DNA of 64,000 nucleotides from Pseudoxanthomonas sp. GM95 (GTDB taxonomy: Bacteria > Pseudomonadota > Gammaproteobacteria > Xanthomonadales > Xanthomonadaceae): NCBI RefSeq assembly GCF_900109775.1, contig NZ_FOAX01000003.1, positions 434,001 through 498,000 of the forward strand, given 5' to 3'. A program made the translations under genes and the position numbers. A model generated the notes under the pieces. That model worked only from the letters and a program-made list of their open reading frames with translations. It did not search any database and had not been told where the DNA came from. Positions within the stretch are counted from its first letter, which is position 1, and each line of letters starts with the position of its first letter. Shown in pieces: positions 1 through 64,000 of the stretch.

Positions 1-687
1 GCGACCTGGACCGATCGCAGCCGCCAGGCCACCACCTATCGTCGCGGCCGCGTGCTGCTGGCCGGCGATGCGGCGCATGTGCATTCGCCGCTGGGCGGCC
101 AAGGCCTCAACCTCGGCCTGGGCGATGCGATGAATCTGGGCTGGAAGCTCGGCGCCACGCTGCGCGGCGAAGCGCCCGACGGCCTGCTCGATAGCTACAC
201 CACCGAGCGTCATCCGGTCGGCGCGCGCATCCTCGACTGGACCCGCGCGCAGGTCGCGTTGATGCGCCCGGGCACCGAAGCGTTGCAGTCGATCATGCGC
301 GACCTGCTGCACACGCGCGATGGCGCGACGTATTTCGCCGAGCGGTTGTGGGGCGTGTCGATTCAACATGGTCCAGGCGGCGCGCATCCACTGGTCGGGC
401 GCAGTTGCCCGGATTTCGAACTGCGCGATGGCGTGCGCGTGGGCAAACTGCTGCGCGATGGCCATGGGCTGTTGCTGGACTTCGATCCCGCCACGCCGCT
501 GCGTGCACTGGAGGGGCGCTGGGGCGCGCGCGTGCGCTACGTCGCCAGCGATGCAACGGAGCGCTTCGGGCTCAGCGCGGTGCTGGTGCGCCCCGATGGC
601 GTGGTCGCGTGGGCCAGCGATGCGGCGCCCGATATCGCATTGCTCGAAGCCGCTGCGGCGTCCTGGTTCGTGCCGGCGCAAGACTGA
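1..687 (+). CDS. FAD-dependent aromatic monooxygenase, C-terminal part (5' end outside window)
   Basis: Reading frame is open from base 1, so the gene begins upstream of the window. Residues near the start carry GDAAHVHSPLGGQGLNLGLG, the second FAD-binding motif of the PheA/TfdB class of flavoprotein hydroxylases, followed by DAMNLGWKL and the TERHPVG segment typical of this family. The last about 100 residues resemble the thioredoxin-like C-terminal domain of these enzymes. The family uses NAD(P)H and oxygen to hydroxylate aromatic or polyketide-like substrates in the cytoplasm; the substrate cannot be told from this fragment. It converges on the next gene with a 15-nt gap between the two stop codons. 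Family assignment is firm, substrate unknown. Confidence 0.88.
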   Translation, partial: ATWTDRSRQATTYRRGRVLLAGDAAHVHSPLGGQGLNLGLGDAMNLGWKLGATLRGEAPDGLLDSYTTERHPVGARILDWTRAQVALMRPGTEALQSIMRDLLHTRDGATYFAERLWGVSIQHGPGGAHPLVGRSCPDFELRDGVRVGKLLRDGHGLLLDFDPATPLRALEGRWGARVRYVASDATERFGLSAVLVRPDGVVAWASDAAPDIALLEAAAASWFVPAQD

Positions 688-702
688 CGCTGAGCGCGTT
701 GC

Positions 703-1815
703 TCAGGCCGGTGTTACCGTCGTCTCGATCTGCCAGTCGGCGAAGGCCTGTTCGAACTCGGCCAGGCTGATCAATCCGACGCAGGCATGCGCGCCGACGG
801 GGAGCGGTTCGCCGCGCGCGAAGCGACGCACCAGCAGCACGGCGGCGAAACACGGAATCTCCGGGCCGTGCAGCATCGGCGCGGTCAGCTCCCAACGCAG
901 CGCGTGGGCCTGGCCCTCGCGCGTGCCGCGCAGCTCGACCAGCATCCCGCCAAGTTCAGTGCCGAAGCGATCGAACCAGCGGCCCGCGCGCGCGAACACC
1001 TGCGCAAGATTCGCCATCGGCAATGGCACGCCCAGGCCACGCACCCCGGCGATCAACGCAAGACTGCGCTGCAGGAACGGCAGCTCCAGCGCGGCGCGGA
1101 ACTGCACGCGGCGCACGCCGGGATAGCGCTGCACCAGCAGGTCGTGATCGGGCACATCGCAGGGCGAGGCCAGGCGCGGCGCGAGCCGGGCGAACGCCAC
1201 CGGCTGCGGATCGGCCCAGCCGCGCGTCGCCTGCCATCGAGCATCGCACCACCAGCGAAACGGCTGGCCGCAATACGACAGCACCGCGCGCACCGTGGCC
1301 ATGCCCAGCGGCGTGGCCTGCGCCGGCGCGATCACCGTGGCGATCTCGTGCAACGCGGTGAACTGCGGCAGCAGCGCATCGACCACCGCGCTCGACAGCG
1401 CAGGCAACGTGCTGGCGCCACTGATCGCGCTGCGTCCTGCGGCGTGGGCCGCGGCATCGACTTGCGCGGCGAAGTCACGGACGAAGTCGCGGCCATCGGC
1501 CAGATCGATGTAGTGCATGTCGGCCTGCAGGCAGGCCAGGGCGACCTCGTAGCCCTGGCCCTGGAAAGGCCCGGCGGTATGCACCACCAGCTGCGCGCCG
1601 GTGGCCTGCAGCTGCGCGACCAGATCGGGCGCTTGTATCTCCACGCGGGTCAGCGTGATCCGTGCCAGCACCTCGCTGGAGAACACGGCTTTCGCAGCAT
1701 CCGGATGCCGCCCGGCCGCGATCACGTGGAGCTGCGGCGTTGTACTCAGCGCACGCACGATGCGTGCGCCGAAATGCCCGTAGCCGCCCAACACCAACAC
1801 GCTCACCGCTTCCAT
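703..1815 (-). CDS. saccharopine dehydrogenase-like NAD(P)-binding protein
   Basis: A 370-residue protein that opens with a Rossmann motif (VLVLGGYGHFGARIVRAL), then reads IAAGRHPDAAKA and VVHTAGPFQGQGYEVALACL, the pattern of the saccharopine dehydrogenase NADP-binding family. Members include true lysine-pathway enzymes and many oxidoreductase-like proteins of unknown substrate. No membrane segment or signal peptide is evident. The ATG at 1815 fits the Rossmann start. It follows the M56 peptidase gene on the same strand by 51 nt, so cotranscription is possible but a shared role is not apparent. Specific function unknown. Confidence 0.8.
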   Translation of the reverse strand: MEAVSVLVLGGYGHFGARIVRALSTTPQLHVIAAGRHPDAAKAVFSSEVLARITLTRVEIQAPDLVAQLQATGAQLVVHTAGPFQGQGYEVALACLQADMHYIDLADGRDFVRDFAAQVDAAAHAAGRSAISGASTLPALSSAVVDALLPQFTALHEIATVIAPAQATPLGMATVRAVLSYCGQPFRWWCDARWQATRGWADPQPVAFARLAPRLASPCDVPDHDLLVQRYPGVRRVQFRAALELPFLQRSLALIAGVRGLGVPLPMANLAQVFARAGRWFDRFGTELGGMLVELRGTREGQAHALRWELTAPMLHGPEIPCFAAVLLVRRFARGEPLPVGAHACVGLISLAEFEQAFADWQIETTVTPA

Positions 1816-1866
1816 GCTGCTTCCCGATCTTCGCTCGGGAAGATTATGCGCGGCGTGTGGCCCGGC

Positions 1867-3645
1867 TCAGCCGTCGATGCGTTGGGCCAGGCCGTTGCGG
1901 ACGGCGCGGTCGAGCACGGCTTCGGCGTCCTTGGCGGCACGTTCGCTGATGTCGGCCTGCTGCTTGCCCAGATCGGCCTGGCGCAGTCCCAGCTCGGCCT
2001 GCTTCTCGGCGAGGGCTTCGATCCTTGCGGTCAGGCCGCTGCGCTCCAGCGCCTCGGTCGCGCGCTCGGTGGCGGCCTGCGCGGCTTCGGCCGCCTTGAT
2101 GGCCTGTGCGCTGTCCTGGTCCGGGCCGCGATGCGCCGCCAGGGCGATGCGCGCTTCTTCCGACGCGGTGCGCGAGATCTCGCTGCTGAGCACGCCGATC
2201 TGCCGGCTCAGTTCCCCTTGCTGGCGTCCCAGCGCGCCCTGCTCGCGGCCGAGTTCGCCTTGTTGCTGGCCAAGACGGGCGCTGGGTTCATGCAGGGCGC
2301 GCAGGCGTTCGACCGTGGCGGCGTCCTTGATGACGTACTGCGCGCCGCCGCGTTCGAACCACACCGTGTTGCTGCCCTTGCCCGGAATATGCAGGCCGGT
2401 GATGGCGGTCACCGGCGGAGCGGGCGCGGCCGGAGGTGCAGGCGGCGCGGGCGGTGCCGGCGGCGGCGGCGGCGGCGGCGGCGGAGCGCGATTGGCTTTA
2501 GCCGCCGGCAGTGGCGGAAGCGCGGGCACGGCCGGCGCGGCGGGCGGTGCGGGCATCGCCGCGTCACCGTGCACGACGACCGGCTTGGGTTTCGCGGCCG
2601 GCGCCGGGGCTGCCGCCGGGACAGGCGCCGCTTCCGCGGCAGGACTGACCTGCGCCGGCGCGGCGGCCACCAGGCGCAGCGGGGTGACGCCCGCGACGGC
2701 GACACCGGCCAGGATCAAAGCCGCGCCCAGGCGCGGGAACGAATGCGTGTTCTGCAGCATGAGCAGTCTCCGTTTGAGGCTGAGGAAGGACGGCGAAGCA
2801 CTGGCCAGGCCGGCGCCTGGTCGCGGGGCCACGCCCAAGCGCACCAGCAGGCGGCCGTAGTCGCCGCGGCAATGGCGGTTGCCGGCCACCACGGCGGCAT
2901 CGACGGCGGCCTCGCGGGCCACGCCGTATTCGCGCACCGCCAGATGCACCAGCGGATGGAAGAACGCGAGGTGCTGGGCCAGCGCGGGCAGCAGGCCCCA
3001 CCACAGGTCATGGCGACGCAGGTGGACGAGTTCGTGGGTCAGCGCCATGTCCAGGTCGTCGTCGCCAATGCGGGCGGCTTCGCGCGCCGGCAACAGCAGG
3101 ACCGGGCGCAGCACGCCGACCAGTTGCGGCGAGGTGATCTGTTGCGACAGGCGCAGCGGCGGCGCGGCACGCAGGCCATGCGCATCGGCCGCCAGACGCA
3201 GCGCACCGACCAGCGTGGCGTCCTCACAGCGCCGCGAGGCGCGTACCAGCCTTCGACTCGCACGCCAGGCCAGCGTCGTACGCAGCGCCATCACGCCGAT
3301 GCCCGCGATCCACAGCGCCAGCAGCGCGGTCTGCCAGGCGGGCAGCGTCCATAGCGGTGCGGTCGTCGGTGCCAGTGCCAGCGGTGCGGCGGCTTCGGCC
3401 GTGGGCACGAAGGCCAGCGGCGCGACCGGTACAAGTTCAGCGACGGGCAGCCACGGCAGCTCCAGTGGCGCGGCCACCAGGCCAATCACGGCCTGCAGCG
3501 CCACCGTCCACCACAGCCAGCATTGCGTGGCCGCCGGCAAGCGCGGCAACGCGCGGCACAGCGCCCACACCAGCGCGACCAGCAACGCCGTTTGGATGCT
3601 GGTCGTGGCCAGCCGCGTGATCAGCTCCTGCGCGAAGGCGTCCAT
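1867..3645 (-). CDS. M56-family (BlaR1/MecR1-like) membrane metallopeptidase with heptad-repeat tail
   Basis: A 592-residue protein whose N-terminal half has several hydrophobic segments (about residues 18-38, 45-60 and 104-122) and the zinc motif HELVH at residues 204-208 within THELVHLRRHD, typical of M56 sensor peptidases that cleave BlaI/MecI repressors. A further hydrophobic segment lies near residue 280. The C-terminal half has no penicillin-binding sensor domain. It holds a Pro/Ala-rich stretch with nine prolines in a row, then seven-residue repeats of the type LGxQQGE and LGxxQAD that should form a coiled coil. It starts 3 nt after the blaI-like stop, so the two form an operon. The signal it senses is unknown; beta-lactam sensing is not supported. 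Confidence 0.87.
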   Translation of the reverse strand: MDAFAQELITRLATTSIQTALLVALVWALCRALPRLPAATQCWLWWTVALQAVIGLVAAPLELPWLPVAELVPVAPLAFVPTAEAAAPLALAPTTAPLWTLPAWQTALLALWIAGIGVMALRTTLAWRASRRLVRASRRCEDATLVGALRLAADAHGLRAAPPLRLSQQITSPQLVGVLRPVLLLPAREAARIGDDDLDMALTHELVHLRRHDLWWGLLPALAQHLAFFHPLVHLAVREYGVAREAAVDAAVVAGNRHCRGDYGRLLVRLGVAPRPGAGLASASPSFLSLKRRLLMLQNTHSFPRLGAALILAGVAVAGVTPLRLVAAAPAQVSPAAEAAPVPAAAPAPAAKPKPVVVHGDAAMPAPPAAPAVPALPPLPAAKANRAPPPPPPPPPAPPAPPAPPAAPAPPVTAITGLHIPGKGSNTVWFERGGAQYVIKDAATVERLRALHEPSARLGQQQGELGREQGALGRQQGELSRQIGVLSSEISRTASEEARIALAAHRGPDQDSAQAIKAAEAAQAATERATEALERSGLTARIEALAEKQAELGLRQADLGKQQADISERAAKDAEAVLDRAVRNGLAQRIDG

Positions 3646-3648
3646 GGC

Positions 3649-4035
3649 TCAGCCCTCCTTGCGCTGCGACTGCAGCTTGGCGACCAGCGCTTCGAGTTCG
3701 GCCAGTTCGCCGTCGCTGACTTCGCTGCGCTGGGACATCCACGCCACGAACGGCGACACCGAACCCTGCAGCGTCTTCTCCACGAAGCTCTGCACCGCGC
3801 CCTGCACCACCGCGTCCTGGCCGGCGGTGGTGACGTAGCGGTACACGCCATCGACCTGCTTCCGGCTGAGATAGGCCTTGGTGCGCAGGCGCTCCATCAT
3901 CGTCAGCACGGTCGAACGCGCCAGCCCGCGCGCCTCACCGAAGCCGGCCGCCACCTCGCCCACCGTCGCGTCGCCCTGCTCGCCTACGTACTGAAGCAGG
4001 GCCAGCTCCTGGTCCCCGATGCTCTTGCGGCGCAT
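3649..4035 (-). CDS. BlaI/MecI/CopY-family transcriptional repressor
   Basis: A 128-residue winged-helix protein starting with KSIGDQELALLQYVGEQGDATVGEV; ARSTVLTMMERLRTKAYLSRK is the recognition region of the BlaI/MecI family. These dimeric repressors are normally inactivated when the neighbouring M56 peptidase cuts them. The gene is first in a two-gene operon with that peptidase. Palindromic TGTAG-type sequences sit just upstream of its start (4052-4096), so it probably represses itself. Length and architecture match the family. Target genes beyond its own operon are not visible here. Confidence 0.9.
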   Translation of the reverse strand: MRRKSIGDQELALLQYVGEQGDATVGEVAAGFGEARGLARSTVLTMMERLRTKAYLSRKQVDGVYRYVTTAGQDAVVQGAVQSFVEKTLQGSVSPFVAWMSQRSEVSDGELAELEALVAKLQSQRKEG

Positions 4036-4051
4036 GGCCGTCTCCGATTGC

Positions 4052-4096
4052 CTACACTTGTAGTCAACCTAGCCGTGACGACAAATGTAGTCAACC
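4052..4096. promoter_or_regulatory. probable BlaI-type operator upstream of the repressor gene
   Basis: CTACACTTGTAG at 4052-4063 is a perfect palindrome of the TACA/TGTA type bound by BlaI/MecI/CopY repressors. The 11-mer TGTAGTCAACC occurs at 4059-4069 and again at 4086-4096, and the second copy overlaps an imperfect palindrome (GACAAATGTAGTC). The pair ends 17 bp from the repressor start codon, the usual place for autoregulation. Assignment to BlaI is inference from position and motif class. Confidence 0.6.
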
Positions 4097-4242
4097 CTGC
4101 CGGAGGTCATTGCCGACGAACGGCGCACTACCCTCAGCGCCACGTTGTGGCCTTTCGCCAATGCTGTTGCGCATCGGCGCTCGGATGGCAGAAGCCGCAA
4201 GACTTGGGGCGCCAACGATTGAAGGCGTTGACGCCCTGCGCC

Positions 4243-4992
4243 TCAGACCTGCGCCATGCCGCCATCGACGAACAGCTCGACGCCGTTGATGAAGCTGGCC
4301 GCGTCCGAGGCGAGGAACGCGACGACCTTGCCGATTTCCTCCGGTTCGCCCAGCCGTCCCAGCGGCACCTGGCTGGCCAGCGCATCGAACAGGCCCTGGC
4401 GCGCTTCATCAGGCACCAGGTCGCCCAGGCCAGGCGTACGAATCGGGCCGGGGCTGACGACGTTGACGCGGATGTGGCGGTCCTTGAGGTCCAGCGCCCA
4501 TGAGCGGGCGAAGTTGCGCACGGCCGCCTTGCTGGCGCTGTAAACGCTGAAGGCGGCCGTGCCCAGCACCGAGGTCGTGGACGAGGTGAGGATCACCGCA
4601 CCGCCATCGACCAGGAGCGGCAGCGCCTTCTGCACGGTAAACAGCACGCCGCGTACGTTGGTCCCGAAGATGCGGTCGAAGTGTTCCTCGGTGATCGCGC
4701 CCAGCGGCAGCATGTCGCCACCGCCGGCATTGGCGAAGACGATGTCCAGGTGCCCGGCGGTGCGCGCGATGGTGGCGTAGACCTGGTCCAGATCGGCCAG
4801 CACCGACGCATCGGCGCGGATGCCGGTGGCGGCCTTGCCGATGCTGGCGACGGCGGCGTCGAGCTCGGCCTGGCGGCGGCCGGTGATGAAGACGCGGGCG
4901 CCCTGCGCGGCCAACGTCTGGGCGGCAGCCAGGCCGATGCCGGTGCTGCCACCGGTGACCAGGGCGATCTTGTTGTCGAGGGACTTGCTCAT
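4243..4992 (-). CDS. SDR-family oxidoreductase
   Basis: A 249-residue classical short-chain dehydrogenase. It has the [10 protein letters not shown] cofactor motif near the N-terminus, the catalytic Ser in [10 protein letters not shown], the YSASK active-site motif and the [10 protein letters not shown] segment after it. The ATG at 4992 is chosen because AAGGAG lies 7 nt upstream and [15 protein letters not shown] is the expected N-terminus; the frame stays open further upstream but without family sequence. It is divergent from the LysR-type gene at 5157, an arrangement in which the regulator often controls the enzyme. NADP-linked reduction of a small carbonyl compound is likely; the substrate is unknown. 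Confidence 0.9.
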
Positions 4993-5156
4993 GTGTGTGC
5001 TCCTTGATGGGTGGGATGTCGGTGGCCGTGATCGCCTGTGTGGGCGATGCGACCGCCGTGGCAGCCACGTTAGGCGCGACCCCATTGGCGATAAATCCCG
5101 AAAGACAACAAAGACTTTCCACACAGGTGCACAATCAGGTCGACCCGAAACTAGGC

Positions 5157-6074
5157 ATGACGATGGACCAACTCCAGGCGATGCGCGCGTTCTCACGCGT
5201 GGTGGAGGCCGGCAGCTTCACCCGCGCGGCCGACTCGCTATCCATGCCCAATGCGACCCTGAGCAAGCTGGTGCGGGAACTTGAAACCCACCTCGGCGTC
5301 CGCCTGCTGCAGCGGACCACACGCCGCGTGACGGTCACTCCCGACGGCCAGGCCTACTACGCCAGCGCCATCCGCCTGCTGCGCGACCTGGAAGACATCG
5401 ATGGGCGCTTCAACGCACAGGGGCGCAAGCCGCGCGGGCACCTGCGCGTGGATATCGGCGGCTCGACCGCACGCGACGTCCTGATTCCGCTGCTGCCGGA
5501 TTTCATGGCGCGCTATCCGGATATCCGCTTCGACCTTGGCGTCTCCGACCGACCTGCCGACCTGATCGGCGACAACATCGACTGCGTGATCCGCGGTGGC
5601 GCGCCGCCGTCCTCGACGCTGGTCGCCCGCAGCCTGGGCCAGGCCGAGATGCTGACCTGCGCCAGCCCGGCCTACCTGAAGCGATTCGGCGTGCCGGCCT
5701 ATCCGGAGGAGCTGGCCAACGGCCACCGGCTCATCGCCTACCTCACCGCCCAACACGGCCGCGCCATGCCGTTCCGCTTCCAGCGTGATGCGCAGGTCTT
5801 CGAACTCAAGGCCGAGCGCTACGTCGGCATCAATGAGAGCAATGCCCACACCGCCGCCTGCGTGGCCGGACTCGGGCTGATCCAGACCTTCCGCTACGCC
5901 GCTGCGGAATCGCTGGCGCAAGGCACACTGGTGGAAGTACTGCAGCGCTGGCGACCGCCTCCGTTTCCCTTCCACGTGCTCTACCCACAGCACCGCCACG
6001 TCAGCCAACGGCTGCGGGTGTTCATCGACTGGCTGGTGGAATGCATGCCGCCGCGGCTTGCCGCCTCTGGTTAA
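5157..6074 (+). CDS. LysR-family transcriptional regulator
   Basis: A 305-residue protein with an N-terminal LysR winged helix-turn-helix ([19 protein letters not shown], then [20 protein letters not shown]) and a periplasmic-binding-like effector domain. It resembles the subgroup of LysR proteins that commonly sits beside SDR genes. The ATG at 5157 is used; one at 5163 (MDQLQ) is equally possible. Shared divergent promoter space with the SDR gene (4993-5156) suggests it regulates that gene and itself. The effector is unknown. Confidence 0.92.
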
Positions 6075-6106
6075 CACAGCTCTCCCGCACCTGAGCGGCG
6101 CGCCGC

Positions 6107-6889
6107 TCAGGTCTCCAGCACAACGGTCGGCACGATGTTGGGATAGATCCGCTCCAGGTGCGGCTCACCGCCCTTTTCGAGATCGGGCATCTGATAGCCG
6201 TTGACCGGCTGCGAGCGGTTGACCCACAACGCGTAGTACAGATGGTCGGCACGCTCGTCGCCGGTGTTGGGATGCAGCAGGATGGTCAGGCCAAGGCTGT
6301 TCAACTGCAGCCACGGCACCAGCACCGGCAGCAGGTCGTTGGTGAAGCCGAAGTAGAACGACGGCGTGACATGCGGGCCGCGCGGCTCCAGGTTCCAGTT
6401 ACCCAGCTCCACCGGGAAGCGCTCGATGGTCCACCGGCGGATCAGCGCGGCCTTCGCGTAAGTGTCGTCGTCGAAGTAGATATGCGCGTGATAACTCTTG
6501 ACGTCGGTGTAAGCCCGCGGCTTGGCCGGCAAGGTCTTCTCGCCAGGGCGCACGCTGCGCGGTTGCGTCGCGGGTTCTTCCGCCGTGTGCTCGCCCCACG
6601 GACTCTTGCCTTGGTCCGGCGGCGGCACAATGGCGCGGAAGCCGGGCTTGTTGGGTGCGGTGAAATTTTGGCCGGTGACCTGCGCTGCCGCGGTGCCATT
6701 CCCCGCGATCGCAAGTCCACTCGCCGCCAGGCCCGCACCCGCAATCAGGCGCCGACGTGCGGGTGAAAGCAGGTCCGCCCAGCTTTGATCCTGTGGTGCG
6801 TTGCGCACCAAATTTCCATCGCGATCCAGAAGTCGGTGGGCATGTTCTTCATCCTGCGGATGCAGGCTAACTTCATGTGTGGAAGACAT
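6107..6889 (-). CDS. DOPA 4,5-dioxygenase-like protein with Tat-type leader
   Basis: A 260-residue protein. The C-terminal about 110 residues match the DOPA 4,5-dioxygenase family: SYHAHIYFDDDT, then ERFPVELGNWNLEPRGPHVTPSFYFGF and LLHPNTGDERADHLYYALW, with the conserved histidines of the metal site. The family opens the ring of catechols such as DOPA. Unusually, the N-terminus has about 45 residues followed by RRRLIAGAGLAASGLAIAG, a twin-arginine-like export signal, and then a Pro-rich linker. This predicts a periplasmic enzyme, whereas characterised members are cytoplasmic. It stands alone between convergent LysR and a lipoprotein gene. Family call firm; export is inference. Confidence 0.8.
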   Translation of the reverse strand: MSSTHEVSLHPQDEEHAHRLLDRDGNLVRNAPQDQSWADLLSPARRRLIAGAGLAASGLAIAGNGTAAAQVTGQNFTAPNKPGFRAIVPPPDQGKSPWGEHTAEEPATQPRSVRPGEKTLPAKPRAYTDVKSYHAHIYFDDDTYAKAALIRRWTIERFPVELGNWNLEPRGPHVTPSFYFGFTNDLLPVLVPWLQLNSLGLTILLHPNTGDERADHLYYALWVNRSQPVNGYQMPDLEKGGEPHLERIYPNIVPTVVLET

Positions 6890-7016
6890 CGTCAGATCCC
6901 AATCGAGCCGCGCACCCCATGCGCGGCGTTAGACGATGTTAGGCACGCAAGCACAAGCAAAGTACGGTTCTACATATGTCGATCGCGCATGACGTCATGC
7001 ACGAAGCAGGCCGGAT

Positions 7017-7364
7017 TCAGGCGATGCCGTTGCAGCGAATACGCAACACCTTGTTCGCATCCGGGTCGTACTGGACTTCGATCACGCTGCAGCCTCCGTC
7101 GAAAAATATCGGCATCTCGCGTTCCGAAGCCAGATGCGCCTGACGATCACCGCCATCAAAGTCTTTGACGTAAATTCCAACCAGCATGCCGTCATTAGTC
7201 AGCGTGTAATAGCGCGTGTAATCGGACAACGGGGAGGCGCCCTTTGGCAGTGTCACCTGCTGCTCAAGCGTTTTCATCAGCTGCGCACCATCCAGGCGCC
7301 TGACATCAGGCCCAGTGCAGGCCGACATGAGCAGGGCTGCGAGCAGCATGCCAGTGAGCCTCAT
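7017..7364 (-). CDS. small lipoprotein of unknown function
   Basis: A 115-residue protein with a lipoprotein signal (LLMSAC, acylated Cys at residue 16). The rest is a compact domain, including YTRYYTLTNDGMLVGIYV and FFDGGCSVIEVQYDP, that I do not recognise. It overlaps the upstream 81-residue gene by 4 nt (ATGA), so the two are translationally coupled and probably work together. It should be anchored in an envelope membrane facing the periplasm. Confidence 0.65.
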   Translation of the reverse strand: MRLTGMLLAALLMSACTGPDVRRLDGAQLMKTLEQQVTLPKGASPLSDYTRYYTLTNDGMLVGIYVKDFDGGDRQAHLASEREMPIFFDGGCSVIEVQYDPDANKVLRIRCNGIA

Positions 7365-7606
7365 GGCACTTGGCCGTCAAAGATTTCTCGATCCGCTTGC
7401 TCCGCAGCATCGCTATGCAGGAAGAGCCGGAAGACAGGGCCATCTACTGGGCCGGTACCAAACAGAACAGAGCGAATACTCCACAGCGGATGAGCCTCGA
7501 TATTGGGCGGAATCAAGATGCCTACGATCGCCTCGTCTCGCGCCCCCTCAAGTGCCCGCTTCAACTCTGCGACTGTGATATGCGACCCCACCATGTCATT
7601 GACCAT
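7361..7606 (-). CDS. small protein of unknown function, coupled to a lipoprotein gene
   Basis: An 81-residue protein starting MVNDMVGSHITVAELKRAL, with no signal peptide or membrane segment. The ATG at 7606 has AAAAGGG about 10 nt upstream. It overlaps the lipoprotein start by 4 nt. I do not recognise a family. Codon use is like its neighbours and the overlap argues that it is a real gene. Confidence 0.55.
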   Translation of the reverse strand: MVNDMVGSHITVAELKRALEGARDEAIVGILIPPNIEAHPLWSIRSVLFGTGPVDGPVFRLFLHSDAAEQADREIFDGQVP

Positions 7607-7657
7607 CGCTGCACCCTTTTGGTGAACGTCTATTGGAGTCTGTCCGCCGTCGTCGCG

Positions 7658-8377
7658 TTATCCCAAGAACCGCAAACCCACGCCCGGCTCCGTCGCCAGG
7701 TACTTCGGATGCAGCGCCGAATCGCCGAGCTTCACGCGCAGCTTGCCGACCAGCACGCGCAGGTAGTGGGTGTCCTCGGTGTGGGTCGGGCCCCAGACTT
7801 CGCGCAGCAGCTGCGGCTGGGTGATGACGCGGCCGGCGTTGGCGACCAGCAGCGAGAGCAGGGCGAATTCCTTGCGGGTCAGCACCACCGCCGAGCCGTC
7901 GAGGTGTACTTCGCGACGGACCAGGTCGATGTGCAGGTGGCCATCGTCGAACACCGGCGGTGCGCTGGCGTCAGCGACCACGTGCTGGCGCAGCAGGCCG
8001 CGCACGCGCGCCATCAGTTCCTGCGTGCCGAACGGCTTGGTGACGTAGTCATTCGCGCCGGCGTCGAGCGCGGCGACCTTCTCGTATTCGGCCGAGCGCA
8101 CGCTCAGCATCAGCACCGGCACCTGGCTCCATTGGCGCAGCTGGGCCAGTACTTCGTGCCCGTCCAGATCGGGCAGGCCGATGTCCAGGATCACCAAGTC
8201 GGCGCCATGCGTGGCCAAGGCTTCCAGGCCGGATTGCCCATCGGCCGCCTGCAGCACGATGTAGCCCTGCGCGCGCAGGGAGATGTCGAGGAAGCGGCGG
8301 ATCTGCGCTTCGTCATCGATCACCAGCACGCGCGCGGGCGTGGTGGCGTGGGCGTCAATCGGCGTCGTCGGCGTCAT
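7658..8377 (-). CDS. kdpE: KdpE, response regulator of potassium uptake
   Basis: A 239-residue OmpR-type response regulator: receiver domain with acidic pocket (VIDDEAQ), phospho-acceptor Asp65 in LVILDIGLPD, the conserved Lys in VTKPFG, and a C-terminal winged helix ending TEDTHYLRVLVGKLRVKLG. KdpE is phosphorylated by KdpD and activates kdpFABC under potassium limitation. Its start overlaps the end of kdpD by 23 nt, the usual coupled arrangement. Length and order match the family. Confidence 0.96.
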   Translation of the reverse strand: MTPTTPIDAHATTPARVLVIDDEAQIRRFLDISLRAQGYIVLQAADGQSGLEALATHGADLVILDIGLPDLDGHEVLAQLRQWSQVPVLMLSVRSAEYEKVAALDAGANDYVTKPFGTQELMARVRGLLRQHVVADASAPPVFDDGHLHIDLVRREVHLDGSAVVLTRKEFALLSLLVANAGRVITQPQLLREVWGPTHTEDTHYLRVLVGKLRVKLGDSALHPKYLATEPGVGLRFLG

Positions 8378-11018
8378 CGCGGGGCGGTGGCTGCAGCAGC
8401 GGCAAGGTGATGCGGATCAGCGTACCGCGTCCATCCTGACCGGGAAGTGCCTCCACGCTGCCGCCGTGCGCGCCGATCATGCCCTGGCAGATGGTCAGGC
8501 CCAGGCCGGTGCCGTGGCGCCCGCGATCGCCGCGCTCAACGGTGTAGAACATGTCGAAGATGCGCGCGCGCTCATCCTCGGGAATGCCCGGGCCGCTGTC
8601 GGCCACATCGATGCGCACGCCGCCTTCGGCCAGGCGCGCGGACACCTGCACCGGCTCGCCCGGCGGGGAGAACTTTGCGGCGTTTTCCAGCACGTTGAAC
8701 ACCGCCTGCTCGACCAGCGCCGGATGCACCCACATCATCGGCAGCTCAGGTGCCAGCGACACATCGACCCTGGCGCTGGCCTGGTAGCGCTGCAGCCGGC
8801 GCACGGCCGAACCGACCAGTTCGTCCACACCGATCCAGTCGCGGTTGAGGGTCAGGCCGGTGTGGCCCAGGCGGGTCATGTCGAGCAGGTTCTGGATGTA
8901 GCGGTCCAGCCGCTCGCCCTCGGTGAGGATGGTGTCCAGCAGCGCGCGGCGGTCTTCCGGCGGCATCGCCTCGGCGTAGCCGGACAGGCTGCTGGCCGAT
9001 CCGATCATCGCCGCCAGCGGCGAGCGCAGGTCGTGCGAGACCGAGGACAGCAGCGCCGAGCGCAGGCGCTCGGTTTCGCCGGTCATGCGCGCGTTTTCCA
9101 GGTCTCCGACCAGGCGCGTGCGCAGCGCGGCCTGGGCGATGTCCTCGACCATGGCTTCGGCCAGGCGGCGCTGCTCCAGGCCCAGGCGCGACTGGCGCGG
9201 CTCCATGCGCAGGCCGGCAGCGCCGATGGTGGTTTTTTCGCCAGCGGTCATCGGCACGAACCACCAGCCGGCACCGGCGAGCGTGTCGGTATGGCGTCCG
9301 CTGGGCGCGCCGTGGCGCTGGGTCCAGGCGGCAGCGGCCAGGTCCGTCTCGCCGAGCTTGGCCGAGGGCGCGGCTTCGACGTCATCGCCCACGCGCAGCC
9401 AGGCCTGTGCATCCAGCGCGCGCTCCATCGCCCGGCGGCCGGCCTGCAGCACCTGGCCCAAGTCGGCGGCGACGGCCAGTTCGCGCCCGAGTTGCTGCAT
9501 CGCCGTGGCGTGGCGATTGGCCGCGGCCAGCGCCAGCACCTGCATGCGCAGGCGCGAGGCGAGCCGCCCGGCCACCAGCGCGGCGGCCAGGAACAGGAAC
9601 ACCGTGACCACGCCCTGCTGCGCGGTGATGTGGAAGGTGAAGCGCGGCGCGATGAAGAAGAAGTTGTAGGCCAGGAAGCACAGCGTCGCGGTCAGCACCG
9701 CCGCGGCCATGCGCGTGCGGGCGGCGACCACCACGACCGCGACGATGAACACCATCGACAGGTCGTCCAGCCCGATCCAGCGCTGCGCCAGCCACGCCAG
9801 CCCGATCGCCGCAGCGGTGGCCAGCAGCGAGAAGCCCACATCGTGCCGACCCAGCAGCTTCGGCAGTGCCTGGATGCCGCGCCGCGCGCGGGCCCGCGCC
9901 AGCGGCGTGCTGACGATGTTGATCTCCAGGTGCGCGCCGCGCTGGATCAATTGCTGAGTCAGGGTGCGGTTGACCATCCGCGCCAGCGGTCGCTCGCGGG
10001 TGCGGCCCAGCACCAGCGTGGACACGCCATTGTGGCCGGCGTGATCCAGCAACGCCTCGGCGATGTTGGGGCCGTGCAGCAGTTCGGCCTCACCCCCGAG
10101 GCGACGCGCGAGCGCGAAGGCGCGATCGATCTCCTGCTGGGTATCGGCATCGAACGCGCGGCGCTGCACGGTCACCACTGTCCACGGCGCACCGCGGCGC
10201 TCGGCGATGCGTCGGGCGACGCGCACCAGGTATTCGCTCTGGCCGCCGCCATCAATGGCGACCAGCACGCGTCGGCGCACCGGCACGCCCGCCTGGCCGC
10301 GCGCGGTGGCGTCCTCGCGCAGGGCGTTGTCCACGTGTTCGGCCGCGGTCTGCATGGCCAGCTCGCGCAGCGCGGTGAGGTTGGACGGCGAGAAGAACGC
10401 CTGCAGCGCCTGGGTGGCCTGCTCGGGCAGGTAGACCTTGCCCTGCTGCAGCCGTTCGACCAGCTCGCGTGGCGGGATATCGACCAGCACGATGTCGTTG
10501 AGCCGGTCGAACACCGCATCGGGCACGGTCTCGGACACGCGCACGCCGGTGATCCGCAGGACCATGTCGTTGAGGCTCTCCAGGTGCTGGACGTTGACCG
10601 TGGTCCACACGTCGATACCGGCATCGAGCAGTTCGGCCACGTCCTGCCAGCGCCGCTCGTGGCGGCTGCCGGGCACGTTGCGATGGGCCAGTTCGTCCAC
10701 CAGCGCCAGCGCCGGCTTGCGCGCCAGCAGCGCGTCCAGGTCCATCTCCTCCAGCGTGCGCCCCTGGTAGTCGATGCGCTTGCGCGGCTGCTGCGGCAGG
10801 CCTTCGGTCAGCGCGGCGGTCTCGCTGCGGCCGTGGGTCTCGACGATGCCCACCACCAGGTCGGTCCCGCGCTTGAGCTGTTCACGCGCGCGGCTGAGCA
10901 TGGCGTAAGTCTTGCCCACGCCGGGCGCGGCACCGAGGAACACGGTGAGCTTGCCGCCGTGTTCGCGCGCGAGGCCTTCGATGAGGGCGTCGGCTTGGCG
11001 GGTGCGGGAGTCGGTCAT
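8355..11018 (-). CDS. kdpD: KdpD, potassium-sensing histidine kinase
   Basis: An 887-residue sensor kinase with the full KdpD layout. There is an N-terminal KdpD domain with Walker A motif GAAPGVGKT (about residues 29-37), a universal-stress-like domain (RVLVAIDGGGQSEYLVRVARR), a cluster of four membrane segments around residues 400-500, and a C-terminal kinase with H-box SSVSHDLRSPLAAMIG and ATP-binding GTGLGLTIC. The ATG at 11018 is chosen because family similarity starts at MTDSRTRQADALIEGL; the frame runs 27 codons further up without similarity. It lies 630 nt downstream of kdpC, separated by the structured repeat, so it may be expressed partly apart from kdpFABC. Confidence 0.96.
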   Translation of the reverse strand: MTDSRTRQADALIEGLAREHGGKLTVFLGAAPGVGKTYAMLSRAREQLKRGTDLVVGIVETHGRSETAALTEGLPQQPRKRIDYQGRTLEEMDLDALLARKPALALVDELAHRNVPGSRHERRWQDVAELLDAGIDVWTTVNVQHLESLNDMVLRITGVRVSETVPDAVFDRLNDIVLVDIPPRELVERLQQGKVYLPEQATQALQAFFSPSNLTALRELAMQTAAEHVDNALREDATARGQAGVPVRRRVLVAIDGGGQSEYLVRVARRIAERRGAPWTVVTVQRRAFDADTQQEIDRAFALARRLGGEAELLHGPNIAEALLDHAGHNGVSTLVLGRTRERPLARMVNRTLTQQLIQRGAHLEINIVSTPLARARARRGIQALPKLLGRHDVGFSLLATAAAIGLAWLAQRWIGLDDLSMVFIVAVVVVAARTRMAAAVLTATLCFLAYNFFFIAPRFTFHITAQQGVVTVFLFLAAALVAGRLASRLRMQVLALAAANRHATAMQQLGRELAVAADLGQVLQAGRRAMERALDAQAWLRVGDDVEAAPSAKLGETDLAAAAWTQRHGAPSGRHTDTLAGAGWWFVPMTAGEKTTIGAAGLRMEPRQSRLGLEQRRLAEAMVEDIAQAALRTRLVGDLENARMTGETERLRSALLSSVSHDLRSPLAAMIGSASSLSGYAEAMPPEDRRALLDTILTEGERLDRYIQNLLDMTRLGHTGLTLNRDWIGVDELVGSAVRRLQRYQASARVDVSLAPELPMMWVHPALVEQAVFNVLENAAKFSPPGEPVQVSARLAEGGVRIDVADSGPGIPEDERARIFDMFYTVERGDRGRHGTGLGLTICQGMIGAHGGSVEALPGQDGRGTLIRITLPLLQPPPRDDADDAD

Positions 11019-11647
11019 GGCTTGGATTTTGTGCTTTTTCTGCTGGGCTTTGTGGTTTGTTCTATGCGCTTTGCATCGCTTAGGTGCCAGAGCTTTCACG
11101 CCCTTCGGGCGCGAGTGACTTTTGTCGCGGCAAAAGTCACCAAAACCGCTACTCGCCGGACACTCGCCGCCGCTGCGCGGCGGTCCCCTGCGCTCCTCGA
11201 AGAAGACGGCACGGCGCCCAAACTCGCTTCGCTCAAACAGGGCGCCTCTACGGCCGTCTTCTTCTGCGGTGCTCGGCTCGCTTTACGGCTCAGACAGGGA
11301 AGCGAAGAGCAACCGCAACGGCGAGAGCAGGAGCACAGGCAGTTGCTCTGCTCTTGCTTCCAGATCCCCGTAAGGCACGGCGCAGCGGCGAGGTAAAGAC
11401 CCGCAGGGCGCGGCACACGGATGTGCGGCGTTTTTGGAAGGGACAGGGATGTTCCTTCCAAAAATCCCTTGCCGCGTAGCGGACCTGCGCGAAGCGCAGG
11501 CGTGCCGCCCGGGGCGTGTTGACCAGACATGCGTCTCTGGAAAAGCGCTTCTTTGCCCAGCTTTCTTTGCACGAGCAAAGAAAGTGGGTCGGGCGGCGAA
11601 GCCGCACGAAAGCCCTTGCTCTGAAAGAGAACGCCAGAAGCAACCGA
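11019..11647. other. kdpD-kdpC intergenic region, no gene
   Basis: This 629-nt gap inside the kdp operon is filled almost wholly by the structured repeat at 11089-11613. Frames open on both strands here are by-products of the hairpins: they have poor start contexts and parts of them recur only because the DNA repeats at 57.9 kb. I see no convincing promoter or terminator for kdpD. Confidence 0.7.
11089..11613 (+). repeat. structured hairpin repeat, copy 1 (between kdpC and kdpD)
   Basis: About 525 nt made of a chain of hairpins: 11099-11111, 11115-11140 (arms GTGACTTTTG and CAAAAGTCAC), 11167-11183, a nested one at 11199-11264 (outer arms GAAGAAGACGGC and GCCGTCTTCTTC, inner GGCGCCC and GGGCGCC), 11413-11426, 11431-11464 (15-bp stem with loop GGGA), 11484-11500, 11561-11584 (CTTTCTTTGC and GCAAAGAAAG) and 11593-11605. 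A second copy with the same order and orientation lies at 57907-58526. Six stems differ in sequence between copies but keep pairing. The tract 11281-11370 is not shared. Function unknown. Confidence 0.85.
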
Positions 11648-12241
11648 TCACTGCTTGGACGCAGCCGCCTCCAACGCCAAATTCAACTTCAACACGTTCA
11701 CCCGCGGCTGCCCGAACACGCCGAACTGCTTGCCAACCGTATTCGCCTGCACCAGCGCAGCCACGGCGTCCACGGACATCCCCCGCGCCCGCGCCACACG
11801 CGCAAGCTGTATGCGCGCCGCCGCCGGCGAAATCTCCGGATCCAACCCACCGCCAGACTGCGTCACCAGATCCGACGGCACCTGTGCAGGCGCGACGCCC
11901 TCGCGCGCAGCAATCTCGGCGATCGCCTCATCCACCCGCTTGATCGCGTCGGGATTGCTCCGCGCCTGGTTGCTGCCAGCCGCAGCCATCGGGTCGTACT
12001 TAGCGGCAGACGGCCGTGGATGAAACCACCGGTCACCCACGAACGGCTGCGCCACCAGCGACGAGCCGATCACGGTGTCGCCCTGCCGTAGCAAGCTGCC
12101 GGTGGCCTGCGTGGAAAACGCCGCGCGCGCCAGGGCGGTGCCGGCCAGGGAATACAGCAGGCCCATCACCAACAATGCGATGAGGGACAACACCAGGGCG
12201 GGGCGCCAGGCGGCGCGGTCTTGCAACGTTTGCGATGACAT
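11648..12241 (-). CDS. kdpC: KdpC, subunit of the high-affinity potassium ATPase
   Basis: A 197-residue single-span membrane protein: a hydrophobic segment right after the N-terminus (RPALVLSLIALLVMGLLYSLAG), then the family signatures GSSLVAQPFVGDRWFHPRPSA, the Asn-rich context around SGGGLDPEISPAAA and RVARARGMS. KdpC stabilises the KdpFABC complex and its nucleotide binding. The ATG at 12241 has AAAGG about 8 nt upstream and gives the usual length. An alternative ATG at 12301 overlaps the kdpB stop (ATGA) and would add 20 residues without family similarity; both starts are possible. Confidence 0.93.
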   Translation of the reverse strand: MSSQTLQDRAAWRPALVLSLIALLVMGLLYSLAGTALARAAFSTQATGSLLRQGDTVIGSSLVAQPFVGDRWFHPRPSAAKYDPMAAAGSNQARSNPDAIKRVDEAIAEIAAREGVAPAQVPSDLVTQSGGGLDPEISPAAARIQLARVARARGMSVDAVAALVQANTVGKQFGVFGQPRVNVLKLNLALEAAASKQ

Positions 12242-12297
12242 GGGAACACCTTTGAGCGCAGGGCGGGACATCAGGGGCTGGGCAAGGTCGATGCGGC

Positions 12298-14340
12298 TCA
12301 TGCGCCCACCGTCGCGGCCAGCAACAGATCGATCAGCTTGATCGCCACGAACGGCAGCGCCACGCCGCCGACGCCGTAGACCAGCATGTTCCGGCGCAGC
12401 AGCACCGTCGCGGTGGCCGGGCGGAAGCGCACGCCGCGCAGGGCCAGCGGAATCAACGCCGGGATGACCAGCGCGTTGAAGATCAACGCCGCCAGCACCG
12501 CGTTGCGGGGGCTGGACAGGTGCATCACGTTGAGCGCGGCCATCGATGGGATCGCGGCGGCGAACAGCGCCGGCAGGATCGCGAAGTACTTGGACACGTC
12601 GTTGGCCAGCGAGAACGTGGTCAGCGCGCCACGGGTGATGAGCTGCTGCTTGCCCACTTCGACCACCGCGAGCAGCTTGGCCGGGTCGCTGTCCAGGTCG
12701 ACCATGTTGCCGGCCTCCTTCGCCGCCTGGGTGCCGGAATTCATCGCCAGGCCGACGTCGGCCTGGGCCAGCGCGGGCGCATCGTTGGTACCGTCGCCGA
12801 CCATCGCCACCAGGCGCCCGCCGGCCTGTTCGGCGCGGATGCGCGCCAGCTTGTCCTCAGGTCTCGCCTCGGCGATGTAGTCGTCGACGCCGGCCTCGGC
12901 CGCGATGGCCGCGGCGGTGAGCGGGTTGTCGCCGGTGATCATCACCGTCTTGATGCCCATCTCGCGCAGGCGGGCGAACTTCTCCTTGATGCCGTGCTTG
13001 ACCACGTCGGAGAGCTCGACCACGCCCAGCACGTGGCGCCCTTCGGCCACCACCAGCGGCGTGGCGCCGCCGCGCGCGACCTGCTCGACGCGGCCAGCCA
13101 GTTCCGGCGGCACGCTGCCGCCCTGCTCGGCCACATAGCGGGCGATGGCATCGGTGGCACCCTTGCGGATCGCGCGGCCGGCCACGTCCACGCCGGACAT
13201 GCGGGTCTGCGCAGTGAACGCCAGGTACTCGGCCTTGTCCGGCTCGGTGGTGGTGCAGCCCTGCTCGCGCGCCAGGCGCACGATCGATTTACCTTCCGGC
13301 GTGGGATCGGCGAGCGAGGACAACAGCGCCGCCTCGCGCAGCTGCGCACCGTCGATGCCGGCCAGCGCGTGGAAGTGCGTGGCCTGGCGGTCGCCGTGGG
13401 TGATCGTGCCGGTCTTGTCGAGCAGCAGCACGTCGACGTCGCCCGCCACTTCGACCGCCTTGCCGGATTTGGCCAGCACGTTGGCGGCCAGCGCGCGGTT
13501 CATGCCGGCGATGCCGATGGCCGGCAGCAGGCCGCCGATGGTGGTCGGGATCAAACACACCAGCAGCGCGATTAGCAGCAACGGATCGACCTTGACCCCG
13601 ACGAAGGCGCCGATCACCGGCAGCGTGGCGACCACGACCAGGAAGGTCAGCGTCATCGCCGCCAGCAGCAGGGTCAGCGCGATCTCGTTGGGCGTCTTCT
13701 GGCGGTTGGCGCCTTCGACCAGCGCGATCATGCGGTCCAGGAAGCTGTGGCCCGGCTCGGCGGTGACCTTCACCAAGATCTCGTCGGTCAGCACTTTGGT
13801 GCCGCCGATCACGCCGCTGCGGTCGGTGCCGGCCTCGCGCAGCACCGGCGCGGATTCGCCAGTGACTGCGGCCTCGTTGATCGTGGCCAGGCCGCGCACG
13901 ATCTCGCCATCGGCCGGGATGAAATCGCCGGCCGAGACGATCACGTAGTCGCCCGGACGCAGGTCGCTGGCCGGCAGGCTGATCTCGGCCGCGCCGGGCA
14001 GCGCGGTCTCGACCTTGCGCGCCATCAGGTCCTGGCGGGCGCTGCGCAGCGAGGCGGCCTGGCCGCGGCCGCGGGCTTCGGCGATGGCCTCGGCGAAATT
14101 GCCGAACAGCACCGTCAGCAGCAGGATCGCGCTCACGGCCAGGCCGAAGCCCAGCGGCGCGTCGCCGCTCAGCGTGACCAGCAGGCTGACCAGGGTGCCG
14201 GCCATGACCACGGCCATGACGGGGCTTCGGATCAGCTTGGCGGGGTTGAGCTTGAGGACCGCATCGCGCAGGGCGGCGTTGATGGCCGCGCCATCGAGCA
14301 GGCGCTGTGGCGCGCGGTGGGAGTGGACTTGGGTGTTCAT
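12298..14340 (-). CDS. kdpB: KdpB, P-type ATPase catalytic subunit of potassium uptake
   Basis: A 680-residue P-type ATPase, the usual KdpB length. It has the phosphorylation motif DKTGTITHG near residue 308, TGES in the actuator domain (AVTGESAPV), the hinge motif [21 protein letters not shown] and several membrane segments. ATP hydrolysis here drives K+ import through KdpA. The start at 14340 (MNTQVHSHR) gives the family length; the frame stays open further upstream only through non-homologous sequence. It follows kdpA by 11 nt. Confidence 0.97.
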
Positions 14341-14351
14341 CGTGGAAACCT

Positions 14352-16055
14352 TCAGTGCGCAATCAGCGCGAGGTGATCGGCGACCGGGCCCAGCACCAGT
14401 GCCGGCATGAACTGCAGCACGGTCAGGACCAGGATCACCGCGATCAGGGTCAGGGCGAAGGTGGGTGTTTCGATCTGCAGGCTGCCGGGCGATTCGGGTG
14501 CCTGGCGCTTGGCGGCCAATTGCGCGGCGACCACCAGCGGCACGATCAGCGCCGGGTAGCGCCCAAGGATCAGCAGCAGCGTGCAGCTCAGGTTCCACCA
14601 TGGCGTGCCATCGCCCAGGCCTTCGAAGCCCGAGCCGTTGTTGGCGAACGCCGAGGCGTACTCGTAGAACACCTGGCTGATGCCGTGGAAGCCGGGATTG
14701 GAGTTGCCGGTGATCGACGGGATGGCCAGCGTGAGCGCGGTGAAGCCCAGCAGCACGATCGGCTGCAGCAGGATCAACAAGGCGAGCAGCTTGACCTGCG
14801 GCGTCTCGATCTTGCGGCCGAACAACTCCGGCGTGCGCCCGGTCATCAGGCCGGCCAGGAACACGCCCAGCAGCAGGTAGACCATGAAGGCCTGCAGGCC
14901 GCAGCCGATGCCGCCCCAGATGGCGTTGATCAGCATGTTGACGATGGCCACGCCGCCGCCCAGCGGGCTGAGCGAGTCATGCATGGCGTTGACCGAGCCG
15001 TTGGACGTCTGCGTGGTGAGCGACGCCCAGAGCGCGGAGGCATCGGCGCCGAAGCGCACTTCCTTGCCTTCCATCAGCATCGGACTGGCCGATATCGACG
15101 AATGCCCCTCGGCCCACACCAGCGCGGTGGTGGAAGCGGCCGACATCAGCAGCATGCTGCCGAAGATCAACCCGGCCAGCTTCCTGCGGCCGGTGAACGC
15201 GCCGACCATGAACACCACCGCGATCGGCACCAGGAGGATCGCCAGGCATTCGAGCGCGTTGGAGAACGGGGTCGGGTTTTCCAGCGGCATGGCGCTGTTG
15301 GGGCCGTACCACCCGCCGCCGTTGGTGCCCAGCTGCTTGGCCGCGACCATCGCCGCGACCGGGCCGAGCGGCAGCTTCTGCGCGGTGAAGTCTGTGCTGT
15401 GTTCGACCGGCGTGGCGGTCGGGCCGGCCTGCAACGTCGACGGCACGCCCTGGCTGCCCAGCAGCAGCGTCCACAGCAGGCACAGCGGCAGCATGAAGCG
15501 TACGCACGCACGGACGGCATCGGCGTAGTAGTTGCCCACATCGACGCTGCGCGCATCGCCTTCCTGCGCGCCGGTTGTCTTGCCCTTGCCGAAGAATGCA
15601 CGCAGCGTTGCCACCGCCAGGCCCAGGCCCATCATCGGGGTGACGATCTGCAGGCCGGTGATGGCCACCATCTGCGACAGGTAGGACAGCTGCGCCTGGC
15701 CGGAATAGTGCTGCTGGTTGGTGTTGGTCAGGAACGAGACCATCGTGTGCAGCGCCAGGTCCCAGCGCATGTTGGGCACGGCATCAGGATTGAGCGGCAG
15801 CCAGGCCTGGGTCATCAGCAGCGTCCACACCAGCACGCCGACCACCGCGTTGCTCAGCACGAAGGCGCCTGCATAGCCGCGCCAGGACATGCCGCGCGCA
15901 GGGTCCACGCCCAACACTTTGTAGAGCGGCTTTTCGACCAGGCCGAACACCGCATCGCCCGCCATCGGCGCGCCGCGCATCACCCGCGCCAGGTATAGGC
16001 CCAGGGGCCAGGCCAGCACCAGCGCGGTGCCGACGATCAACAGGATTTCGATCAT
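14352..16055 (-). CDS. kdpA: KdpA, potassium-translocating subunit
   Basis: A 567-residue polytopic membrane protein beginning [19 protein letters not shown], with the family segments [37 protein letters not shown] and [10 protein letters not shown], the glycine-rich selectivity-filter loops of the SKT superfamily. It binds and conducts K+ in the KdpFABC complex. It is separated from kdpF by a 200-nt spacer that folds into a large hairpin, rather than by the few bases usual for this operon. Confidence 0.97.
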
Positions 16056-16065
16056 GTGTAGGGTC

Positions 16066-16260
16066 CTAGAGCGTGCGATGGGTCTTGAGGTGAGACGCGT
16101 TGGTTGTCAGCGGTGCGGCGCGCGCGTTGCGTGGCGCAACCTTGGCTGGCCCGCCAAGGCAAGCCATGCGGCCCGCGCTCGGCGCCGCTGACGGCTAACC
16201 CGTTGGGACGCCGCCCAGGCGGCTTCGCGCTCACCTCAAGGCCCATCGCCCGCTCTCTAG
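16066..16260. repeat. 195-nt hairpin element with terminal inverted repeats between kdpF and kdpA
   Basis: GCGATGGGTCTTGAGGTGAG (16075-16094) pairs with CTCACCTCAAGGCCCATCGC (16230-16249) over 20 positions with one G-U. The pairing continues outward through GAGCG/CGCTC to CTAG at both ends. Inside it, GTCAGCGGTGC (16106-16116) pairs with GCGCCGCTGAC (16182-16192), and smaller hairpins lie at 16126-16140 and 16140-16159. The whole looks like a non-autonomous MITE-like insertion, or a structured RNA in the kdp transcript. The kdpF stop codon lies within its outer CTAG end. No coding capacity. Confidence 0.75.
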
Positions 16261-16349
16261 AAGTCTTCGGGTCGCAGCACGACGTAGAGCAGGTAGGCGC
16301 CGGCGACGATCACCAGGGCGCCGCAGATCAGGGCAAGCCAGCCAGGCAT
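16257..16349 (-). CDS. kdpF: KdpF, small stabilising subunit of the Kdp ATPase
   Basis: A 30-residue single-span membrane peptide, MPGWLALICGALVIVAGAY followed by LLYVVLRPEDF. The C-terminal LRPEDF is a hallmark of KdpF. It is the first gene of the kdp operon, and its own start codon, length and hydrophobicity fit the family. KdpF sits between KdpA and KdpB and stabilises the complex. The distance of 201 nt to kdpA, filled by an inverted-repeat element, is unusual. Confidence 0.93.
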   Translation of the reverse strand: MPGWLALICGALVIVAGAYLLYVVLRPEDF

Positions 16350-16744
16350 GGCAGGTCTCCGGTCAGGTCAGAAGGTGCCTGCAGCGTGGCTTCCACGCGG
16401 GCGCCGGCAACCAGTCCGAAGGACAGCAGCGCACGGCAGTGCAGGGACGACAACATGCAGGGCAACTCCAAGGCGGCGGACACCACGTCCGCCGAAGGCC
16501 GTCATCGTCGGCCTGGACCCCGTAAAGTCTCCACGCGCAGCCGGCGGCCGCGGCGTAAAAAACGCATCAATTCTTGCGGGCCCCGCCAGCCCTGGCGCGC
16601 TTGCGGCGTGGCATCTGCCACCTCGCACAGCACTGGCGCACGCAAAACGTCGGCGCGTGTGGCAATGCCGGCACAGGACTTCATCAAGCCGCAACACGCC
16701 AGCGGCAATGCTTGGCCCGTTCGCGCCCCACCGGAGAGTTCCAC
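16350..16744. other. kdp promoter region, divergent from a small lipoprotein gene
   Basis: About 395 nt between kdpF (minus) and the lipoprotein gene at 16745 (plus). It should carry the kdp promoter. An A+T-rich patch at 16552-16573 reads, on the minus strand, GCGTTTTTTACGCC, close to the T-rich KdpE box as I recall it from E. coli. No gene with credible coding features was found in it. Confidence 0.5.
16552..16573 (-). promoter_or_regulatory. possible KdpE-binding site
   Basis: On the minus strand the sequence GATGCGTTTTTTACGCC resembles the E. coli KdpE site (T-run followed by TTTACACC, from memory), matching 10 of 11 bases over TTTTTTACGCC. It lies about 200 nt upstream of the kdpF start in an otherwise GC-rich gap. 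The match is short and the distance somewhat long, so this is a tentative call. Confidence 0.3.
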
Positions 16745-17062
16745 ATGCGCCTTGCCCTTGCCGCCGTTGCCGTTGTCCTGCCGCTTGCCCTGTCCGCCTG
16801 TGCCTCGGCGCCGCTGGCCTTCGAACCCCTGGACGGCACCATCTCCGGCACCTGCCACACCGACATGGTCAAGGGCGCGGTCGGCCTGGCCGCCGCGCAG
16901 CCGACCCTGGAGCGCATCCGCGTGGACAGCGACAGCACCGCGCTGACCACCGGCAAGGGCACCAGCGGCACCGAAGGCGGTTCCTCGGTCAACGTGGAAG
17001 TGGGCGAGAACAACGCCATCACTGCGATCAGCTGCAGCGGCACCCAGGTCGCGTCGAACTGA
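16745..17062 (+). CDS. small lipoprotein of unknown function
   Basis: A 105-residue protein with a clear lipoprotein signal (LALSAC, Cys at residue 19). The mature part is Gly/Thr/Ser-rich with two further cysteines (SGTCHTD and AISCSGT) that could pair in the periplasm. GGAGAG sits 8 nt upstream of the ATG. I do not recognise a family. It is followed by a strong hairpin terminator at 17124-17149 and converges on the topoisomerase gene. Confidence 0.7.
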   Translation: MRLALAAVAVVLPLALSACASAPLAFEPLDGTISGTCHTDMVKGAVGLAAAQPTLERIRVDSDSTALTTGKGTSGTEGGSSVNVEVGENNAITAISCSGTQVASN

Positions 17063-17123
17063 GTCGCGCACCGCGGCGTCGGCTGCGCATGCAGCCGATG
17101 GCGTGGTCATCCAGTTTCCAAGC

Positions 17124-17152
17124 AACGGCCGGCCAGCATGCCGGCCGTTTTC
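17124..17152. terminator. bidirectional hairpin terminator between lipoprotein and topoisomerase genes
   Basis: AACGGCCGGC (17124-17133) and GCCGGCCGTT (17140-17149) form a perfect 10-bp stem with a 6-nt loop. The stem begins with AA and ends with TT and is followed by further T residues on the plus strand. It sits between convergent genes, so it can serve both. Confidence 0.7.
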
Positions 17153-17162
17153 ATGCGCGCCC

Positions 17163-18290
17163 TCAGCGTGTCGCCGCCGCCACCTTGCGTGCGCTGCGCA
17201 CCGAGACCTTGTGCACCTTGGCCAGCAGCTTGAGCGCGGCCTGTTCCCACTGGCGTTCGCCGCGCGCGCCTTCGGCAAGCTTCTGCAGGCGGCCGTCTTC
17301 CCAGGCCACGAACATGCACGGATCGATGTAGGCCTTGCGCGCCACCGTGGGCGTATTGCCCAGCGCCGCGGCGACCTCCTTGATCACCGCGTTCTTCGCT
17401 CGGTTCAACGCGGCCTTGCTCGCAGGCTCGGGCAGCGGCGTGGCGGCCAGCAGCTTGAACGCGGCCAGCGTGCCGCCCCAAGTGCGGAAATCCTTGGCGG
17501 TGAAGTCCTCGCCCAGCACTTCCTGCAGGTAGGCGTTGACCGCGCCGGAATCGACCGGCTGCAGCGCGCCCTCGTCATCGCGGTACTGGAACAGCGCCTG
17601 CCCCGGCAGGTGCTGCACGGCGCGGATCAGCTTGACCAGGCGCGCATCGTCGATGCCGATGTCGTGCTCCAGCCCGCCCTTGCCGCGGAACTTCAACCGC
17701 ACCCGGCCATCGCGGGCGAAGGCAACATGGCGATTGCGCAGCGTGGTCAGGCCGAACGACCGGTTGTCGCGCGCATAGGTCGCATTGCCGATCCGCACCA
17801 GCGTCTCGGCCATCACCGCCACCACGATCGCCAGCACCTTCTCGCGCGGGAAGCCGCGCAGCGCCAGGTCCTGGCGCAGTCGCCGCCGCAGCCGCGGCAG
17901 CGACGCGCCGAACTGCACGATGCGGTCGTACTTGCCTTCGCCACTGATCTGCGTCCAGTCGGCGTGGTAGCGGTATTGCTTACGCTTGCGCGCATCGCGC
18001 CCGGTGGCCTGCAGGTGGCCGCGCTGGTCCATGCAGATCCACACATCGGTGTAGGCCGGCGGGATGGCCAGCGCACGAATGCGGGCCAGCGCGCGCTTGT
18101 CCTTCAACGTGACGCCCGCTGGCGTGCGATAGCCGAAGCCGGTGCCGACCTTGCGCCGCGCATAGCCTGGATCGGCATCGGTCACGTAGACCAGGCCCGC
18201 CTGCGCGGCGATGCCGGCCGCCTCGGGCGGCACCACGGCCACGTCGGGAATCGAAGCGCGCTTGCGCGCGGAAGGTGCGGATCGGGCCAT
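17163..18290 (-). CDS. DNA topoisomerase IB (poxvirus/eukaryote-like)
   Basis: A 375-residue protein with the bacterial type IB topoisomerase pattern: GTGFGYRTPAGVTLKD, IPPAYTDVWICMDQRGHLQATG, GRDARKRKQYRYHADW, then the catalytic core (LKFRGKGGLEHD, KDFRTWGGTLAAF) and the probable nucleophile Tyr in NTPTVARKAYIDP near residue 320. It relaxes supercoils through a 3'-phosphotyrosine intermediate. The ATG at 18290 is preferred; a TTG at 18332 would add 14 residues. Such genes are scattered in bacteria and usually non-essential accessory topoisomerases. Confidence 0.92.
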   Translation of the reverse strand: MARSAPSARKRASIPDVAVVPPEAAGIAAQAGLVYVTDADPGYARRKVGTGFGYRTPAGVTLKDKRALARIRALAIPPAYTDVWICMDQRGHLQATGRDARKRKQYRYHADWTQISGEGKYDRIVQFGASLPRLRRRLRQDLALRGFPREKVLAIVVAVMAETLVRIGNATYARDNRSFGLTTLRNRHVAFARDGRVRLKFRGKGGLEHDIGIDDARLVKLIRAVQHLPGQALFQYRDDEGALQPVDSGAVNAYLQEVLGEDFTAKDFRTWGGTLAAFKLLAATPLPEPASKAALNRAKNAVIKEVAAALGNTPTVARKAYIDPCMFVAWEDGRLQKLAEGARGERQWEQAALKLLAKVHKVSVRSARKVAAATR

Positions 18291-18396
18291 GTGCGCACCA
18301 AGGTGTCGCGCGCGCCATGAAAACCCCGTCAAGCAGCCACGCAGCCAAGGCCTCGCTGGTTAACATGGGGCATCTTCTGCCCCCTGGAGCCCACGC

Positions 18397-18759
18397 ATGT
18401 CCCGCATCGTGCTGCCGCTGTCCCTGCTTGTCCTGTCCCTCGCCGCCTGCAGTGGCCCGACTCCGGACGAACAGCAACAGGCCGTCGCCCAATCCGAGCA
18501 GCGCGCCGAAGCCGCGGCCACCACCGCGCCCGATGCCGCCGCACCGGTCGACGCCAATGCCTGCGATGCCACCCAGGCGCAGTGGATTGTCGGCAAGACC
18601 CCGACCGAGGCCGACACTACCCAGGCCAAGACCGACGCAGGCGCCACCACCGTGCGCCTGCTCAAGCCCGACCAGGCCGTGACCATGGAATTCAACGCCG
18701 CGCGCCTGAATGTGGAGCTGGACGAGAAGGGCGTCGCCGCCTCGGTGCGCTGCGGCTGA
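18397..18759 (+). CDS. I78-family peptidase inhibitor-like lipoprotein
   Basis: A 120-residue lipoprotein (LAAC, Cys at residue 18). After an Ala/Thr-rich linker it has the I78 inhibitor pattern: CDATQAQWIVGKTPTEAD, ARLNVELDEKGVAASVRCG, with the two end cysteines placed as in the family. I78 proteins inhibit serine proteases; this one would act at the envelope. It stands alone and is followed by a terminator. Confidence 0.8.
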   Translation: MSRIVLPLSLLVLSLAACSGPTPDEQQQAVAQSEQRAEAAATTAPDAAAPVDANACDATQAQWIVGKTPTEADTTQAKTDAGATTVRLLKPDQAVTMEFNAARLNVELDEKGVAASVRCG

Positions 18760-18761
18760 AT

Positions 18762-18818
18762 CTGCCGAAAGACGCGCGCGCCTGCAGGTTTTTCGGCAGC
18801 GCGCGCGGCCGTTTTTTG
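18762..18818 (+). terminator. rho-independent terminator after the I78 inhibitor gene
   Basis: CTGCCGAAA (18762-18770) pairs with TTTCGGCAG (18791-18799), and an alternative GCGCGCGC stem overlaps it. Six T residues follow at 18812-18817. It lies 3 nt after the stop codon. Confidence 0.65.
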
Positions 18819-18977
18819 TTGCCCCTGAAACCGTCTGCGCACCATGTTGGCGCAGCCGTTGCGGCGGCGCACCAACTTGTGGTGTCATCGCAAGTCCGGT
18901 GACACCTCTTTCACATCTGCGCCGCCCAATGAAGGGCACGGGTGCCGCCTCACCTTCTCCGTTTTGAGGTAGCACCA

Positions 18978-21900
18978 ATGGCCCCCCGCAACCGCCACGG
19001 GCTGTACGACCCCAACGATGAACGCGATGCCTGTGGTTTCGGCATGGTCGCGCAGTTGGACGATCAGCCTTCGCGCCAGCTCGTTGATACCGCCATCTCT
19101 GCGCTGTCGCGCATGACCCACCGTGGTGGCGTCGCCGCCGACGGTCTGACTGGCGACGGCTGTGGCCTGCTGATCCGCAAACCGGAACTCTTCCTGCGGG
19201 CGCTGGCGCGTGAGGCCAACATCACCGTGGGCGCGCTGTTCGCCTCGGGCCTGGTGTTCCTGCCGCGCGATGCGGACCTGGCCCAGCAGTGCCGCACCCA
19301 GCTGGAAAGCGAACTGGCCACCGTCGGCGTGCGCGTGCGCGGCTGGCGCGTGCCGCCGACCGACGACGTGGTGTGCGGCGAGCTGGCCAAGAGCACGCTG
19401 CCGCGGATCGAGCAGATCTTCGTCGAGGCCGGCGAAGGCCAGGACGTGGACGCCTTCACCCTGGCGCTGTTCCTGGCCCGCCGCCGCAGCGAGCAGGCCG
19501 TGCGCGATGCCACCGCCGACTATTACGTGGTCACCCTGTCGCCGCACTCCATCGGCTACAAGGGCATGGTGCTGCCGGACAAGCTGGCGATCTTCTACCA
19601 GGATCTGCAGCGCAGTGACCTGACCTCCAGCGCGATCGTGTTCCACCAGCGCTTCTCGACCAATACGCTGCCGCGCTGGCCGCTGGCGCATCCGTTCCGC
19701 ATGCTCGCCCACAACGGCGAGATCAACACCATCGAAGGCAACCGCTCCTGGGCGCAGGCGCGCAGCAAGGTGTGGAAGACGCCGAAGTTCGACATCGGGC
19801 AATTCAACCCGGTGATCTCCATGCACGGCTCGGACTCGCAGAGCCTGGACAACATGCTGGAGCTGCTGATCGCCGGTGGCATGGACCTGCTGCAGGCGCT
19901 GCGCATCCTGGTGCCGCCGGCGACCCAGTCGCTGGAGTTCAAGGACTCGGACCTGGCCGCGTTCTACGAGTTCTACGGCCTGAACACCGAGCCGTGGGAC
20001 GGCCCGGCCGGCATCGTCGCCTGCGACGGCCGCTATGCCGCGTGCATGCTCGATCGCAACGGCCTGCGTCCGGCGCGCTGGATGCTCAGCTCCGATCGCC
20101 ACTTCCTGGTCGCCTCCGAAGCCGGCGTGTGGGAACTGCCGGCCGAGCGCATCGTGCGCAAGGGCAAGCTGGGCCCGGGCGAGATGATGGCCATCGACCT
20201 CAAGCGCGGCGATCTGCTGGATTCGGACGCGATCGACCGCGTCAATCGCGCGCGCGCGCCATACAAGCAGTGGCTGCAGCAGGGCGTGACCTACCTGCAG
20301 ACCGAGCTGATCGATCCGTCGCTGGTCGAGGAACCCTTCGACGAGAAGACCCTGCGCAGCTATCACAAGCTGTTCCAGCTCAGCACCGAGGAAGTGGAGC
20401 AGGTGCTGCGCCCGCTGGCCGAGATGGAGCAGGAAGCCACCGGCTCGATGGGCGACGACACGCCGATGGCGGTGCTGAGCCAGCACACCCGGCCGCTGTA
20501 CGACTACTTCCGCCAGGCGTTCGCGCAGGTCACCAACCCGCCGATCGATCCGCTGCGCGAAGACTGCGTCATGTCGCTGTCCACCCAGCTCGGCCGGGAG
20601 ACCAACATCTTCCACGCCGGCCCGGAGACGGTGAACCACGTCATCCTCAACTCGCCGGTGCTGAGCCAGCGCAAGCTGCGTCAGCTGTTGAAGATGGACC
20701 AGTACGCGTCCAAGAACCGCCTGATCGACCTGTCCTACAGCGTCGAGGAAGGCCTGAAGGCTGGCATCGAGCGCATCTGCGCCACCGCCGAGGCGGCCGC
20801 GCGCGACGGCATGATCATGCTGCTGCTGTCCGACCGCTATCCGACCCCGGACCGGCCGATGGTGCATGCGCTGCTGGCCACCGGCGCGGTGCATCACCAC
20901 CTCTCGCGCGTGGGCCTGCGCTGCGACGTCAACCTGATCATCGAGACCGGCACCGCGCGCGATCCGCACCACATGGCCTGCCTGCTGGGTTACGGCGCCA
21001 CCGCGGTGTATCCGTACCTGGCCTACCAGACTCTGTTCGACCTGGGCCGTCGCGGCATCCTGCAGCTGAAGAAGGGCGGCGAGCAGGCCCAGATCGGCCG
21101 CAAGTACCGCAAGGGCATCTACAAGGGCCTGTCCAAGATCATCTCCAAGATGGGCATCGCCACCATCGCCAGCTACCGCGCCGCGCAGCTGTTCGAGATC
21201 GTGGGCCTGGACGACGACGTGGTGGAACTGTGCTTCACCGAGACGCCTTCGCGCATCGGTGGCGCCGGCCTGGCGCGCTTGGATACCGAGGCCCGCCAGC
21301 TCACCGCGCGCGCCTGGAACGACCTGCTCAAGCCCGAAGTCGGCGGCCTGATCAAGTACGTCCACGGCGGCGAGTACCACATGTACAACCCGGACGTGGT
21401 GCTGACCCTGCAGCGCGCCACCCGCAGCGGCCAGCAGGCCGACTGGCAGGCCTACGCCGATGCGGTCAACCACCGCCCGCCGTCGGCGCTGCGCGACATG
21501 CTGGTGCTGAAGAAGGCCGACACGCCCACGCCGCTGGACCAGGTGGCCGAGGCTGGCGACATCCTGCGTCGCTTCGATACCGCGGCGATCTCGCTCGGCG
21601 CGCTCTCGCCCGAGGCGCACGAGGCGCTGGCCATCGCCATGAATCGCCTCGGCGGTCGCAGCAACTCCGGCGAAGGTGGCGAGGACCCGGTCCGCTACGG
21701 CACCGAGAAGCGCTCCAAGATCAAGCAGGTCGCCTCGGGCCGCTTCGGCGTCACGCCCGAGTACCTGGTCAACGCCGAAGTGCTGCAGATCAAGGTCGCC
21801 CAGGGCGCCAAGCCCGGCGAAGGCGGCCAGCTGCCCGGCCACAAGGTCAACGAGACCATCGCCCGCCTGCGCTATGCCAAGCCCGGCATCGGCCTGATCT

Positions 21901-23435
21901 CGCCGCCGCCGCACCACGACATCTATTCGATCGAAGACCTGGCCCAGCTGATCTACGACCTCAAGCAGGTCAATCCGACCGCGCTGGTGTCGGTGAAGCT
22001 GGTCAGCCATGCCGGCGTCGGCACGATCGCCGCGGGCGTGGTCAAGGCCGGTGCGGACCTGATCACCGTGTCCGGCCATGACGGCGGCACCGGCGCCAGC
22101 CCGCTCAGCTCGATCCGCTACGCGGGCGGGCCGTGGGAACTGGGCGTGGCCGAATCGCACCACGCGCTGGTGGTCAACCAGCTGCGCGACCGCGTGGTGC
22201 TGCAGACCGACGGCGGCCTGAAGACCGGCCTGGACGTGGTCAAGGCCGCGCTGCTGGGCGCCGACAGCTTCGGCTTCGGCACCGGCCCGATGATCGTGCT
22301 GGGCTGCAAGTACCTGCGCATCTGCCACCTCAACAACTGCGCCACCGGCGTGGCCACGCAGGACGAGCGCCTGCGCGCGGACTACTTCACCGGCCTGCCC
22401 GAGCGCGTGGAGAACTACTTCCGCCTGCTCACCGAGGAAGTGCGTCAGTGGCTGTCCTACCTGGGCGCCAGGTCGCTGGATGAAATCATCGGCCGCACCG
22501 ACCTGCTGGAGCAGCTCAACGTCTCGCCGCGCGAAGGCGTCAACGTCGACCTGTCGCGCCTGCTGGCCGGCGCGCAGTTCGACAGCAGCACCTGCGCCGC
22601 GCAGCGCCTGTACGAATCGCCCGACAGCCTGGCCACCCAGCTCGACGGCCTGCTGGCCGAACCGATCCGGACCAAGGCCGGTGGCGACCACCGTTTCCTG
22701 ATCCACAACACCGACCGCTCGATCGGCACGCGCCTGTCCGGCGCCATCGCCCGCGCGCACGGCAACACCGGCATGGCCGACACGCCGCTGCAGCTGCGCT
22801 TCCGCGGCAGCGCCGGGCAGAGCTTCGGCGCGTTCAACGCCGGCGGCCTGCACATGGAGCTGGAAGGCGAAGCCAACGACTACGTCGGCAAGGGCATGGC
22901 CGGCGGCCGCCTGGTGGTGCGTCCGCCGCGCGGCGCGCGCTTCGAGGCCCGCAATACCGCGATTCTGGGCAACACCTGCCTGTACGGCGCCACCGGCGGC
23001 GAGCTGTATGCCGCGGGCCGGGCGGGCGAGCGCTTCGGCGTGCGCAACTCCGGCGCGCTGGCGGTGATCGAAGGCGCCGGCGACCATTGCTGCGAATACA
23101 TGACCGACGGCGTGGTGATGGTCCTGGGCCGCACCGGCCTGAACTTCGGCGCCGGCTTCACCGGTGGCCTAGCCTACGTGCTGGACATGGACCGCGACTT
23201 CGTGGACCGCTACAACCACGAGCTGATCGACATCCATCGCATCAGCCCGGAAGGCTTCGAGAACTACCGCCAGCACATCCACACGCTGATCCAGCGCCAC
23301 CGGGAACTCACCGGCAGCATCTGGGCCCAGCAGATCCTGGATGAGTTCCGCGACTACATCGGCAAGTTCTGGCTGGTGAAGCCCAAGGCGGCCAGCATCG
23401 AATCGCTGACCGACGCCCTGCGCAGGGCCGCGTGA
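18978..23435 (+). CDS. gltB: glutamate synthase large (alpha) subunit
   Basis: A 1485-residue protein, the normal GltB length. The Ntn-type glutaminase domain begins after a short propeptide, with catalytic Cys19 in DERDACGFGM. The central and FMN domains follow, with SGEGGEDP and the [3Fe-4S] cysteines in CKYLRICHLNNCATG. The C-terminal beta-helix is glycine-rich (GKGMAGGRLVVRPP). It converts glutamine and 2-oxoglutarate to two glutamates with electrons from GltD. The start at 18978 has GAGGT about 9 nt upstream and gives the right distance to Cys19. gltD lies 140 nt downstream. Confidence 0.98.
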   Translation: MAPRNRHGLYDPNDERDACGFGMVAQLDDQPSRQLVDTAISALSRMTHRGGVAADGLTGDGCGLLIRKPELFLRALAREANITVGALFASGLVFLPRDADLAQQCRTQLESELATVGVRVRGWRVPPTDDVVCGELAKSTLPRIEQIFVEAGEGQDVDAFTLALFLARRRSEQAVRDATADYYVVTLSPHSIGYKGMVLPDKLAIFYQDLQRSDLTSSAIVFHQRFSTNTLPRWPLAHPFRMLAHNGEINTIEGNRSWAQARSKVWKTPKFDIGQFNPVISMHGSDSQSLDNMLELLIAGGMDLLQALRILVPPATQSLEFKDSDLAAFYEFYGLNTEPWDGPAGIVACDGRYAACMLDRNGLRPARWMLSSDRHFLVASEAGVWELPAERIVRKGKLGPGEMMAIDLKRGDLLDSDAIDRVNRARAPYKQWLQQGVTYLQTELIDPSLVEEPFDEKTLRSYHKLFQLSTEEVEQVLRPLAEMEQEATGSMGDDTPMAVLSQHTRPLYDYFRQAFAQVTNPPIDPLREDCVMSLSTQLGRETNIFHAGPETVNHVILNSPVLSQRKLRQLLKMDQYASKNRLIDLSYSVEEGLKAGIERICATAEAAARDGMIMLLLSDRYPTPDRPMVHALLATGAVHHHLSRVGLRCDVNLIIETGTARDPHHMACLLGYGATAVYPYLAYQTLFDLGRRGILQLKKGGEQAQIGRKYRKGIYKGLSKIISKMGIATIASYRAAQLFEIVGLDDDVVELCFTETPSRIGGAGLARLDTEARQLTARAWNDLLKPEVGGLIKYVHGGEYHMYNPDVVLTLQRATRSGQQADWQAYADAVNHRPPSALRDMLVLKKADTPTPLDQVAEAGDILRRFDTAAISLGALSPEAHEALAIAMNRLGGRSNSGEGGEDPVRYGTEKRSKIKQVASGRFGVTPEYLVNAEVLQIKVAQGAKPGEGGQLPGHKVNETIARLRYAKPGIGLISPPPHHDIYSIEDLAQLIYDLKQVNPTALVSVKLVSHAGVGTIAAGVVKAGADLITVSGHDGGTGASPLSSIRYAGGPWELGVAESHHALVVNQLRDRVVLQTDGGLKTGLDVVKAALLGADSFGFGTGPMIVLGCKYLRICHLNNCATGVATQDERLRADYFTGLPERVENYFRLLTEEVRQWLSYLGARSLDEIIGRTDLLEQLNVSPREGVNVDLSRLLAGAQFDSSTCAAQRLYESPDSLATQLDGLLAEPIRTKAGGDHRFLIHNTDRSIGTRLSGAIARAHGNTGMADTPLQLRFRGSAGQSFGAFNAGGLHMELEGEANDYVGKGMAGGRLVVRPPRGARFEARNTAILGNTCLYGATGGELYAAGRAGERFGVRNSGALAVIEGAGDHCCEYMTDGVVMVLGRTGLNFGAGFTGGLAYVLDMDRDFVDRYNHELIDIHRISPEGFENYRQHIHTLIQRHRELTGSIWAQQILDEFRDYIGKFWLVKPKAASIESLTDALRRAA

Positions 23436-23487
23436 TGACCCCTCGCCCTGCCGCACAGCGCCTGCCTGGCAAGGACGCGCGAAAACC

Positions 23488-23511
23488 GGCGCGCGCGTAA
23501 CCCGCGCGCCG
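23488..23511. other. hairpin in the gltB-gltD spacer
   Basis: GGCGCGCGCG and CCGCGCGCC can form a very GC-rich stem around the tetraloop TAAC, with no following T-run. It sits in the 140-nt gltB-gltD spacer and may stabilise the gltB message or tune gltD expression; it does not look like a terminator. Confidence 0.4.
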
Positions 23512-23563
23512 ACCTTCCACGCACGCCGTATCGCCTGGTCACCACGCCGGGCGCATGAACTAG

Positions 23564-25027
<1,464 letters not shown>

Positions 25028-25067
25028 ACTCGCCCGGGCCGACAGCGGTCCTGTACGCAACGCCTCG

Positions 25068-25099
25068 ACAGGCCCCGTTTTTGACGGGGCCTGTTCGTT
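25068..25099 (+). terminator. rho-independent terminator of gltBD
   Basis: ACAGGCCCCGT (25068-25078) and ACGGGGCCTGT (25084-25094) form an 11-bp perfect stem with loop TTTTG, followed by TCGTTT. It lies 40 nt after the gltD stop and separates gltBD from the acyltransferase gene. Confidence 0.75.
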
Positions 25100-25253
25100 T
25101 GCGCTGCTAGAGCTGGATTCACCGGCTCATCCCCCACGCAGCACGTCGCGTCTGGACCGGCATCGCGCTGTCTTGTCCTGGCTCCGTGGTCGTTGCCCGG
25201 TGCTGCGCGTGTCGGTGGTTCGCAACGTGCTGCCCGCCACGGAACCCACGCGC

Positions 25254-26303
25254 ATGCCCGCACGCCCCGCAACGCCTGCCCGGCGCCACCAATGGATCGA
25301 TGTCCTGCGCGGCACCAGCGTGCTGATGGTGATCGTGCTGCATGCGTACCAGTACGCGTTCTCCGGCTACGTGCCCGATGGCGTGGAGATGCGCCACAGC
25401 GCGCTGACCGATGCGGTGCGCGCGGTCAACGTGGCCTGCGCGCCGTTCCGGATGCAGCTGATGTTCCTGCTGTCGGGCCTGTTCGTGGCGCGCAGCCTGG
25501 ACAAGGGCAGCGCGCCGTACCTGCTGGGCAAGCTACGGCACGTGCTGTATCCGTTCCTGTTGTGGTCGCTGGTGATCTTTCTGATCCGCGACGGCGGCGC
25601 GGCGCTGCTCAAGCGCGAGCCGGTCCAGTGGGCGCAGCTGGGGATGATCGTCACCGGCACCAGCACGCTGACCTGGTTCCTCTACGACCTCTTTATCTTC
25701 TACCTCGTCACGCCCTACCTGCGCCGCTTCAATCCGCTGCTGGTGGTGCTGGGTGCTGGCCTGCTGGCGCTGCTGGTGCCGCCGTCGCTGTACGTGCAGC
25801 CGGCGCTGTTCTACTACTTCATCTACTTCTTCGTCGGCGATTACGTGACCCGGGCGAAGATCGATCTGTCCGCATGGCCCGGCCTGGGCTGGCTTCTGTT
25901 GTCGGCCGTGTCGCTGGTGGCGCTGATGCTGGTCGCCCATCTCGGCGGCCTGCCCAAGCAGTGGCCGGGCTACCTGCCGCTGGTGCTGGGTGCGCTGCCG
26001 CTGCTGGTGCAGGCCGCTGCGTTCGCAAGCCGGTTCGCGTGGTCGGCGCCGCTGACCTTTGTCGGCCGCAACTCCATCGTCTTCTACCTGCTGCACTACC
26101 CGCCGTACATCGTGCTGGCCTATCCGCTGCACAAGCTCAGCCATGACGGCACGCTGCTGCTGGGCGCATTGCTGGCCGCCGGCCTCGGCGTGCCGCTGCT
26201 GGTGTGCCTGCTACGCGACCGGTTTGGCGTGGGCGCGGTGAATCTGCTGTTCTCCATGCCCGACCGCGACGCGCGCCAGCGCCTGCTGACCCAGCGCGCG
26301 TAA
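25254..26303 (+). CDS. acyltransferase family 3 membrane protein (first copy)
   Basis: A 349-residue polytopic protein with about ten hydrophobic segments. The N-terminal WIDVLRGTSVLMVIVLHAY carries the Arg and His typical of acyltransferase family 3 (OafA/WecH type), which transfers acetyl or similar groups to surface polysaccharides or other envelope molecules. The ATG at 25254 begins the conserved part. The gene resembles the next acyltransferase (27049), for example WIDxLRGxSVLxVI and VGRNSIVFYLLHYP/AGRNSIVFYLVHFT. It is bracketed by the gltD 3' end and a second copy of that end. Substrate unknown. Confidence 0.85.
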   Translation: MPARPATPARRHQWIDVLRGTSVLMVIVLHAYQYAFSGYVPDGVEMRHSALTDAVRAVNVACAPFRMQLMFLLSGLFVARSLDKGSAPYLLGKLRHVLYPFLLWSLVIFLIRDGGAALLKREPVQWAQLGMIVTGTSTLTWFLYDLFIFYLVTPYLRRFNPLLVVLGAGLLALLVPPSLYVQPALFYYFIYFFVGDYVTRAKIDLSAWPGLGWLLLSAVSLVALMLVAHLGGLPKQWPGYLPLVLGALPLLVQAAAFASRFAWSAPLTFVGRNSIVFYLLHYPPYIVLAYPLHKLSHDGTLLLGALLAAGLGVPLLVCLLRDRFGVGAVNLLFSMPDRDARQRLLTQRA

Positions 26304-26348
26304 GGCCACGGCGCCGCGGCCAGCATCGTGGGGGCGCTGCTGGGCTGA
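26302..26348 (+). pseudogene. diverged duplicate of the gltD 3' end
   Basis: These 47 nt match the last 47 nt of gltD (24981-25027) at 43 positions, including the stop codon. In the gltD frame they read AASIVGALLG then stop, against [10 protein letters not shown] in gltD. They begin inside the stop codon of the first acyltransferase. The two copies form a direct repeat around a 1.27-kb segment, like the footprint of an insertion at the 3' end of a gene or of a recombination event. Confidence 0.8.
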
Positions 26349-27048
26349 GCAAAGCCCCGGCGGCATCGGATGCAAGTCGCTCCGGTGTCGTCGAAACCTG
26401 TCATGGGCACCGTTTCTGGGCGATGCGGCACGGCCCCATCACCTACATGCAGCCTGTCCTGGTGATGGTCCTGGGTCGATGAGCTGCGATGACCTGAGTC
26501 AACATGCGCTGCCTGACGGCTTCGCTGGCCAGGCGTTTGTGCGACCGGGAGCAGCCGGCTGTGCTGCAGGTAGGCCGCACGAACCGGGCTCACACGCCGC
26601 GTCTCCGCCAGACAGCGATGCACAGAACAGGCCGTGATCGCCCACGGGGATGGCGGGAGTGATTGCGCGCACCAAGGCCGGCCTGGCCATCGCCTTGATG
26701 CGGGTCCTCTCGGCGCATTCGGCCATGGGGAAAACACCTTGCTAGAGGCATTCCGCATAGCCATGCCCCGACACGACGGTGCCGGCCACAGCAGCCCGAG
26801 GCGCAACCCACAGCTTGCGATCGTTTGCCGACAGCAGACCGACGCCAACCTGTGGATTCGCGCGTCGGAGTGGTCTGATCTACCCCTCTCGCAGGATAAG
26901 GGCGTGAGTCCAAGCACTGTAATCGTTGACACACATCACTTTTTTTGAGAGAAACGACGCCCGCGGGCATAACCGACGTGCGTTGAAAACCGTGTGCAAT
27001 ATGAGGCTGCTGGACGCCCCCAACGCTGACACAGACAGGAGTCGCCCA
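26349..27048. other. 700-nt gap with gene debris, no intact gene
   Basis: After the gltD-tail copy, no frame has family similarity or a good start site. One short piece (26444-26478) resembles gltB 23097-23131, with TACATG and TGGTGATGGTCCTGGGYCG at the same 16-nt spacing. A TTGACA at 26926-26931 in an A+T-rich patch could be part of the promoter of the second acyltransferase, though no clear -10 box follows. The region looks like a recombination scar. Confidence 0.5.
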
Positions 27049-28116
27049 ATGCAGCACGTACCGCCCACCCCGGATGGCCGGCAGACCTGGATCGACTTGC
27101 TGCGCGGCGCCAGTGTGCTGCTGGTCATTCTCTTCCATTCGCTCGATTTCGCCCTCGCCTCCGCTGGACGAGGCTCGCCCTCGGTCCAGGGCAGCACGCT
27201 CCTGCAGGCAGTCGACCTGTTCAATGGGACCATGGGCCCGATCCGAATGGAACTGATGTTCCTGCTGTCGGGCGTCTTCGTGGGCCACGGGCTCAGGAAG
27301 GGCAAGACCAAGTACATCACCGGCAAGATCCACAACGTGCTGTATCCGTTCGTGGTGTGGGCGCTGATTAATTTCGCCCTACACACGTCCGGCTCGGTAC
27401 TGATCAAGGGTGAGCCGATTGCCTGGCGCAACCTGGTCGACCTGCTGCTGGGGGACGGCCCGCCGACCTGGTTCCTGTTCGACCTGTTCGCCTGCTTCCT
27501 GATCGTGCCATTCATCCGGCAGTTCCCGCCGCTGCTTGTGCTACCCCTGCTTGCCTGCGGCTCCCTTTCGCTTAGCGGCGCCGAGCTTGGACGCGGCGCG
27601 GACTTCCTCTATTACCTAGCCTACTTCTACAGCGGTGACTTCATCGCCTGCTCGCGGTGGAATCCGGGCACGCGCTGGGGACACTGGGGTCTGTTGGCAT
27701 CGGGCTCGTGCATCGTGGGCATCGTCATGCTGGCCAACCGGACCCACTTCGAGCACACCTGGATCGGCTACCTGCCGCTGGTGCTCGGCAGCCTGCCCCT
27801 GATCGTGAGGGTCTCGATGCTGGCCGTCCGCACGCCGCTAGCCGCGCCGCTGATCTATGCGGGCCGCAACTCCATCGTGTTCTATCTGGTGCATTTCACC
27901 CTCTTCATCGCGCTGGTGCATGTCCTAGAGAAGCTCACCAGCGACGGCCCGCTGATCTTCGCGGCTCTGCTGGCCAGTGGCATCGCGCTGCCGGCGCTGA
28001 TGAGCATGGCAAGGCAGCGACCGTCGTTTGCATTCATCGACCTGCTGTTCTCGATGCGCACGTGGGCGCCAGCGCGCAACGGCCATGCGTTGCCCAGCAG
28101 CGCCACCAGCACCTGA
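27049..28116 (+). CDS. acyltransferase family 3 membrane protein (second copy)
   Basis: A 355-residue polytopic protein related to the gene at 25254. It has the Arg/His N-terminal motif (WIDLLRGASVLLVILFHSLD) and the later YAGRNSIVFYLVHFTLFIAL. AGGAG lies 7 nt before the ATG at 27049. The two proteins are alike along their whole length, so they arose by duplication or came in together. A role in acylating an envelope glycan is likely; the acceptor is unknown. Confidence 0.85.
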   Translation: MQHVPPTPDGRQTWIDLLRGASVLLVILFHSLDFALASAGRGSPSVQGSTLLQAVDLFNGTMGPIRMELMFLLSGVFVGHGLRKGKTKYITGKIHNVLYPFVVWALINFALHTSGSVLIKGEPIAWRNLVDLLLGDGPPTWFLFDLFACFLIVPFIRQFPPLLVLPLLACGSLSLSGAELGRGADFLYYLAYFYSGDFIACSRWNPGTRWGHWGLLASGSCIVGIVMLANRTHFEHTWIGYLPLVLGSLPLIVRVSMLAVRTPLAAPLIYAGRNSIVFYLVHFTLFIALVHVLEKLTSDGPLIFAALLASGIALPALMSMARQRPSFAFIDLLFSMRTWAPARNGHALPSSATST

Positions 28117-28186
28117 CCGGGCCCACCCGCTGGGCCTGGTAAATCCTGGCGGATAAGCTGTGCGTCTCCCCGTTCCACGTCCTCGC

Positions 28187-29374
28187 ATGCCTCCCCACTC
28201 CCCTGCGCACCTGCTGCGTGATTCCTCCCTGTCGGCACTGGCGGCCGGCTTCGTCACCGTGCTGGTGGGCTTTGCCAGCTCGGCGGTGATCGTGTTCCAG
28301 GCCGCGCAGCAGGTCGGTGCCAGCCAGGCGCAGATCAGCTCGTGGATCCTGGCCCTAGGGCTCGGCATGGGCGTGACCTGCATCGGCCTGTCGCTGCGCT
28401 ATCGCGTGCCGGTGGTGACGGCCTGGTCCACGCCGGCCGCGGCGATGCTGGCGGCCACCACGACAGGCTTGCCGCTGTCCGATGCGATCGGCGCGTTCGT
28501 GGTGTGCGCGGTGCTGGTGGCGATCGCCGGGTTCTCCGGCGTGTTCGAGAAGATGCTTGGCCGCATCCCGCTGCCGCTGGCCGCCGGCATGCTGGCCGGC
28601 GTGCTGCTGCGCTTCGGCCTGGATACCTTCGTGGCGCTCAAGACCCAGCCGCTGCTGGTGCTGGTGATGCTGGGCGTGTACCTGGCCACGCGCCGGCTGT
28701 GGCCGCGCTATGCGGTGATCGCCACACTGCTGGTCGGCATCGCGATCGCCGCCGGCACCGGGCTGCTGCACCTGGGCGGCGTGACGCTGGCGCCGGCGCG
28801 GCCGGAATGGGTGACGCCCACCTTCTCCTTCGCCGCGCTGCTGGGCATGGCGCTGCCGATGTTCGTGGTGACCATGGCCTCGCAGAACGTGCCCGGCGTG
28901 GCGGTGATCCGTGCCTCGGGTTACCAGGTGCCGGTGTCGCCGGTGATCGGCTGGACCGGCGCGTTGAACGCGGTGCTGGCGCCGTTCGGTGCGTTCTCGC
29001 TCAACCTGGCCGCCATCACCGCCGCGATCTGCATGGGCCCCGAAGCCCACCCCGATCCGCAGCGCCGCTATATGGCCTCGGTCTGGGCCGGCGTGATCTA
29101 CCTGATCGTCGGCGTGTTCGGCGCGACCGTGGTGACGCTGCTGGCGGCGTTTCCCAAGGAGCTGGTGATGGCCATCGCCGGCATCGCGCTGCTCGGCACG
29201 CTGGGCAGCAGCCTGGCCGGCGCGCTCAAGGACGAAGGCAGCCGCGAGGCCGCGCTGGTGACCTTCCTGATCACCGCCTCCGGGCTGACCCTGGCCGGCA
29301 TCGGCGCGGCGTTCTGGGGCCTGCTGGGCGGCGTGCTGACGTTGCTGGTGCTGCGACCGCGCAAGGCGCCCTGA
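28187..29374 (+). CDS. benE: BenE-family benzoate/proton symporter-like protein
   Basis: A 395-residue membrane protein with about twelve hydrophobic segments. ALAAGFVTVLVGFASSAVIV, AWSTPAAAMLA, MASQNVPGVAVIRASGYQVP and PFGAFSLNLAAITAAICMG match the BenE family. Some members import benzoate with protons; others have unknown cargo. No benzoate-degradation genes are nearby, so the substrate is uncertain. The ATG at 28187 is preferred to an in-frame GTG at 28160. Confidence 0.87.
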   Translation: MPPHSPAHLLRDSSLSALAAGFVTVLVGFASSAVIVFQAAQQVGASQAQISSWILALGLGMGVTCIGLSLRYRVPVVTAWSTPAAAMLAATTTGLPLSDAIGAFVVCAVLVAIAGFSGVFEKMLGRIPLPLAAGMLAGVLLRFGLDTFVALKTQPLLVLVMLGVYLATRRLWPRYAVIATLLVGIAIAAGTGLLHLGGVTLAPARPEWVTPTFSFAALLGMALPMFVVTMASQNVPGVAVIRASGYQVPVSPVIGWTGALNAVLAPFGAFSLNLAAITAAICMGPEAHPDPQRRYMASVWAGVIYLIVGVFGATVVTLLAAFPKELVMAIAGIALLGTLGSSLAGALKDEGSREAALVTFLITASGLTLAGIGAAFWGLLGGVLTLLVLRPRKAP

Positions 29375-29575
29375 TCCGCGCCGCCGGTGACACGATGGTC
29401 AGGCGCGCGCGCAGGCCTGCTTCATCGTGGGGTTGCGTTGGATGACATAGGCTCGTCGCTGCGATGCGGCCTTCCCCCACCTGCACCGTCCACGCATCGT
29501 GTCCCTGCGATGACCGATCAGCGCATCGCGTGCTGGGTCGTTCGCAGGCGGCGGTGCGACCAGCCGGAGATGTCC

Positions 29576-30649
29576 ATGCGCTTGAGCCCTTCCAGATCCG
29601 CCGGCCTGATGCTGGCCCTGCTGGCCGCCATCGCGCCACTCAACCTCAATGCCCAGCAGCGCGCGTTGCAGTACGTCGGGGTCAACCTGGCCGGCGCCGA
29701 GTTCAAGGCCAGCCAGAAGCCCGGCACGCTGTTCAAGGACTACACCTACCCGTCCGAGAAGGACTTCGCCTACTTCGCCGGCAAGGGCATGAACGTGGTG
29801 CGCCTGCCGTTCCTGTGGGAGCGCCTGCAGCCAACACCGAAAGGCGAGTTCGACCCAACCCAGCTCAAGCTGCTGCAGAAGACCGTGGAGACCGCCTCCA
29901 AGCACGGCATCGCGGTGGTGCTGGATGTGCACAACTACGCCGACTACAACGGCCAGCAGATCGGCAGCACGGCGGTGCCGATGGAGGTGTTCGCCGACCT
30001 GTGGACGCGCCTGGCAAATGAGAAGGCGTTCGCCAACAACAAGCAGGTGATCTTCGGCCTGATGAACGAGCCGCACGACATGGGCGCCACCGACTGGGCC
30101 AAGGCGGCGCAGGCGGCGATCGATGCGATCCGCAAGGCCGGCGCGAACAACCTCGTGCTGGTGCCGGGCACCGCGTGGAGCGGCGCACACAGCTGGGGCA
30201 GCCTGGTGGCGGGGCGCGGCACCTCCAACGGCGATGCGCTGGCCAAGCTGACCGATCCGGCCAACCAGATGGTGTTCGAAGTGCACCAGTACCTGGACAA
30301 GGATTCCTCCGGTACCAAGCCCGAGTGTGGCGACGACGAGAACATTGGCGTGCGGCGCCTGGAAGGCTTCACCCGCTGGCTGCGCGAGCACGGCAAGACC
30401 GGCTTCCTGGGGGAATTCGGCGCCAGCACCGATCCGAGTTGCCTGGCGGCGCTGGACAAGATGCTGGCCTACATGCAGACCAACGGCGATGTGTGGCGCG
30501 GCTGGAGCTACTGGGCGGCCGGCGCGTGGTGGCCGCCGACCTACATGTTCAACGCGCAGCCGGACAAGGACGGCAGCGACAAGCCGCAGATGGGCGTGCT
30601 GTCCAAATACGCGCGTCAGGTCACCGCGCCGGGCAAGAGCGCCGACTGA
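29576..30649 (+). CDS. secreted GH5 endoglucanase (cellulase), first of a tandem pair
   Basis: A 357-residue protein with a signal peptide (MRLSPSRSAGLMLALLAAIA, cleaved near LNAQQ) and a GH5 catalytic barrel. The probable acid/base is Glu165 in LMNEPHD and the nucleophile Glu280 in LGEFGAS; NVVRLPFLWERLQP and VLDVHNYADYNG are further family segments. It should cut beta-1,4-glucans outside the cell. There is no carbohydrate-binding module. GGAG sits 6 nt before the ATG at 29576, favouring it over the ATG two codons upstream. Closely related to the gene at 31132. Confidence 0.93.
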   Translation: MRLSPSRSAGLMLALLAAIAPLNLNAQQRALQYVGVNLAGAEFKASQKPGTLFKDYTYPSEKDFAYFAGKGMNVVRLPFLWERLQPTPKGEFDPTQLKLLQKTVETASKHGIAVVLDVHNYADYNGQQIGSTAVPMEVFADLWTRLANEKAFANNKQVIFGLMNEPHDMGATDWAKAAQAAIDAIRKAGANNLVLVPGTAWSGAHSWGSLVAGRGTSNGDALAKLTDPANQMVFEVHQYLDKDSSGTKPECGDDENIGVRRLEGFTRWLREHGKTGFLGEFGASTDPSCLAALDKMLAYMQTNGDVWRGWSYWAAGAWWPPTYMFNAQPDKDGSDKPQMGVLSKYARQVTAPGKSAD

Positions 30650-31131
30650 GGGCAGAAACCGACCTTCGCCGACACCCCACGCAGCCGCTCGCACGAGCGG
30701 CTGTTTTCATTTGCGTGCACTGAAACCGTGCGTGCGTGCAGCGCGGCGAAGCGCATGCAAAAACGCGCGGCCTGTTCAGCCGAAAACTTATCTGCACTCT
30801 GTCACAGCACGCCCGTTGCGCCGCACGTTTGCGCACGGGTGGCATGGGAATTGCGGAATTCCTCCTGACCTCTTTCAAGACGCGCGGTGGATGCCCACGC
30901 CGTGTGCCCGCGATGAGGTCTGCCGTGAACCATGCCGTGGCCTGCGCAGGAGCGCGGCACGTCGTGGTTCCCACCCATCGCTGCAACCGCCCGTGCAGGA
31001 CGCCGCCGCGCTCGACGCGACGCACCCGCCCGGGAGCGCTGTGCCCCTGCCACGGAAACGCAGGTGCCAGCCCGTGTAACACCTCCCCATCGCACGCGCC
31101 ACGCGCCGTGCAACAGACGAGACCTCCCCCC
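30650..31131. other. intergenic region between the two GH5 genes
   Basis: A 482-nt gap. It begins with a terminator (30682-30707) and should hold the promoter of the second GH5 gene. GGAATTGCGGAATTCC near 30847-30862 is a short imperfect palindrome that could be an operator. Nothing coding is apparent. Confidence 0.45.
30682..30708 (+). terminator. rho-independent terminator after the first GH5 gene
   Basis: CAGCCGCTCG (30682-30691) and CGAGCGGCTG (30694-30703) form a 10-bp stem with a 2-nt loop, followed by TTTTCATTT. Confidence 0.75.
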
Positions 31132-32430
31132 ATGCGCCTTTCCTTCACCGCTTCCCTGACCGCGCTCGCACTGGCCTTCGGCCTGGCGTGCGCGCCTGCC
31201 GCCCACGCCCAGTCCAAGCTCAAGTACGCCGGCGTCAACCTGGCCGGCGCCGAATTCAACTCCTCGGCTAAGCCGGGCGTGGTCTACAAGAACTACGTCT
31301 ATCCGACCGACACCGATTTCGCGTACTTCGCCGACCAGGGCATGAACGTGATCCGCCTGCCGTTCCTCTGGGAACGCCTGCAGCCGCAGGCCGGCGCCAC
31401 GCTCGACGCCACCCAGCTGTCCTACATCCGGACCGCGGTCACCCGCGCCAAGAACCACGGCCTGAAGATCATCCTGGACCCGCACAACTACGCCAAATAC
31501 AACGGCCAGTTCATCGGCAGCAGCAGCGTGCCCAACGCGGTCTTCGCCGACCTGTGGCGGCAGCTGGCCACGGCGTTCGCCAACGACGACGCGGTGATCT
31601 TCGGCCTGATGAACGAGCCCTACAGCATCAGCGCCACTACCTGGGCCAGCGCCGCGCAGGCCGGCATCGACGCCATCCGCGCCACCGGTGCGAAGAACCT
31701 GGTGCTGGTGCCCGGCGTGGCCTGGACTGGCGCGCACAGCTGGAACAGCTCCTCGGCCGGCGGCGGCGTGTCCAACGGCGACGCGCTGGCCAAGCTGACC
31801 GACCCGGCCAACAACCTGGCCTACGAAGTCCACCAGTACATGGACGCCTACTACTCGGGCACCTCGGCCACCTGCGTCAGCCCCACCATCGGCGCCGAGA
31901 AGCTCAAGGGCTTCACCGACTGGCTGCGCGCCAACGGCAAGGTCGGCTTCCTCGGCGAGTTCGGCGCGGCCAACAACGACACCTGCATGGTCGCCCTGGA
32001 CGGCATGCTGTCCTACATGGAATCCAACCGCGATGTCTGGCTGGGCTGGACCTATTGGGCGGCCGGCGCGTGGTGGAACGACAGCTATATGTTCAGTGTG
32101 CAACCCGACAAGGCCGGCAACGCCAAGCCGCAGTTGGCGATCCTGGCAGACCACGCCCGCGCGATCACCAGCGCGGCGAAGGCCGTCGCGACGCGCACCG
32201 CGCCGCCGATGATGTCCCAGCCCGCATTGAGCAAGCCGGCGACTGCGGCACAGGCGCCGGTGACAGCGAAGACGGCGGCAGCCGTGACCACGTCCAAGCC
32301 GGTCGTGCAGGTGGCCGCGTCAGTCTCAATGCCAAAGCTGGTGTCGGCGTCGAAGCCGGCCGCCGAGAATCCGCTGGTGCGCGCCGCATTACGTCGGTGG
32401 TTCGCGACCCGCGACGCCAGCACGCGCTAA
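31132..32430 (+). CDS. secreted GH5 endoglucanase with low-complexity C-terminal tail
   Basis: A 432-residue protein with a signal peptide (ALAFGLACAPAAHAQ) and a GH5 barrel very like the preceding gene: YAGVNLAGAEF, acid/base Glu162 in LMNEPYS and nucleophile Glu276 in LGEFGAA. It differs by a C-terminal extension of about 85 residues rich in Ala, Thr, Pro, Lys and Val (around AATQAPVTAKTAAAV), ending LVRAALRRWFATRDASTR. Such tails usually act as linkers to a binding domain, but no binding domain follows. A beta-1,4-glucanase is the likely activity. Confidence 0.93.
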   Translation: MRLSFTASLTALALAFGLACAPAAHAQSKLKYAGVNLAGAEFNSSAKPGVVYKNYVYPTDTDFAYFADQGMNVIRLPFLWERLQPQAGATLDATQLSYIRTAVTRAKNHGLKIILDPHNYAKYNGQFIGSSSVPNAVFADLWRQLATAFANDDAVIFGLMNEPYSISATTWASAAQAGIDAIRATGAKNLVLVPGVAWTGAHSWNSSSAGGGVSNGDALAKLTDPANNLAYEVHQYMDAYYSGTSATCVSPTIGAEKLKGFTDWLRANGKVGFLGEFGAANNDTCMVALDGMLSYMESNRDVWLGWTYWAAGAWWNDSYMFSVQPDKAGNAKPQLAILADHARAITSAAKAVATRTAPPMMSQPALSKPATAAQAPVTAKTAAAVTTSKPVVQVAASVSMPKLVSASKPAAENPLVRAALRRWFATRDASTR

Positions 32431-32482
32431 CGCACCGGCTCGCACTCAATCACCCGCATCGCAAGATGCGGGTGCGGCAGCC

Positions 32483-34393
32483 TCAATCCGGCTCGCTCAA
32501 CTGCAGCAGCCAGTGCGTGCTGCGGCCGCCGCGCGCCGGCAGCGGTTCGAAGTCGAACTGCGTGACCACCGAATCGGCATTGGCCACGCGCAGCGGCAAC
32601 ACCGTCGTGGCCGGCGTGCCCTGCCGCAGCTGGTCTTCCAGCAAGCCCAGCTGTTCAGCCGGCACGGTGCGATCGAGCAGCGCGCGCATCTCGCGGCCGA
32701 TCATGTCCGAGGTGTCCGAGTCTGCCAGGCGCCCGAAGGCTTCGTTGGCGAACACCACGCGGGTGATCCCGGCTGGCCCGCGCTCGATGATCGCCACGCC
32801 CTGGCGCAGGCGCGCCAGCGAGGCCTCCAGCACGCTGAAATCCTGCTGGTAGCGCTTGCGCTCCATCAGCTCGATCAGCACGCGCAGGCTGCGCGCCGAT
32901 TCCAGGTGCAACGCCGACCAAGGCCGCGAGCGGCCGCGCACCGTCTCCTGCCACAGGTCGAAACTCTTGCGCGGCGACAGGCGCGAGTTCGGGATGTCCG
33001 CCATCTTGGCCAGCGCCGGATTGCCGGCCCAGTTGACCGTCTCCACCTGCTCGCGGCGCGTCCAAAGCAGCGCGCTGCGCGAGTGCGGCATCAGCGGCAC
33101 GAAGATCAAGCCCGCCGCCAGCGGCGCCAGGTCGGCCAGTTCCGGGAACGTGACGCCGATGGCATCGACATGCAGCGCGCCGACGGCGCCTTCGCGCAGG
33201 TGCTCGTAATCGCGCGATTCGATCTGCGCGCGGATCCGCGCCAGGTCCTCGGCCGTCGGCAGCTGGCCGTACCGCGTCACTTCGTCGCCGTGGTAGATCG
33301 CCACGCCATCTGCGTCCACCACGTCCATCAGGTCCGGCGCCATGTCCGCCAGCATCTCGGTGGTCATGATGTCGGCATCGTTGAACGCGGTGATGAGCTT
33401 CTCGCGCACGGTCTGCAGCACGGTCTCGGTGCGCGCGCGTTCCACCGCCATCAGCGCGCCGATGCGCGCAGCCAGGCCGCGGGTCAGCGCATCGGCCGCA
33501 TCGCGCATGCCGTGGCTGCAGAACAGCGGCGCATAGTGATGGCAGGCGATCAGGCCCCACAGCACGTCGTTGACCACGATCGAGGTCACCAGCGTCGCGC
33601 TGACGCCCATGTTGCCCAGGTATTCGCAGTGGATCGGCGAGACGCTGCGCACGGTGACATCGCTCAGGTCCACCGGCGCGTGCGTGCGCGGGTCCAGCGG
33701 CGGCTCGATCGGGGCGGGCCTGTACTGCACGTCGGCGATCTGGCGCACGCGGTTGCGCAGGTACAGCGCGCGCGCCTGAACCGGGATATCGGTCGCCGGA
33801 TAGTGCAGGCCCAGGTAGGAATCGGGCAGCGACGTCGCCTTGGCCTCGGCGATCACATCGCCGTTCCAGTCGTTGTCGAAGCGATACACCATCACCCGGT
33901 CGTAGCCGAGCTGGGTGTGGATCTCGCGCGCCACGCGCAGGGACGCGGCGGCCACCGCATGGTCGCGCTCCAACTGGCGCAGCGTCGGCAGGACATCGCT
34001 GACGGTGACATCGCTGGTGCGCGAAACGCGCGGCTCGATCTCCACCAGCCACTGGGTCGGCGCCAGGTGCCACGCGGCCACGTACAGCTCGGCCGGTTGT
34101 GCGGCCCGCTGCGGAAACTTCACCGCCGCATGCGGCAGGTGCACGGCGTCATCGTCGGGCGACGGCGCGGGCAGGCGGCGTTCGCCCAGGTCCAGCAGGT
34201 CCGGCCAGTGCCGGCCGATCAGGCGATCGGGTTCCACGCCCAGCAGCGCCGCGGCGGTGCTGCTGGCCTGCAGGACGTTGCCGGTGGCCGGGTCGATGAC
34301 CAGCAGCACGCCGTAGGGCTGGATGGAACCGGGAATGTGGATCGGCTCGCGCGCACAGGCGTCCATGTCCACGGGATCGTCGACAGCAGTCAT
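32483..34393 (-). CDS. bphP: bacteriophytochrome with PAS output domain
   Basis: A 636-residue red/far-red photoreceptor. It has a PAS domain with the biliverdin-attaching Cys13 in DACAREPIHIPGSIQPYG, a GAF domain with PATDIPVQARALYLRNRVR, a PHY domain, and a C-terminal PAS-type domain (about residues 510-636; AIIERGPAGITRVVFANEAF). There is no histidine-kinase domain; length and layout match the Xanthomonas BphP with a PAS9 output. The start overlaps the bphO stop (ATGA), and starting here places Cys13 correctly. Signalling is probably by protein contact rather than phosphotransfer. Confidence 0.95.
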   Translation of the reverse strand: MTAVDDPVDMDACAREPIHIPGSIQPYGVLLVIDPATGNVLQASSTAAALLGVEPDRLIGRHWPDLLDLGERRLPAPSPDDDAVHLPHAAVKFPQRAAQPAELYVAAWHLAPTQWLVEIEPRVSRTSDVTVSDVLPTLRQLERDHAVAAASLRVAREIHTQLGYDRVMVYRFDNDWNGDVIAEAKATSLPDSYLGLHYPATDIPVQARALYLRNRVRQIADVQYRPAPIEPPLDPRTHAPVDLSDVTVRSVSPIHCEYLGNMGVSATLVTSIVVNDVLWGLIACHHYAPLFCSHGMRDAADALTRGLAARIGALMAVERARTETVLQTVREKLITAFNDADIMTTEMLADMAPDLMDVVDADGVAIYHGDEVTRYGQLPTAEDLARIRAQIESRDYEHLREGAVGALHVDAIGVTFPELADLAPLAAGLIFVPLMPHSRSALLWTRREQVETVNWAGNPALAKMADIPNSRLSPRKSFDLWQETVRGRSRPWSALHLESARSLRVLIELMERKRYQQDFSVLEASLARLRQGVAIIERGPAGITRVVFANEAFGRLADSDTSDMIGREMRALLDRTVPAEQLGLLEDQLRQGTPATTVLPLRVANADSVVTQFDFEPLPARGGRSTHWLLQLSEPD

Positions 34394-34989
34394 GCGGAGA
34401 TTCCAAGCGAAAGATGGTGATGGAAATGGCCGAACATCGCCGCCGCGCCGATCGCGGCCTGCGCACGCGCCGCCTCGTCGGGCAATACCGCGTCCAGGCA
34501 GCCCTGGAACCGGCGCCACGCGCCCGGGTCCTCGCTGCCCAGGTCGAAGTAATCCAGCGCGCTGGCCAGCGCCGGCTGCCGCGCGCGTAGCTGGCGGGCG
34601 ATGACGCGCCCGCCCAGCATCGAGCCTTCGACCACGTACAACATGCCCCAGGCCTGGGCCGGGTCCTGCGCCTGCGGCGCCTCGCCCAGCTCGGCAGAGG
34701 GCAGCGACGCGCCAAGCGCGGCCAGGTCATGTCCCAGCGCGTCGGTGCGGCGGCGATACGGCCAGCCCTGCGTTGCCAGCGCATCCAGCCACGGCGCGTG
34801 CTGGCGCTCCCACGGCGCCAGGATTGCCCAGTGGCAGGCCAGCACCTGCGCGTAACGGGCGGGCGTCAGCGTGCCGTCGGCCAGCGCCGGCATGTGCGGC
34901 AGGGCTTCGACCTGGGTGTGCGCGGCCGCAGTGACCTCGCGCAGGAAGCGCGCGGCGGACGGGGGCGCAGCGGAAATCACGGAAGACAT
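34390..34989 (-). CDS. bphO: heme oxygenase producing biliverdin for the phytochrome
   Basis: A 199-residue protein of the BphO heme oxygenase family: FLREVTAAAHTQVEALP, with the proximal His in TAAAHTQVE, later WGMLYVVEGSMLGGRVIARQL and FQGCLDAVLP. It cleaves heme to biliverdin, CO and iron, giving BphP its chromophore. The gene overlaps bphP by 4 nt, so the two are coupled. The ATG at 34989 is chosen because similarity begins just after it. Confidence 0.93.
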   Translation of the reverse strand: MSSVISAAPPSAARFLREVTAAAHTQVEALPHMPALADGTLTPARYAQVLACHWAILAPWERQHAPWLDALATQGWPYRRRTDALGHDLAALGASLPSAELGEAPQAQDPAQAWGMLYVVEGSMLGGRVIARQLRARQPALASALDYFDLGSEDPGAWRRFQGCLDAVLPDEAARAQAAIGAAAMFGHFHHHLSLGISA

Positions 34990-35291
34990 GCGTGGGTCGA
35001 TCAGGGCCGGGAACAAAGGACGCGGGACGCCAGCGGCAAGCCCACACGCGCCGAGGTTAGCAGCGTCACGGTTGGCGACCAATCAATGCCAGGGCCATCG
35101 CCGTGCCATCCAGGCCTCCGCGAGCCGAGGTTGCACCAACCATTCAGTTGCCGGCAGGCTGGCAAGGCCTTGCTGGGCAAGGTTTCCAGCTTGGCGTACT
35201 CAGGCATTCAGCCCATGGCCGGCAAATGCTGACCCCGCCTACACGGACGGGCTGGCTCAGTGGCGCACGTTCCCAACACAGGAGACTTGCC

Positions 35292-35729
35292 ATGCGCCTG
35301 ATCAAGACCACGGCCCTGCTGCTCGCCATGACCGCTGCCGGCGCCGCCAGTGCTGCCGATGCCGCCAAGACCAAGGGCCTGACCGAACCGCAGGTCCGCC
35401 AGCTGCTGACCGAACAGGGCTACACCAAGATCGACGACATCGATTTCGAAGACGGCATGTGGGAAGCCGATGCCACCAGCGCCAACGGCAAGCGCACCGA
35501 TGTGCGCGTGGACCCCGCCAATGGCCAGGTCTACGCCGACGCGCAGGTGTCCAACCTGAGCGAAAACGACGTCAAGGCCAAGCTGGTCGCCGCCGGCTAT
35601 TCCAAGGTGCATGACATCGACTTCGACGACGGCTTGTGGAAGGCCGAGGCCGAGCGCCAGGACGGCAAGAATGTGGAGATCCACCTGAGCCCGCAGGATG
35701 GCTCGGTGCTCCACGTCGAGAACGATTAA
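35292..35729 (+). CDS. exported protein with two PepSY-like repeats
   Basis: A 145-residue protein with a signal peptide cleaved near GAASAAD. The mature part has two related modules: TEPQVRQLLTEQGYTKIDDI/FEDGMWEADA and SENDVKAKLVAAGYSKVHDI/FDDGLWKAEA, each followed by a strand-turn-strand (DVRVDPANGQVYAD and EIHLSPQDGSVLHV). This is the pattern of PepSY-type domains in periplasmic proteins, which often modulate proteases. AGGAG lies upstream of the ATG. Specific role unknown. Confidence 0.82.
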   Translation: MRLIKTTALLLAMTAAGAASAADAAKTKGLTEPQVRQLLTEQGYTKIDDIDFEDGMWEADATSANGKRTDVRVDPANGQVYADAQVSNLSENDVKAKLVAAGYSKVHDIDFDDGLWKAEAERQDGKNVEIHLSPQDGSVLHVEND

Positions 35730-35760
35730 GCCGCGCCACCGTGCATCTCGCTGCAAGAAC

Positions 35761-35790
35761 GAAGGCCGCCCGCAGGGGCGGCCTTCTTGC
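35761..35790 (+). terminator. rho-independent terminator after the PepSY gene
   Basis: GAAGGCCGCCC (35761-35771) and GGGCGGCCTTC (35776-35786) form an 11-bp stem with a 4-nt loop followed by TTG. The T-run is short, but the stem is strong and correctly placed. Confidence 0.6.
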
Positions 35791-35899
35791 GTCAGGCCGT
35801 GCATCGAGAACGTGCGCAGTGTCCGGAAATCGTCGGAAAAGGGGTTCTCACCCAATAAACAAGCCGGACTTCCCCCGCCGGCATCACCCCGGACCCTCC

Positions 35900-36520
35900 A
35901 TGCGCCCACGTCGCCCCTTCGACGTTCGCCTGTATCTGATCGTCCTCATTGCATTGCTCCAGTTGCTGGTCGCCTGCAGCAAACCCGCGCCGCAACCGGC
36001 GCAAGCCGCAGCGGCCACGCCAGAACCCGTCGCCGCCAGCGCGCCACCGGCCGAAGCGGTAGCCAAGAGCACGCCGTGCGACCTGATCTCCGATGATGAA
36101 CTGCGTGCGGTGTTCGCCGGCGCGATCACCAGCAAACCGGAGGAACACGACGCCTTCGGCATCAGCGCGTGCGAGTGGAACGGCGAGTTCGGCCGGCTGC
36201 TGGTGCAGCAGTGGGCGTCCAAGGGCCACACGCCACAGGACGAAGTGCGCGACCTGGTGAAGGGCTTCATCGACACCAGCCGGCCCGGCGCCGCCCAGCG
36301 CGTGCGGATGGTCTCGCTGCAGGGCCTGGGCAACTACGCCACCGCGGTGGTCGAAGCGCGCGACCTGCCGGCCGGCGTGCTGTCGGATGTCTCAGTGCTG
36401 TCGATCGCGCGCAACGGCCAGACGCTGGTGTTCCTGACCGATGCGCTGGATGAGCAGAACCGCGACGAGGCGCTGGCCAAGCTCAGCAAGCTGGGCCATT
36501 ACGCCTACGCGCGGCTGTAA
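35900..36520 (+). CDS. lipoprotein, first of a tandem paralogous pair
   Basis: A 206-residue lipoprotein (LLVAC, Cys at residue 26) with an Ala/Pro-rich linker and a folded domain: DLISDDELRAVFAGAI, ISACEWNGEFGRLLVQQW, VKGFIDTSRPG, LSKLGHYAYARL. The next gene has the same layout and closing motif. The domain resembles DUF-type lipoprotein domains found in many proteobacteria; its function is unknown. It faces the periplasm or the cell surface. Confidence 0.72.
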   Translation: MRPRRPFDVRLYLIVLIALLQLLVACSKPAPQPAQAAAATPEPVAASAPPAEAVAKSTPCDLISDDELRAVFAGAITSKPEEHDAFGISACEWNGEFGRLLVQQWASKGHTPQDEVRDLVKGFIDTSRPGAAQRVRMVSLQGLGNYATAVVEARDLPAGVLSDVSVLSIARNGQTLVFLTDALDEQNRDEALAKLSKLGHYAYARL

Positions 36521-36630
36521 GCGAAAGCAGGCGGATGCGGCACTTGCCGTGGCCGGATCTGGCGCTGGTCGGGGTTCTTGCCTGAAGGACGCCAGTGATC
36601 GGCACCGGCGCCACAAGCGAGATCGATCCG

Positions 36631-37239
36631 ATGCGCACTGCTCCTGAAATGATCGCCCCGGGCGTGCTGGCATTGCTGTTGGCCACCTTGCTGGTGGCGT
36701 GCAACAAGCCCGCCGCGTCGCCTGGCGCCAGCGCTGCAGCGTCAGCCGCGCCCATCGCCGAGGCGCCCACCACCCCGCCGGATGGCGAAGTCTGCGCGCT
36801 GCTGAGCGATGCGGAAGTGCGCGCGGTGTTCCCGTCCGCCGGCGCCGGCAAGGCCGAGAACACGCGAGCCAAATACGGCATCAAGGCCTGCACCTGGGAT
36901 GGCACCTTCGGCCGGTTCGCCGTGCAGCTGATGCCGGCTGACCAGGTTGATGCCAATCGGACGATGCGCAGCATGGCCGATGGTTTCATCGATCCGCTGC
37001 GCGCCGATGCCAAGCAGCACGTGCGCTTCGAACCGCTGCAGGGCCTGGGCGCCGATGCGACCGCGGTGCTGGAGCCGATGGACGCCGCCAAGGGCATCAC
37101 CACCGAGGTTGCGATGCTGGCCGCAGTCAAGGGCCAGACCACGCTGATGATCCTCAGCGACGGGCTGGCCGGCGGCGATCGCACGCAGGGCCTAGCCACG
37201 CTGCAGGCGCTGGGGCAGAAGGCCTACGCGCGCCTGTAA
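36631..37239 (+). CDS. lipoprotein, second of a tandem paralogous pair
   Basis: A 202-residue lipoprotein (LLVAC, Cys at residue 24), homologous to the previous gene over its folded part: ALLSDAEVRAVFPSAG, IKACTWDGTFGRFAVQL, MADGFIDPLRAD, LQALGQKAYARL. The ATG at 36631 begins the signal sequence; a GTG at 36595 would add a non-signal extension. The pair likely arose by tandem duplication. No family function is known to me. Confidence 0.72.
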   Translation: MRTAPEMIAPGVLALLLATLLVACNKPAASPGASAAASAAPIAEAPTTPPDGEVCALLSDAEVRAVFPSAGAGKAENTRAKYGIKACTWDGTFGRFAVQLMPADQVDANRTMRSMADGFIDPLRADAKQHVRFEPLQGLGADATAVLEPMDAAKGITTEVAMLAAVKGQTTLMILSDGLAGGDRTQGLATLQALGQKAYARL

Positions 37240-37330
37240 GCGCGGCGCGATGTCCGGGTTGGACCAACCTCTTTCGTTATCGCTGTCGCATGCGGTACAT
37301 CACCGCCGCTGCACACAGGGGTTCTCATCG

Positions 37331-37684
37331 ATGTCCGCCGTGATCCGTCCACGTGTTCCCGTCACCTGCGCGTTGCTGCTGGTGCTGTTGCCGTTGCTCG
37401 CCTACGCCCCGCACGCCCAGGCACCGGCCGAGCCCACGCAGGACTGGAGCCACGCGGCGATGGCGCGCCCAGCCGAAAGCCTGGTCTGCGCGCGCCTGCA
37501 TGGTTTCGATGGCGCGCCGGTCATTGCCACTGCGGGCTACGGCCGCCTGGCGCGCCTGCAACAGACGCATGGACTGAACGACTGCGGCGGTGCCGATCTT
37601 GCGCGCGACGTGGCGCCATCGGAAGCGCAAACGATCGCGGTGCGGCCATCACCGCCACCTGCCCTGGAACCCGTCGGGCACTGA
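37331..37684 (+). CDS. small exported protein of unknown function
   Basis: A 117-residue protein with a hydrophobic leader (CALLLVLLPLLAYAPHAQA) and a short mature part containing two cysteines (VCARLHG and NDCGGAD). No recognised domain. The start at 37331 gives a proper signal peptide. Coding status is likely but not certain. Confidence 0.5.
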   Translation: MSAVIRPRVPVTCALLLVLLPLLAYAPHAQAPAEPTQDWSHAAMARPAESLVCARLHGFDGAPVIATAGYGRLARLQQTHGLNDCGGADLARDVAPSEAQTIAVRPSPPPALEPVGH

Positions 37685-37731
37685 GGCGAGACGTCACGCG
37701 ATCGCGCAGTCGGCGCGATTTGAACGTCGGC

Positions 37732-38592
37732 TCAAGCGCCCGGCAGCACTTCCACCGTCTGCGCCAGCGTGTGGGTCGCGCCGGGCGCCAGGGTGACGAT
37801 GTCGCGCGCGGCGTTGGCCGCTTCCACGCAGACGAACGCGGTCCAGTCGGCATCGGGCACATCGGCCATCGCCTGCGCGCCGGCTTCGCCCGGATTCCAC
37901 ACCACCACCGAATGGCTGCCGGTGGTGCTGATGCGCAGGCGACGCTCCAGCGTCGTATCGTGCAGCACGTAGTGGCCGCCAGCAGCGTGGTAGATGCGGT
38001 CGCTGCGGCCGGGATCGCGCGGATCGGACAGCGTCCAGTCGCCGCGTTGTTCGAAGGTCTGCGCGGTGAACTTGTCGGCGTAGTCCAGCCCATCCAGACC
38101 TGAGAGCCGCACCTGGCGCACGTCGCCCACGGCGAAATAACTGTGCAGCGCCTGGGTGATGTCGTGCTTTTCGGCGGACGGGTTATGCGTGACCAAGGCC
38201 TGCTGCAGGCCGGCACCGAGCACCAGCGTCTGCTTCAGGCGCAGCGGCGTGGTGTCGTGCGCAGACAGCGACAGCGTCAGATGCACGTTGCCATCGCCGT
38301 CCTCGCGCGTGTCGTCCAGCGTCCACACGCTGGTGCGGGCAAAGCCGTGCTGGATCGCGTCGGCCGGCTGGTTCTCCTTGCCGAAGTACGGCCAGCACAC
38401 CGGCACGCCGCCGCGGATCGCCTTCGGCGCGCCCTGCGCCAGCGCCGACAGCCACAACACCTCCGCGCCGCCGGCCGGCACGAACGAAAGCAGCTGGCCG
38501 CCATACAGCGACAGCTGCGCGGTGCACAGCGGCGTGTCGATCTGCAGGACGGGCAGGCCGTGCAACGTGGTCTCGGTCAGCGTGTGGGTCAT
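37732..38592 (-). CDS. D-hexose-6-phosphate mutarotase (aldose 1-epimerase-like)
   Basis: A 286-residue protein of the YeaD type. It has AQLSLYGGQLLSFVPAGGAEVLWLS near the N-terminus, then AIRGGVPVCWPYFG, HGFARTSVWTL, LHSYFAVGDVRQVRLSGLDG, and VVWNPGEAGAQAMADVPDADW with FVCVEAAN near the end. These carry the conserved His and Glu of the galactose-mutarotase fold. It interconverts alpha and beta anomers of hexose 6-phosphates. It lies downstream of the alcohol dehydrogenase gene, separated by a terminator. Confidence 0.88.
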   Translation of the reverse strand: MTHTLTETTLHGLPVLQIDTPLCTAQLSLYGGQLLSFVPAGGAEVLWLSALAQGAPKAIRGGVPVCWPYFGKENQPADAIQHGFARTSVWTLDDTREDGDGNVHLTLSLSAHDTTPLRLKQTLVLGAGLQQALVTHNPSAEKHDITQALHSYFAVGDVRQVRLSGLDGLDYADKFTAQTFEQRGDWTLSDPRDPGRSDRIYHAAGGHYVLHDTTLERRLRISTTGSHSVVVWNPGEAGAQAMADVPDADWTAFVCVEAANAARDIVTLAPGATHTLAQTVEVLPGA

Positions 38593-38610
38593 GGCAGTTC
38601 GCACAAACGA

Positions 38611-38643
38611 AAACGGGCGACCAGTCTAGCCAGCCGCCCGTTT
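38611..38643 (-). terminator. terminator after the alcohol dehydrogenase gene
   Basis: AAACGGGCG (38611-38619) and CGCCCGTTT (38635-38643) form a 9-bp stem. On the minus strand it is followed by TCGTTTG. It lies 24 nt past the dehydrogenase stop codon and just before the mutarotase start. Confidence 0.65.
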
Positions 38644-38666
38644 CTTTGCCGTTGGAGCGCGAGGGA

Positions 38667-39728
38667 TTACGCAGCCTTGTCCAGCTTGGCCAGGTCCATC
38701 ACGAAGCGGTACTTCACGTCGCCCTTGAGCATGCGCTCGTAGGCATCGTTGATCTGCGCCGGGTCGATCATCTCGATGTCCGACACGATGCCGTGCTTGG
38801 CGCAGAAATCCAGCATTTCCTGGGTCTGGGCGATGCCACCGATCAGCGAACCCGCAATCGTGCGGCGACGCATGATCAGGTTGAACACGGTCGGCGTCGG
38901 GTGCGGATGTTCCGGCGCACCGACCAGCACCATCGCGCCATCGCGCTTGAGCGCATTGAGGAACGGGTCCAGGTTGTGCGAGGCGGCCACGGTGTTGATG
39001 ATGAAATCCAGCTTGCCGCCCTGCGCGGCCATCTGGTCGGCGTCCTTGGAGATCACCACTTCATCGGCGCCCAGGCGCTTGCCGTCCTCGCGCTTGCCCT
39101 CGGAGGTGGTGAACAGCACCACGTGCGCGCCCATCGCCTTGGCGATCTTGACCGCCATGTGGCCCAGGCCGCCGAGGCCGACCACGCCCACCGACTGGCC
39201 GGGGCCGACCTTCCAGTGCGCCATCGGCGAGTACACGGTGATGCCGGCGCACAGCAGCGGGGCGACCGCGGCGAGGTTGTCGGTGCCATGGGTCACGCGC
39301 AGGACGTACTTCTCATCGACCACGACGTGATCGGAGTAGCCGCCGTAGGTGTTCTCGCCGCCGCCGAACAGCGGGCCGTTGTAGGTGCCGGTGAAGCCGT
39401 TGTCGCAGTACTGCTCCTCGCCCGCGGCGCACGAGGGACAGGTGCGGCAGCTGTCGACGATGCAGCCGACGCCGGCCAGATCACCGACCTTGAAGCCTTT
39501 GACGTCGCTGCCGACGGCGGTGACGCGGCCGACGATCTCGTGGCCCGGCACCGACGGGAAGACGGTGTTCTGCCATTCGTTGCGCGCGGTGTGCAGGTCG
39601 GAGTGGCAGATGCCGCAATACAGGATGTCCATCTGGACGTCGTTGGGGCCAGGCGTGCGGCGTTCGAAGGCGAACGGCGCCAGCGGTGCATCGGCGGACA
39701 GGGCGGCGTAGCCGTGGGCATGGGACAT
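38667..39728 (-). CDS. zinc-dependent NAD(P) alcohol dehydrogenase (YahK/CAD type)
   Basis: A 353-residue medium-chain dehydrogenase: catalytic zinc ligands in YCGICHSDLHTARNEW and PGHEIVGRV, the structural zinc cysteines in VDSCRTCPSCAAGEEQYC, and the Rossmann motif GVVGLGGLGHMAVKIAKAMGA. This subfamily, which includes YahK and plant cinnamyl-alcohol dehydrogenases, reduces a wide range of aldehydes with NADPH. Cytoplasmic; single-gene unit by the terminator after it. Confidence 0.94.
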   Translation of the reverse strand: MSHAHGYAALSADAPLAPFAFERRTPGPNDVQMDILYCGICHSDLHTARNEWQNTVFPSVPGHEIVGRVTAVGSDVKGFKVGDLAGVGCIVDSCRTCPSCAAGEEQYCDNGFTGTYNGPLFGGGENTYGGYSDHVVVDEKYVLRVTHGTDNLAAVAPLLCAGITVYSPMAHWKVGPGQSVGVVGLGGLGHMAVKIAKAMGAHVVLFTTSEGKREDGKRLGADEVVISKDADQMAAQGGKLDFIINTVAASHNLDPFLNALKRDGAMVLVGAPEHPHPTPTVFNLIMRRRTIAGSLIGGIAQTQEMLDFCAKHGIVSDIEMIDPAQINDAYERMLKGDVKYRFVMDLAKLDKAA

Positions 39729-39889
39729 GGGGATGCTCCTGGGCGGGGAAATCGAAGAGGGACGCGTGCGGGAATCCGACGACGCAGGGCGCAGATGCTA
39801 GCGCCCCGGCGTGAACAACAGGCTGCAACGCAGTATTGCGTGCAACCGTGCTGGCATTCACCGCGTCGTCATGCCATCGCGCGCGGCAC

Positions 39890-40288
39890 TCAGCTCACAT
39901 CGCCATCGACATAGAACCAGTGCCCGCCTTCGCGCACGAAGCGGCTGCGCTCGTGCATGCGCTGGGCCGAACCACCGCCCACGCGCAGGCGTGCGGTGAA
40001 CACCACTTCGGCCGTGTCCTCGCCGTTGACGGTGTGCGACTCCACTTTCAATCCCAGCCAGGTGGTGCGCTGGCCGGGCGCATCGACCAGCGACAGGTCG
40101 GCCGGGCGCGTGGACACATGCCAGCTGGTGCGCAGGTAATCGGCATCGCCCAGCACGTAGGCGCTGTAGCGCGAGCGCATCAGGGCCTTCGCATCGGGCG
40201 CGGGCGCGCCGGCGTGCAGCGGGCCGCAGCAGCGCGCGTAGGGCGCGCCGCTGTCGCAGGGGCAATCTTTCGGAAGCAGCTTGCTCAT
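39890..40288 (-). CDS. YchJ-family protein
   Basis: A 132-residue protein with the YchJ signature: the N-terminal metal-binding SEC-C-like motif [19 protein letters not shown], then [18 protein letters not shown] and the C-terminal [23 protein letters not shown]. The family is widespread; its function is not well established. It lies 4 nt downstream of the mntP stop on the same strand when read from mntP, so it may be expressed with it. Confidence 0.88.
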
Positions 40289-40292
40289 CGCA

Positions 40293-40877
40293 TCAACCGC
40301 CAGCCGCGCCGCTGAGGTGTTCGTAGAGGATCGCCGCGCCCACCAGGATCAGGATCACGCCGCCGACCAGCTCCGCGCGGCGCCCGATCACCGCGCCCAG
40401 CGCGCGTCCGGCCATCACGCCGATGGTGACCATCACGAAGGTGCAGGCGCCGATGACGCCGGCCACCAAGAAAATTGGCACCTGGACGAAGGCCAGGCCC
40501 ACGCCGACGGCCATCGCATCGATGCTGGTGGCCAGGCCGGTCAGGGCCAGGGTGACGATGTTGCCGTGCTTGTTGTCAGCGGCGCCCGCCTCGTCTTCGT
40601 CGGTGTCGTGCAGCGCCTTCCAGATCATGTGCAGGCCCAGCGCACCCAGCAGCACGAAGGCGATCCAGTGGTCCCATTGTTCGACGAACTTGGACGCGGC
40701 CGAGCCGATCAGCCAGCCGATGACCGGGGTGATGGCTTCGACGACGCCGAAGATCAGGCCCACGCGCAGCGCCTGCAGGAAGGTGGGTTTGGCCATCGCC
40801 GCGCCTTTGCCCAACGCAGCGGCGAACGCATCGGTGGACATCGCCAGGCCGAGGAGGAGGATGGAAATCGGATTCAT
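40293..40877 (-). CDS. mntP: manganese efflux pump MntP
   Basis: A 194-residue six-span membrane protein. [20 protein letters not shown] and later [17 protein letters not shown] carry the paired Asp-Ala motifs of MntP, and [15 protein letters not shown] is also typical. It exports Mn2+ across the inner membrane. The start at 40877 is set by the family; its Shine-Dalgarno sequence is weak, consistent with control through the leader. A manganese riboswitch of the yybP-ykoY class lies directly upstream. Confidence 0.95.
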
Positions 40878-40949
40878 GGGGTTCAAAACACCAGGCCGGG
40901 AATGCGGACGAAACGAACGGCCCCGCACGCCGGCCAAGAGCCGTGCTGG

Positions 40950-41070
40950 GCTGCTCGTTGGTCTCGCCAACCAAAGTGGTTGCATCCGCCATGGCCGGTT
41001 CAGGCCAAGTATGTTGACGGCTACGCTCGCTCCGCAGTGCGGAAGAGCCGGCTACTCCCCAAGGAGGTTC
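40950..41070 (-). promoter_or_regulatory. yybP-ykoY manganese riboswitch in the mntP leader
   Basis: On the minus strand the leader reads CCTTGGGGAGTAGCC (41050-41064), then GTCAACATACTTG, then GGCGAGACCAAC (GAGACC at 40960-40965). These are the GGGGAGUAGC, CAACAUA and GAGACC conserved blocks of yybP-ykoY in the right order and spacing. The class binds Mn2+ and switches on Mn exporters. A TATACT at 41099-41104 could be the -10 box. No T-run follows, so translational control is more likely than termination. Confidence 0.9.
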
Positions 41071-41113
41071 CCCGCCGGCATCGCCGGATGGGGCGCGCAG
41101 TATACACAGGCGC

Positions 41114-41647
41114 TCAGAGCATGCGCTGGAGCGTGTTGTCCCGCCGCACCCACAGGTGGAACAGCGCAGCCAGGATGTGCAGCCCGATCACGTAGTAGAA
41201 CGCGGTGCCCAACCACACGTGGATGGCCTTGAGGTCGTGCGACAGCGCCTTGTCCGGGCCGAAGAGTTCGGGGATGCGCAGCCCGCCGGGCAGGCCCACG
41301 CCGCCTTCCACCAGTCCGGCCACCAGCCCCAGCAGCGGCTGGACGATGATGAACGCGTACAGCAGGCCGTGGGTGAGGTGGCCGGCACGATGCATCCAGT
41401 CCGGGGGCGGTGGCTGGATCGGCGGGGCCTTGCTGCCCAGGCGCGAGACGATCCGCGGCAGCGCGACCAGCAGCACCGCCAGGCCGAACAGGAAATGCGA
41501 CTGCATCACCAGCGTGCGCTCGGGCGTGCCTTTTTCAAGCAGCGTGCGCACGTTGACGGTGACGTAGGCCCCGGCGATCAGCAGCACGGTCAGCCAGTGG
41601 AAGACGCGAACGCCTCGGGAGTACCGCGCGGAAGTCAGCTGGGTCAT
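41114..41647 (-). CDS. cytochrome b561 family protein
   Basis: A 177-residue protein with four hydrophobic segments. It has SRGVRVFHWLTVLLIAGAY, LVMQSHFLFGLAVLLVALPR, MHRAGHLTHGLLYAFIIVQP and HVWLGTAFYYVIGLHILAALFH, with the histidines spaced to bind two b-type hemes as in CybB. Such proteins carry electrons in the inner membrane, in some cases from quinol to superoxide. The ATG at 41647 is preferred to one 15 codons upstream. Partner unknown. Confidence 0.9.
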   Translation of the reverse strand: MTQLTSARYSRGVRVFHWLTVLLIAGAYVTVNVRTLLEKGTPERTLVMQSHFLFGLAVLLVALPRIVSRLGSKAPPIQPPPPDWMHRAGHLTHGLLYAFIIVQPLLGLVAGLVEGGVGLPGGLRIPELFGPDKALSHDLKAIHVWLGTAFYYVIGLHILAALFHLWVRRDNTLQRML

Positions 41648-41716
41648 GGCAGGCCTGGCCGGATCGGGATCAAGCCGATCTTGCCAGACCATGAGCCAGC
41701 GCTGCTGACGAAGCGG

Positions 41717-42319
41717 TCAGCGCTTGCCGCCGACCTCGATGAAACGCAGGAACTCGGCGCGGGTGCGCGCGTCCTCGCGGAACTCGCCCAGCATCTTGCT
41801 GGTGACCATGCTGACGCCGCGCTTGTGCACGCCGCGGGTGGTCATGCACTCGTGCGCGCCTTCGACCACCACGCCCACGCCGCGCGGCTGCAGCACGTCC
41901 TGGATGCACTGGGCGATCTGCGCGGTCATCTTTTCCTGCACCTGGAAGCGGCGGGCGTAGGTCTCGACCACGCGCGCCAGCTTGCTGATGCCCACCACCT
42001 TGCCGTCAGGCAGGTAGCCCACGTGCACGCGGCCGATGATCGGCGCCATGTGGTGCTCGCAGTGGCTTTCGTACTCGATGTCGCGCAGCACGATCAGCTC
42101 GTCGTAGCCGGCCACTTCCTCGAAGGTGCGGGCCAGGTATTCGTGCGGGTCGCGCTGGTAGCCGCTGAACCAGTCGCCATAGGCCTTGGCCACGCGCTTG
42201 GGCGTGTCGAGCAGGCCTTCGCGCTGCGGGTCTTCGCCGGCCCAGCGCAGCAGGGTGCGGACCGCGTCCTCGGCCTGGTCGCGGCTGACGCCGCCGCGGG
42301 TGTTGTCGGATTCGCTCAT
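41717..42319 (-). CDS. folE: GTP cyclohydrolase I
   Basis: A 200-residue enzyme of type IA. It has [13 protein letters not shown], the zinc-binding [41 protein letters not shown] and [20 protein letters not shown], all typical of FolE. It makes 7,8-dihydroneopterin triphosphate from GTP, the first step of folate synthesis. Length and motifs are complete. It sits alone upstream of cytochrome b561. Confidence 0.97.
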
Positions 42320-42488
42320 GGCCAGGGCCTTGGGGACAGCAAAACAGGGCCGGCATCGTACCGGACTGGCCCTGAAGCGTCAGCGCAGCCCGGCGGAACG
42401 CAACAGTCTGGCAGCGACCACCACTGGGTTTTCGGCCAATCCAGCTGATGGGAGCCCCGCAAGCTCCGCGCCGCGGCCCGCCAAAACC

Positions 42489-42523
42489 AGGACACCCGCA
42501 CGCCATGCCGGCCATGCGGGTGT
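42489..42523 (-). terminator. hairpin after the TonB receptor gene
   Basis: On the minus strand GACACCCGCA pairs with TGCGGGTGTC, with a further GGC stem inside, and the sequence then reads CTGGTTTTGG. It lies about 50 nt past the receptor stop codon and is a probable terminator. Confidence 0.5.
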
Positions 42524-42569
42524 CGCGGTCATCCGTTACCTGCCGCCAGGACTGCGCGGCCTGTGCGAT

Positions 42570-45500
42570 TTAGAACTTGTAGGTCACACCCAGGTACGCG
42601 ATGCGGCCGGCGTAGCTGTTGTTGTTCAAACGCGCCTTGGTGTCGTTGCCGATGTAGGTGCGCGTCTCTTCCTTGGTGATGTTGAGAATCGAGGCGGACA
42701 GGCTCAGCGCCGGGGTGAAGTTGTAGGCGGCATTGAGGTCGATCTGCTGGTACGGCTCTTCATAGACGTTCAACCCGTTGACCAGGCCATCGACCACCTC
42801 GCCACGCCGGTTGTATGACGCGCGCAGCAGCAGGGCGGGCGTCTCGTAGAACACGGTCACGTTGGTCTGGTTCTTGGCGCTTCCGACCAGCGGGGCCTTG
42901 CCGATCTCGGTGCCGTCTTCCAGCGACACGGCCGCTTCGTTGGTCTTGTTGTAGGTGTAGTTGAACTGGAAGCCCAGGCCCATGTCGAGCGTGTGCTGGC
43001 CATACAGTTCCACACCCTCGGAGACCGCGTCGCGGCCGCTGGCGGTGGTGGAGTAGTTCTGCACCGTCACCGTCTCGCCGCCAATGCTCTGCTGGACGTT
43101 CTGCACCACCGGCAGGGTGAAGTTGCTGACGTTCTTGCGGAACAGACCCACGCCGGCGACCGAACCCGGATGGAAATACCACTCCAGGCCCACGTCGAAC
43201 TGATTGGCCAAGTACGGATCGAGGGCCTTGTTGCTGCCCGAGCCATACCAGCCCACCACGTCGCCGCCACCGATCAGGCGCCGGTCGTTGACGTATTCCT
43301 GGCTGTAGAACTGCAGGCCGCCCGGCGCGGCGATATCGCCGTAGCCCGGACGCGACATGACCCGCGAGGCCGCACCGCGCAGCACCAGGTTCTCGGTCAG
43401 GTCGTAGGCCACGTTGAGGCTGGGCAGGCGGTTGATGTAGCTGCGATCCAGCGAGGTCACCGCGAACGAGGAGATATGTCCGCTGGCCGGATTGGTCTGG
43501 CTGTCCGGCAGCGTGGTGAAGCCGCTGATGCAGCCCGAGCCCGCCGGGGCGCCGGCCGCCGGCTGGTTGCCCGGGGCGCAGGGCAACGGATTGCCGGCCG
43601 CGTCGTCGAAGAAGTAATCGTTGTAATAGTCGACGCGATCGGTGGAATCGACGTGCTGGTCGGTATGCACCAGGCGCAGGCCGAGGTTGCCGCGCAGGCG
43701 CTCGGTGCGGAAGTTGGCCTGGAAGTAGGCCGCGTAGATCTTCTCGCCGACGTTGTAGACGAAGTTCGGCTCCTGGCGGGTCTGCATCTCACCGTAAGTC
43801 TGGTTGAGATAGTTGATGTACGCCGGATAGTTGATCGCCGGGAAGACGTTGGTATTGAACGCGCCGGCGACATTGCTGATCGAGTTCGGATACAGGAACT
43901 GCGACTGGAAGACCGACGCATCCGGATCGCAACCGGCCTGGAAGCGGCTGTCGTAATCGCTCGGATCGGCGCCGTTGCAGACCCAGTAGTTGTTACCGGT
44001 GCTGCGGTGGGTGCCGCCGTCGCGGTACTTCATGCCGAACTGCACCGAATCCAGCCAGCTGCCGGCTTCGCCACGCCAGACGAAGTCGCTCTGCGCGAAG
44101 GTCTGGTAAGTGCTGTTGCGCGTCCACGACGAGCCGGTCGAACCCAGGTCGATCTCGCCGATGCCGTTGCGCAGGTTGTCCATGATCTCAGGCGACACGC
44201 TCAACGACGGCGTCCCGGTCAGGTCCCATGCGGTGTAGTAGTTGCCCAGCGTGTAGGCGCCGGTGCCGTTGAGCGTGGTGTTCGCGCCGGTCTCGGGGGT
44301 CGGCTTGCGTGGCTTGACCGGCATGCTCATCTGCAGCTCGGGACCACCCTTGGCCCAGGTGCGGCCGCCCTTCAAGGTGATGTCCAGGCGCTCACTGGTC
44401 CAGGCTAGTTCCAGGTCGGCGGTCTGCGAGCGCGCCTTCTGCCGGTTGTACGAACCGGTCAGCCACGGCGTGGGGATGGTGCAGTCATCCGGACCCCAGC
44501 CGCCCGGCGGCAGGCCGGCGGCAGCCGCGGCCTCCTCGCTGCAGTAGTAGGTCTTGCCCTGGTGCGCGCTGTACTGCGCGCCGGTAACCACCGTGCCGCT
44601 CGGGTCGAAGGTCAGCCCGTCGAGCAGGCGGCCACCCGCCCAGTTGCCGTCCGGCTGGTAACGGGCCAGGTTCCATTCCGGAATCGACAGCGTGTTGGTC
44701 TGCGAATCCTGATCCAGATCGAAGCGGAAGTAATTGCCGGTGATGGTCAGGTCGTCGGTCGGCTTGAACTGCAGCGTGACCTGGCCGCCCTTGCGCTCGC
44801 GCGCCTCTTCCTTGGACTGGAAGTTGACCACGTTGGGCATCATGAAGTTGGTGTACGAACCACCGTTCTGGTCGTTGAAACCCGACTGGCCATACCAGTA
44901 GGCATCCCAATTGGACGGGGTGCCGTTGACGTCGGTGGCCGGGTACAGATCGCTGTCGGCGCTGTACCAGTTCCAACCGCTGGTGTTGACGCCCAGCGTG
45001 CGCGTGGTGCGCTTCTGCTGGGTGTAGCCGACGAACACACCGAAGCGGTCGTCCTGGTCGTGCCACGAATACGACCCGGAGAACTGCCCGTCGGTCTTCT
45101 TGGTCGTGTCGGCCCAGGTGCCTTCAGCCGAGACGAAGCCGCTGTTGGCCTCCTGGTCGAGCGGACGGCGCGTCTTGAGGATCACCGTGCCGCCAATACC
45201 GCCTTCGTCCAGGCGCGCCTCGGGCGTCTTGAACAGCTCGGCGCCGGACAGCATGTTCGACGGCAGCAGCGTGTAGTTGAACGAACGCGACGGATCGCCG
45301 TTGGACTCGGCCGTGGCGACATAGTTGCCGTTCAACTCGGTCAGCGTCAGCTCCGAGGACAGGCCGCGCACGCTGACGTTCTTACCTTCACCACCATCGC
45401 GGGTGATGATCACGCCCGGCACGCGTTGCAGCGCGTCGGCGACGTTCTTGTCGGGGAACTTGCCGACGTCTTCGGCGGTGACGATCTCGACGATCGAGTT

Positions 45501-45743
45501 GGCATCGCGCTTCTGGTCGAGGCTTTTCTCGATCGAGTAGCGATAGCCGGTCACCGAGACCTTATCCAGGTCAGTGGCGTCCTGGGTCGAGGCGGGGGCC
45601 TGCGACGTGTCGGCGGTGGGTTGATCGGCAGCAGGCACCGGCTGGGTGGTCTGCTGTGCCCAGGCATGGGCGGAAACGGATGCGCAGGTGGCAGCGATGG
45701 CGACAGCCAGCAGCTGACGCTTTGGCGATGACCCGTACTTCAT
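42570..45743 (-). CDS. TonB-dependent receptor, probably for an oligosaccharide
   Basis: A 1057-residue outer-membrane receptor. It has a signal peptide (LLAVAIAATCASVSAHAWAQ), a TonB-box-like DLDKVSVTGYR, a plug domain (IVEIVTAEDVGKFPDKNVAD, LQRVPGVIITRDGG, LSSELTLTELNG), a 22-strand-type barrel and a C-terminal Phe (YLGVTYKF). This subfamily in Xanthomonadaceae imports carbohydrates and usually sits in sugar-use loci. GAGGGAG precedes the start. A probable LacI operator lies at 45865-45880, 122 nt upstream. The neighbours suggest mannose-containing glycans as cargo. Confidence 0.94.
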   Translation of the reverse strand: MKYGSSPKRQLLAVAIAATCASVSAHAWAQQTTQPVPAADQPTADTSQAPASTQDATDLDKVSVTGYRYSIEKSLDQKRDANSIVEIVTAEDVGKFPDKNVADALQRVPGVIITRDGGEGKNVSVRGLSSELTLTELNGNYVATAESNGDPSRSFNYTLLPSNMLSGAELFKTPEARLDEGGIGGTVILKTRRPLDQEANSGFVSAEGTWADTTKKTDGQFSGSYSWHDQDDRFGVFVGYTQQKRTTRTLGVNTSGWNWYSADSDLYPATDVNGTPSNWDAYWYGQSGFNDQNGGSYTNFMMPNVVNFQSKEEARERKGGQVTLQFKPTDDLTITGNYFRFDLDQDSQTNTLSIPEWNLARYQPDGNWAGGRLLDGLTFDPSGTVVTGAQYSAHQGKTYYCSEEAAAAAGLPPGGWGPDDCTIPTPWLTGSYNRQKARSQTADLELAWTSERLDITLKGGRTWAKGGPELQMSMPVKPRKPTPETGANTTLNGTGAYTLGNYYTAWDLTGTPSLSVSPEIMDNLRNGIGEIDLGSTGSSWTRNSTYQTFAQSDFVWRGEAGSWLDSVQFGMKYRDGGTHRSTGNNYWVCNGADPSDYDSRFQAGCDPDASVFQSQFLYPNSISNVAGAFNTNVFPAINYPAYINYLNQTYGEMQTRQEPNFVYNVGEKIYAAYFQANFRTERLRGNLGLRLVHTDQHVDSTDRVDYYNDYFFDDAAGNPLPCAPGNQPAAGAPAGSGCISGFTTLPDSQTNPASGHISSFAVTSLDRSYINRLPSLNVAYDLTENLVLRGAASRVMSRPGYGDIAAPGGLQFYSQEYVNDRRLIGGGDVVGWYGSGSNKALDPYLANQFDVGLEWYFHPGSVAGVGLFRKNVSNFTLPVVQNVQQSIGGETVTVQNYSTTASGRDAVSEGVELYGQHTLDMGLGFQFNYTYNKTNEAAVSLEDGTEIGKAPLVGSAKNQTNVTVFYETPALLLRASYNRRGEVVDGLVNGLNVYEEPYQQIDLNAAYNFTPALSLSASILNITKEETRTYIGNDTKARLNNNSYAGRIAYLGVTYKF

Positions 45744-46054
45744 TGCAACTCCCTCTCTCTAGTTGAATGAACTTCACGGCGAAGTTGTGAGCGGACCAGC
45801 TCGGACTGCCATCCCTTGCCGCATGCGTCGACACACGGTGTCGTCCGCACGCATAAAACCTCGGTTTGGATCGATCTAAGTGGCGCGGCGTACAAATATC
45901 ACGGCCTTGTCATCAACGCATGCTGCTTTGCAGCGAAGCCACTTACTGCAAACACCTGTGAAAGCGTTGCCATGCCGGCCACTGCTGGGCCAGCCGATGT
46001 GATGGCGGTCGAAAAAAGGCGCGGCGCGGACCTGCGCCGACGCCATCAACTGCG
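45744..46054. other. TonB receptor promoter region with operator
   Basis: A 311-nt gap between the lacI-type stop and the receptor start. It holds the receptor ribosome-binding site close to the ATG and the operator at 45865-45880. It is richer in A and T than the coding DNA. I see no gene. Confidence 0.6.
45865..45880. promoter_or_regulatory. probable LacI-family operator upstream of the TonB receptor
   Basis: TTTGGATCGATCTAAG is an imperfect palindrome very like the perfect one at 47357-47374: both fit TTTRGATCGWTCTAA. It lies 122 nt upstream of the receptor start, and the LacI gene lies between the two sites. Binding by this LacI protein is inference. Confidence 0.6.
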
Positions 46055-47110
46055 CTAGCGCGCGTTCTTCTTGCGGACGTCTTGCTTGGTGCTATCGCGC
46101 TGGGTGAGGAGCGCCGGCACGATCACCTGGCGCCGGGTCATGCCCGGCGCGGCGGCCCGTTCAAGCACCATGCGCGCGGCCTGGCGGCCGCGTTCGCGTG
46201 GATCGGTGCTGATGGTGGTCAGCGGCGGAATGCCGACCGCGGCTTCGGGAATATCGTCGAAGCCGGTCACGGCGAAATCCACGCCGGGCTGGCGGCCTTC
46301 ACGCAGCAGGCCCAGGGTCAGGCCCAGCGCGACCGCGTCGTTGTAGCAGACCGCTGCGGTCGGCTTGGCGCCGGCCGCAAACAAGGTGGCAGCACGTGCG
46401 TTGCCTTCCAGGCGCGAGGGCGTGGTCTCGATCATCCACGTTGCGGGCACCTTGATGCCGGCCGCGGCCATCGCTTCCTGATACCCGGCGCGGCGCTCGC
46501 GGCACGAACTGGATTGCGCATGGCCGCCGTAAAACACGATCTGGCGATGGCCATGCGCCAGCAGTAGCTCGGTCGCTGCACGCGCGCCGGCACGGTTGTC
46601 CAGGCCGAGGAAATCGTAAGCGAAGCCCTTGGACGCCTTGCCCGACAGTTCGCGGTTGAACACCAGCAGCGGCGTTTGCGGGCCGATCACGCGTTCGAGA
46701 TCGGAGAATTCGCTGGCTTCGGCCGGCGACAGGATGATGCCGGCCGGGTTGTGTTCCATCAGCGAGCCCAATACCTGGCGCTGGCGTTCGGCCGACTCGT
46801 TGCTGTTGCCCAACAAGGTGACGTAGCCCTTGGCGGCCAACGCCTCGTCGACGCCAGCGGCGAATTCGGCGAAGTACGGGTTGGACACATCGTTGACCAC
46901 CAGCGCCACCGCGGTGGACATGCGCTGGCGCAGGTTGGCGGCCGCGCGGTTGTAGACGTAGCCCTGCTTGCGCATCTCCGCTTCCACGCGCTCGCGTGTG
47001 CCGGCGTGCACCAGCGGGCTGCTGCGCAGCACCAGCGAGACGGTCGCGCGCGACACGCCACAGGCGCGCGCGATGTCATTCAGCGTAATCCTGCGGGGCG
47101 TATCCGCCAT
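46055..47110 (-). CDS. LacI-family transcriptional repressor
   Basis: A 351-residue protein: N-terminal helix-turn-helix ITLNDIARACGVSRATVSLV with hinge helix NRAAANLRQRMS, then a sugar-binding domain (VNDVSNPYFAEFAAGVDEAL, VAVTGFDD-like FAVTGFDDIPEAAVGIPPL). It lies between the TonB receptor and the GH92 genes, and the two flanking promoters each carry a matching palindrome. It most likely represses the locus until an inducing sugar, perhaps mannose or a manno-oligosaccharide, arrives. Confidence 0.94.
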   Translation of the reverse strand: MADTPRRITLNDIARACGVSRATVSLVLRSSPLVHAGTRERVEAEMRKQGYVYNRAAANLRQRMSTAVALVVNDVSNPYFAEFAAGVDEALAAKGYVTLLGNSNESAERQRQVLGSLMEHNPAGIILSPAEASEFSDLERVIGPQTPLLVFNRELSGKASKGFAYDFLGLDNRAGARAATELLLAHGHRQIVFYGGHAQSSSCRERRAGYQEAMAAAGIKVPATWMIETTPSRLEGNARAATLFAAGAKPTAAVCYNDAVALGLTLGLLREGRQPGVDFAVTGFDDIPEAAVGIPPLTTISTDPRERGRQAARMVLERAAAPGMTRRQVIVPALLTQRDSTKQDVRKKNAR

Positions 47111-47443
47111 GGCATCGGAGACTCGACGCTGGCAGATCCAGCACGTTCATGCTGCGCGATGGCCCTGAGACCCGCAAGGGGCGCCGGTGCGAGGTCGCCC
47201 TGACGACGACCTCGCACGGGCGATCCGCGCCAGAAGCATGTGCATCTGCAACATCGCCGACCTCGTTGCGCCACGCATCACGCAGCGCCACAAAGCAGTT
47301 GCGGGGATCTTCGGCATCGGCAGATGACGAAATGGCAAGACAAGCTTGAAATCCGCATTTAGATCGTTCTAAATCCGACGCGAACTTGCGTCATCGGGTC
47401 CGCGCATACGGCGACGGACCATCGCATCCGAAAGGGGAGCACG
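47111..47443. other. divergent promoter region between lacI-type gene and GH92 genes
   Basis: A 333-nt gap holding the promoters of the repressor (minus) and of the GH92 genes (plus). The operator at 47357-47374 is in an A+T-rich stretch 70 nt before the GH92 start; GGGGAG is its ribosome-binding site. No gene is seen here. Confidence 0.6.
47357..47374. promoter_or_regulatory. probable LacI-family operator upstream of the GH92 genes
   Basis: ATTTAGATCGTTCTAAAT is a perfect palindrome with 7-bp arms around a 4-base centre. It sits where a repressor would block the GH92 promoter and is close in sequence to the site before the TonB receptor. Which protein binds it has been inferred from context. 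Confidence 0.7.
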
Positions 47444-49954
47444 ATGGAAGACAACACCCGCGCTGGCCGTATCCGGGCCACTGCCGCGTCGATGGAATAC
47501 CTTGCACCGCCCACGCGCGGCCCCTCCCGGCAGCGGCGCGTGGCGCTGGTGGCCTGGGCGCTGATGCTGGTCATGCCGGCCAGCGGCAGCTGGGCGCGCG
47601 GCGCCGGCGACAGCGACCTGCCTGCGCAGGTCAACACCTTCATCGGCACCCGCGACGAAGGCAACACGTTCCCCGGCGCGTCGGCGCCGTTCGGCATGAT
47701 CCAGGTCAGCCCGATCGGCTCGCACTACGCCGGCTGGCGCGATGGTGACGAGCGCATCCGTGGCTTCGGCCATTCGTTCCTGTCCGGCGCGGGCTGCTGG
47801 GAACAGGGCGGCCAGGTCTCGGTGCTGCCGGTGACCGGCACGATCGCGCCCGGCGGCGATTTCGATACGAGCAAGGTCGAGAGCTTCGACCAGCTCAAGT
47901 ACGGCGCGCGCTATGCGCAGGCCGAAGCCACCGGCCAGGCTGGCGATTACCGGGTCAAGCTGACCGACTACGGCGGCATCGCGGTGGAAACCACCGCGCT
48001 CACCCGCGCCTCGGCCGAGCGCTACACCTATCCGTCGTCGGCCAAGGAAGGCCACGTGCTGATCAACGTCGGCCAGGCCAACGAAAAGCACCGCGTCATC
48101 GGCAGCGAAGTGCGCGTGGTTGGCGATCGCGCGGTGGAAGGCAAGATCACCACGCAGAGCTTCTGCGGCGGGCACCAGTACGCGACCTGGTTCCGCATTG
48201 AATACGATCGCCCGTTCAAGGCCTTCGGCGTGTGGGGCCAGGCTGGCGGCACGCCCAACGCGCGCTACAGCATGGAGAGCGAGCACGATCCGCTCAACGG
48301 CGCGTGGGTGAGCTTCGACCTGTCCAAGGGCAAGGCCGTCACCGCGATCACCGCGATCTCGCACGTCGACCAGGAAGGCGCGCGCACCAACCTCAAGGCC
48401 GAGGGCATGCAGGGCGGCAAGCTGCGCACGCTTGACGCCATGCGCAAGGACGCCCGTGGCCTGTGGCAGCAGGCGTTGTCCAAAATCAAGGTCGATGGCG
48501 GCAGCGGCGACGAGCGCGCCGTGTTCTACACCGCGCTGTACCATGCACTGCTGCAGCCCACGACCGGCAACGATGCCGACGGCCGCTATCGCGGTTACGA
48601 CAACGCGCTGCATGAGGCCAAGGACTGGACCTACTACGAGTTCTTCTCGCTGTGGGACACCTACCGCTCGCAGAACCAGCTGCTGGCCTTGATCGAGCCG
48701 CAGCGCGCGCGCGATATCGGCCGCACGCTGCTGGCCATCGATGCGCAGGGCGGCTGGCTGCCGCGCTGGGGCTATGCCAACTTCGACGCCAACACGATGA
48801 CCGGCGACCCGGTGACGCCGTTCCTGGTCGACCTGTGGCGCTATGGCGCGTTGAAGGGCATGGAGCCGCAGGCCTGGGCCGCATTGCGCAAGAACGCCTG
48901 GGGCGTGCCGCCGCTGGCCTCGCAGCACCAGGGCCGCGCGGGCAACGTGAACTATCTGGCCAAGGGTTTCGTGTTCTTCGATCGGGCGTTCCCGGCCAAG
49001 GGCATGGACATCGATCCGCAGAATGGCGCCTCGGCGACGCTGGAATACGCGCTGGCCGATTGTTCGCTTGCCCTGATGGCCGGCGCGCTCGGCCACGCCG
49101 ACGATGCCACCGCCCTGCAGAAACGCGCGAGCAACTGGCGCAGCGAGTGGGACCCGGATCTGCACGAGGCCGAGTCGGGCTACAGCGGCTTCCCGCGGCC
49201 GCGGCTTGAGGACGGCAGCTGGTTCGTGCCGCCCAGCGGCACCTACAGCCCGCGCTCGCATTACGGCTTCCACGAAGGTACGGCGTGGCAGTACCAGTGG
49301 CTGGTGCCGCAGGACGTCGACGGCCTGGCCCAGGCGATGGGCGGACGCGAACAGATGGGCAAGCGCCTGGATGACTTCTTCGCCTACGACCTGCTCGTGG
49401 CCGATCCCAAGGGCGCCGCGCGCAAGGCCTGGGTCGGTGGTCCGTATTCCTATTACGGCCAGTACCGCTACAACCCGAACAACGAGCCGACCATGCACGT
49501 GCCGGCGCTGTACAGCCTGATCGGCCAACCGTGGAAGACCGCGACGGTGCTGTCGTCGGTGCAGACGCTGTTCACCAACGCCCCCAATGGCGTCACCGGC
49601 AACGATGACCTGGGCACGATGTCGGCGTTCTATCTGTTCAGCGCGTTGGGCATCTCGCCGCTGATGCCGGGCACCGGCACGCTGCTGCTGCATCCGCCGC
49701 GCTTCGCCAAGACCACCATCGCGCTGGACAACGAGCGCACGCTGGTGATCAAGGCCGATCCGTCCACCGATGGCACGCCGCGCTTCGTGCGCAGCGCGCG
49801 CTTCAACGGCAAGGCACAGGATGCGGTGTGGCTGGACGTGGACGCGCTGCAGCAGGGCGGCACGCTGGAATTCGCACTGGCTGCGCAGCCAGACCAGCAG
49901 GGCTGGGGCACACATGCGGGTGACCTGCCTGCGTCGGCCTGCCCGGTGAAGTGA
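47444..49954 (+). CDS. GH92 alpha-mannosidase-type enzyme, secreted
   Basis: An 836-residue protein with a hydrophobic leader (VALVAWALMLVMPASGSWA). The mature part opens with the GH92 signature VNTFIGTRDEGNTFPGASAPFG. Further on are FHEGTAWQYQWLVPQDVDGL, with the probable catalytic Glu, and GNDDLGTMSAFYLFSALGI, with the catalytic Asp pair. GH92 enzymes are calcium-dependent exo-alpha-mannosidases that trim high-mannose glycans. GGGGAG sits 5 nt upstream of the ATG. It follows the LacI operator and is followed by a second GH92. Confidence 0.93.
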   Translation: MEDNTRAGRIRATAASMEYLAPPTRGPSRQRRVALVAWALMLVMPASGSWARGAGDSDLPAQVNTFIGTRDEGNTFPGASAPFGMIQVSPIGSHYAGWRDGDERIRGFGHSFLSGAGCWEQGGQVSVLPVTGTIAPGGDFDTSKVESFDQLKYGARYAQAEATGQAGDYRVKLTDYGGIAVETTALTRASAERYTYPSSAKEGHVLINVGQANEKHRVIGSEVRVVGDRAVEGKITTQSFCGGHQYATWFRIEYDRPFKAFGVWGQAGGTPNARYSMESEHDPLNGAWVSFDLSKGKAVTAITAISHVDQEGARTNLKAEGMQGGKLRTLDAMRKDARGLWQQALSKIKVDGGSGDERAVFYTALYHALLQPTTGNDADGRYRGYDNALHEAKDWTYYEFFSLWDTYRSQNQLLALIEPQRARDIGRTLLAIDAQGGWLPRWGYANFDANTMTGDPVTPFLVDLWRYGALKGMEPQAWAALRKNAWGVPPLASQHQGRAGNVNYLAKGFVFFDRAFPAKGMDIDPQNGASATLEYALADCSLALMAGALGHADDATALQKRASNWRSEWDPDLHEAESGYSGFPRPRLEDGSWFVPPSGTYSPRSHYGFHEGTAWQYQWLVPQDVDGLAQAMGGREQMGKRLDDFFAYDLLVADPKGAARKAWVGGPYSYYGQYRYNPNNEPTMHVPALYSLIGQPWKTATVLSSVQTLFTNAPNGVTGNDDLGTMSAFYLFSALGISPLMPGTGTLLLHPPRFAKTTIALDNERTLVIKADPSTDGTPRFVRSARFNGKAQDAVWLDVDALQQGGTLEFALAAQPDQQGWGTHAGDLPASACPVK

Positions 49955-49956
49955 TC

Positions 49957-49986
49957 AACGTGCGGCGGTGCACGCCGCCGCACGTT
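49957..49986. other. strong hairpin between the two GH92 genes
   Basis: AACGTGCGGCGG (49957-49968) and CCGCCGCACGTT (49975-49986) form a perfect 12-bp stem with a 6-nt loop, 3 nt past the first GH92 stop. No T-run follows. It may act as a partial terminator or protect the upstream message. Confidence 0.55.
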
Positions 49987-50123
49987 CCGTAGGTACTGAA
50001 ATCTCCGCAGCACGCTGTTGCCCGTCACGCGCCTCGCGCCGCGTGGCGTGCCGCTTGAGCTGATCCGCAGGCGCGATGAGCTGGATGCACGGGCACTGAT
50101 GCGCGCGTGCAGAGGAGTTGCCC

Positions 50124-52517
50124 GTGAATCTGCCTCCCTCACGTCGCGGCCTGGCCGCGTGCCTTCGCCGCCGCGCTTCCAGCACTTCGGCCTTCGTGCT
50201 GACGATGGCGTTGCTCGCCTCGCCCTGCATGTTGCACGCGCAGGACGCACCTTCAGCAGGGTCGAAGCGACAAAGCATCGATGAAGCCGATCCGCTGGTC
50301 GGCACCGCGCCACTGGATCGCCCCGACCTGATCGGCAATGCACCGCCTGCCGGTGAGCCGCTGTATTCGGGCATCACCTCGCCCGGCGCGCGGCTGCCGC
50401 ATCGCGCGACCGAAGCCGCACCGGTCAACGTCAATCTGGAACTGAGCTATCCCACCGGCGTGCCTGCGCCGTACCACTATCCCAACCCGACGATGTTCAC
50501 CTTCACCGGCGGCGGCGGGCCGTCGTACGGCGGCAATGCCGAGCCGATGATCATGCCCGTGGTCGGCGACTGGACCGTGCCGCCGGCCTATACCGCCGCC
50601 TATTACGACAAGCAGCGCGAACACGCCTCGCCCGGGTACTACACGGCTTACCTGGACACCTTCCACACGCAGGTGGAACTCACGGCGACCGGCAATACCA
50701 GCCTGATGCGCTTCACCTATCCGCAGAGCCAGCGCGCGAACGTGATCGTCAACCTGCGCCGCACCGGCGGCGAGGTTGAGGTCGTTGGCGATCGCACCTT
50801 GCGCGGCGTGTCCGCGCGCGAGGGCGAACGCGTACGGCCGGAAGGTAAATACTTCGTCGCCGAATTCTCAAAGCCGTTCGCCAGCTTCGGCACCTTCCAT
50901 GCCGATACCACGCATCCAGGTTGGGGCATCGGCGACAAGGACGTCCGGCCCGACCAGCGCGCGGCACAGGGTGCTTATGCCGGCGCGTATGTCACCTTCG
51001 CCACGACGGCCAACGAGCAGGTGCTGGTGAAGGTCGCGCACGGCCACAGCTATGCCGAAGCCGAGCGGCGCCTGCAGGAAGAAAATCCCGGCTGGGATTT
51101 CGAACGCGTGCATGCACAGGCGCGCGCGGCGTGGGCCAGGCTGTTCGATCGCGTGCAGGTCGAAGGTGGCACGCCGCAGCAGCGCCGGATGTTCTATTCC
51201 ACGCTGTTCCAGTCCTTCGCCAGCCCGCGCCTGGTCGCGCGCAAGGGCGAGCGCTTCACGGATGCGGCCGGCAAGGTGCAGGTGGCCACGCATGATCGCT
51301 ATGGGCCGGTGCCGTTCTGGGATACCGGGCGCAACCAGATCGTCCTGATGATGCTGCTGGAACCGGACGTGGTGCAGGACGTGATGCGCTCGGAGCTGGA
51401 GATGGCACAGGAGCGCGGCTACATGAACACCTCCTTCCACGGCGACCATGCGGTGCTGTTGTTCGATGGGGCGTGGCAGCGCGGCATCCCGTTCGACTAC
51501 AAAGCGGCCTACGCCTATCTGCGCAAGAACGCGACCGATCCCAAAGGCCCGCGCGACTATCTGGCCGAATACGACACGCAGGGCTGGATCGCCGACCTCG
51601 TGCCCGAGGGCAATCCCAGCCCGCCGTACGCCGGCGGCAAGGCCGGCGCGGCGACCACGCTGGAATACGCCTGGGACGATCACGCGCTGGCCGATGTCGC
51701 CACGCGCGTGGGCCATCCGGACGACGCGCAACGTTTCATCAAGCGCGCCGCCAACTATCGCCATGTGTTCGATCCCTCGACCGGCTTCATGCGCGGCAGG
51801 ACGGCGGACGGGGCATGGATCTCACCGTTCGATCCGGGCGAGCCGTACTACAACTTCATGATGAAGGAGGCCTCGGGCTGGTCGACGCTGTGGCTGGTGC
51901 CGCATGACGTGCAGGGCCTGATCGGGCTGCTGGGCGGGCGCGACGCCTTCAACGCCAAGCTCGATGCGTTCTTCGCCACGCCGTACGCGCCGAAAGGCAT
52001 CTGCCGCGACTGCACCGGCCTGATCGGGCAGTACGTGCACGGCAACCAGCCCGACCAGCACGCGCCCTACCTGTATGCGTGGAGCGGCCAGCCGTGGAAA
52101 ACGCAAACCCTGGTGCGCCGCATCCTCGCCGACATGTACGGCAGCGATGCCAGCGGCAATGGCTATGCGGGCATGGACGACCAGGGCGCGACTTCGTCCT
52201 GGTACGTGCTCAGCGCGATGGGCTTCTATCCGGTCGATCCGGCCAGCGGCGTCTACATCCTGGGCAGCCCGCTCTTCGACGACGTCCGCCTGCGCATGGG
52301 CAACGGCAAGACGCTGCGCCTGGTCGCGCGCCACAACAGCGAGGCGAACCGTTACATCCAGTCGGCCACGCTCAACGGCAAGCCGTGGACCCGGCCGTGG
52401 TTCTCGCATGCGGACATCGCCCAAGGCGGCACCTTCGAGTTCGTGATGGGTCCACAGCCCAATCCGGCCTGGGGCGCGGCGCCGCAGGACGCGCCGCCAT
52501 CGATGTCCAAGCAGTGA
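50124..52517 (+). CDS. second GH92-family glycosidase, divergent
   Basis: A 797-residue secreted protein (leader around FVLTMALLASPCMLHAQ). It belongs to GH92 by the two-part layout, by RMFYSTLFQSFASPR, WDTGRNQIVLMML, SFHGDHAVLLFDGAWQRG and by GMDDQGATSSWYVLSAMGFYPV, which keeps the Asp pair. The N-terminal motif is atypical (DPLVGTAPLDRPDLIG), and the usual HEGxAWQY is replaced by KEASGWSTLW. It may therefore act on a different linkage or aglycone. GAGGAG sits 6 nt before the GTG at 50124, which is preferred to a TTG at 50118. Confidence 0.87.
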   Translation: MNLPPSRRGLAACLRRRASSTSAFVLTMALLASPCMLHAQDAPSAGSKRQSIDEADPLVGTAPLDRPDLIGNAPPAGEPLYSGITSPGARLPHRATEAAPVNVNLELSYPTGVPAPYHYPNPTMFTFTGGGGPSYGGNAEPMIMPVVGDWTVPPAYTAAYYDKQREHASPGYYTAYLDTFHTQVELTATGNTSLMRFTYPQSQRANVIVNLRRTGGEVEVVGDRTLRGVSAREGERVRPEGKYFVAEFSKPFASFGTFHADTTHPGWGIGDKDVRPDQRAAQGAYAGAYVTFATTANEQVLVKVAHGHSYAEAERRLQEENPGWDFERVHAQARAAWARLFDRVQVEGGTPQQRRMFYSTLFQSFASPRLVARKGERFTDAAGKVQVATHDRYGPVPFWDTGRNQIVLMMLLEPDVVQDVMRSELEMAQERGYMNTSFHGDHAVLLFDGAWQRGIPFDYKAAYAYLRKNATDPKGPRDYLAEYDTQGWIADLVPEGNPSPPYAGGKAGAATTLEYAWDDHALADVATRVGHPDDAQRFIKRAANYRHVFDPSTGFMRGRTADGAWISPFDPGEPYYNFMMKEASGWSTLWLVPHDVQGLIGLLGGRDAFNAKLDAFFATPYAPKGICRDCTGLIGQYVHGNQPDQHAPYLYAWSGQPWKTQTLVRRILADMYGSDASGNGYAGMDDQGATSSWYVLSAMGFYPVDPASGVYILGSPLFDDVRLRMGNGKTLRLVARHNSEANRYIQSATLNGKPWTRPWFSHADIAQGGTFEFVMGPQPNPAWGAAPQDAPPSMSKQ

Positions 52518-52667
52518 GCCCGGCCGCCGGCACGCAACACCGAGCGCGTCCGGCCTCGATGACCTGATCGCCGGCCGCTTCAGGCGCTCGAAGCCAAGGA
52601 CCACCGCTGGCGAGATTTCGCCATCGATTCGATAGCATGTTCATTAGTAGGCAGACATCATGTGCCG

Positions 52668-53108
52668 ATGTCCGACGCCGACCACCAGCGCTTCCTCCTG
52701 TCCTCCGGGCTGATCCTGGCCGGGCGGCAGTGGCAGAAGGTGGTCGACAACGCGCTGGCGGGCCAGGGCATCAGCAATGCCATGACCACGCCGCTGCTGA
52801 TGATCGGTCGCTCCGGTGGCGGCATCCGGCAGGTCGAGCTGGCCCAGCTGATCGGGGTCGAAGGCCCCTCGCTGGTGCGCATCCTGGACAAGCTGGCCGC
52901 GGCCGGCCTGGTCCGCCGCGAATGCGACGCCAATGACCGCCGCGCCAACCTGCTCTGGCTCACCGACGAAGGCCAGGCGCTGCTCAAGCAGCTCGAAGCC
53001 CAGCTGATCGAACTGCGCCAGCAGACCTTCGGCGCGCTGTCGGCGCAGGACATGGACACCGTGCTGCGCCTGTACCGGATCGTGGAAGAGGCCGCCAAAG
53101 CCCCCTGA
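52668..53108 (+). CDS. MarR-family transcriptional regulator of the efflux operon
   Basis: A 146-residue winged-helix protein: GGIRQVELAQLIGVEGPSLVRILDKLAAAGLVRRECDAND is typical MarR DNA-binding and wing sequence. It starts at ATG 52668 (a GTG two codons upstream is possible). It is the first gene of a run with DUF1656, HlyD, outer-membrane and FUSC genes in the same direction, so it probably represses that set in response to an aromatic acid. Close to regulators of AaeXAB-like pumps. Confidence 0.9.
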   Translation: MSDADHQRFLLSSGLILAGRQWQKVVDNALAGQGISNAMTTPLLMIGRSGGGIRQVELAQLIGVEGPSLVRILDKLAAAGLVRRECDANDRRANLLWLTDEGQALLKQLEAQLIELRQQTFGALSAQDMDTVLRLYRIVEEAAKAP

Positions 53109-53192
53109 TCCCGCCGTCGTCCCGCTGTGCCGCATCGCCTGCCGATGCGGGTGTCGCCCCCTCTCCCCTGCTTCCAAAGTCCTGACCCTCCC

Positions 53193-53402
53193 ATGCCCGG
53201 AGAATTCACCGTCTACGGCGTCTTTGTCCCGACGCTGCTGGCCCTGATGACGTTGGCGTACCTGCTCAAGGGCGGCGTGCGTTTCGTCCTGCAGCGCCTG
53301 GGTGCCTACCACCACATCTGGCATCCCTCGCTGTTCAACTTCGCCGTGTTCCTCATCCTCCTCGACGGCCTGTACCGGCTGCTGCACTGGATTTCCCCAT
53401 GA
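53193..53402 (+). CDS. DUF1656 small membrane protein (AaeX-like)
   Basis: A 69-residue two-span membrane protein starting MPGEFTVYGVFVPTLLALM and ending LFNFAVFLILLDGLYRLL. This is the DUF1656 protein that accompanies FUSC-type pumps, like AaeX. It overlaps the HlyD gene by 4 nt (ATGA) and so is coupled to it. Its role in the pump is not known. Confidence 0.9.
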   Translation: MPGEFTVYGVFVPTLLALMTLAYLLKGGVRFVLQRLGAYHHIWHPSLFNFAVFLILLDGLYRLLHWISP

Positions 53403-54322
53403 AACACCCTTTTGCCCGGGCCAAACCCGTCATGATCACCGTGCTTGCGCTGGCCGTGGCCGCCCTGGCCGTCCACCACCTGTGGGGTTACTACATGGAA
53501 GCGCCGTGGACGCGCGATGCCCACGTCAACGCCGACATCGTCCAGGTCGCGCCCGATGTCTCGGGCCTGGTCACCGACGTGCAGGTCGCCGACAACGCCA
53601 CGGTGAAGCAGGGCCAGCTGCTGTTCGTGGTCGATCGCGCCCGCTACGAGATCGCGCTGGAGCAGGCCCAGGCCGCGCAGGCCCAGGCGCAGGCCGTGGT
53701 GGCCCAGCTCAAGCGCGAGGTCGCCCGCGACCACGGCGTGCGCGACTTGGTCTCCGCCGAGGAAATCGAGGAACGCCGCTCCAACCTGGACAAGGCCCTG
53801 GCCGCGGTGGCCACCACCCAGGCCGGCGTCGACCTGGCCCAGCTCAACCTGGCCCGCACCGAAGTGCACAGCCCGGTCGATGGCCGCCTGACCGATCGCA
53901 CCGTGCGCCGTGGCGATTACGTCACCGCGGGCAAGCCGGTGTTCGCCGTGCTCGATACCGCCTCGCTGCGCATCGACGGCTACTTCGAGGAAACCCGCCT
54001 GCACCGCATCGCCGCCGGCCAGCCGGTGGAAGTGCGGATCATGGGCGACGGCCGCACCCTGCACGGCCGCGTGCTGAGCATCGCCGCCGGCATCGAGGAC
54101 CGTTACCGCAGCCAGGGCGCGAGCATGCTGCCCAACGTCAACCCGGCCTTCGACTGGGTGCGCCTGGCCCAGCGCATCCCGGTGCGGGTGAGCGTGGACG
54201 ATGCGCCGGCCGACCTGCAGCTGGTGGTCGGCCGCACCGCCACGGTCAACGTGCTGCCGCCGGACGCCAAGACCGACGCCACGCCAGTGGCCGCCGACAA
54301 CACCGCCAAGCCGCAGTCATGA
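53399..54322 (+). CDS. HlyD-family periplasmic adaptor of the efflux pump (AaeA-like)
   Basis: A 307-residue protein with one N-terminal membrane anchor (VMITVLALAVAALAVHHLWG), a barrel-sandwich domain (VNADIVQVAPDVSGLVTDVQV and ARTEVHSPVDGRLTDRTVRRG), an alpha-hairpin with AQAAQAQAQAVVAQLKRE and a beta-barrel domain. It bridges the inner-membrane FUSC pump and the outer-membrane channel. It overlaps both neighbouring genes by 4 nt. Confidence 0.93.
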   Translation: MKHPFARAKPVMITVLALAVAALAVHHLWGYYMEAPWTRDAHVNADIVQVAPDVSGLVTDVQVADNATVKQGQLLFVVDRARYEIALEQAQAAQAQAQAVVAQLKREVARDHGVRDLVSAEEIEERRSNLDKALAAVATTQAGVDLAQLNLARTEVHSPVDGRLTDRTVRRGDYVTAGKPVFAVLDTASLRIDGYFEETRLHRIAAGQPVEVRIMGDGRTLHGRVLSIAAGIEDRYRSQGASMLPNVNPAFDWVRLAQRIPVRVSVDDAPADLQLVVGRTATVNVLPPDAKTDATPVAADNTAKPQS

Positions 54323-55761
54323 GCCGCACCCGCCTTGTCCTGGGCCTGGCGGCGCTGACCAGCGCGCTGGCCGCCTGCACCACCGTCGGACCGAACTATG
54401 CGCTGCCGGCCGACTCGCGCTACGCGCAGCTGCAGGCGCAGCCGCTGACGCTGGACACCGGCGATTCGACCGCGCTGGACAACACCGACGCGGCCGTCGA
54501 TGCGTGGTGGAAGCTCTACGACGATCCGGTGCTCGACAGCCTGGTCCAGCAGGCGCTGGACAACAGCATCGCCCTGCGCGTGGCCAGCGGCCGCCTGGCC
54601 AAGGCCAGCGCCATGTACCAACAGACCGCGGCCGCCGGTGGCTTCGACTTCGGCGCCGAAGCCGGCGTACAGCGCGCGCAGGTCTCGGCCGAGTCGTTCC
54701 TGCAGGAAGAAAAGCTCCCGGTCTTCAACCTGGCCAGCGGCGGGTTTTCCGCCTCCTACCAGACCGACCTGTTCGGCAAGCTGCGCCGCGCGACCGAGGC
54801 CGCCCAGGCCAGCGCCGAATCGGTGATGGCCGCGCGCGACCTGGCCCGCATCAGCGTGGTCGCCCAGGTCGTGGGCAGCTACGTGGAAACCTGCCATCTC
54901 AACCACGAGCTGCACATCGCCGAACACTCCATCGACCTGCAGCAGCGCACCCATGACCTGGCCCAGCGCATGTTCAAGGCCGGGCGCGGCACCAGCAGCA
55001 CGGTCGATCGCGCCGGCGCGCAGCTGGCCACGCAGCAGGCGGCGCTGCCGCCGCTGCGTGCGCGCAAGCTCGCCGCCGAATACGAACTGGCCGAGCTGCT
55101 CGGCCGCACGCCCGATCAGATTCCAGACGGCGTGGACCAATGCGCCGATGCGCCGGAACTGGCGCGCGCGATCCCGGTCGGCGATGGCGGCGCGCTGCTG
55201 CGCCGTCGCCCCGACGTGCGCCGCGCCGAACGCGAGCTGCACGCGGCCACGGCCGAGATCGGCGTGGCCACCGCCGAGCTGTACCCGGACATCACAATCG
55301 GCGCCTCGGTCGGCGCCGCCGGCCTGCTGGACGACTTCGGCAAGCCGGCCACGCAGGAATGGTCGATCGGCCCGGCCATCCACTGGTCGATCCCCGGCGA
55401 CGGTGCCAAGGCGCGCGTGGAAGTGGCCAAGGCCGGCCAGCAGCTGGCCTTGGCCGAGTTCGACGAAGTGGTGCTCAACGCCCTGCGCGAAACCCAGACC
55501 GCTTTGAGCCGCTACGTGCAGGACCTGCAGCGCGTGCAGTCCCTGCAGTCGGCACTGACCCTGGCCCAGCGCGCGGCCGACGAAGACCGCCGCCTGTACC
55601 AGGCCGGGCGTCGTCCGTACCTGGCCAGCCTGGACGCCGACCGCACCCGCGTGGCCAGCGAGACCGCACTGGCCGATGCGCAGGCGCAGGTATCGCAGGA
55701 CCAGATCCGCCTGTTCCTGGCGCTGGGCGGCGGCTGGCAACAGGCCACGGCCACGCCGTGA
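54319..55761 (+). CDS. outer-membrane efflux channel lipoprotein (NodT family)
   Basis: A 480-residue TolC-like protein with a lipoprotein signal (SALAACTTVGPNYALP, Cys20). It has two repeated halves rich in long helices and the family motifs VDAWWKLYDDPVLDSLV and RRRPDVRRAERELHAATAEIGVATAELYP. It forms the outer-membrane exit of a tripartite pump. The start overlaps the HlyD stop (ATGA). FUSC pump gene follows 19 nt on. Confidence 0.94.
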   Translation: MSRTRLVLGLAALTSALAACTTVGPNYALPADSRYAQLQAQPLTLDTGDSTALDNTDAAVDAWWKLYDDPVLDSLVQQALDNSIALRVASGRLAKASAMYQQTAAAGGFDFGAEAGVQRAQVSAESFLQEEKLPVFNLASGGFSASYQTDLFGKLRRATEAAQASAESVMAARDLARISVVAQVVGSYVETCHLNHELHIAEHSIDLQQRTHDLAQRMFKAGRGTSSTVDRAGAQLATQQAALPPLRARKLAAEYELAELLGRTPDQIPDGVDQCADAPELARAIPVGDGGALLRRRPDVRRAERELHAATAEIGVATAELYPDITIGASVGAAGLLDDFGKPATQEWSIGPAIHWSIPGDGAKARVEVAKAGQQLALAEFDEVVLNALRETQTALSRYVQDLQRVQSLQSALTLAQRAADEDRRLYQAGRRPYLASLDADRTRVASETALADAQAQVSQDQIRLFLALGGGWQQATATP

Positions 55762-55780
55762 ACCACGCCAGGGCCTGCGC

Positions 55781-57823
55781 ATGAACGTGCTGTTGGACAA
55801 GCGCGCCTGGCTGTTCTCCAGCAAGGCGTACCTGGCCGCGGTGGCCGCGTTGTTCATCGGCCTGTGGGGCAACCTGCCACGGCCGTACTGGGCGATGTCC
55901 ACGGTCTACATCGTGATCCAGCCGATGCTGGGCGGCACCCGCTCGCGCGGCATCTATCGCATCGTCGGCACGGTGATCGGCGCGGCCGGCGTAGTCGCGA
56001 TCCTGCCGCCGCTGTCGCAGGCGCCGGTGCTGCTGAGCCTGGCCCTGTCGCTGTGGCTGGCCGCGTGCCTGTGCCTGTCGCTGCTCAATCGCGGGCCGTC
56101 GGCGTACGTGTTCCTGCTGGCCAGCTACACCACCGCGTTCATCGGCTTTCCCGCGGTGACCCAGCCCGAAGGCATCTTCGATGTGGCCATCGCCCGCAGC
56201 GAGGAAATCATCGTCGGCGCGCTGTGCGCGGTGCTGGTGGCCGCGCTGGTGTTCCCCTCGTCGATGAAGTCGGTGATCACCGGCCGCATCGGCGCCTGGA
56301 TGGACGATGCGGTGAGCTGGTGCGCCCTGGTCCTGCGCCGCGACGGCCATCGCGACGTGCGCCGCGGCCGCCTGGCCGCAGATCTTGGCCAGTTCGAACA
56401 GCTCATCGTCATGGCCAGCCGCGACAGCACCCGCCACCCGCAGGTGCACGCGCAGATGCGCGAACTGCGCGCGCGCATGTTCGAGCTGATTCCGACCCTG
56501 GCCGGCATCAGCGATCGCCTGGACACCCTGCACGGCCACCACGCGCTGTCCGAGGCGCTGACCACGCTGATGGACGACATCAACGCCTGGCTGCGTGAAC
56601 CGACGCCCTCGCCTGACACGCTCGCATCCCTGCGCGCGCGCATCGCCGCGCTGCGCCCGGCGCTGACGCCGGACATCATCGCCCTGGTCGGCAACAGTCT
56701 GCTGGTGCGGCTGGATGAACTGCTCACGCTGTGGGACGACTGCCGGCGCCTGCAGCACGACATCGCCACCGGACACGAACCGCGCCAGCCGGTGTTCGGC
56801 CCGGCGCCGGCGCCGCGCTTCGACACCGGTATCGAGCAGCGCCACGTCGACGTGCCGATGATCCTGTTCGGCGCGCTCAGCGCCGGCGCCACGGTGTTCG
56901 TTTACTGCCTGCTGTGGATCTGGACCGGCTGGCCGGCCGGCGGCCTGGGCGCGATGATGGCTGCGGTCGGCACGGCGTTCTTCGCCGGCATGGACGACCC
57001 GGTGCCCAACATCCTCAAGTTCCTGTCCGGCACGGTGGCGGCCTGCGTGCTGGCCGGGATCTACATCTTCGGCATCTTCCCGGCGGTGAAGGATTTCGGC
57101 GCGCTGGTGCTGGTGCTGGCGCCACTGTTCCTGCCGCTGGGCCTGCTGGTGTATCGCCCGGCGACGATGCTGGTTGGCCTGATCATGCTGGCCAACATGT
57201 CCACGCTACTGGGCCTGCAGAGCAGCTACCACGCCGATTTCCAGACCTACATCAACACCGCGGTGTCGATGCTGCTGGGCCTGGTGTTCGCGATCGTGAT
57301 GACGCGGCTGTTCCGCTCGGTCGGCGCCGAATGGAGCGCGCGCCGGCTGGTGCGCAGCGGCTGGTCGCTGCTGGCCGACGCTGCCGCCGGCCACGGCCAG
57401 CAGGACCGCGCGCGTTTCACCGGCCGCATGCTCGACCTGCTCGGCCTGGCTACCCCGCGCCTGGCCGCCACCGCCGAAGGCAGCGACCTGGCCACGGTCG
57501 ACCTGCTGGAAGAAACCCGCATCGGCCTGAACATCCTGCAGCTGCGCCGCGCCCGCCGCGAACTGCCCGAGCCCTCGGCCTCGAACGTGGATGCGCTGCT
57601 GGCACGCATCGCCGCGCATTACCGCGCGCAGGCCGACGCCGGGCATCTGATCGATGCACCGGAGTCCTTGCGCGATGCGCTGGATGCGTCGCTGTCGCGG
57701 CTCGGTGGATTGCCGGCAGGGGCGACGCGGGATGCGGCGTTGCTGGGACTGGTGGGGTTGCGGCATGGGTTGTTCCACCGGGGGACGCCGGAGAATCAGG
57801 TGTTGGCCGTTGCCGCCAGCTGA
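55781..57823 (+). CDS. FUSC-family inner-membrane efflux pump (AaeB / fusaric-acid-resistance type)
   Basis: A 680-residue protein with two blocks of about five to six membrane segments separated by a soluble region, the FUSC layout. It has PRPYWAMSTVYIVIQPMLGGTRSRG near the N-terminus and WPAGGLGAMMAAVGTAFFAG at the second block. With the HlyD and NodT proteins it should export aromatic carboxylic acids such as hydroxybenzoates or fusaric acid. It is the last gene of the operon and is followed by the second structured repeat. Confidence 0.92.
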   Translation: MNVLLDKRAWLFSSKAYLAAVAALFIGLWGNLPRPYWAMSTVYIVIQPMLGGTRSRGIYRIVGTVIGAAGVVAILPPLSQAPVLLSLALSLWLAACLCLSLLNRGPSAYVFLLASYTTAFIGFPAVTQPEGIFDVAIARSEEIIVGALCAVLVAALVFPSSMKSVITGRIGAWMDDAVSWCALVLRRDGHRDVRRGRLAADLGQFEQLIVMASRDSTRHPQVHAQMRELRARMFELIPTLAGISDRLDTLHGHHALSEALTTLMDDINAWLREPTPSPDTLASLRARIAALRPALTPDIIALVGNSLLVRLDELLTLWDDCRRLQHDIATGHEPRQPVFGPAPAPRFDTGIEQRHVDVPMILFGALSAGATVFVYCLLWIWTGWPAGGLGAMMAAVGTAFFAGMDDPVPNILKFLSGTVAACVLAGIYIFGIFPAVKDFGALVLVLAPLFLPLGLLVYRPATMLVGLIMLANMSTLLGLQSSYHADFQTYINTAVSMLLGLVFAIVMTRLFRSVGAEWSARRLVRSGWSLLADAAAGHGQQDRARFTGRMLDLLGLATPRLAATAEGSDLATVDLLEETRIGLNILQLRRARRELPEPSASNVDALLARIAAHYRAQADAGHLIDAPESLRDALDASLSRLGGLPAGATRDAALLGLVGLRHGLFHRGTPENQVLAVAAS

Positions 57824-58150
57824 TCGTTGTTTGATCAGCTTGGCGTTGTGGTTTTTCGCCTGCTTTTGATTGTTCGAACTCATCAAGCGAAGGCAGAAGC
57901 AATTGCAGAGCTTTCGCGCCGCTTCGCGGCACGAGTGACTTTTGTCGCAGCAAAAGTCACCAAAACCGCTTCTCGCCGGACGCACGCCGATGCTACGCAT
58001 CGGTGCCCTGCGCTCCTCGCAAAGCAGGGCACGGCGCCCAAACTCGCTTCGCTCAAACAGGGCGCCTCTTCGGCCCTGCTTTGCTCCGGTGCTCGGCGTG
58101 CTTTGACGGCTCGGTCAGGTAAAGCGAAAAGCCACAGCAAGCGCGAAGCC

Positions 58151-58180
58151 AAAGCCAAAGCCAAAGCCAAAGCCAAAGCC
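58151..58180 (+). repeat. AAAGCC hexamer tandem repeat
   Basis: Five perfect copies of AAAGCC, preceded by a near copy (GAAGCC), inside the variable middle of the structured repeat. Such a tract can change length by slippage. Confidence 0.9.
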
Positions 58181-58251
58181 GAAATGCTGCTCAGTACATC
58201 AAGCGAACCACAGCGCTTTCTTTCCAAAGGCAACGCACGCCTCCATCAAGG

Positions 58252-58302
58252 AGCTGCTGCTCTTAGCTGCTGCTCTTAGCTGCTGCTCTTAGCTGCTGCT
58301 CT
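58252..58302 (+). repeat. 13-mer tandem repeat
   Basis: The unit AGCTGCTGCTCTT is repeated 3.9 times without mismatch, also within the variable middle of the structured repeat. It is absent from copy 1, so it arose after the copies diverged. Confidence 0.9.
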
Positions 58303-58604
58303 AACACCCCATAAGGCACGGCGAAGGGCCGAGGATCAGACCCGCAGGGCGGCGTGCAGGGATGCACGTCGTTTTTCTGCGGGACATGGATGTCCCGTAG
58401 AAAAATCCCTCGACCCGTAGCGAACCCTCGCAAAGCGAGGGCGTGCCGCCTGGGGCGTGTTTCTTTGCCCAGCTTTCTTTGCACGAGCAAAGAAAGTGGG
58501 TCGGGCGGCGAAGCCGCACGAAAGCCGTTGTCGTTGCTTGGCTAACAAACCACCAACGGTCGCCTAGAAACCAAACCGCAACCGGCCCGAAGAGAGACCA
58601 GGCA

Positions 58605-60554
58605 TCAGCCCTTCTTCTTGATGCTCTCGCTCAAATAATCCGGCGTCCCTTCCACCCGCACCAGGTGCGGATACTGCAGTCCATCGTGGTAGTCCACCTG
58701 CACCGTGCGCATCGAGCCCTGGAACTGCAGCAGCAGCGTCACTGGCTTGGAGGTGCCCTTGGATTCGGTGATCGCCTGCTTCAAAGCATCGGCCGAATAC
58801 TCGTGCCCGTCCACCGCCACCAGCTTGGCGCCGGTGCTGACGCCGGCCTTGAAGGCCGGGCCATCCCAGCGCACGTCGTTGACGGTGCCGTCGTCGTTCA
58901 TGGTCAGGCCGATCGACCAGGCGAAGTTGTAGCGGTGCCGCGCCGACTGCGGGTGGCTGTTGTACTGCGCCTCGTACTCGCTGGGCGTGTCGGTGTAGAC
59001 CAGCTTCCAGCCGCTCGCGGCGAGGCCGTCGAGCAATGAGGGCTGCACGGTCTGCACGTGGGCCTTGAGGAAGCCGGCCCAGTCGTCGTGGGCCACGCCA
59101 TCGAGCGCGGCGAGCACGTCCTCGAAGGTGTACGGATGGGTCACGTAGCTGCCGTCGTCCACGCCGAAGAAAGCCTTGGCGAAATCATCCAGCGACTTTT
59201 TGCCGCTGGTGAGCGCGCGCAGGCGCGCATCGATCTGCAGCCAAACCATCTGCCCGGCGCTGTAGTACTCCTCGCTCATCTGCCAGCTCCGATAGGGCAG
59301 CGGCGCACGATGCGCGGCGGTCGGGTCGTTGGTGGTGTCTTCCAGCGTGCGCCAGTTGAAGCCGACGCGGTTGCGGTCGTAGTTGGCCGCCACCATCGCC
59401 AGCGCGTCGCGGAACTGCTGCGGCGTCCATAGGCCCGAACGCGCCGTCAGCACGAAGCCCCAGTACTGGGTCGCGCCCTCGTATACCCACAGCAGCGAAT
59501 CGCCCATCGGCTCGCTGAAATTGGGCGTGGCCAGGTCCGCGCCGCGACGGAACTTGCCATTCCATGAATGGGTGAACTCATGCGCCAACAGGTCGCGGTC
59601 GGTCGGGTTGTCCTTCCAGCCGCTGAAGTAGTTGGTGTCCAGGCCGTTCTCGCTGGACTGATGGTGCTCCAGCCCGTTGCCGGCCAGCTGGTCGGACAGC
59701 GAGAACAGGAAGTCGTAATGGTCGTAGTGATGCGAGCCGAACAACCGCGTCGCCTGCTCCGGCAGCGCCTTGTGCGCGGCCAGCTGTTCCGGCGTCATCT
59801 CCAGGTCCTTAGCGTCGTCGGCGACGATGTCCAGCATCACCGGCGCACCGCCCTTGGGCGTCAGGTCGACCTGCTTGAAATGCAGGCCGGCGTAGATCGG
59901 CGAATCGACCAGCGTGTTGTACGGCACCGGATTGAACACCGTGGTCGCGCCGTCCTTCGACGCGGCGCGCAGTGCGCTGCCGAACTGCCAGCCCGCCGGC
60001 AGCGTCACCCGCGGCTGCACCTGGATGCCGTGCGTGTAATAGCCGGCCGGATACAGCGACATCTGGTCCCAGTCCAGCATCAGCATCTTGTCGGTCATCT
60101 GGAAGCCGCCGCCACGGCTGGACAGGTACTGGAAATCGGCCTCCAGCGTGGTGGCGCCAGCCGGCACGTCCACATGGAAGGCGTAGACGTCGTAGGGATC
60201 GCGCTTCCACGCCAGCGGCTGGCCACCGGCGGTGAACTTCAGGCCGGCCAGCTGGGCGATCGGGCCGCTGGGCGAATGCGCGCCGGGGATCCATTCCGGG
60301 TACAGCAGGGTGACCTTGCCGGCCTGCACCGGGATGGATTCATGCACGCGGAAGATGCCCTGCGTGGTGTCGCTGGCGTCCACGGCCAGGGCGATCTGGC
60401 CCGGATAGGCCACGTCCTGCGGCGGCGGCACCTCGGCCTTGCGCACCACCTGCGCCGCGGCCGTGCTGGCCAGCAGCACCAGGCCCAGCGCGGCGGCCAG
60501 GCGGGTGCGGGGACGGATCACCGGGGCAACAGCGGCGCGGCGGGCGAAGGACAT
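58605..60554 (-). CDS. M61-family aminopeptidase with PDZ domain, exported
   Basis: A 649-residue protein with a signal peptide (LAAALGLVLLASTAAAQ). The zinc site HEFTHSWNGKFRRG lies near residue 324, with the downstream GDSLLWVYEGATQYWG carrying the third ligand Glu region. The C-terminal part is a PDZ domain (SIGLTMNDDGTVNDVRWDGPA, GAKLVAVDGHEYSADALK). M61 enzymes release N-terminal glycine or other residues from peptides. GGAG sits 7 nt before the ATG at 60554. It should act in the periplasm or outside the cell. Confidence 0.93.
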   Translation of the reverse strand: MSFARRAAVAPVIRPRTRLAAALGLVLLASTAAAQVVRKAEVPPPQDVAYPGQIALAVDASDTTQGIFRVHESIPVQAGKVTLLYPEWIPGAHSPSGPIAQLAGLKFTAGGQPLAWKRDPYDVYAFHVDVPAGATTLEADFQYLSSRGGGFQMTDKMLMLDWDQMSLYPAGYYTHGIQVQPRVTLPAGWQFGSALRAASKDGATTVFNPVPYNTLVDSPIYAGLHFKQVDLTPKGGAPVMLDIVADDAKDLEMTPEQLAAHKALPEQATRLFGSHHYDHYDFLFSLSDQLAGNGLEHHQSSENGLDTNYFSGWKDNPTDRDLLAHEFTHSWNGKFRRGADLATPNFSEPMGDSLLWVYEGATQYWGFVLTARSGLWTPQQFRDALAMVAANYDRNRVGFNWRTLEDTTNDPTAAHRAPLPYRSWQMSEEYYSAGQMVWLQIDARLRALTSGKKSLDDFAKAFFGVDDGSYVTHPYTFEDVLAALDGVAHDDWAGFLKAHVQTVQPSLLDGLAASGWKLVYTDTPSEYEAQYNSHPQSARHRYNFAWSIGLTMNDDGTVNDVRWDGPAFKAGVSTGAKLVAVDGHEYSADALKQAITESKGTSKPVTLLLQFQGSMRTVQVDYHDGLQYPHLVRVEGTPDYLSESIKKKG

Positions 60555-60721
60555 GACGGGCTCCAGCAAGATGACGGAAATGACAGCTTTCAACCGTAGC
60601 ACCGCTACGGGCGCGACGACGTGGGCCGGAAGTCCCGCATGGCGGTCAACGCGCCACCGCGACGGTAGCTTCAGGCTGGCCTGGTGACACTGGCGGCAGA
60701 TTCGTTACGCAAGGAGTCGAG

Positions 60722-61372
60722 GTGTCCCACATCCTCATCATCGGCGGCCACGGCAAGGTCGCCCGCCTGCTCATCCCGCTGCTCACCGCGGCCGGCCACC
60801 AGGTCAGCGCGGTGATCCGCAATCCCGCCCACGCCGATGACGTTGCCGCCGATGGCGCCACGCCGGTGGTCTTCGATATCGAACACGCCGACCTGGACAC
60901 CCTCATCGGCAAGCTCGCCGGCCACGATGCGGTGGTGTGGTCGGCCGGTGCCGGCGGCGGCGATGCCGCGCGCACCTATGCGGTGGACCGCGATGCGGCG
61001 ATCCGCTCGATGGACGCCGCCCGGCGCGCGCACGTGCGCCGCTACGTGATGGTCTCCTACATCACCTCCGGCCGCGACCAGCACCTCACCCCGGACGATG
61101 GCTTCTTCCCCTATGCGCAGGCCAAGGCCGCGGCCGATGGCCACCTGCGCGACAGCACGCTGGACTGGACCATCCTCGGCCCGGGCCGGCTGACGCTGGA
61201 CGCGCCCAGCGGCCGCATCCAGCTTGATCCGGGTAGCGAACACGGCGCCACCTCGCGCGGCAACGTCGCACAGGTGATCGCCGCGGTGCTACCGGACCTG
61301 GCGACCTACGGCCGCACGCTGGATTTCATCGATGGCGACACGCCGATCGCCCAGGCGCTCAGCACCGGCTGA
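60722..61372 (+). CDS. NAD(P)H-binding, NmrA/atypical SDR-like protein
   Basis: A 216-residue Rossmann protein: HILIIGGHGKVARLLIPLL at the N-terminus, VVWSAGAGGG, YVMVSYITSG and YAQAKAAADGHLRDSTLDWTIL. It belongs to the atypical SDR group (YwnB-like). Many members bind NADP and their reaction is unknown. AAGGAG precedes the GTG start at 60722. Confidence 0.85.
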   Translation: MSHILIIGGHGKVARLLIPLLTAAGHQVSAVIRNPAHADDVAADGATPVVFDIEHADLDTLIGKLAGHDAVVWSAGAGGGDAARTYAVDRDAAIRSMDAARRAHVRRYVMVSYITSGRDQHLTPDDGFFPYAQAKAAADGHLRDSTLDWTILGPGRLTLDAPSGRIQLDPGSEHGATSRGNVAQVIAAVLPDLATYGRTLDFIDGDTPIAQALSTG

Positions 61373-61384
61373 AGCACCGCGCGC

Positions 61385-61933
61385 TCAGGGCGCGGCCTTG
61401 GGCGCGCTCAGGCTGTTGCTGTACATGCCCGAGCGATCGAAGCAGCACGCGCGCCGGTTGCCCTTGCCCAGCTTGTCCAGCGCCACGCCGATGCGCTTGA
61501 TGCGGGTCTCGGCCTTCTTGCCCGAGACGATCCAGTAGATCCAGTCGCGCCGCGCGATGGCCGTAATGTCGTCCCAGGTCGCGCGTGCGGCGGCATGGCC
61601 GTCCAGCGCTTCGCGAATGTCGGCGGGCACCTTGGGTTCGGGTTCTTCGGCCATCGGCGCGATCGCCAGTGCGACCGTGTCGCCGACCGCGATGCCCGCG
61701 GCGGCGCGCAGGTCGTCTTCCACTTTCAGCCAGTGGCTGCCCTGCCCGTCCGGTTCCAGCGTGGCCTGGAACGGCGCCTCGCCGAGCGTGCCTTCGACCG
61801 AGACCATGCTGCGCGTGGGCAGCTTGGCGCTGGCCGCGGGGGGCAGTAGCAGGAAGCTCCACGTCGCATCGGCCGGCAATGCGGGTCGCAGCAGTTTGGC
61901 CTTGAAGCGCACGTTCGCAGGGGCCTTGGGCAT
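61385..61933 (-). CDS. YdeI/OmpD-associated family protein with DUF1905 domain
   Basis: A 182-residue protein. The N-terminal half fits DUF1905 (RFKAKLLRP, ATWSFLLLP, GTLGEAPFQATLEPDGQGSH, VEDDLRAAAGIAVGDTVALAI). The C-terminal half has VPADIREALDGHAAARATWDDITAIARRDWIYWI and the KKAETRIKRI segment of the YdeI group. In other bacteria this group is linked to stress or bacteriocin protection; the role is not settled. It converges on the preceding gene. Confidence 0.85.
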   Translation of the reverse strand: MPKAPANVRFKAKLLRPALPADATWSFLLLPPAASAKLPTRSMVSVEGTLGEAPFQATLEPDGQGSHWLKVEDDLRAAAGIAVGDTVALAIAPMAEEPEPKVPADIREALDGHAAARATWDDITAIARRDWIYWIVSGKKAETRIKRIGVALDKLGKGNRRACCFDRSGMYSNSLSAPKAAP

Positions 61934-62036
61934 CGCAGGTACTCACTGCACGCAGGGACAGGACGCGCACGCTAGCAGAGTCGCGCGCCGGGTCGCGCGG
62001 GCGGCTAGACTCCGCACCTGAATAGGGGAGTTCAGG

Positions 62037-63443
62037 ATGAACCAGCACGAATCCGCCGACGGCGACAGCCTGCAGCCGGCCGGCCGCCGTATCAGTTTCG
62101 AACGCCTGCGCGAGCGTACCGATGAACTCGAGCTGCTGATCTCCGGCCTGCTCGCCTTCGCCCTGCTCACCGTGCCGGCGCGCCTGTTCGAGGCGTGGAC
62201 CGGCAGCGAGATCCATGCCGACGGCAGCACCTGGTACTTGCTGCAGTTCGCTTTCAACATCGGCGTGGGGCTGTGCTACGCGCTGGGCTCGGCGTTCGTG
62301 GTCCACCTGGCCATCCGTGGCTACTGGGTCGGCCTGGTCGGGTTGAAGTCGCATTTCCCCGAAGGCATCCGCTGGGATCGCCTGGCGGCGATGGGCCCGG
62401 TCTCGCGCGGGTTCTATCACCGCCTGATCGGCGACCTGGGCGAGGTCATCGACCGCGTCGACCGCACCGCCTCGGTGCTGTTTTCCATGACCATCCTGAT
62501 CGCGATGACGCTGGCCTGGACCGGCGTGATCGGCCTGGCGCTGCTGATTCCCGGCACGCTGATCGGGTTGCTGTTCGAAGACAGCGAGCGCGCCACCTTC
62601 ATCGCCTTCGCCGTGCCGTACGTGGCCTTCCTCATCAGCGGCGTGGCGATCATGCTGCTGGACAAGCGCATCGGCCAACGCGATCAGCGCGGCCAACCCA
62701 CCCAGGGCTTGCGCCGCGTGGCGCACGGCCTGCTGCGCATGTTTTCCGCCCTCACCCTGCAGCGCCTGGGCGCGCCGGTGCAGTTCACCCTGCAGAGCAA
62801 TCTGGGCAATCGCGGCTTCAGCGCGGTGTATTTCTTCGTGATCTGTTTTGCGATGGTGTTCGGCGGCGCGTATGTGTTCTCGTCGGCCAGCTTCTCCATG
62901 CTCAGCCGCTACCGCGTGGTCACCAGCGAGGCGGTGGACCACGGCATGCTCAGCGCGCACTACGAATCCATGCGCGGCCCGGACGATGTGATGCTGCGTT
63001 ATCCGATGATCCCTTCGGACCGGATCGAGGACAGCCAACTGCGCGTCTTCATCCCGCATCGCCCGCGCCTGGACAACGCCCTGGCCAAGGACCTGTGCCC
63101 TGCGCTGGACCATGGCCGCAACCGTGCCGAAGGCCGCGCCGCCGCCGACCAGGCCGTGGCCTGCCTGGCCAACCTCTGGACCGTGACCCTGGATGGCCAA
63201 CCCATCGCGCTGGCCAATTTCGTGCCGATGGAGCGTCGCGACCTGGGCCTGCGCGGCCTGGTCGGCTATCTCGACCTGCAGGGCAAGGCGCCTGGCCGGC
63301 ACGATCTGCGCCTGCTGTGGAACGCCGGCAGCACGCAGCGCGGCGCCAGGCGTGAACGCGAATACCTGATCCCGTTCTGGTACGACCCGGCGGCCAGCGC
63401 CGCGGTCGAACCCGTGCCCGCCACGGGCGTCGCCGGCGTCTAA
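62037..63443 (+). CDS. multi-span membrane protein of unknown function
   Basis: A 468-residue protein with about five to six hydrophobic segments: residues near 35-55, 65-100, 150-185, 186-207 and 260-285. It has soluble N- and C-terminal parts; the C-terminal part (after IPHRPRLDNALAKDLCPAL) may be periplasmic. GGGGAG lies 7 nt before the ATG. I do not recognise the family. It is preceded by the divergent YdeI-type gene. Confidence 0.7.
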   Translation: MNQHESADGDSLQPAGRRISFERLRERTDELELLISGLLAFALLTVPARLFEAWTGSEIHADGSTWYLLQFAFNIGVGLCYALGSAFVVHLAIRGYWVGLVGLKSHFPEGIRWDRLAAMGPVSRGFYHRLIGDLGEVIDRVDRTASVLFSMTILIAMTLAWTGVIGLALLIPGTLIGLLFEDSERATFIAFAVPYVAFLISGVAIMLLDKRIGQRDQRGQPTQGLRRVAHGLLRMFSALTLQRLGAPVQFTLQSNLGNRGFSAVYFFVICFAMVFGGAYVFSSASFSMLSRYRVVTSEAVDHGMLSAHYESMRGPDDVMLRYPMIPSDRIEDSQLRVFIPHRPRLDNALAKDLCPALDHGRNRAEGRAAADQAVACLANLWTVTLDGQPIALANFVPMERRDLGLRGLVGYLDLQGKAPGRHDLRLLWNAGSTQRGARREREYLIPFWYDPAASAAVEPVPATGVAGV

Positions 63444-63564
63444 GCCGCGATCCACCCAGCCGCCAACCTGCACGCGTGAAAGATCGATTGGCCTTCCGCA
63501 CTGCACGATGACAGCGCGGCCAACGATGCGCTCTGCTGTCGCCCCGGACCTCTGCAAAGCGCCC

Positions 63565-64000
63565 ATGCCCACCTACTTCGTCACCAGCACCGCCCCCGGA
63601 TTCGATCCCGACACCAAGGCAGCCCTCGCCCAGGCCATCACCCGGATCCACCACGAGGTGACCGGCGCGCAGACCTATTTCGCCGAGGTCATCTTCCAGG
63701 TGGTGGACGCCGGCAGTTACTTCATCGGCGGCCAGCCGGTCGCCCAGGACAACGTGCTGGTCTACGGCCATATCCGCAAAGGTCGCAGCGAAGACCAGCT
63801 GCAAGCGCTCATCACCGGCATCGTGGACCAGGTCGCCGCGTTGGCCGGATGGCCTGCAAGTTCCATCTGGGTCTATCTCAACGAGCTTGCGCCTGCGCAC
63901 ATGGCCGAGTTCGGCCAGCTCCTGCCGGCGCCCGGCCAGGAAGACGCCTGGTTCCGGGGCTTGCCCGATCACCTGCGCGCCTATCTGGAAGGTTTGTCGC
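63565..64000 (+). CDS. tautomerase-family protein (3' end outside window)
   Basis: The first 145 codons of a gene that continues past the window. It begins MPTYFVTSTAPG, with Pro2 as the likely catalytic base once Met is removed, then AQAITRIHHEVTGAQTYFAEVIF, VYGHIRKGRSEDQLQALI and IWVYLNELAPAHMAEFG. This is the cis-CaaD-like tautomerase branch, with a longer chain than 4-oxalocrotonate tautomerase. The natural substrate is unknown. Confidence 0.85.
   Translation, partial: MPTYFVTSTAPGFDPDTKAALAQAITRIHHEVTGAQTYFAEVIFQVVDAGSYFIGGQPVAQDNVLVYGHIRKGRSEDQLQALITGIVDQVAALAGWPASSIWVYLNELAPAHMAEFGQLLPAPGQEDAWFRGLPDHLRAYLEGLS

Follow-up and report, generated by a model that had tools for sequence, protein, structure and literature searches.

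Two copies of a long, hairpin-rich repeat lie in the 64,000-nucleotide stretch of Pseudoxanthomonas sp. GM95 analysed here (the window), and in several of their stems a change on one arm is answered on the other. What kind of element is this, which molecule folds, and how did the copies come to be where they are? According to the initial annotation, they belong to a family of intergenic elements that are large and structured and whose fold is under selection, either as RNA or as DNA. We built covariance models of the two halves of the repeat, module A (model R1) and module B (model R2), and used them to follow the element through its own genome, its family and its class.

Two copies in the window

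The repeat is real. The models place the copies at 11088-11617 and 57906-58529, alike in order and orientation, and the coordinates given at first (11089-11613 and 57907-58526) were correct to a few bases. Nine hairpins are borne out, four in module A (H1-H4) and five in module B (H5-H9). The stem changes cited as examples are exact; in one of them GAAGAAGACGGC/GCCGTCTTCTTC stands against GCAAAGCAGGGC/GCCCTGCTTTGC, with five pairs different and pairing kept in all. The claim of six hairpins with changes on both arms is upheld, with two minor corrections. The alignment of the copies has double changes in H3, the outer stem of H4, H5, H6 and H7, and by eye H1 is shorter on both arms; the corrections are a G/G mismatch in H5 of copy 1 and four one-sided changes in module B. 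According to the model alignment, 6 of 52 pairs differ in module A, all of them two-sided and none one-sided, and 11 of 49 differ in module B, seven two-sided and four one-sided. The parts of both copies and the genes beside copy 1 are listed in Table 1.

Table 1. Parts of the two window copies and genes next to copy 1 (window coordinates).
Feature	Position	Strand	Remarks
Copy 1, module A	11088..11298	+	head to tail on +; 215.4 bits to R1
Copy 1, left head CAGAGCTTTCA	11088..11098	+	terminal inverted repeat with GAAAGC 11608-11613; sequence read and alignment of 18 full copies
Copy 1, H1 hairpin CGCCC-TTC-GGGCG	11099..11111	+	sequence read; helix in covariation test
Copy 1, H2 hairpin GTGACTTTTG...GCAAAAGTCAC	11115..11140	+	sequence read; two helices in covariation test
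Copy 1, H3 hairpin CCGCCGC-TGC-GCGGCGG	11167..11183	+	sequence read; helix in covariation test
Copy 1, H4 long hairpin	11199..11264	+	outer stem GAAGAAGACGGC/GCCGTCTTCTTC, inner stem GGCGCCC/GGGCGCC, conserved loop AAACTCGCTTCGCTCAAACA
Copy 1, variable linker joining module tails	11299..11358	+	alignment of full copies
Copy 1, module B	11359..11617	+	tail to head on +; 251.4 bits to R2
Copy 1, H5 hairpin (one G/G mismatch)	11409..11430	+	sequence read, RNAalifold
Copy 1, H6 hairpin TTTTTGGAAGGGACA...TGTTCCTTCCAAAAA	11431..11464	+	sequence read, RNAalifold
Copy 1, H7 hairpin CCTGCGC-GAA-GCGCAGG	11484..11500	+	sequence read, RNAalifold
Copy 1, H8 hairpin CTTTCTTTGC-ACGA-GCAAAGAAAG	11561..11584	+	sequence read, RNAalifold
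Copy 1, H9 hairpin GCGGC-GAA-GCCGC	11593..11605	+	followed by right head GAAAGC 11608-11613; sequence read, RNAalifold
Copy 2, module A	57906..58119	+	219.6 bits to R1
Copy 2, linker with two tandem arrays	58120..58299	+	AAGCCA x 5.8 at 58146-58180; AGCTGCTGCTCTT x 3.9 at 58252-58302
Copy 2, module B	58300..58529	+	258.9 bits to R2
Copy 1 neighbour, sensor kinase gene, presumably kdpD-like (translation)	8355..11018	-	likely ATG 70 bp from element end
Copy 1 neighbour, presumably kdpC-like gene (translation)	11648..12301	-	stop 31 bp from element

Runs of short units that differ in length, like the arrays of copy 2 (a 6-nt unit x 5.8 and a 13-nt unit x 3.9), were also seen in the linkers of other copies and are possible typing markers. 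An optional block of about 29 nt, TGACCAGACATGCGTC...GAAAAGCGC, occurs in 12 of the 30 B modules of the genome and lies at 11520-11548 in the window.

A dispersed family of inverted module pairs

The window copies are almost certainly members of a dispersed family that is far larger than first noted. With copy 1 as query, at least 66 DNA matches were found in the genome (4.69 Mb, nine contigs). Separate profiles for each half, run on the fetched stretches, gave 44 A and 30 B modules at 41 sites after removal of three A and four B low-scoring cross-hits in which one half matched the other; these counts are lower bounds, because 40 of 100 first-look candidates were scored. A further B match (C6:325363-325577) lies outside the 41 sites. 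Full A-B elements occupy 25 sites, and the others hold six head-to-head A pairs, one tail-to-tail A pair, one tail-to-tail B pair, five single A and three single B modules.

The unit of the family is a multi-hairpin module of about 210-230 nt. A full element consists of a related A and B module, inverted and joined tail to tail, with the ends AGCTTTC/GAAAGCT facing outward. Each outer end forms a head, in which AGCTTTC is joined by two hairpins, one small and GC-rich, the other long. In an alignment of 18 full copies both ends are sharply defined (AGCTTTC at the left, GAAAGCT at the right), the loops are conserved and the stems vary. On the opposite strand the A model matches B modules over the whole length of the model, with about 30-35 bits where the modules are closer and lower scores in other species, and the B model likewise matches A modules on the opposite strand; the element is therefore an inverted pair of related modules.

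This arrangement is found well beyond the genus. Among 40 fetched regions of the wider class, picked for strong hits, 21 contain two modules tail to tail with their heads out and a gap below 160 bp, and one contains a head-to-head pair with one member cut off. A module scan of named loci used 43 of the 80 loci from a DNA pattern scan; A modules alone were counted, and two matches cut by the locus end (L175, L177) were left out of the group counts. Here 22 of 43 groups in 42 named loci are head-to-head pairs, mainly from Luteimonas and a Lysobacteraceae strain, and in the Lysobacter species shown the modules stand singly or in tandem, not as head-to-head pairs.

Six of the 44 A modules of the genome carry about 20 extra nt (alignment columns 76-96) that form a small hairpin, TCCCCAAGAGGGGATTGAAAA or near it (L008, L033 at 9614-9846, L036, L037 at 5242-5474, L038, L049). 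We take its end to resemble the ends of CRISPR repeats.

Stems covary and loops are conserved

The initial annotation had proposed a covariance-model test, which the element passed in its own genome, in the family and in the class. For the own-genome modules, RNAalifold predicted 52 pairs in the 44 A modules, 20 of them with double changes, and 68 pairs in the 30 B modules, 16 with double changes; some long-range module-B pairs were omitted from R2. Two wider alignments were made. The family set comprises 132 A modules (125 distinct) from Pseudoxanthomonas genomes and from named Xanthomonas, Luteimonas, Lysobacter, Pseudoxanthomonas and related records, and the distant set comprises 68 A modules from 24 genomes of 21 other families.

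Had the stems been no more paired than random sequence, the case for structure would have fallen. Pairing is far above shuffles in both sets: 94.4% of cells are paired in the distinct family modules versus 80.3% after shuffling, and 92.1% versus 61.9% in the distant set. Two-sided changes affect 876 cells in the family set (281 ± 14 in shuffles) and 844 in the distant set (248 ± 12 in shuffles). Of five measures applied to the distant set, further pair types were reached by 19 of 500 shuffles and the other four by none. When one arm was slid by 1-3 columns, pairing fell to 37-47% in both sets; the margins are flattered, because the alignments are fitted to the model and their rows are related, and shuffles and slides ignore the tree, yet no slide comes near. 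The stems thus covary, and the shuffle and slide controls support the view that the element is kept for its structure.

Resident copies are a different matter. In the orthologous kdp pair (G000, G010) 3 of 11 changed pairs are two-sided, fewer than among paralogues, which gives no support to selection on a resident copy. A test of stem avoidance between the two modules of one element gave an H4 similarity within the element of 0.64 versus 0.72 in the own genome (six pairs) and mixed results elsewhere, with 0.37 versus 0.35 in the distant set (21 pairs).

Distribution and database searches

With one full element as blast query, 54 of 100 relatives gave a match, counting the own genome. Model R1 detected the family in 38 of 149 genomes of its own taxonomic family (20 of 54 genera) and in 56 of 274 sampled gammaproteobacterial genomes (50 of 222 genera, 47 families counting its own); module A is present at E ≤0.001 in 46 class families besides its own. 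In a phylum sample of 299 genomes 19 gave a match, all of them in the same class; kinship was listed for a minority of the genomes without a match. The DNA pattern scan returned at least 88 stretches; among the matches listed, those named to genus belong to Xanthomonas, Lysobacter, Luteimonas and Pseudoxanthomonas, and the rest are family-level or metagenome-bin records. The family is real: its structured DNA repeats, arranged as inverted pairs, are abundant and extend across the class.

At blastn sensitivity, 72,556 plasmid records and 50,697 phage records had no match. No Rfam 15 family reached its gathering score in the window copies, and looser thresholds, applied to these copies and 20 class regions, gave sub-gathering matches only (best E 0.0022). 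We found no description of the family in the literature searched, whose scope excluded subscription journals, and the conserved loop in six literal spellings had no match in literature text. The stem-loop families listed for other genomes in the accessible part of PMC2267715, where Bordetella and Pseudomonas are covered, could overlap with it.

Position at gene ends

The elements lie at the ends of genes. With gene orientation taken from a codon-usage gene finder trained on window genes, 21 of the 41 own-genome sites fall between convergent genes, 20 between codirectional genes and none between divergent ones, and at 37 of them a facing stop codon is 22-110 bp from the element. With the same gene finder, the 43 groups in named loci were assigned to 22 codirectional, 11 convergent and 2 divergent gaps, and 8 were left unresolved; the background of gaps of at least 30 bp in long loci (same finder) is 264 codirectional, 81 divergent and 81 convergent.

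Occupancy and turnover at orthologous sites

One orthologous site is occupied differently in different species. In the kdpC-kdpD gap, which was scanned with both models at E 1e-4 in the loci of 29 of 37 congeners, modules are present in 4 of 30 genomes including the own one, in three arrangements: A>B> (own genome and G010), A>...<A (G007) and a head-to-head A pair (G015). The gaps of the 26 other congeners contained no module at this threshold in either model. Seventeen of these are short (13-331 bp), and nine consist of 651-1047 bp of sequence that neither model recognises, which makes the gap a general collecting place. In G007 the flanks that match those of the second window site are about 50 bp apart. 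Given the differing occupancy and arrangement of the kdpC-kdpD gap, on which the argument mainly rests, the elements turn over, and they appear to come and go between species.

Palindromes of the CGTCATTCCCGCG type lie in the kdpC-kdpD gaps of G017 and G004 (L055, L056) or within the G007 element (L054); the gap seems to collect repeats.

DNA or RNA

A structured RNA should tolerate G-U pairs on its own strand more readily than C-A mismatches. As a control we used 30 6S RNAs of the same class (MAFFT alignment, RNAalifold fold, 29 pairs), in which 44 G-U stand against 8 C-A cells and G-U makes up 29% of the departures that keep pairing. Module A behaves differently. For the helices from H2 on, the 68 distant modules have 30 G-U, 53 C-A and 691 alternative Watson-Crick cells, so that G-U accounts for 4% of alternative Watson-Crick plus G-U cells (0.04 versus 0.29 in the control). 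The 125 family modules likewise give 35 G-U, 97 C-A and 785 alternative Watson-Crick cells (G-U 4%), and refolding the distant set afresh by RNAalifold gives 10, 30 and 591 (G-U 2%). Wobble scarcity in module A is firm; module B is mixed. Its own-genome hairpins show about 22 G-U against 7 C-A cells in a hand tally, and the wider set, from which 23 of 79 rows were dropped as A modules on the other strand, has 24 G-U and 32 C-A in 53 distinct rows.

We interpret the scarcity of G-U in module A as a sign that DNA is what folds, or that arms are copied in DNA; it points to DNA over a classical RNA. As to strand, H4 of module A favours the tail-to-head direction (9 G-U to 66 C-A in the 125 family modules, 8 to 21 in the 68 distant ones). 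Counts of distinct stem alleles in the distant set are not significant (14 to 25, p 0.11; 32 to 39, p 0.48), and because of this and the mixed module B we make no claim of strand from wobble pairs.

These results bear directly on an RNA-level role, in which a transcribed fold in a 3' untranslated region or between operon genes would protect, terminate or process the mRNA. Such a role would suit sites just past stop codons and their near absence between divergent genes, as well as conserved loops and internal loops with variable stems and the G-U excess of own-genome module B. It is nevertheless unlikely. In the variable stems of module A wobble pairs are rare, unlike in the 6S control; their C-A excess from H2 on is the reverse of what a head-to-tail RNA would leave, all 52 pairs of the distant set together show no bias (82 G-U, 78 C-A, p 0.81), and the G-U excess of module B is missing from its wider set. 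Moreover, nine full elements between codirectional genes lie five with and four against the gene direction, with no orientation preference, and by eye no T-run follows the hairpins in either reading.

A proposed family of mobile folded DNA

We now turn to the explanation that we hold to be somewhat better than even, namely a family of non-autonomous mobile DNA elements. A putative trans-acting enzyme would recognise their hairpins in folded DNA, either single strands or cruciforms. Copies would appear at sites and vanish from them, and would persist where harm is small, shortly 3' of genes. The most likely form is a giant REPIN-like non-autonomous element, selected or maintained as folded DNA and moved by a putative mover; our confidence in the mechanism is moderate. 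That the elements spread by transposition, that the molecule which folds is DNA and that such an enzyme exists is what we infer; the family, its inverted-pair architecture, the covariation, the gene-end position and the differing occupancy of one orthologous site are observed. A bolder version is offered tentatively and is somewhat doubtful: the inherited unit of this class-wide mobile DNA may be a multi-hairpin DNA fold and not a sequence, with stems that drift as blocks yet stay Watson-Crick, fixed loops, and modules shuffled between inverted pairs by a putative fold-recognising enzyme.

Several results count against mobility. The analysis turned up no mover and no instance of transposition between close strains. 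In three widely spaced module pairs (L046, L264, L288) no gene of an autonomous parent was recognisable as a transposase from its translation; the genes of L046 are presumably argH-, proB- and proA-like, with a peptidase-like gene downstream. A target-site duplication was not seen in 25 full elements, where the longest shared flank word was 5.28 versus 5.28 in shuffles, a weak result as the ends are perhaps blurred by age. The flanks of orthologous sites were too diverged for a target site to be read.

Compensated stems could also arise without function, if the repeats were neutral apart from template switching or gene conversion, by which one arm is rewritten from its partner. Entire stems do change as blocks, wobble or single-sided intermediates are few, and the weak compensation in the orthologous kdp pair agrees with this. 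However, arm copying alone does not explain why the H4 loop core, the internal loops and the flanks are conserved across families, nor the presence of module A in the 46 other class families, and we judge it distinctly improbable.

A more specific proposal is a large REPIN or BIME mobilised by a RAYT (Y1 tyrosine transposase). The inverted-pair and head-to-head arrangements and the gene-end location resemble those of REPs, as far as the accessible parts of PMC3733652 and PMC2817692 describe them, and GTGG/GTAG letters adjoin H9. Nonetheless, the repeat beside the sole Y1 gene that the own genome yielded is another one, GTGGGAGCTGCTTC... The survey covered 35 of the 54 bearers that lie outside the family and 35 of the 218 non-bearers: a Y1 gene is present in 26 of the 35 element-bearing and 21 of the 35 element-less genomes, with nine bearers lacking one. 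We also scanned 31 Y1 loci, each from a different genome (20 of these genomes bear the element), and none has an A module within at most 1.5 kb. With other repeats at the Y1 gene of its own genome and a Y1 presence that does not track the element, RAYT mobilisation is disfavoured and has very little probability.

This sole Y1 gene of the own genome lies at L051 (C5:209207-212527), and on either side of it stand inverted pairs of GTG(G/A)GAGCTGCTT(C/T)AG..., a REP family distinct from the element.

Finally, such sequences are presumably often annotated as hypothetical proteins, and long frames are indeed present owing to GC richness, but a coding repeat can practically be dismissed: the invariant anchors of the 44 copies stand in three different phases to each other (24/14/6), and even the best frame is open in 33 of 44 copies and not in every one, leaving no conserved reading frame to explain the sequence, and neither Pfam (17 translated frames) nor NCBIfam (10 of them) had anything above cut-off.

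Comparison with known repeats

The preferred reading, a mobile folded DNA, invites comparison with repeats already described. In their accessible parts, PMC3733652 and PMC2817692 deal with REPs, RAYTs, BIMEs and transposases flanked by TIRs; the REPs that PMC2817692 reports from X. campestris are short clustered units, and the main text of PMC3733652, as far as accessible, does not contain the word Xanthomonas. The element shares with REPs, REPINs and BIMEs a dispersed chromosomal distribution of palindromic repeats, head-to-head and tail-to-tail inverted pairs, compensatory stem changes and an extragenic position between convergent or codirectional genes (2 of 35 resolved named-loci groups are divergent). 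However, a REP is a single palindrome of 20-40 nt, whereas the modules (214 and 231 model positions) contain four or five hairpins. An invariant GT(A/G)G head is also lacking: the letters beside H1 vary as part of the H2 stem (GTCAC, GTAGC and GGAAG on the reverse strand), and GTAG/GTGG beside H9 is common but not invariant. Nor was a linked RAYT seen at the Y1 loci, and unlike REPs the element is recognisable across many families.

With MITEs, the non-autonomous elements of DDE transposons, it has in common terminal inverted repeats (AGCTTTC/GAAAGCT), the absence of genes and dispersed copies. It differs from them in having no visible target duplication in the 25 elements and no autonomous parent recognised at the three wide module pairs, and in an interior that is strongly structured and conserved across families. 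Structured Rfam RNAs, represented by the 6S control, have similarly conserved loops and covarying stems, but the element is multicopy, has no strand preference, contains few G-U in module A and matches no Rfam 15 family at gathering score. The CGTC palindromes share only the kdpC-kdpD gap of relatives (L055, L056); they are short and simple (CGTCATTCCCGCG...) and unrelated in sequence.

Beyond the initial annotation, the analysis adds the inverted pair of related modules, the differing occupancy of one orthologous site, the gene-end position and the scarcity of G-U in module A. A half-kilobase multi-hairpin repeat in 47 sampled families, absent from Rfam and undescribed in the literature searched, would be a sizeable unannotated piece of the bacterial genome, and it raises the direct question of what moves it. 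Strong covariation statistics alone are no proof of an RNA, and covariation with next to no wobble pairs can serve to tell folding as DNA from folding as RNA.

Apart from the repeat, the window contains a manganese riboswitch (RF00080) at 40886-41067 on the minus strand, which scores 47.3 bits against a gathering score of 45.
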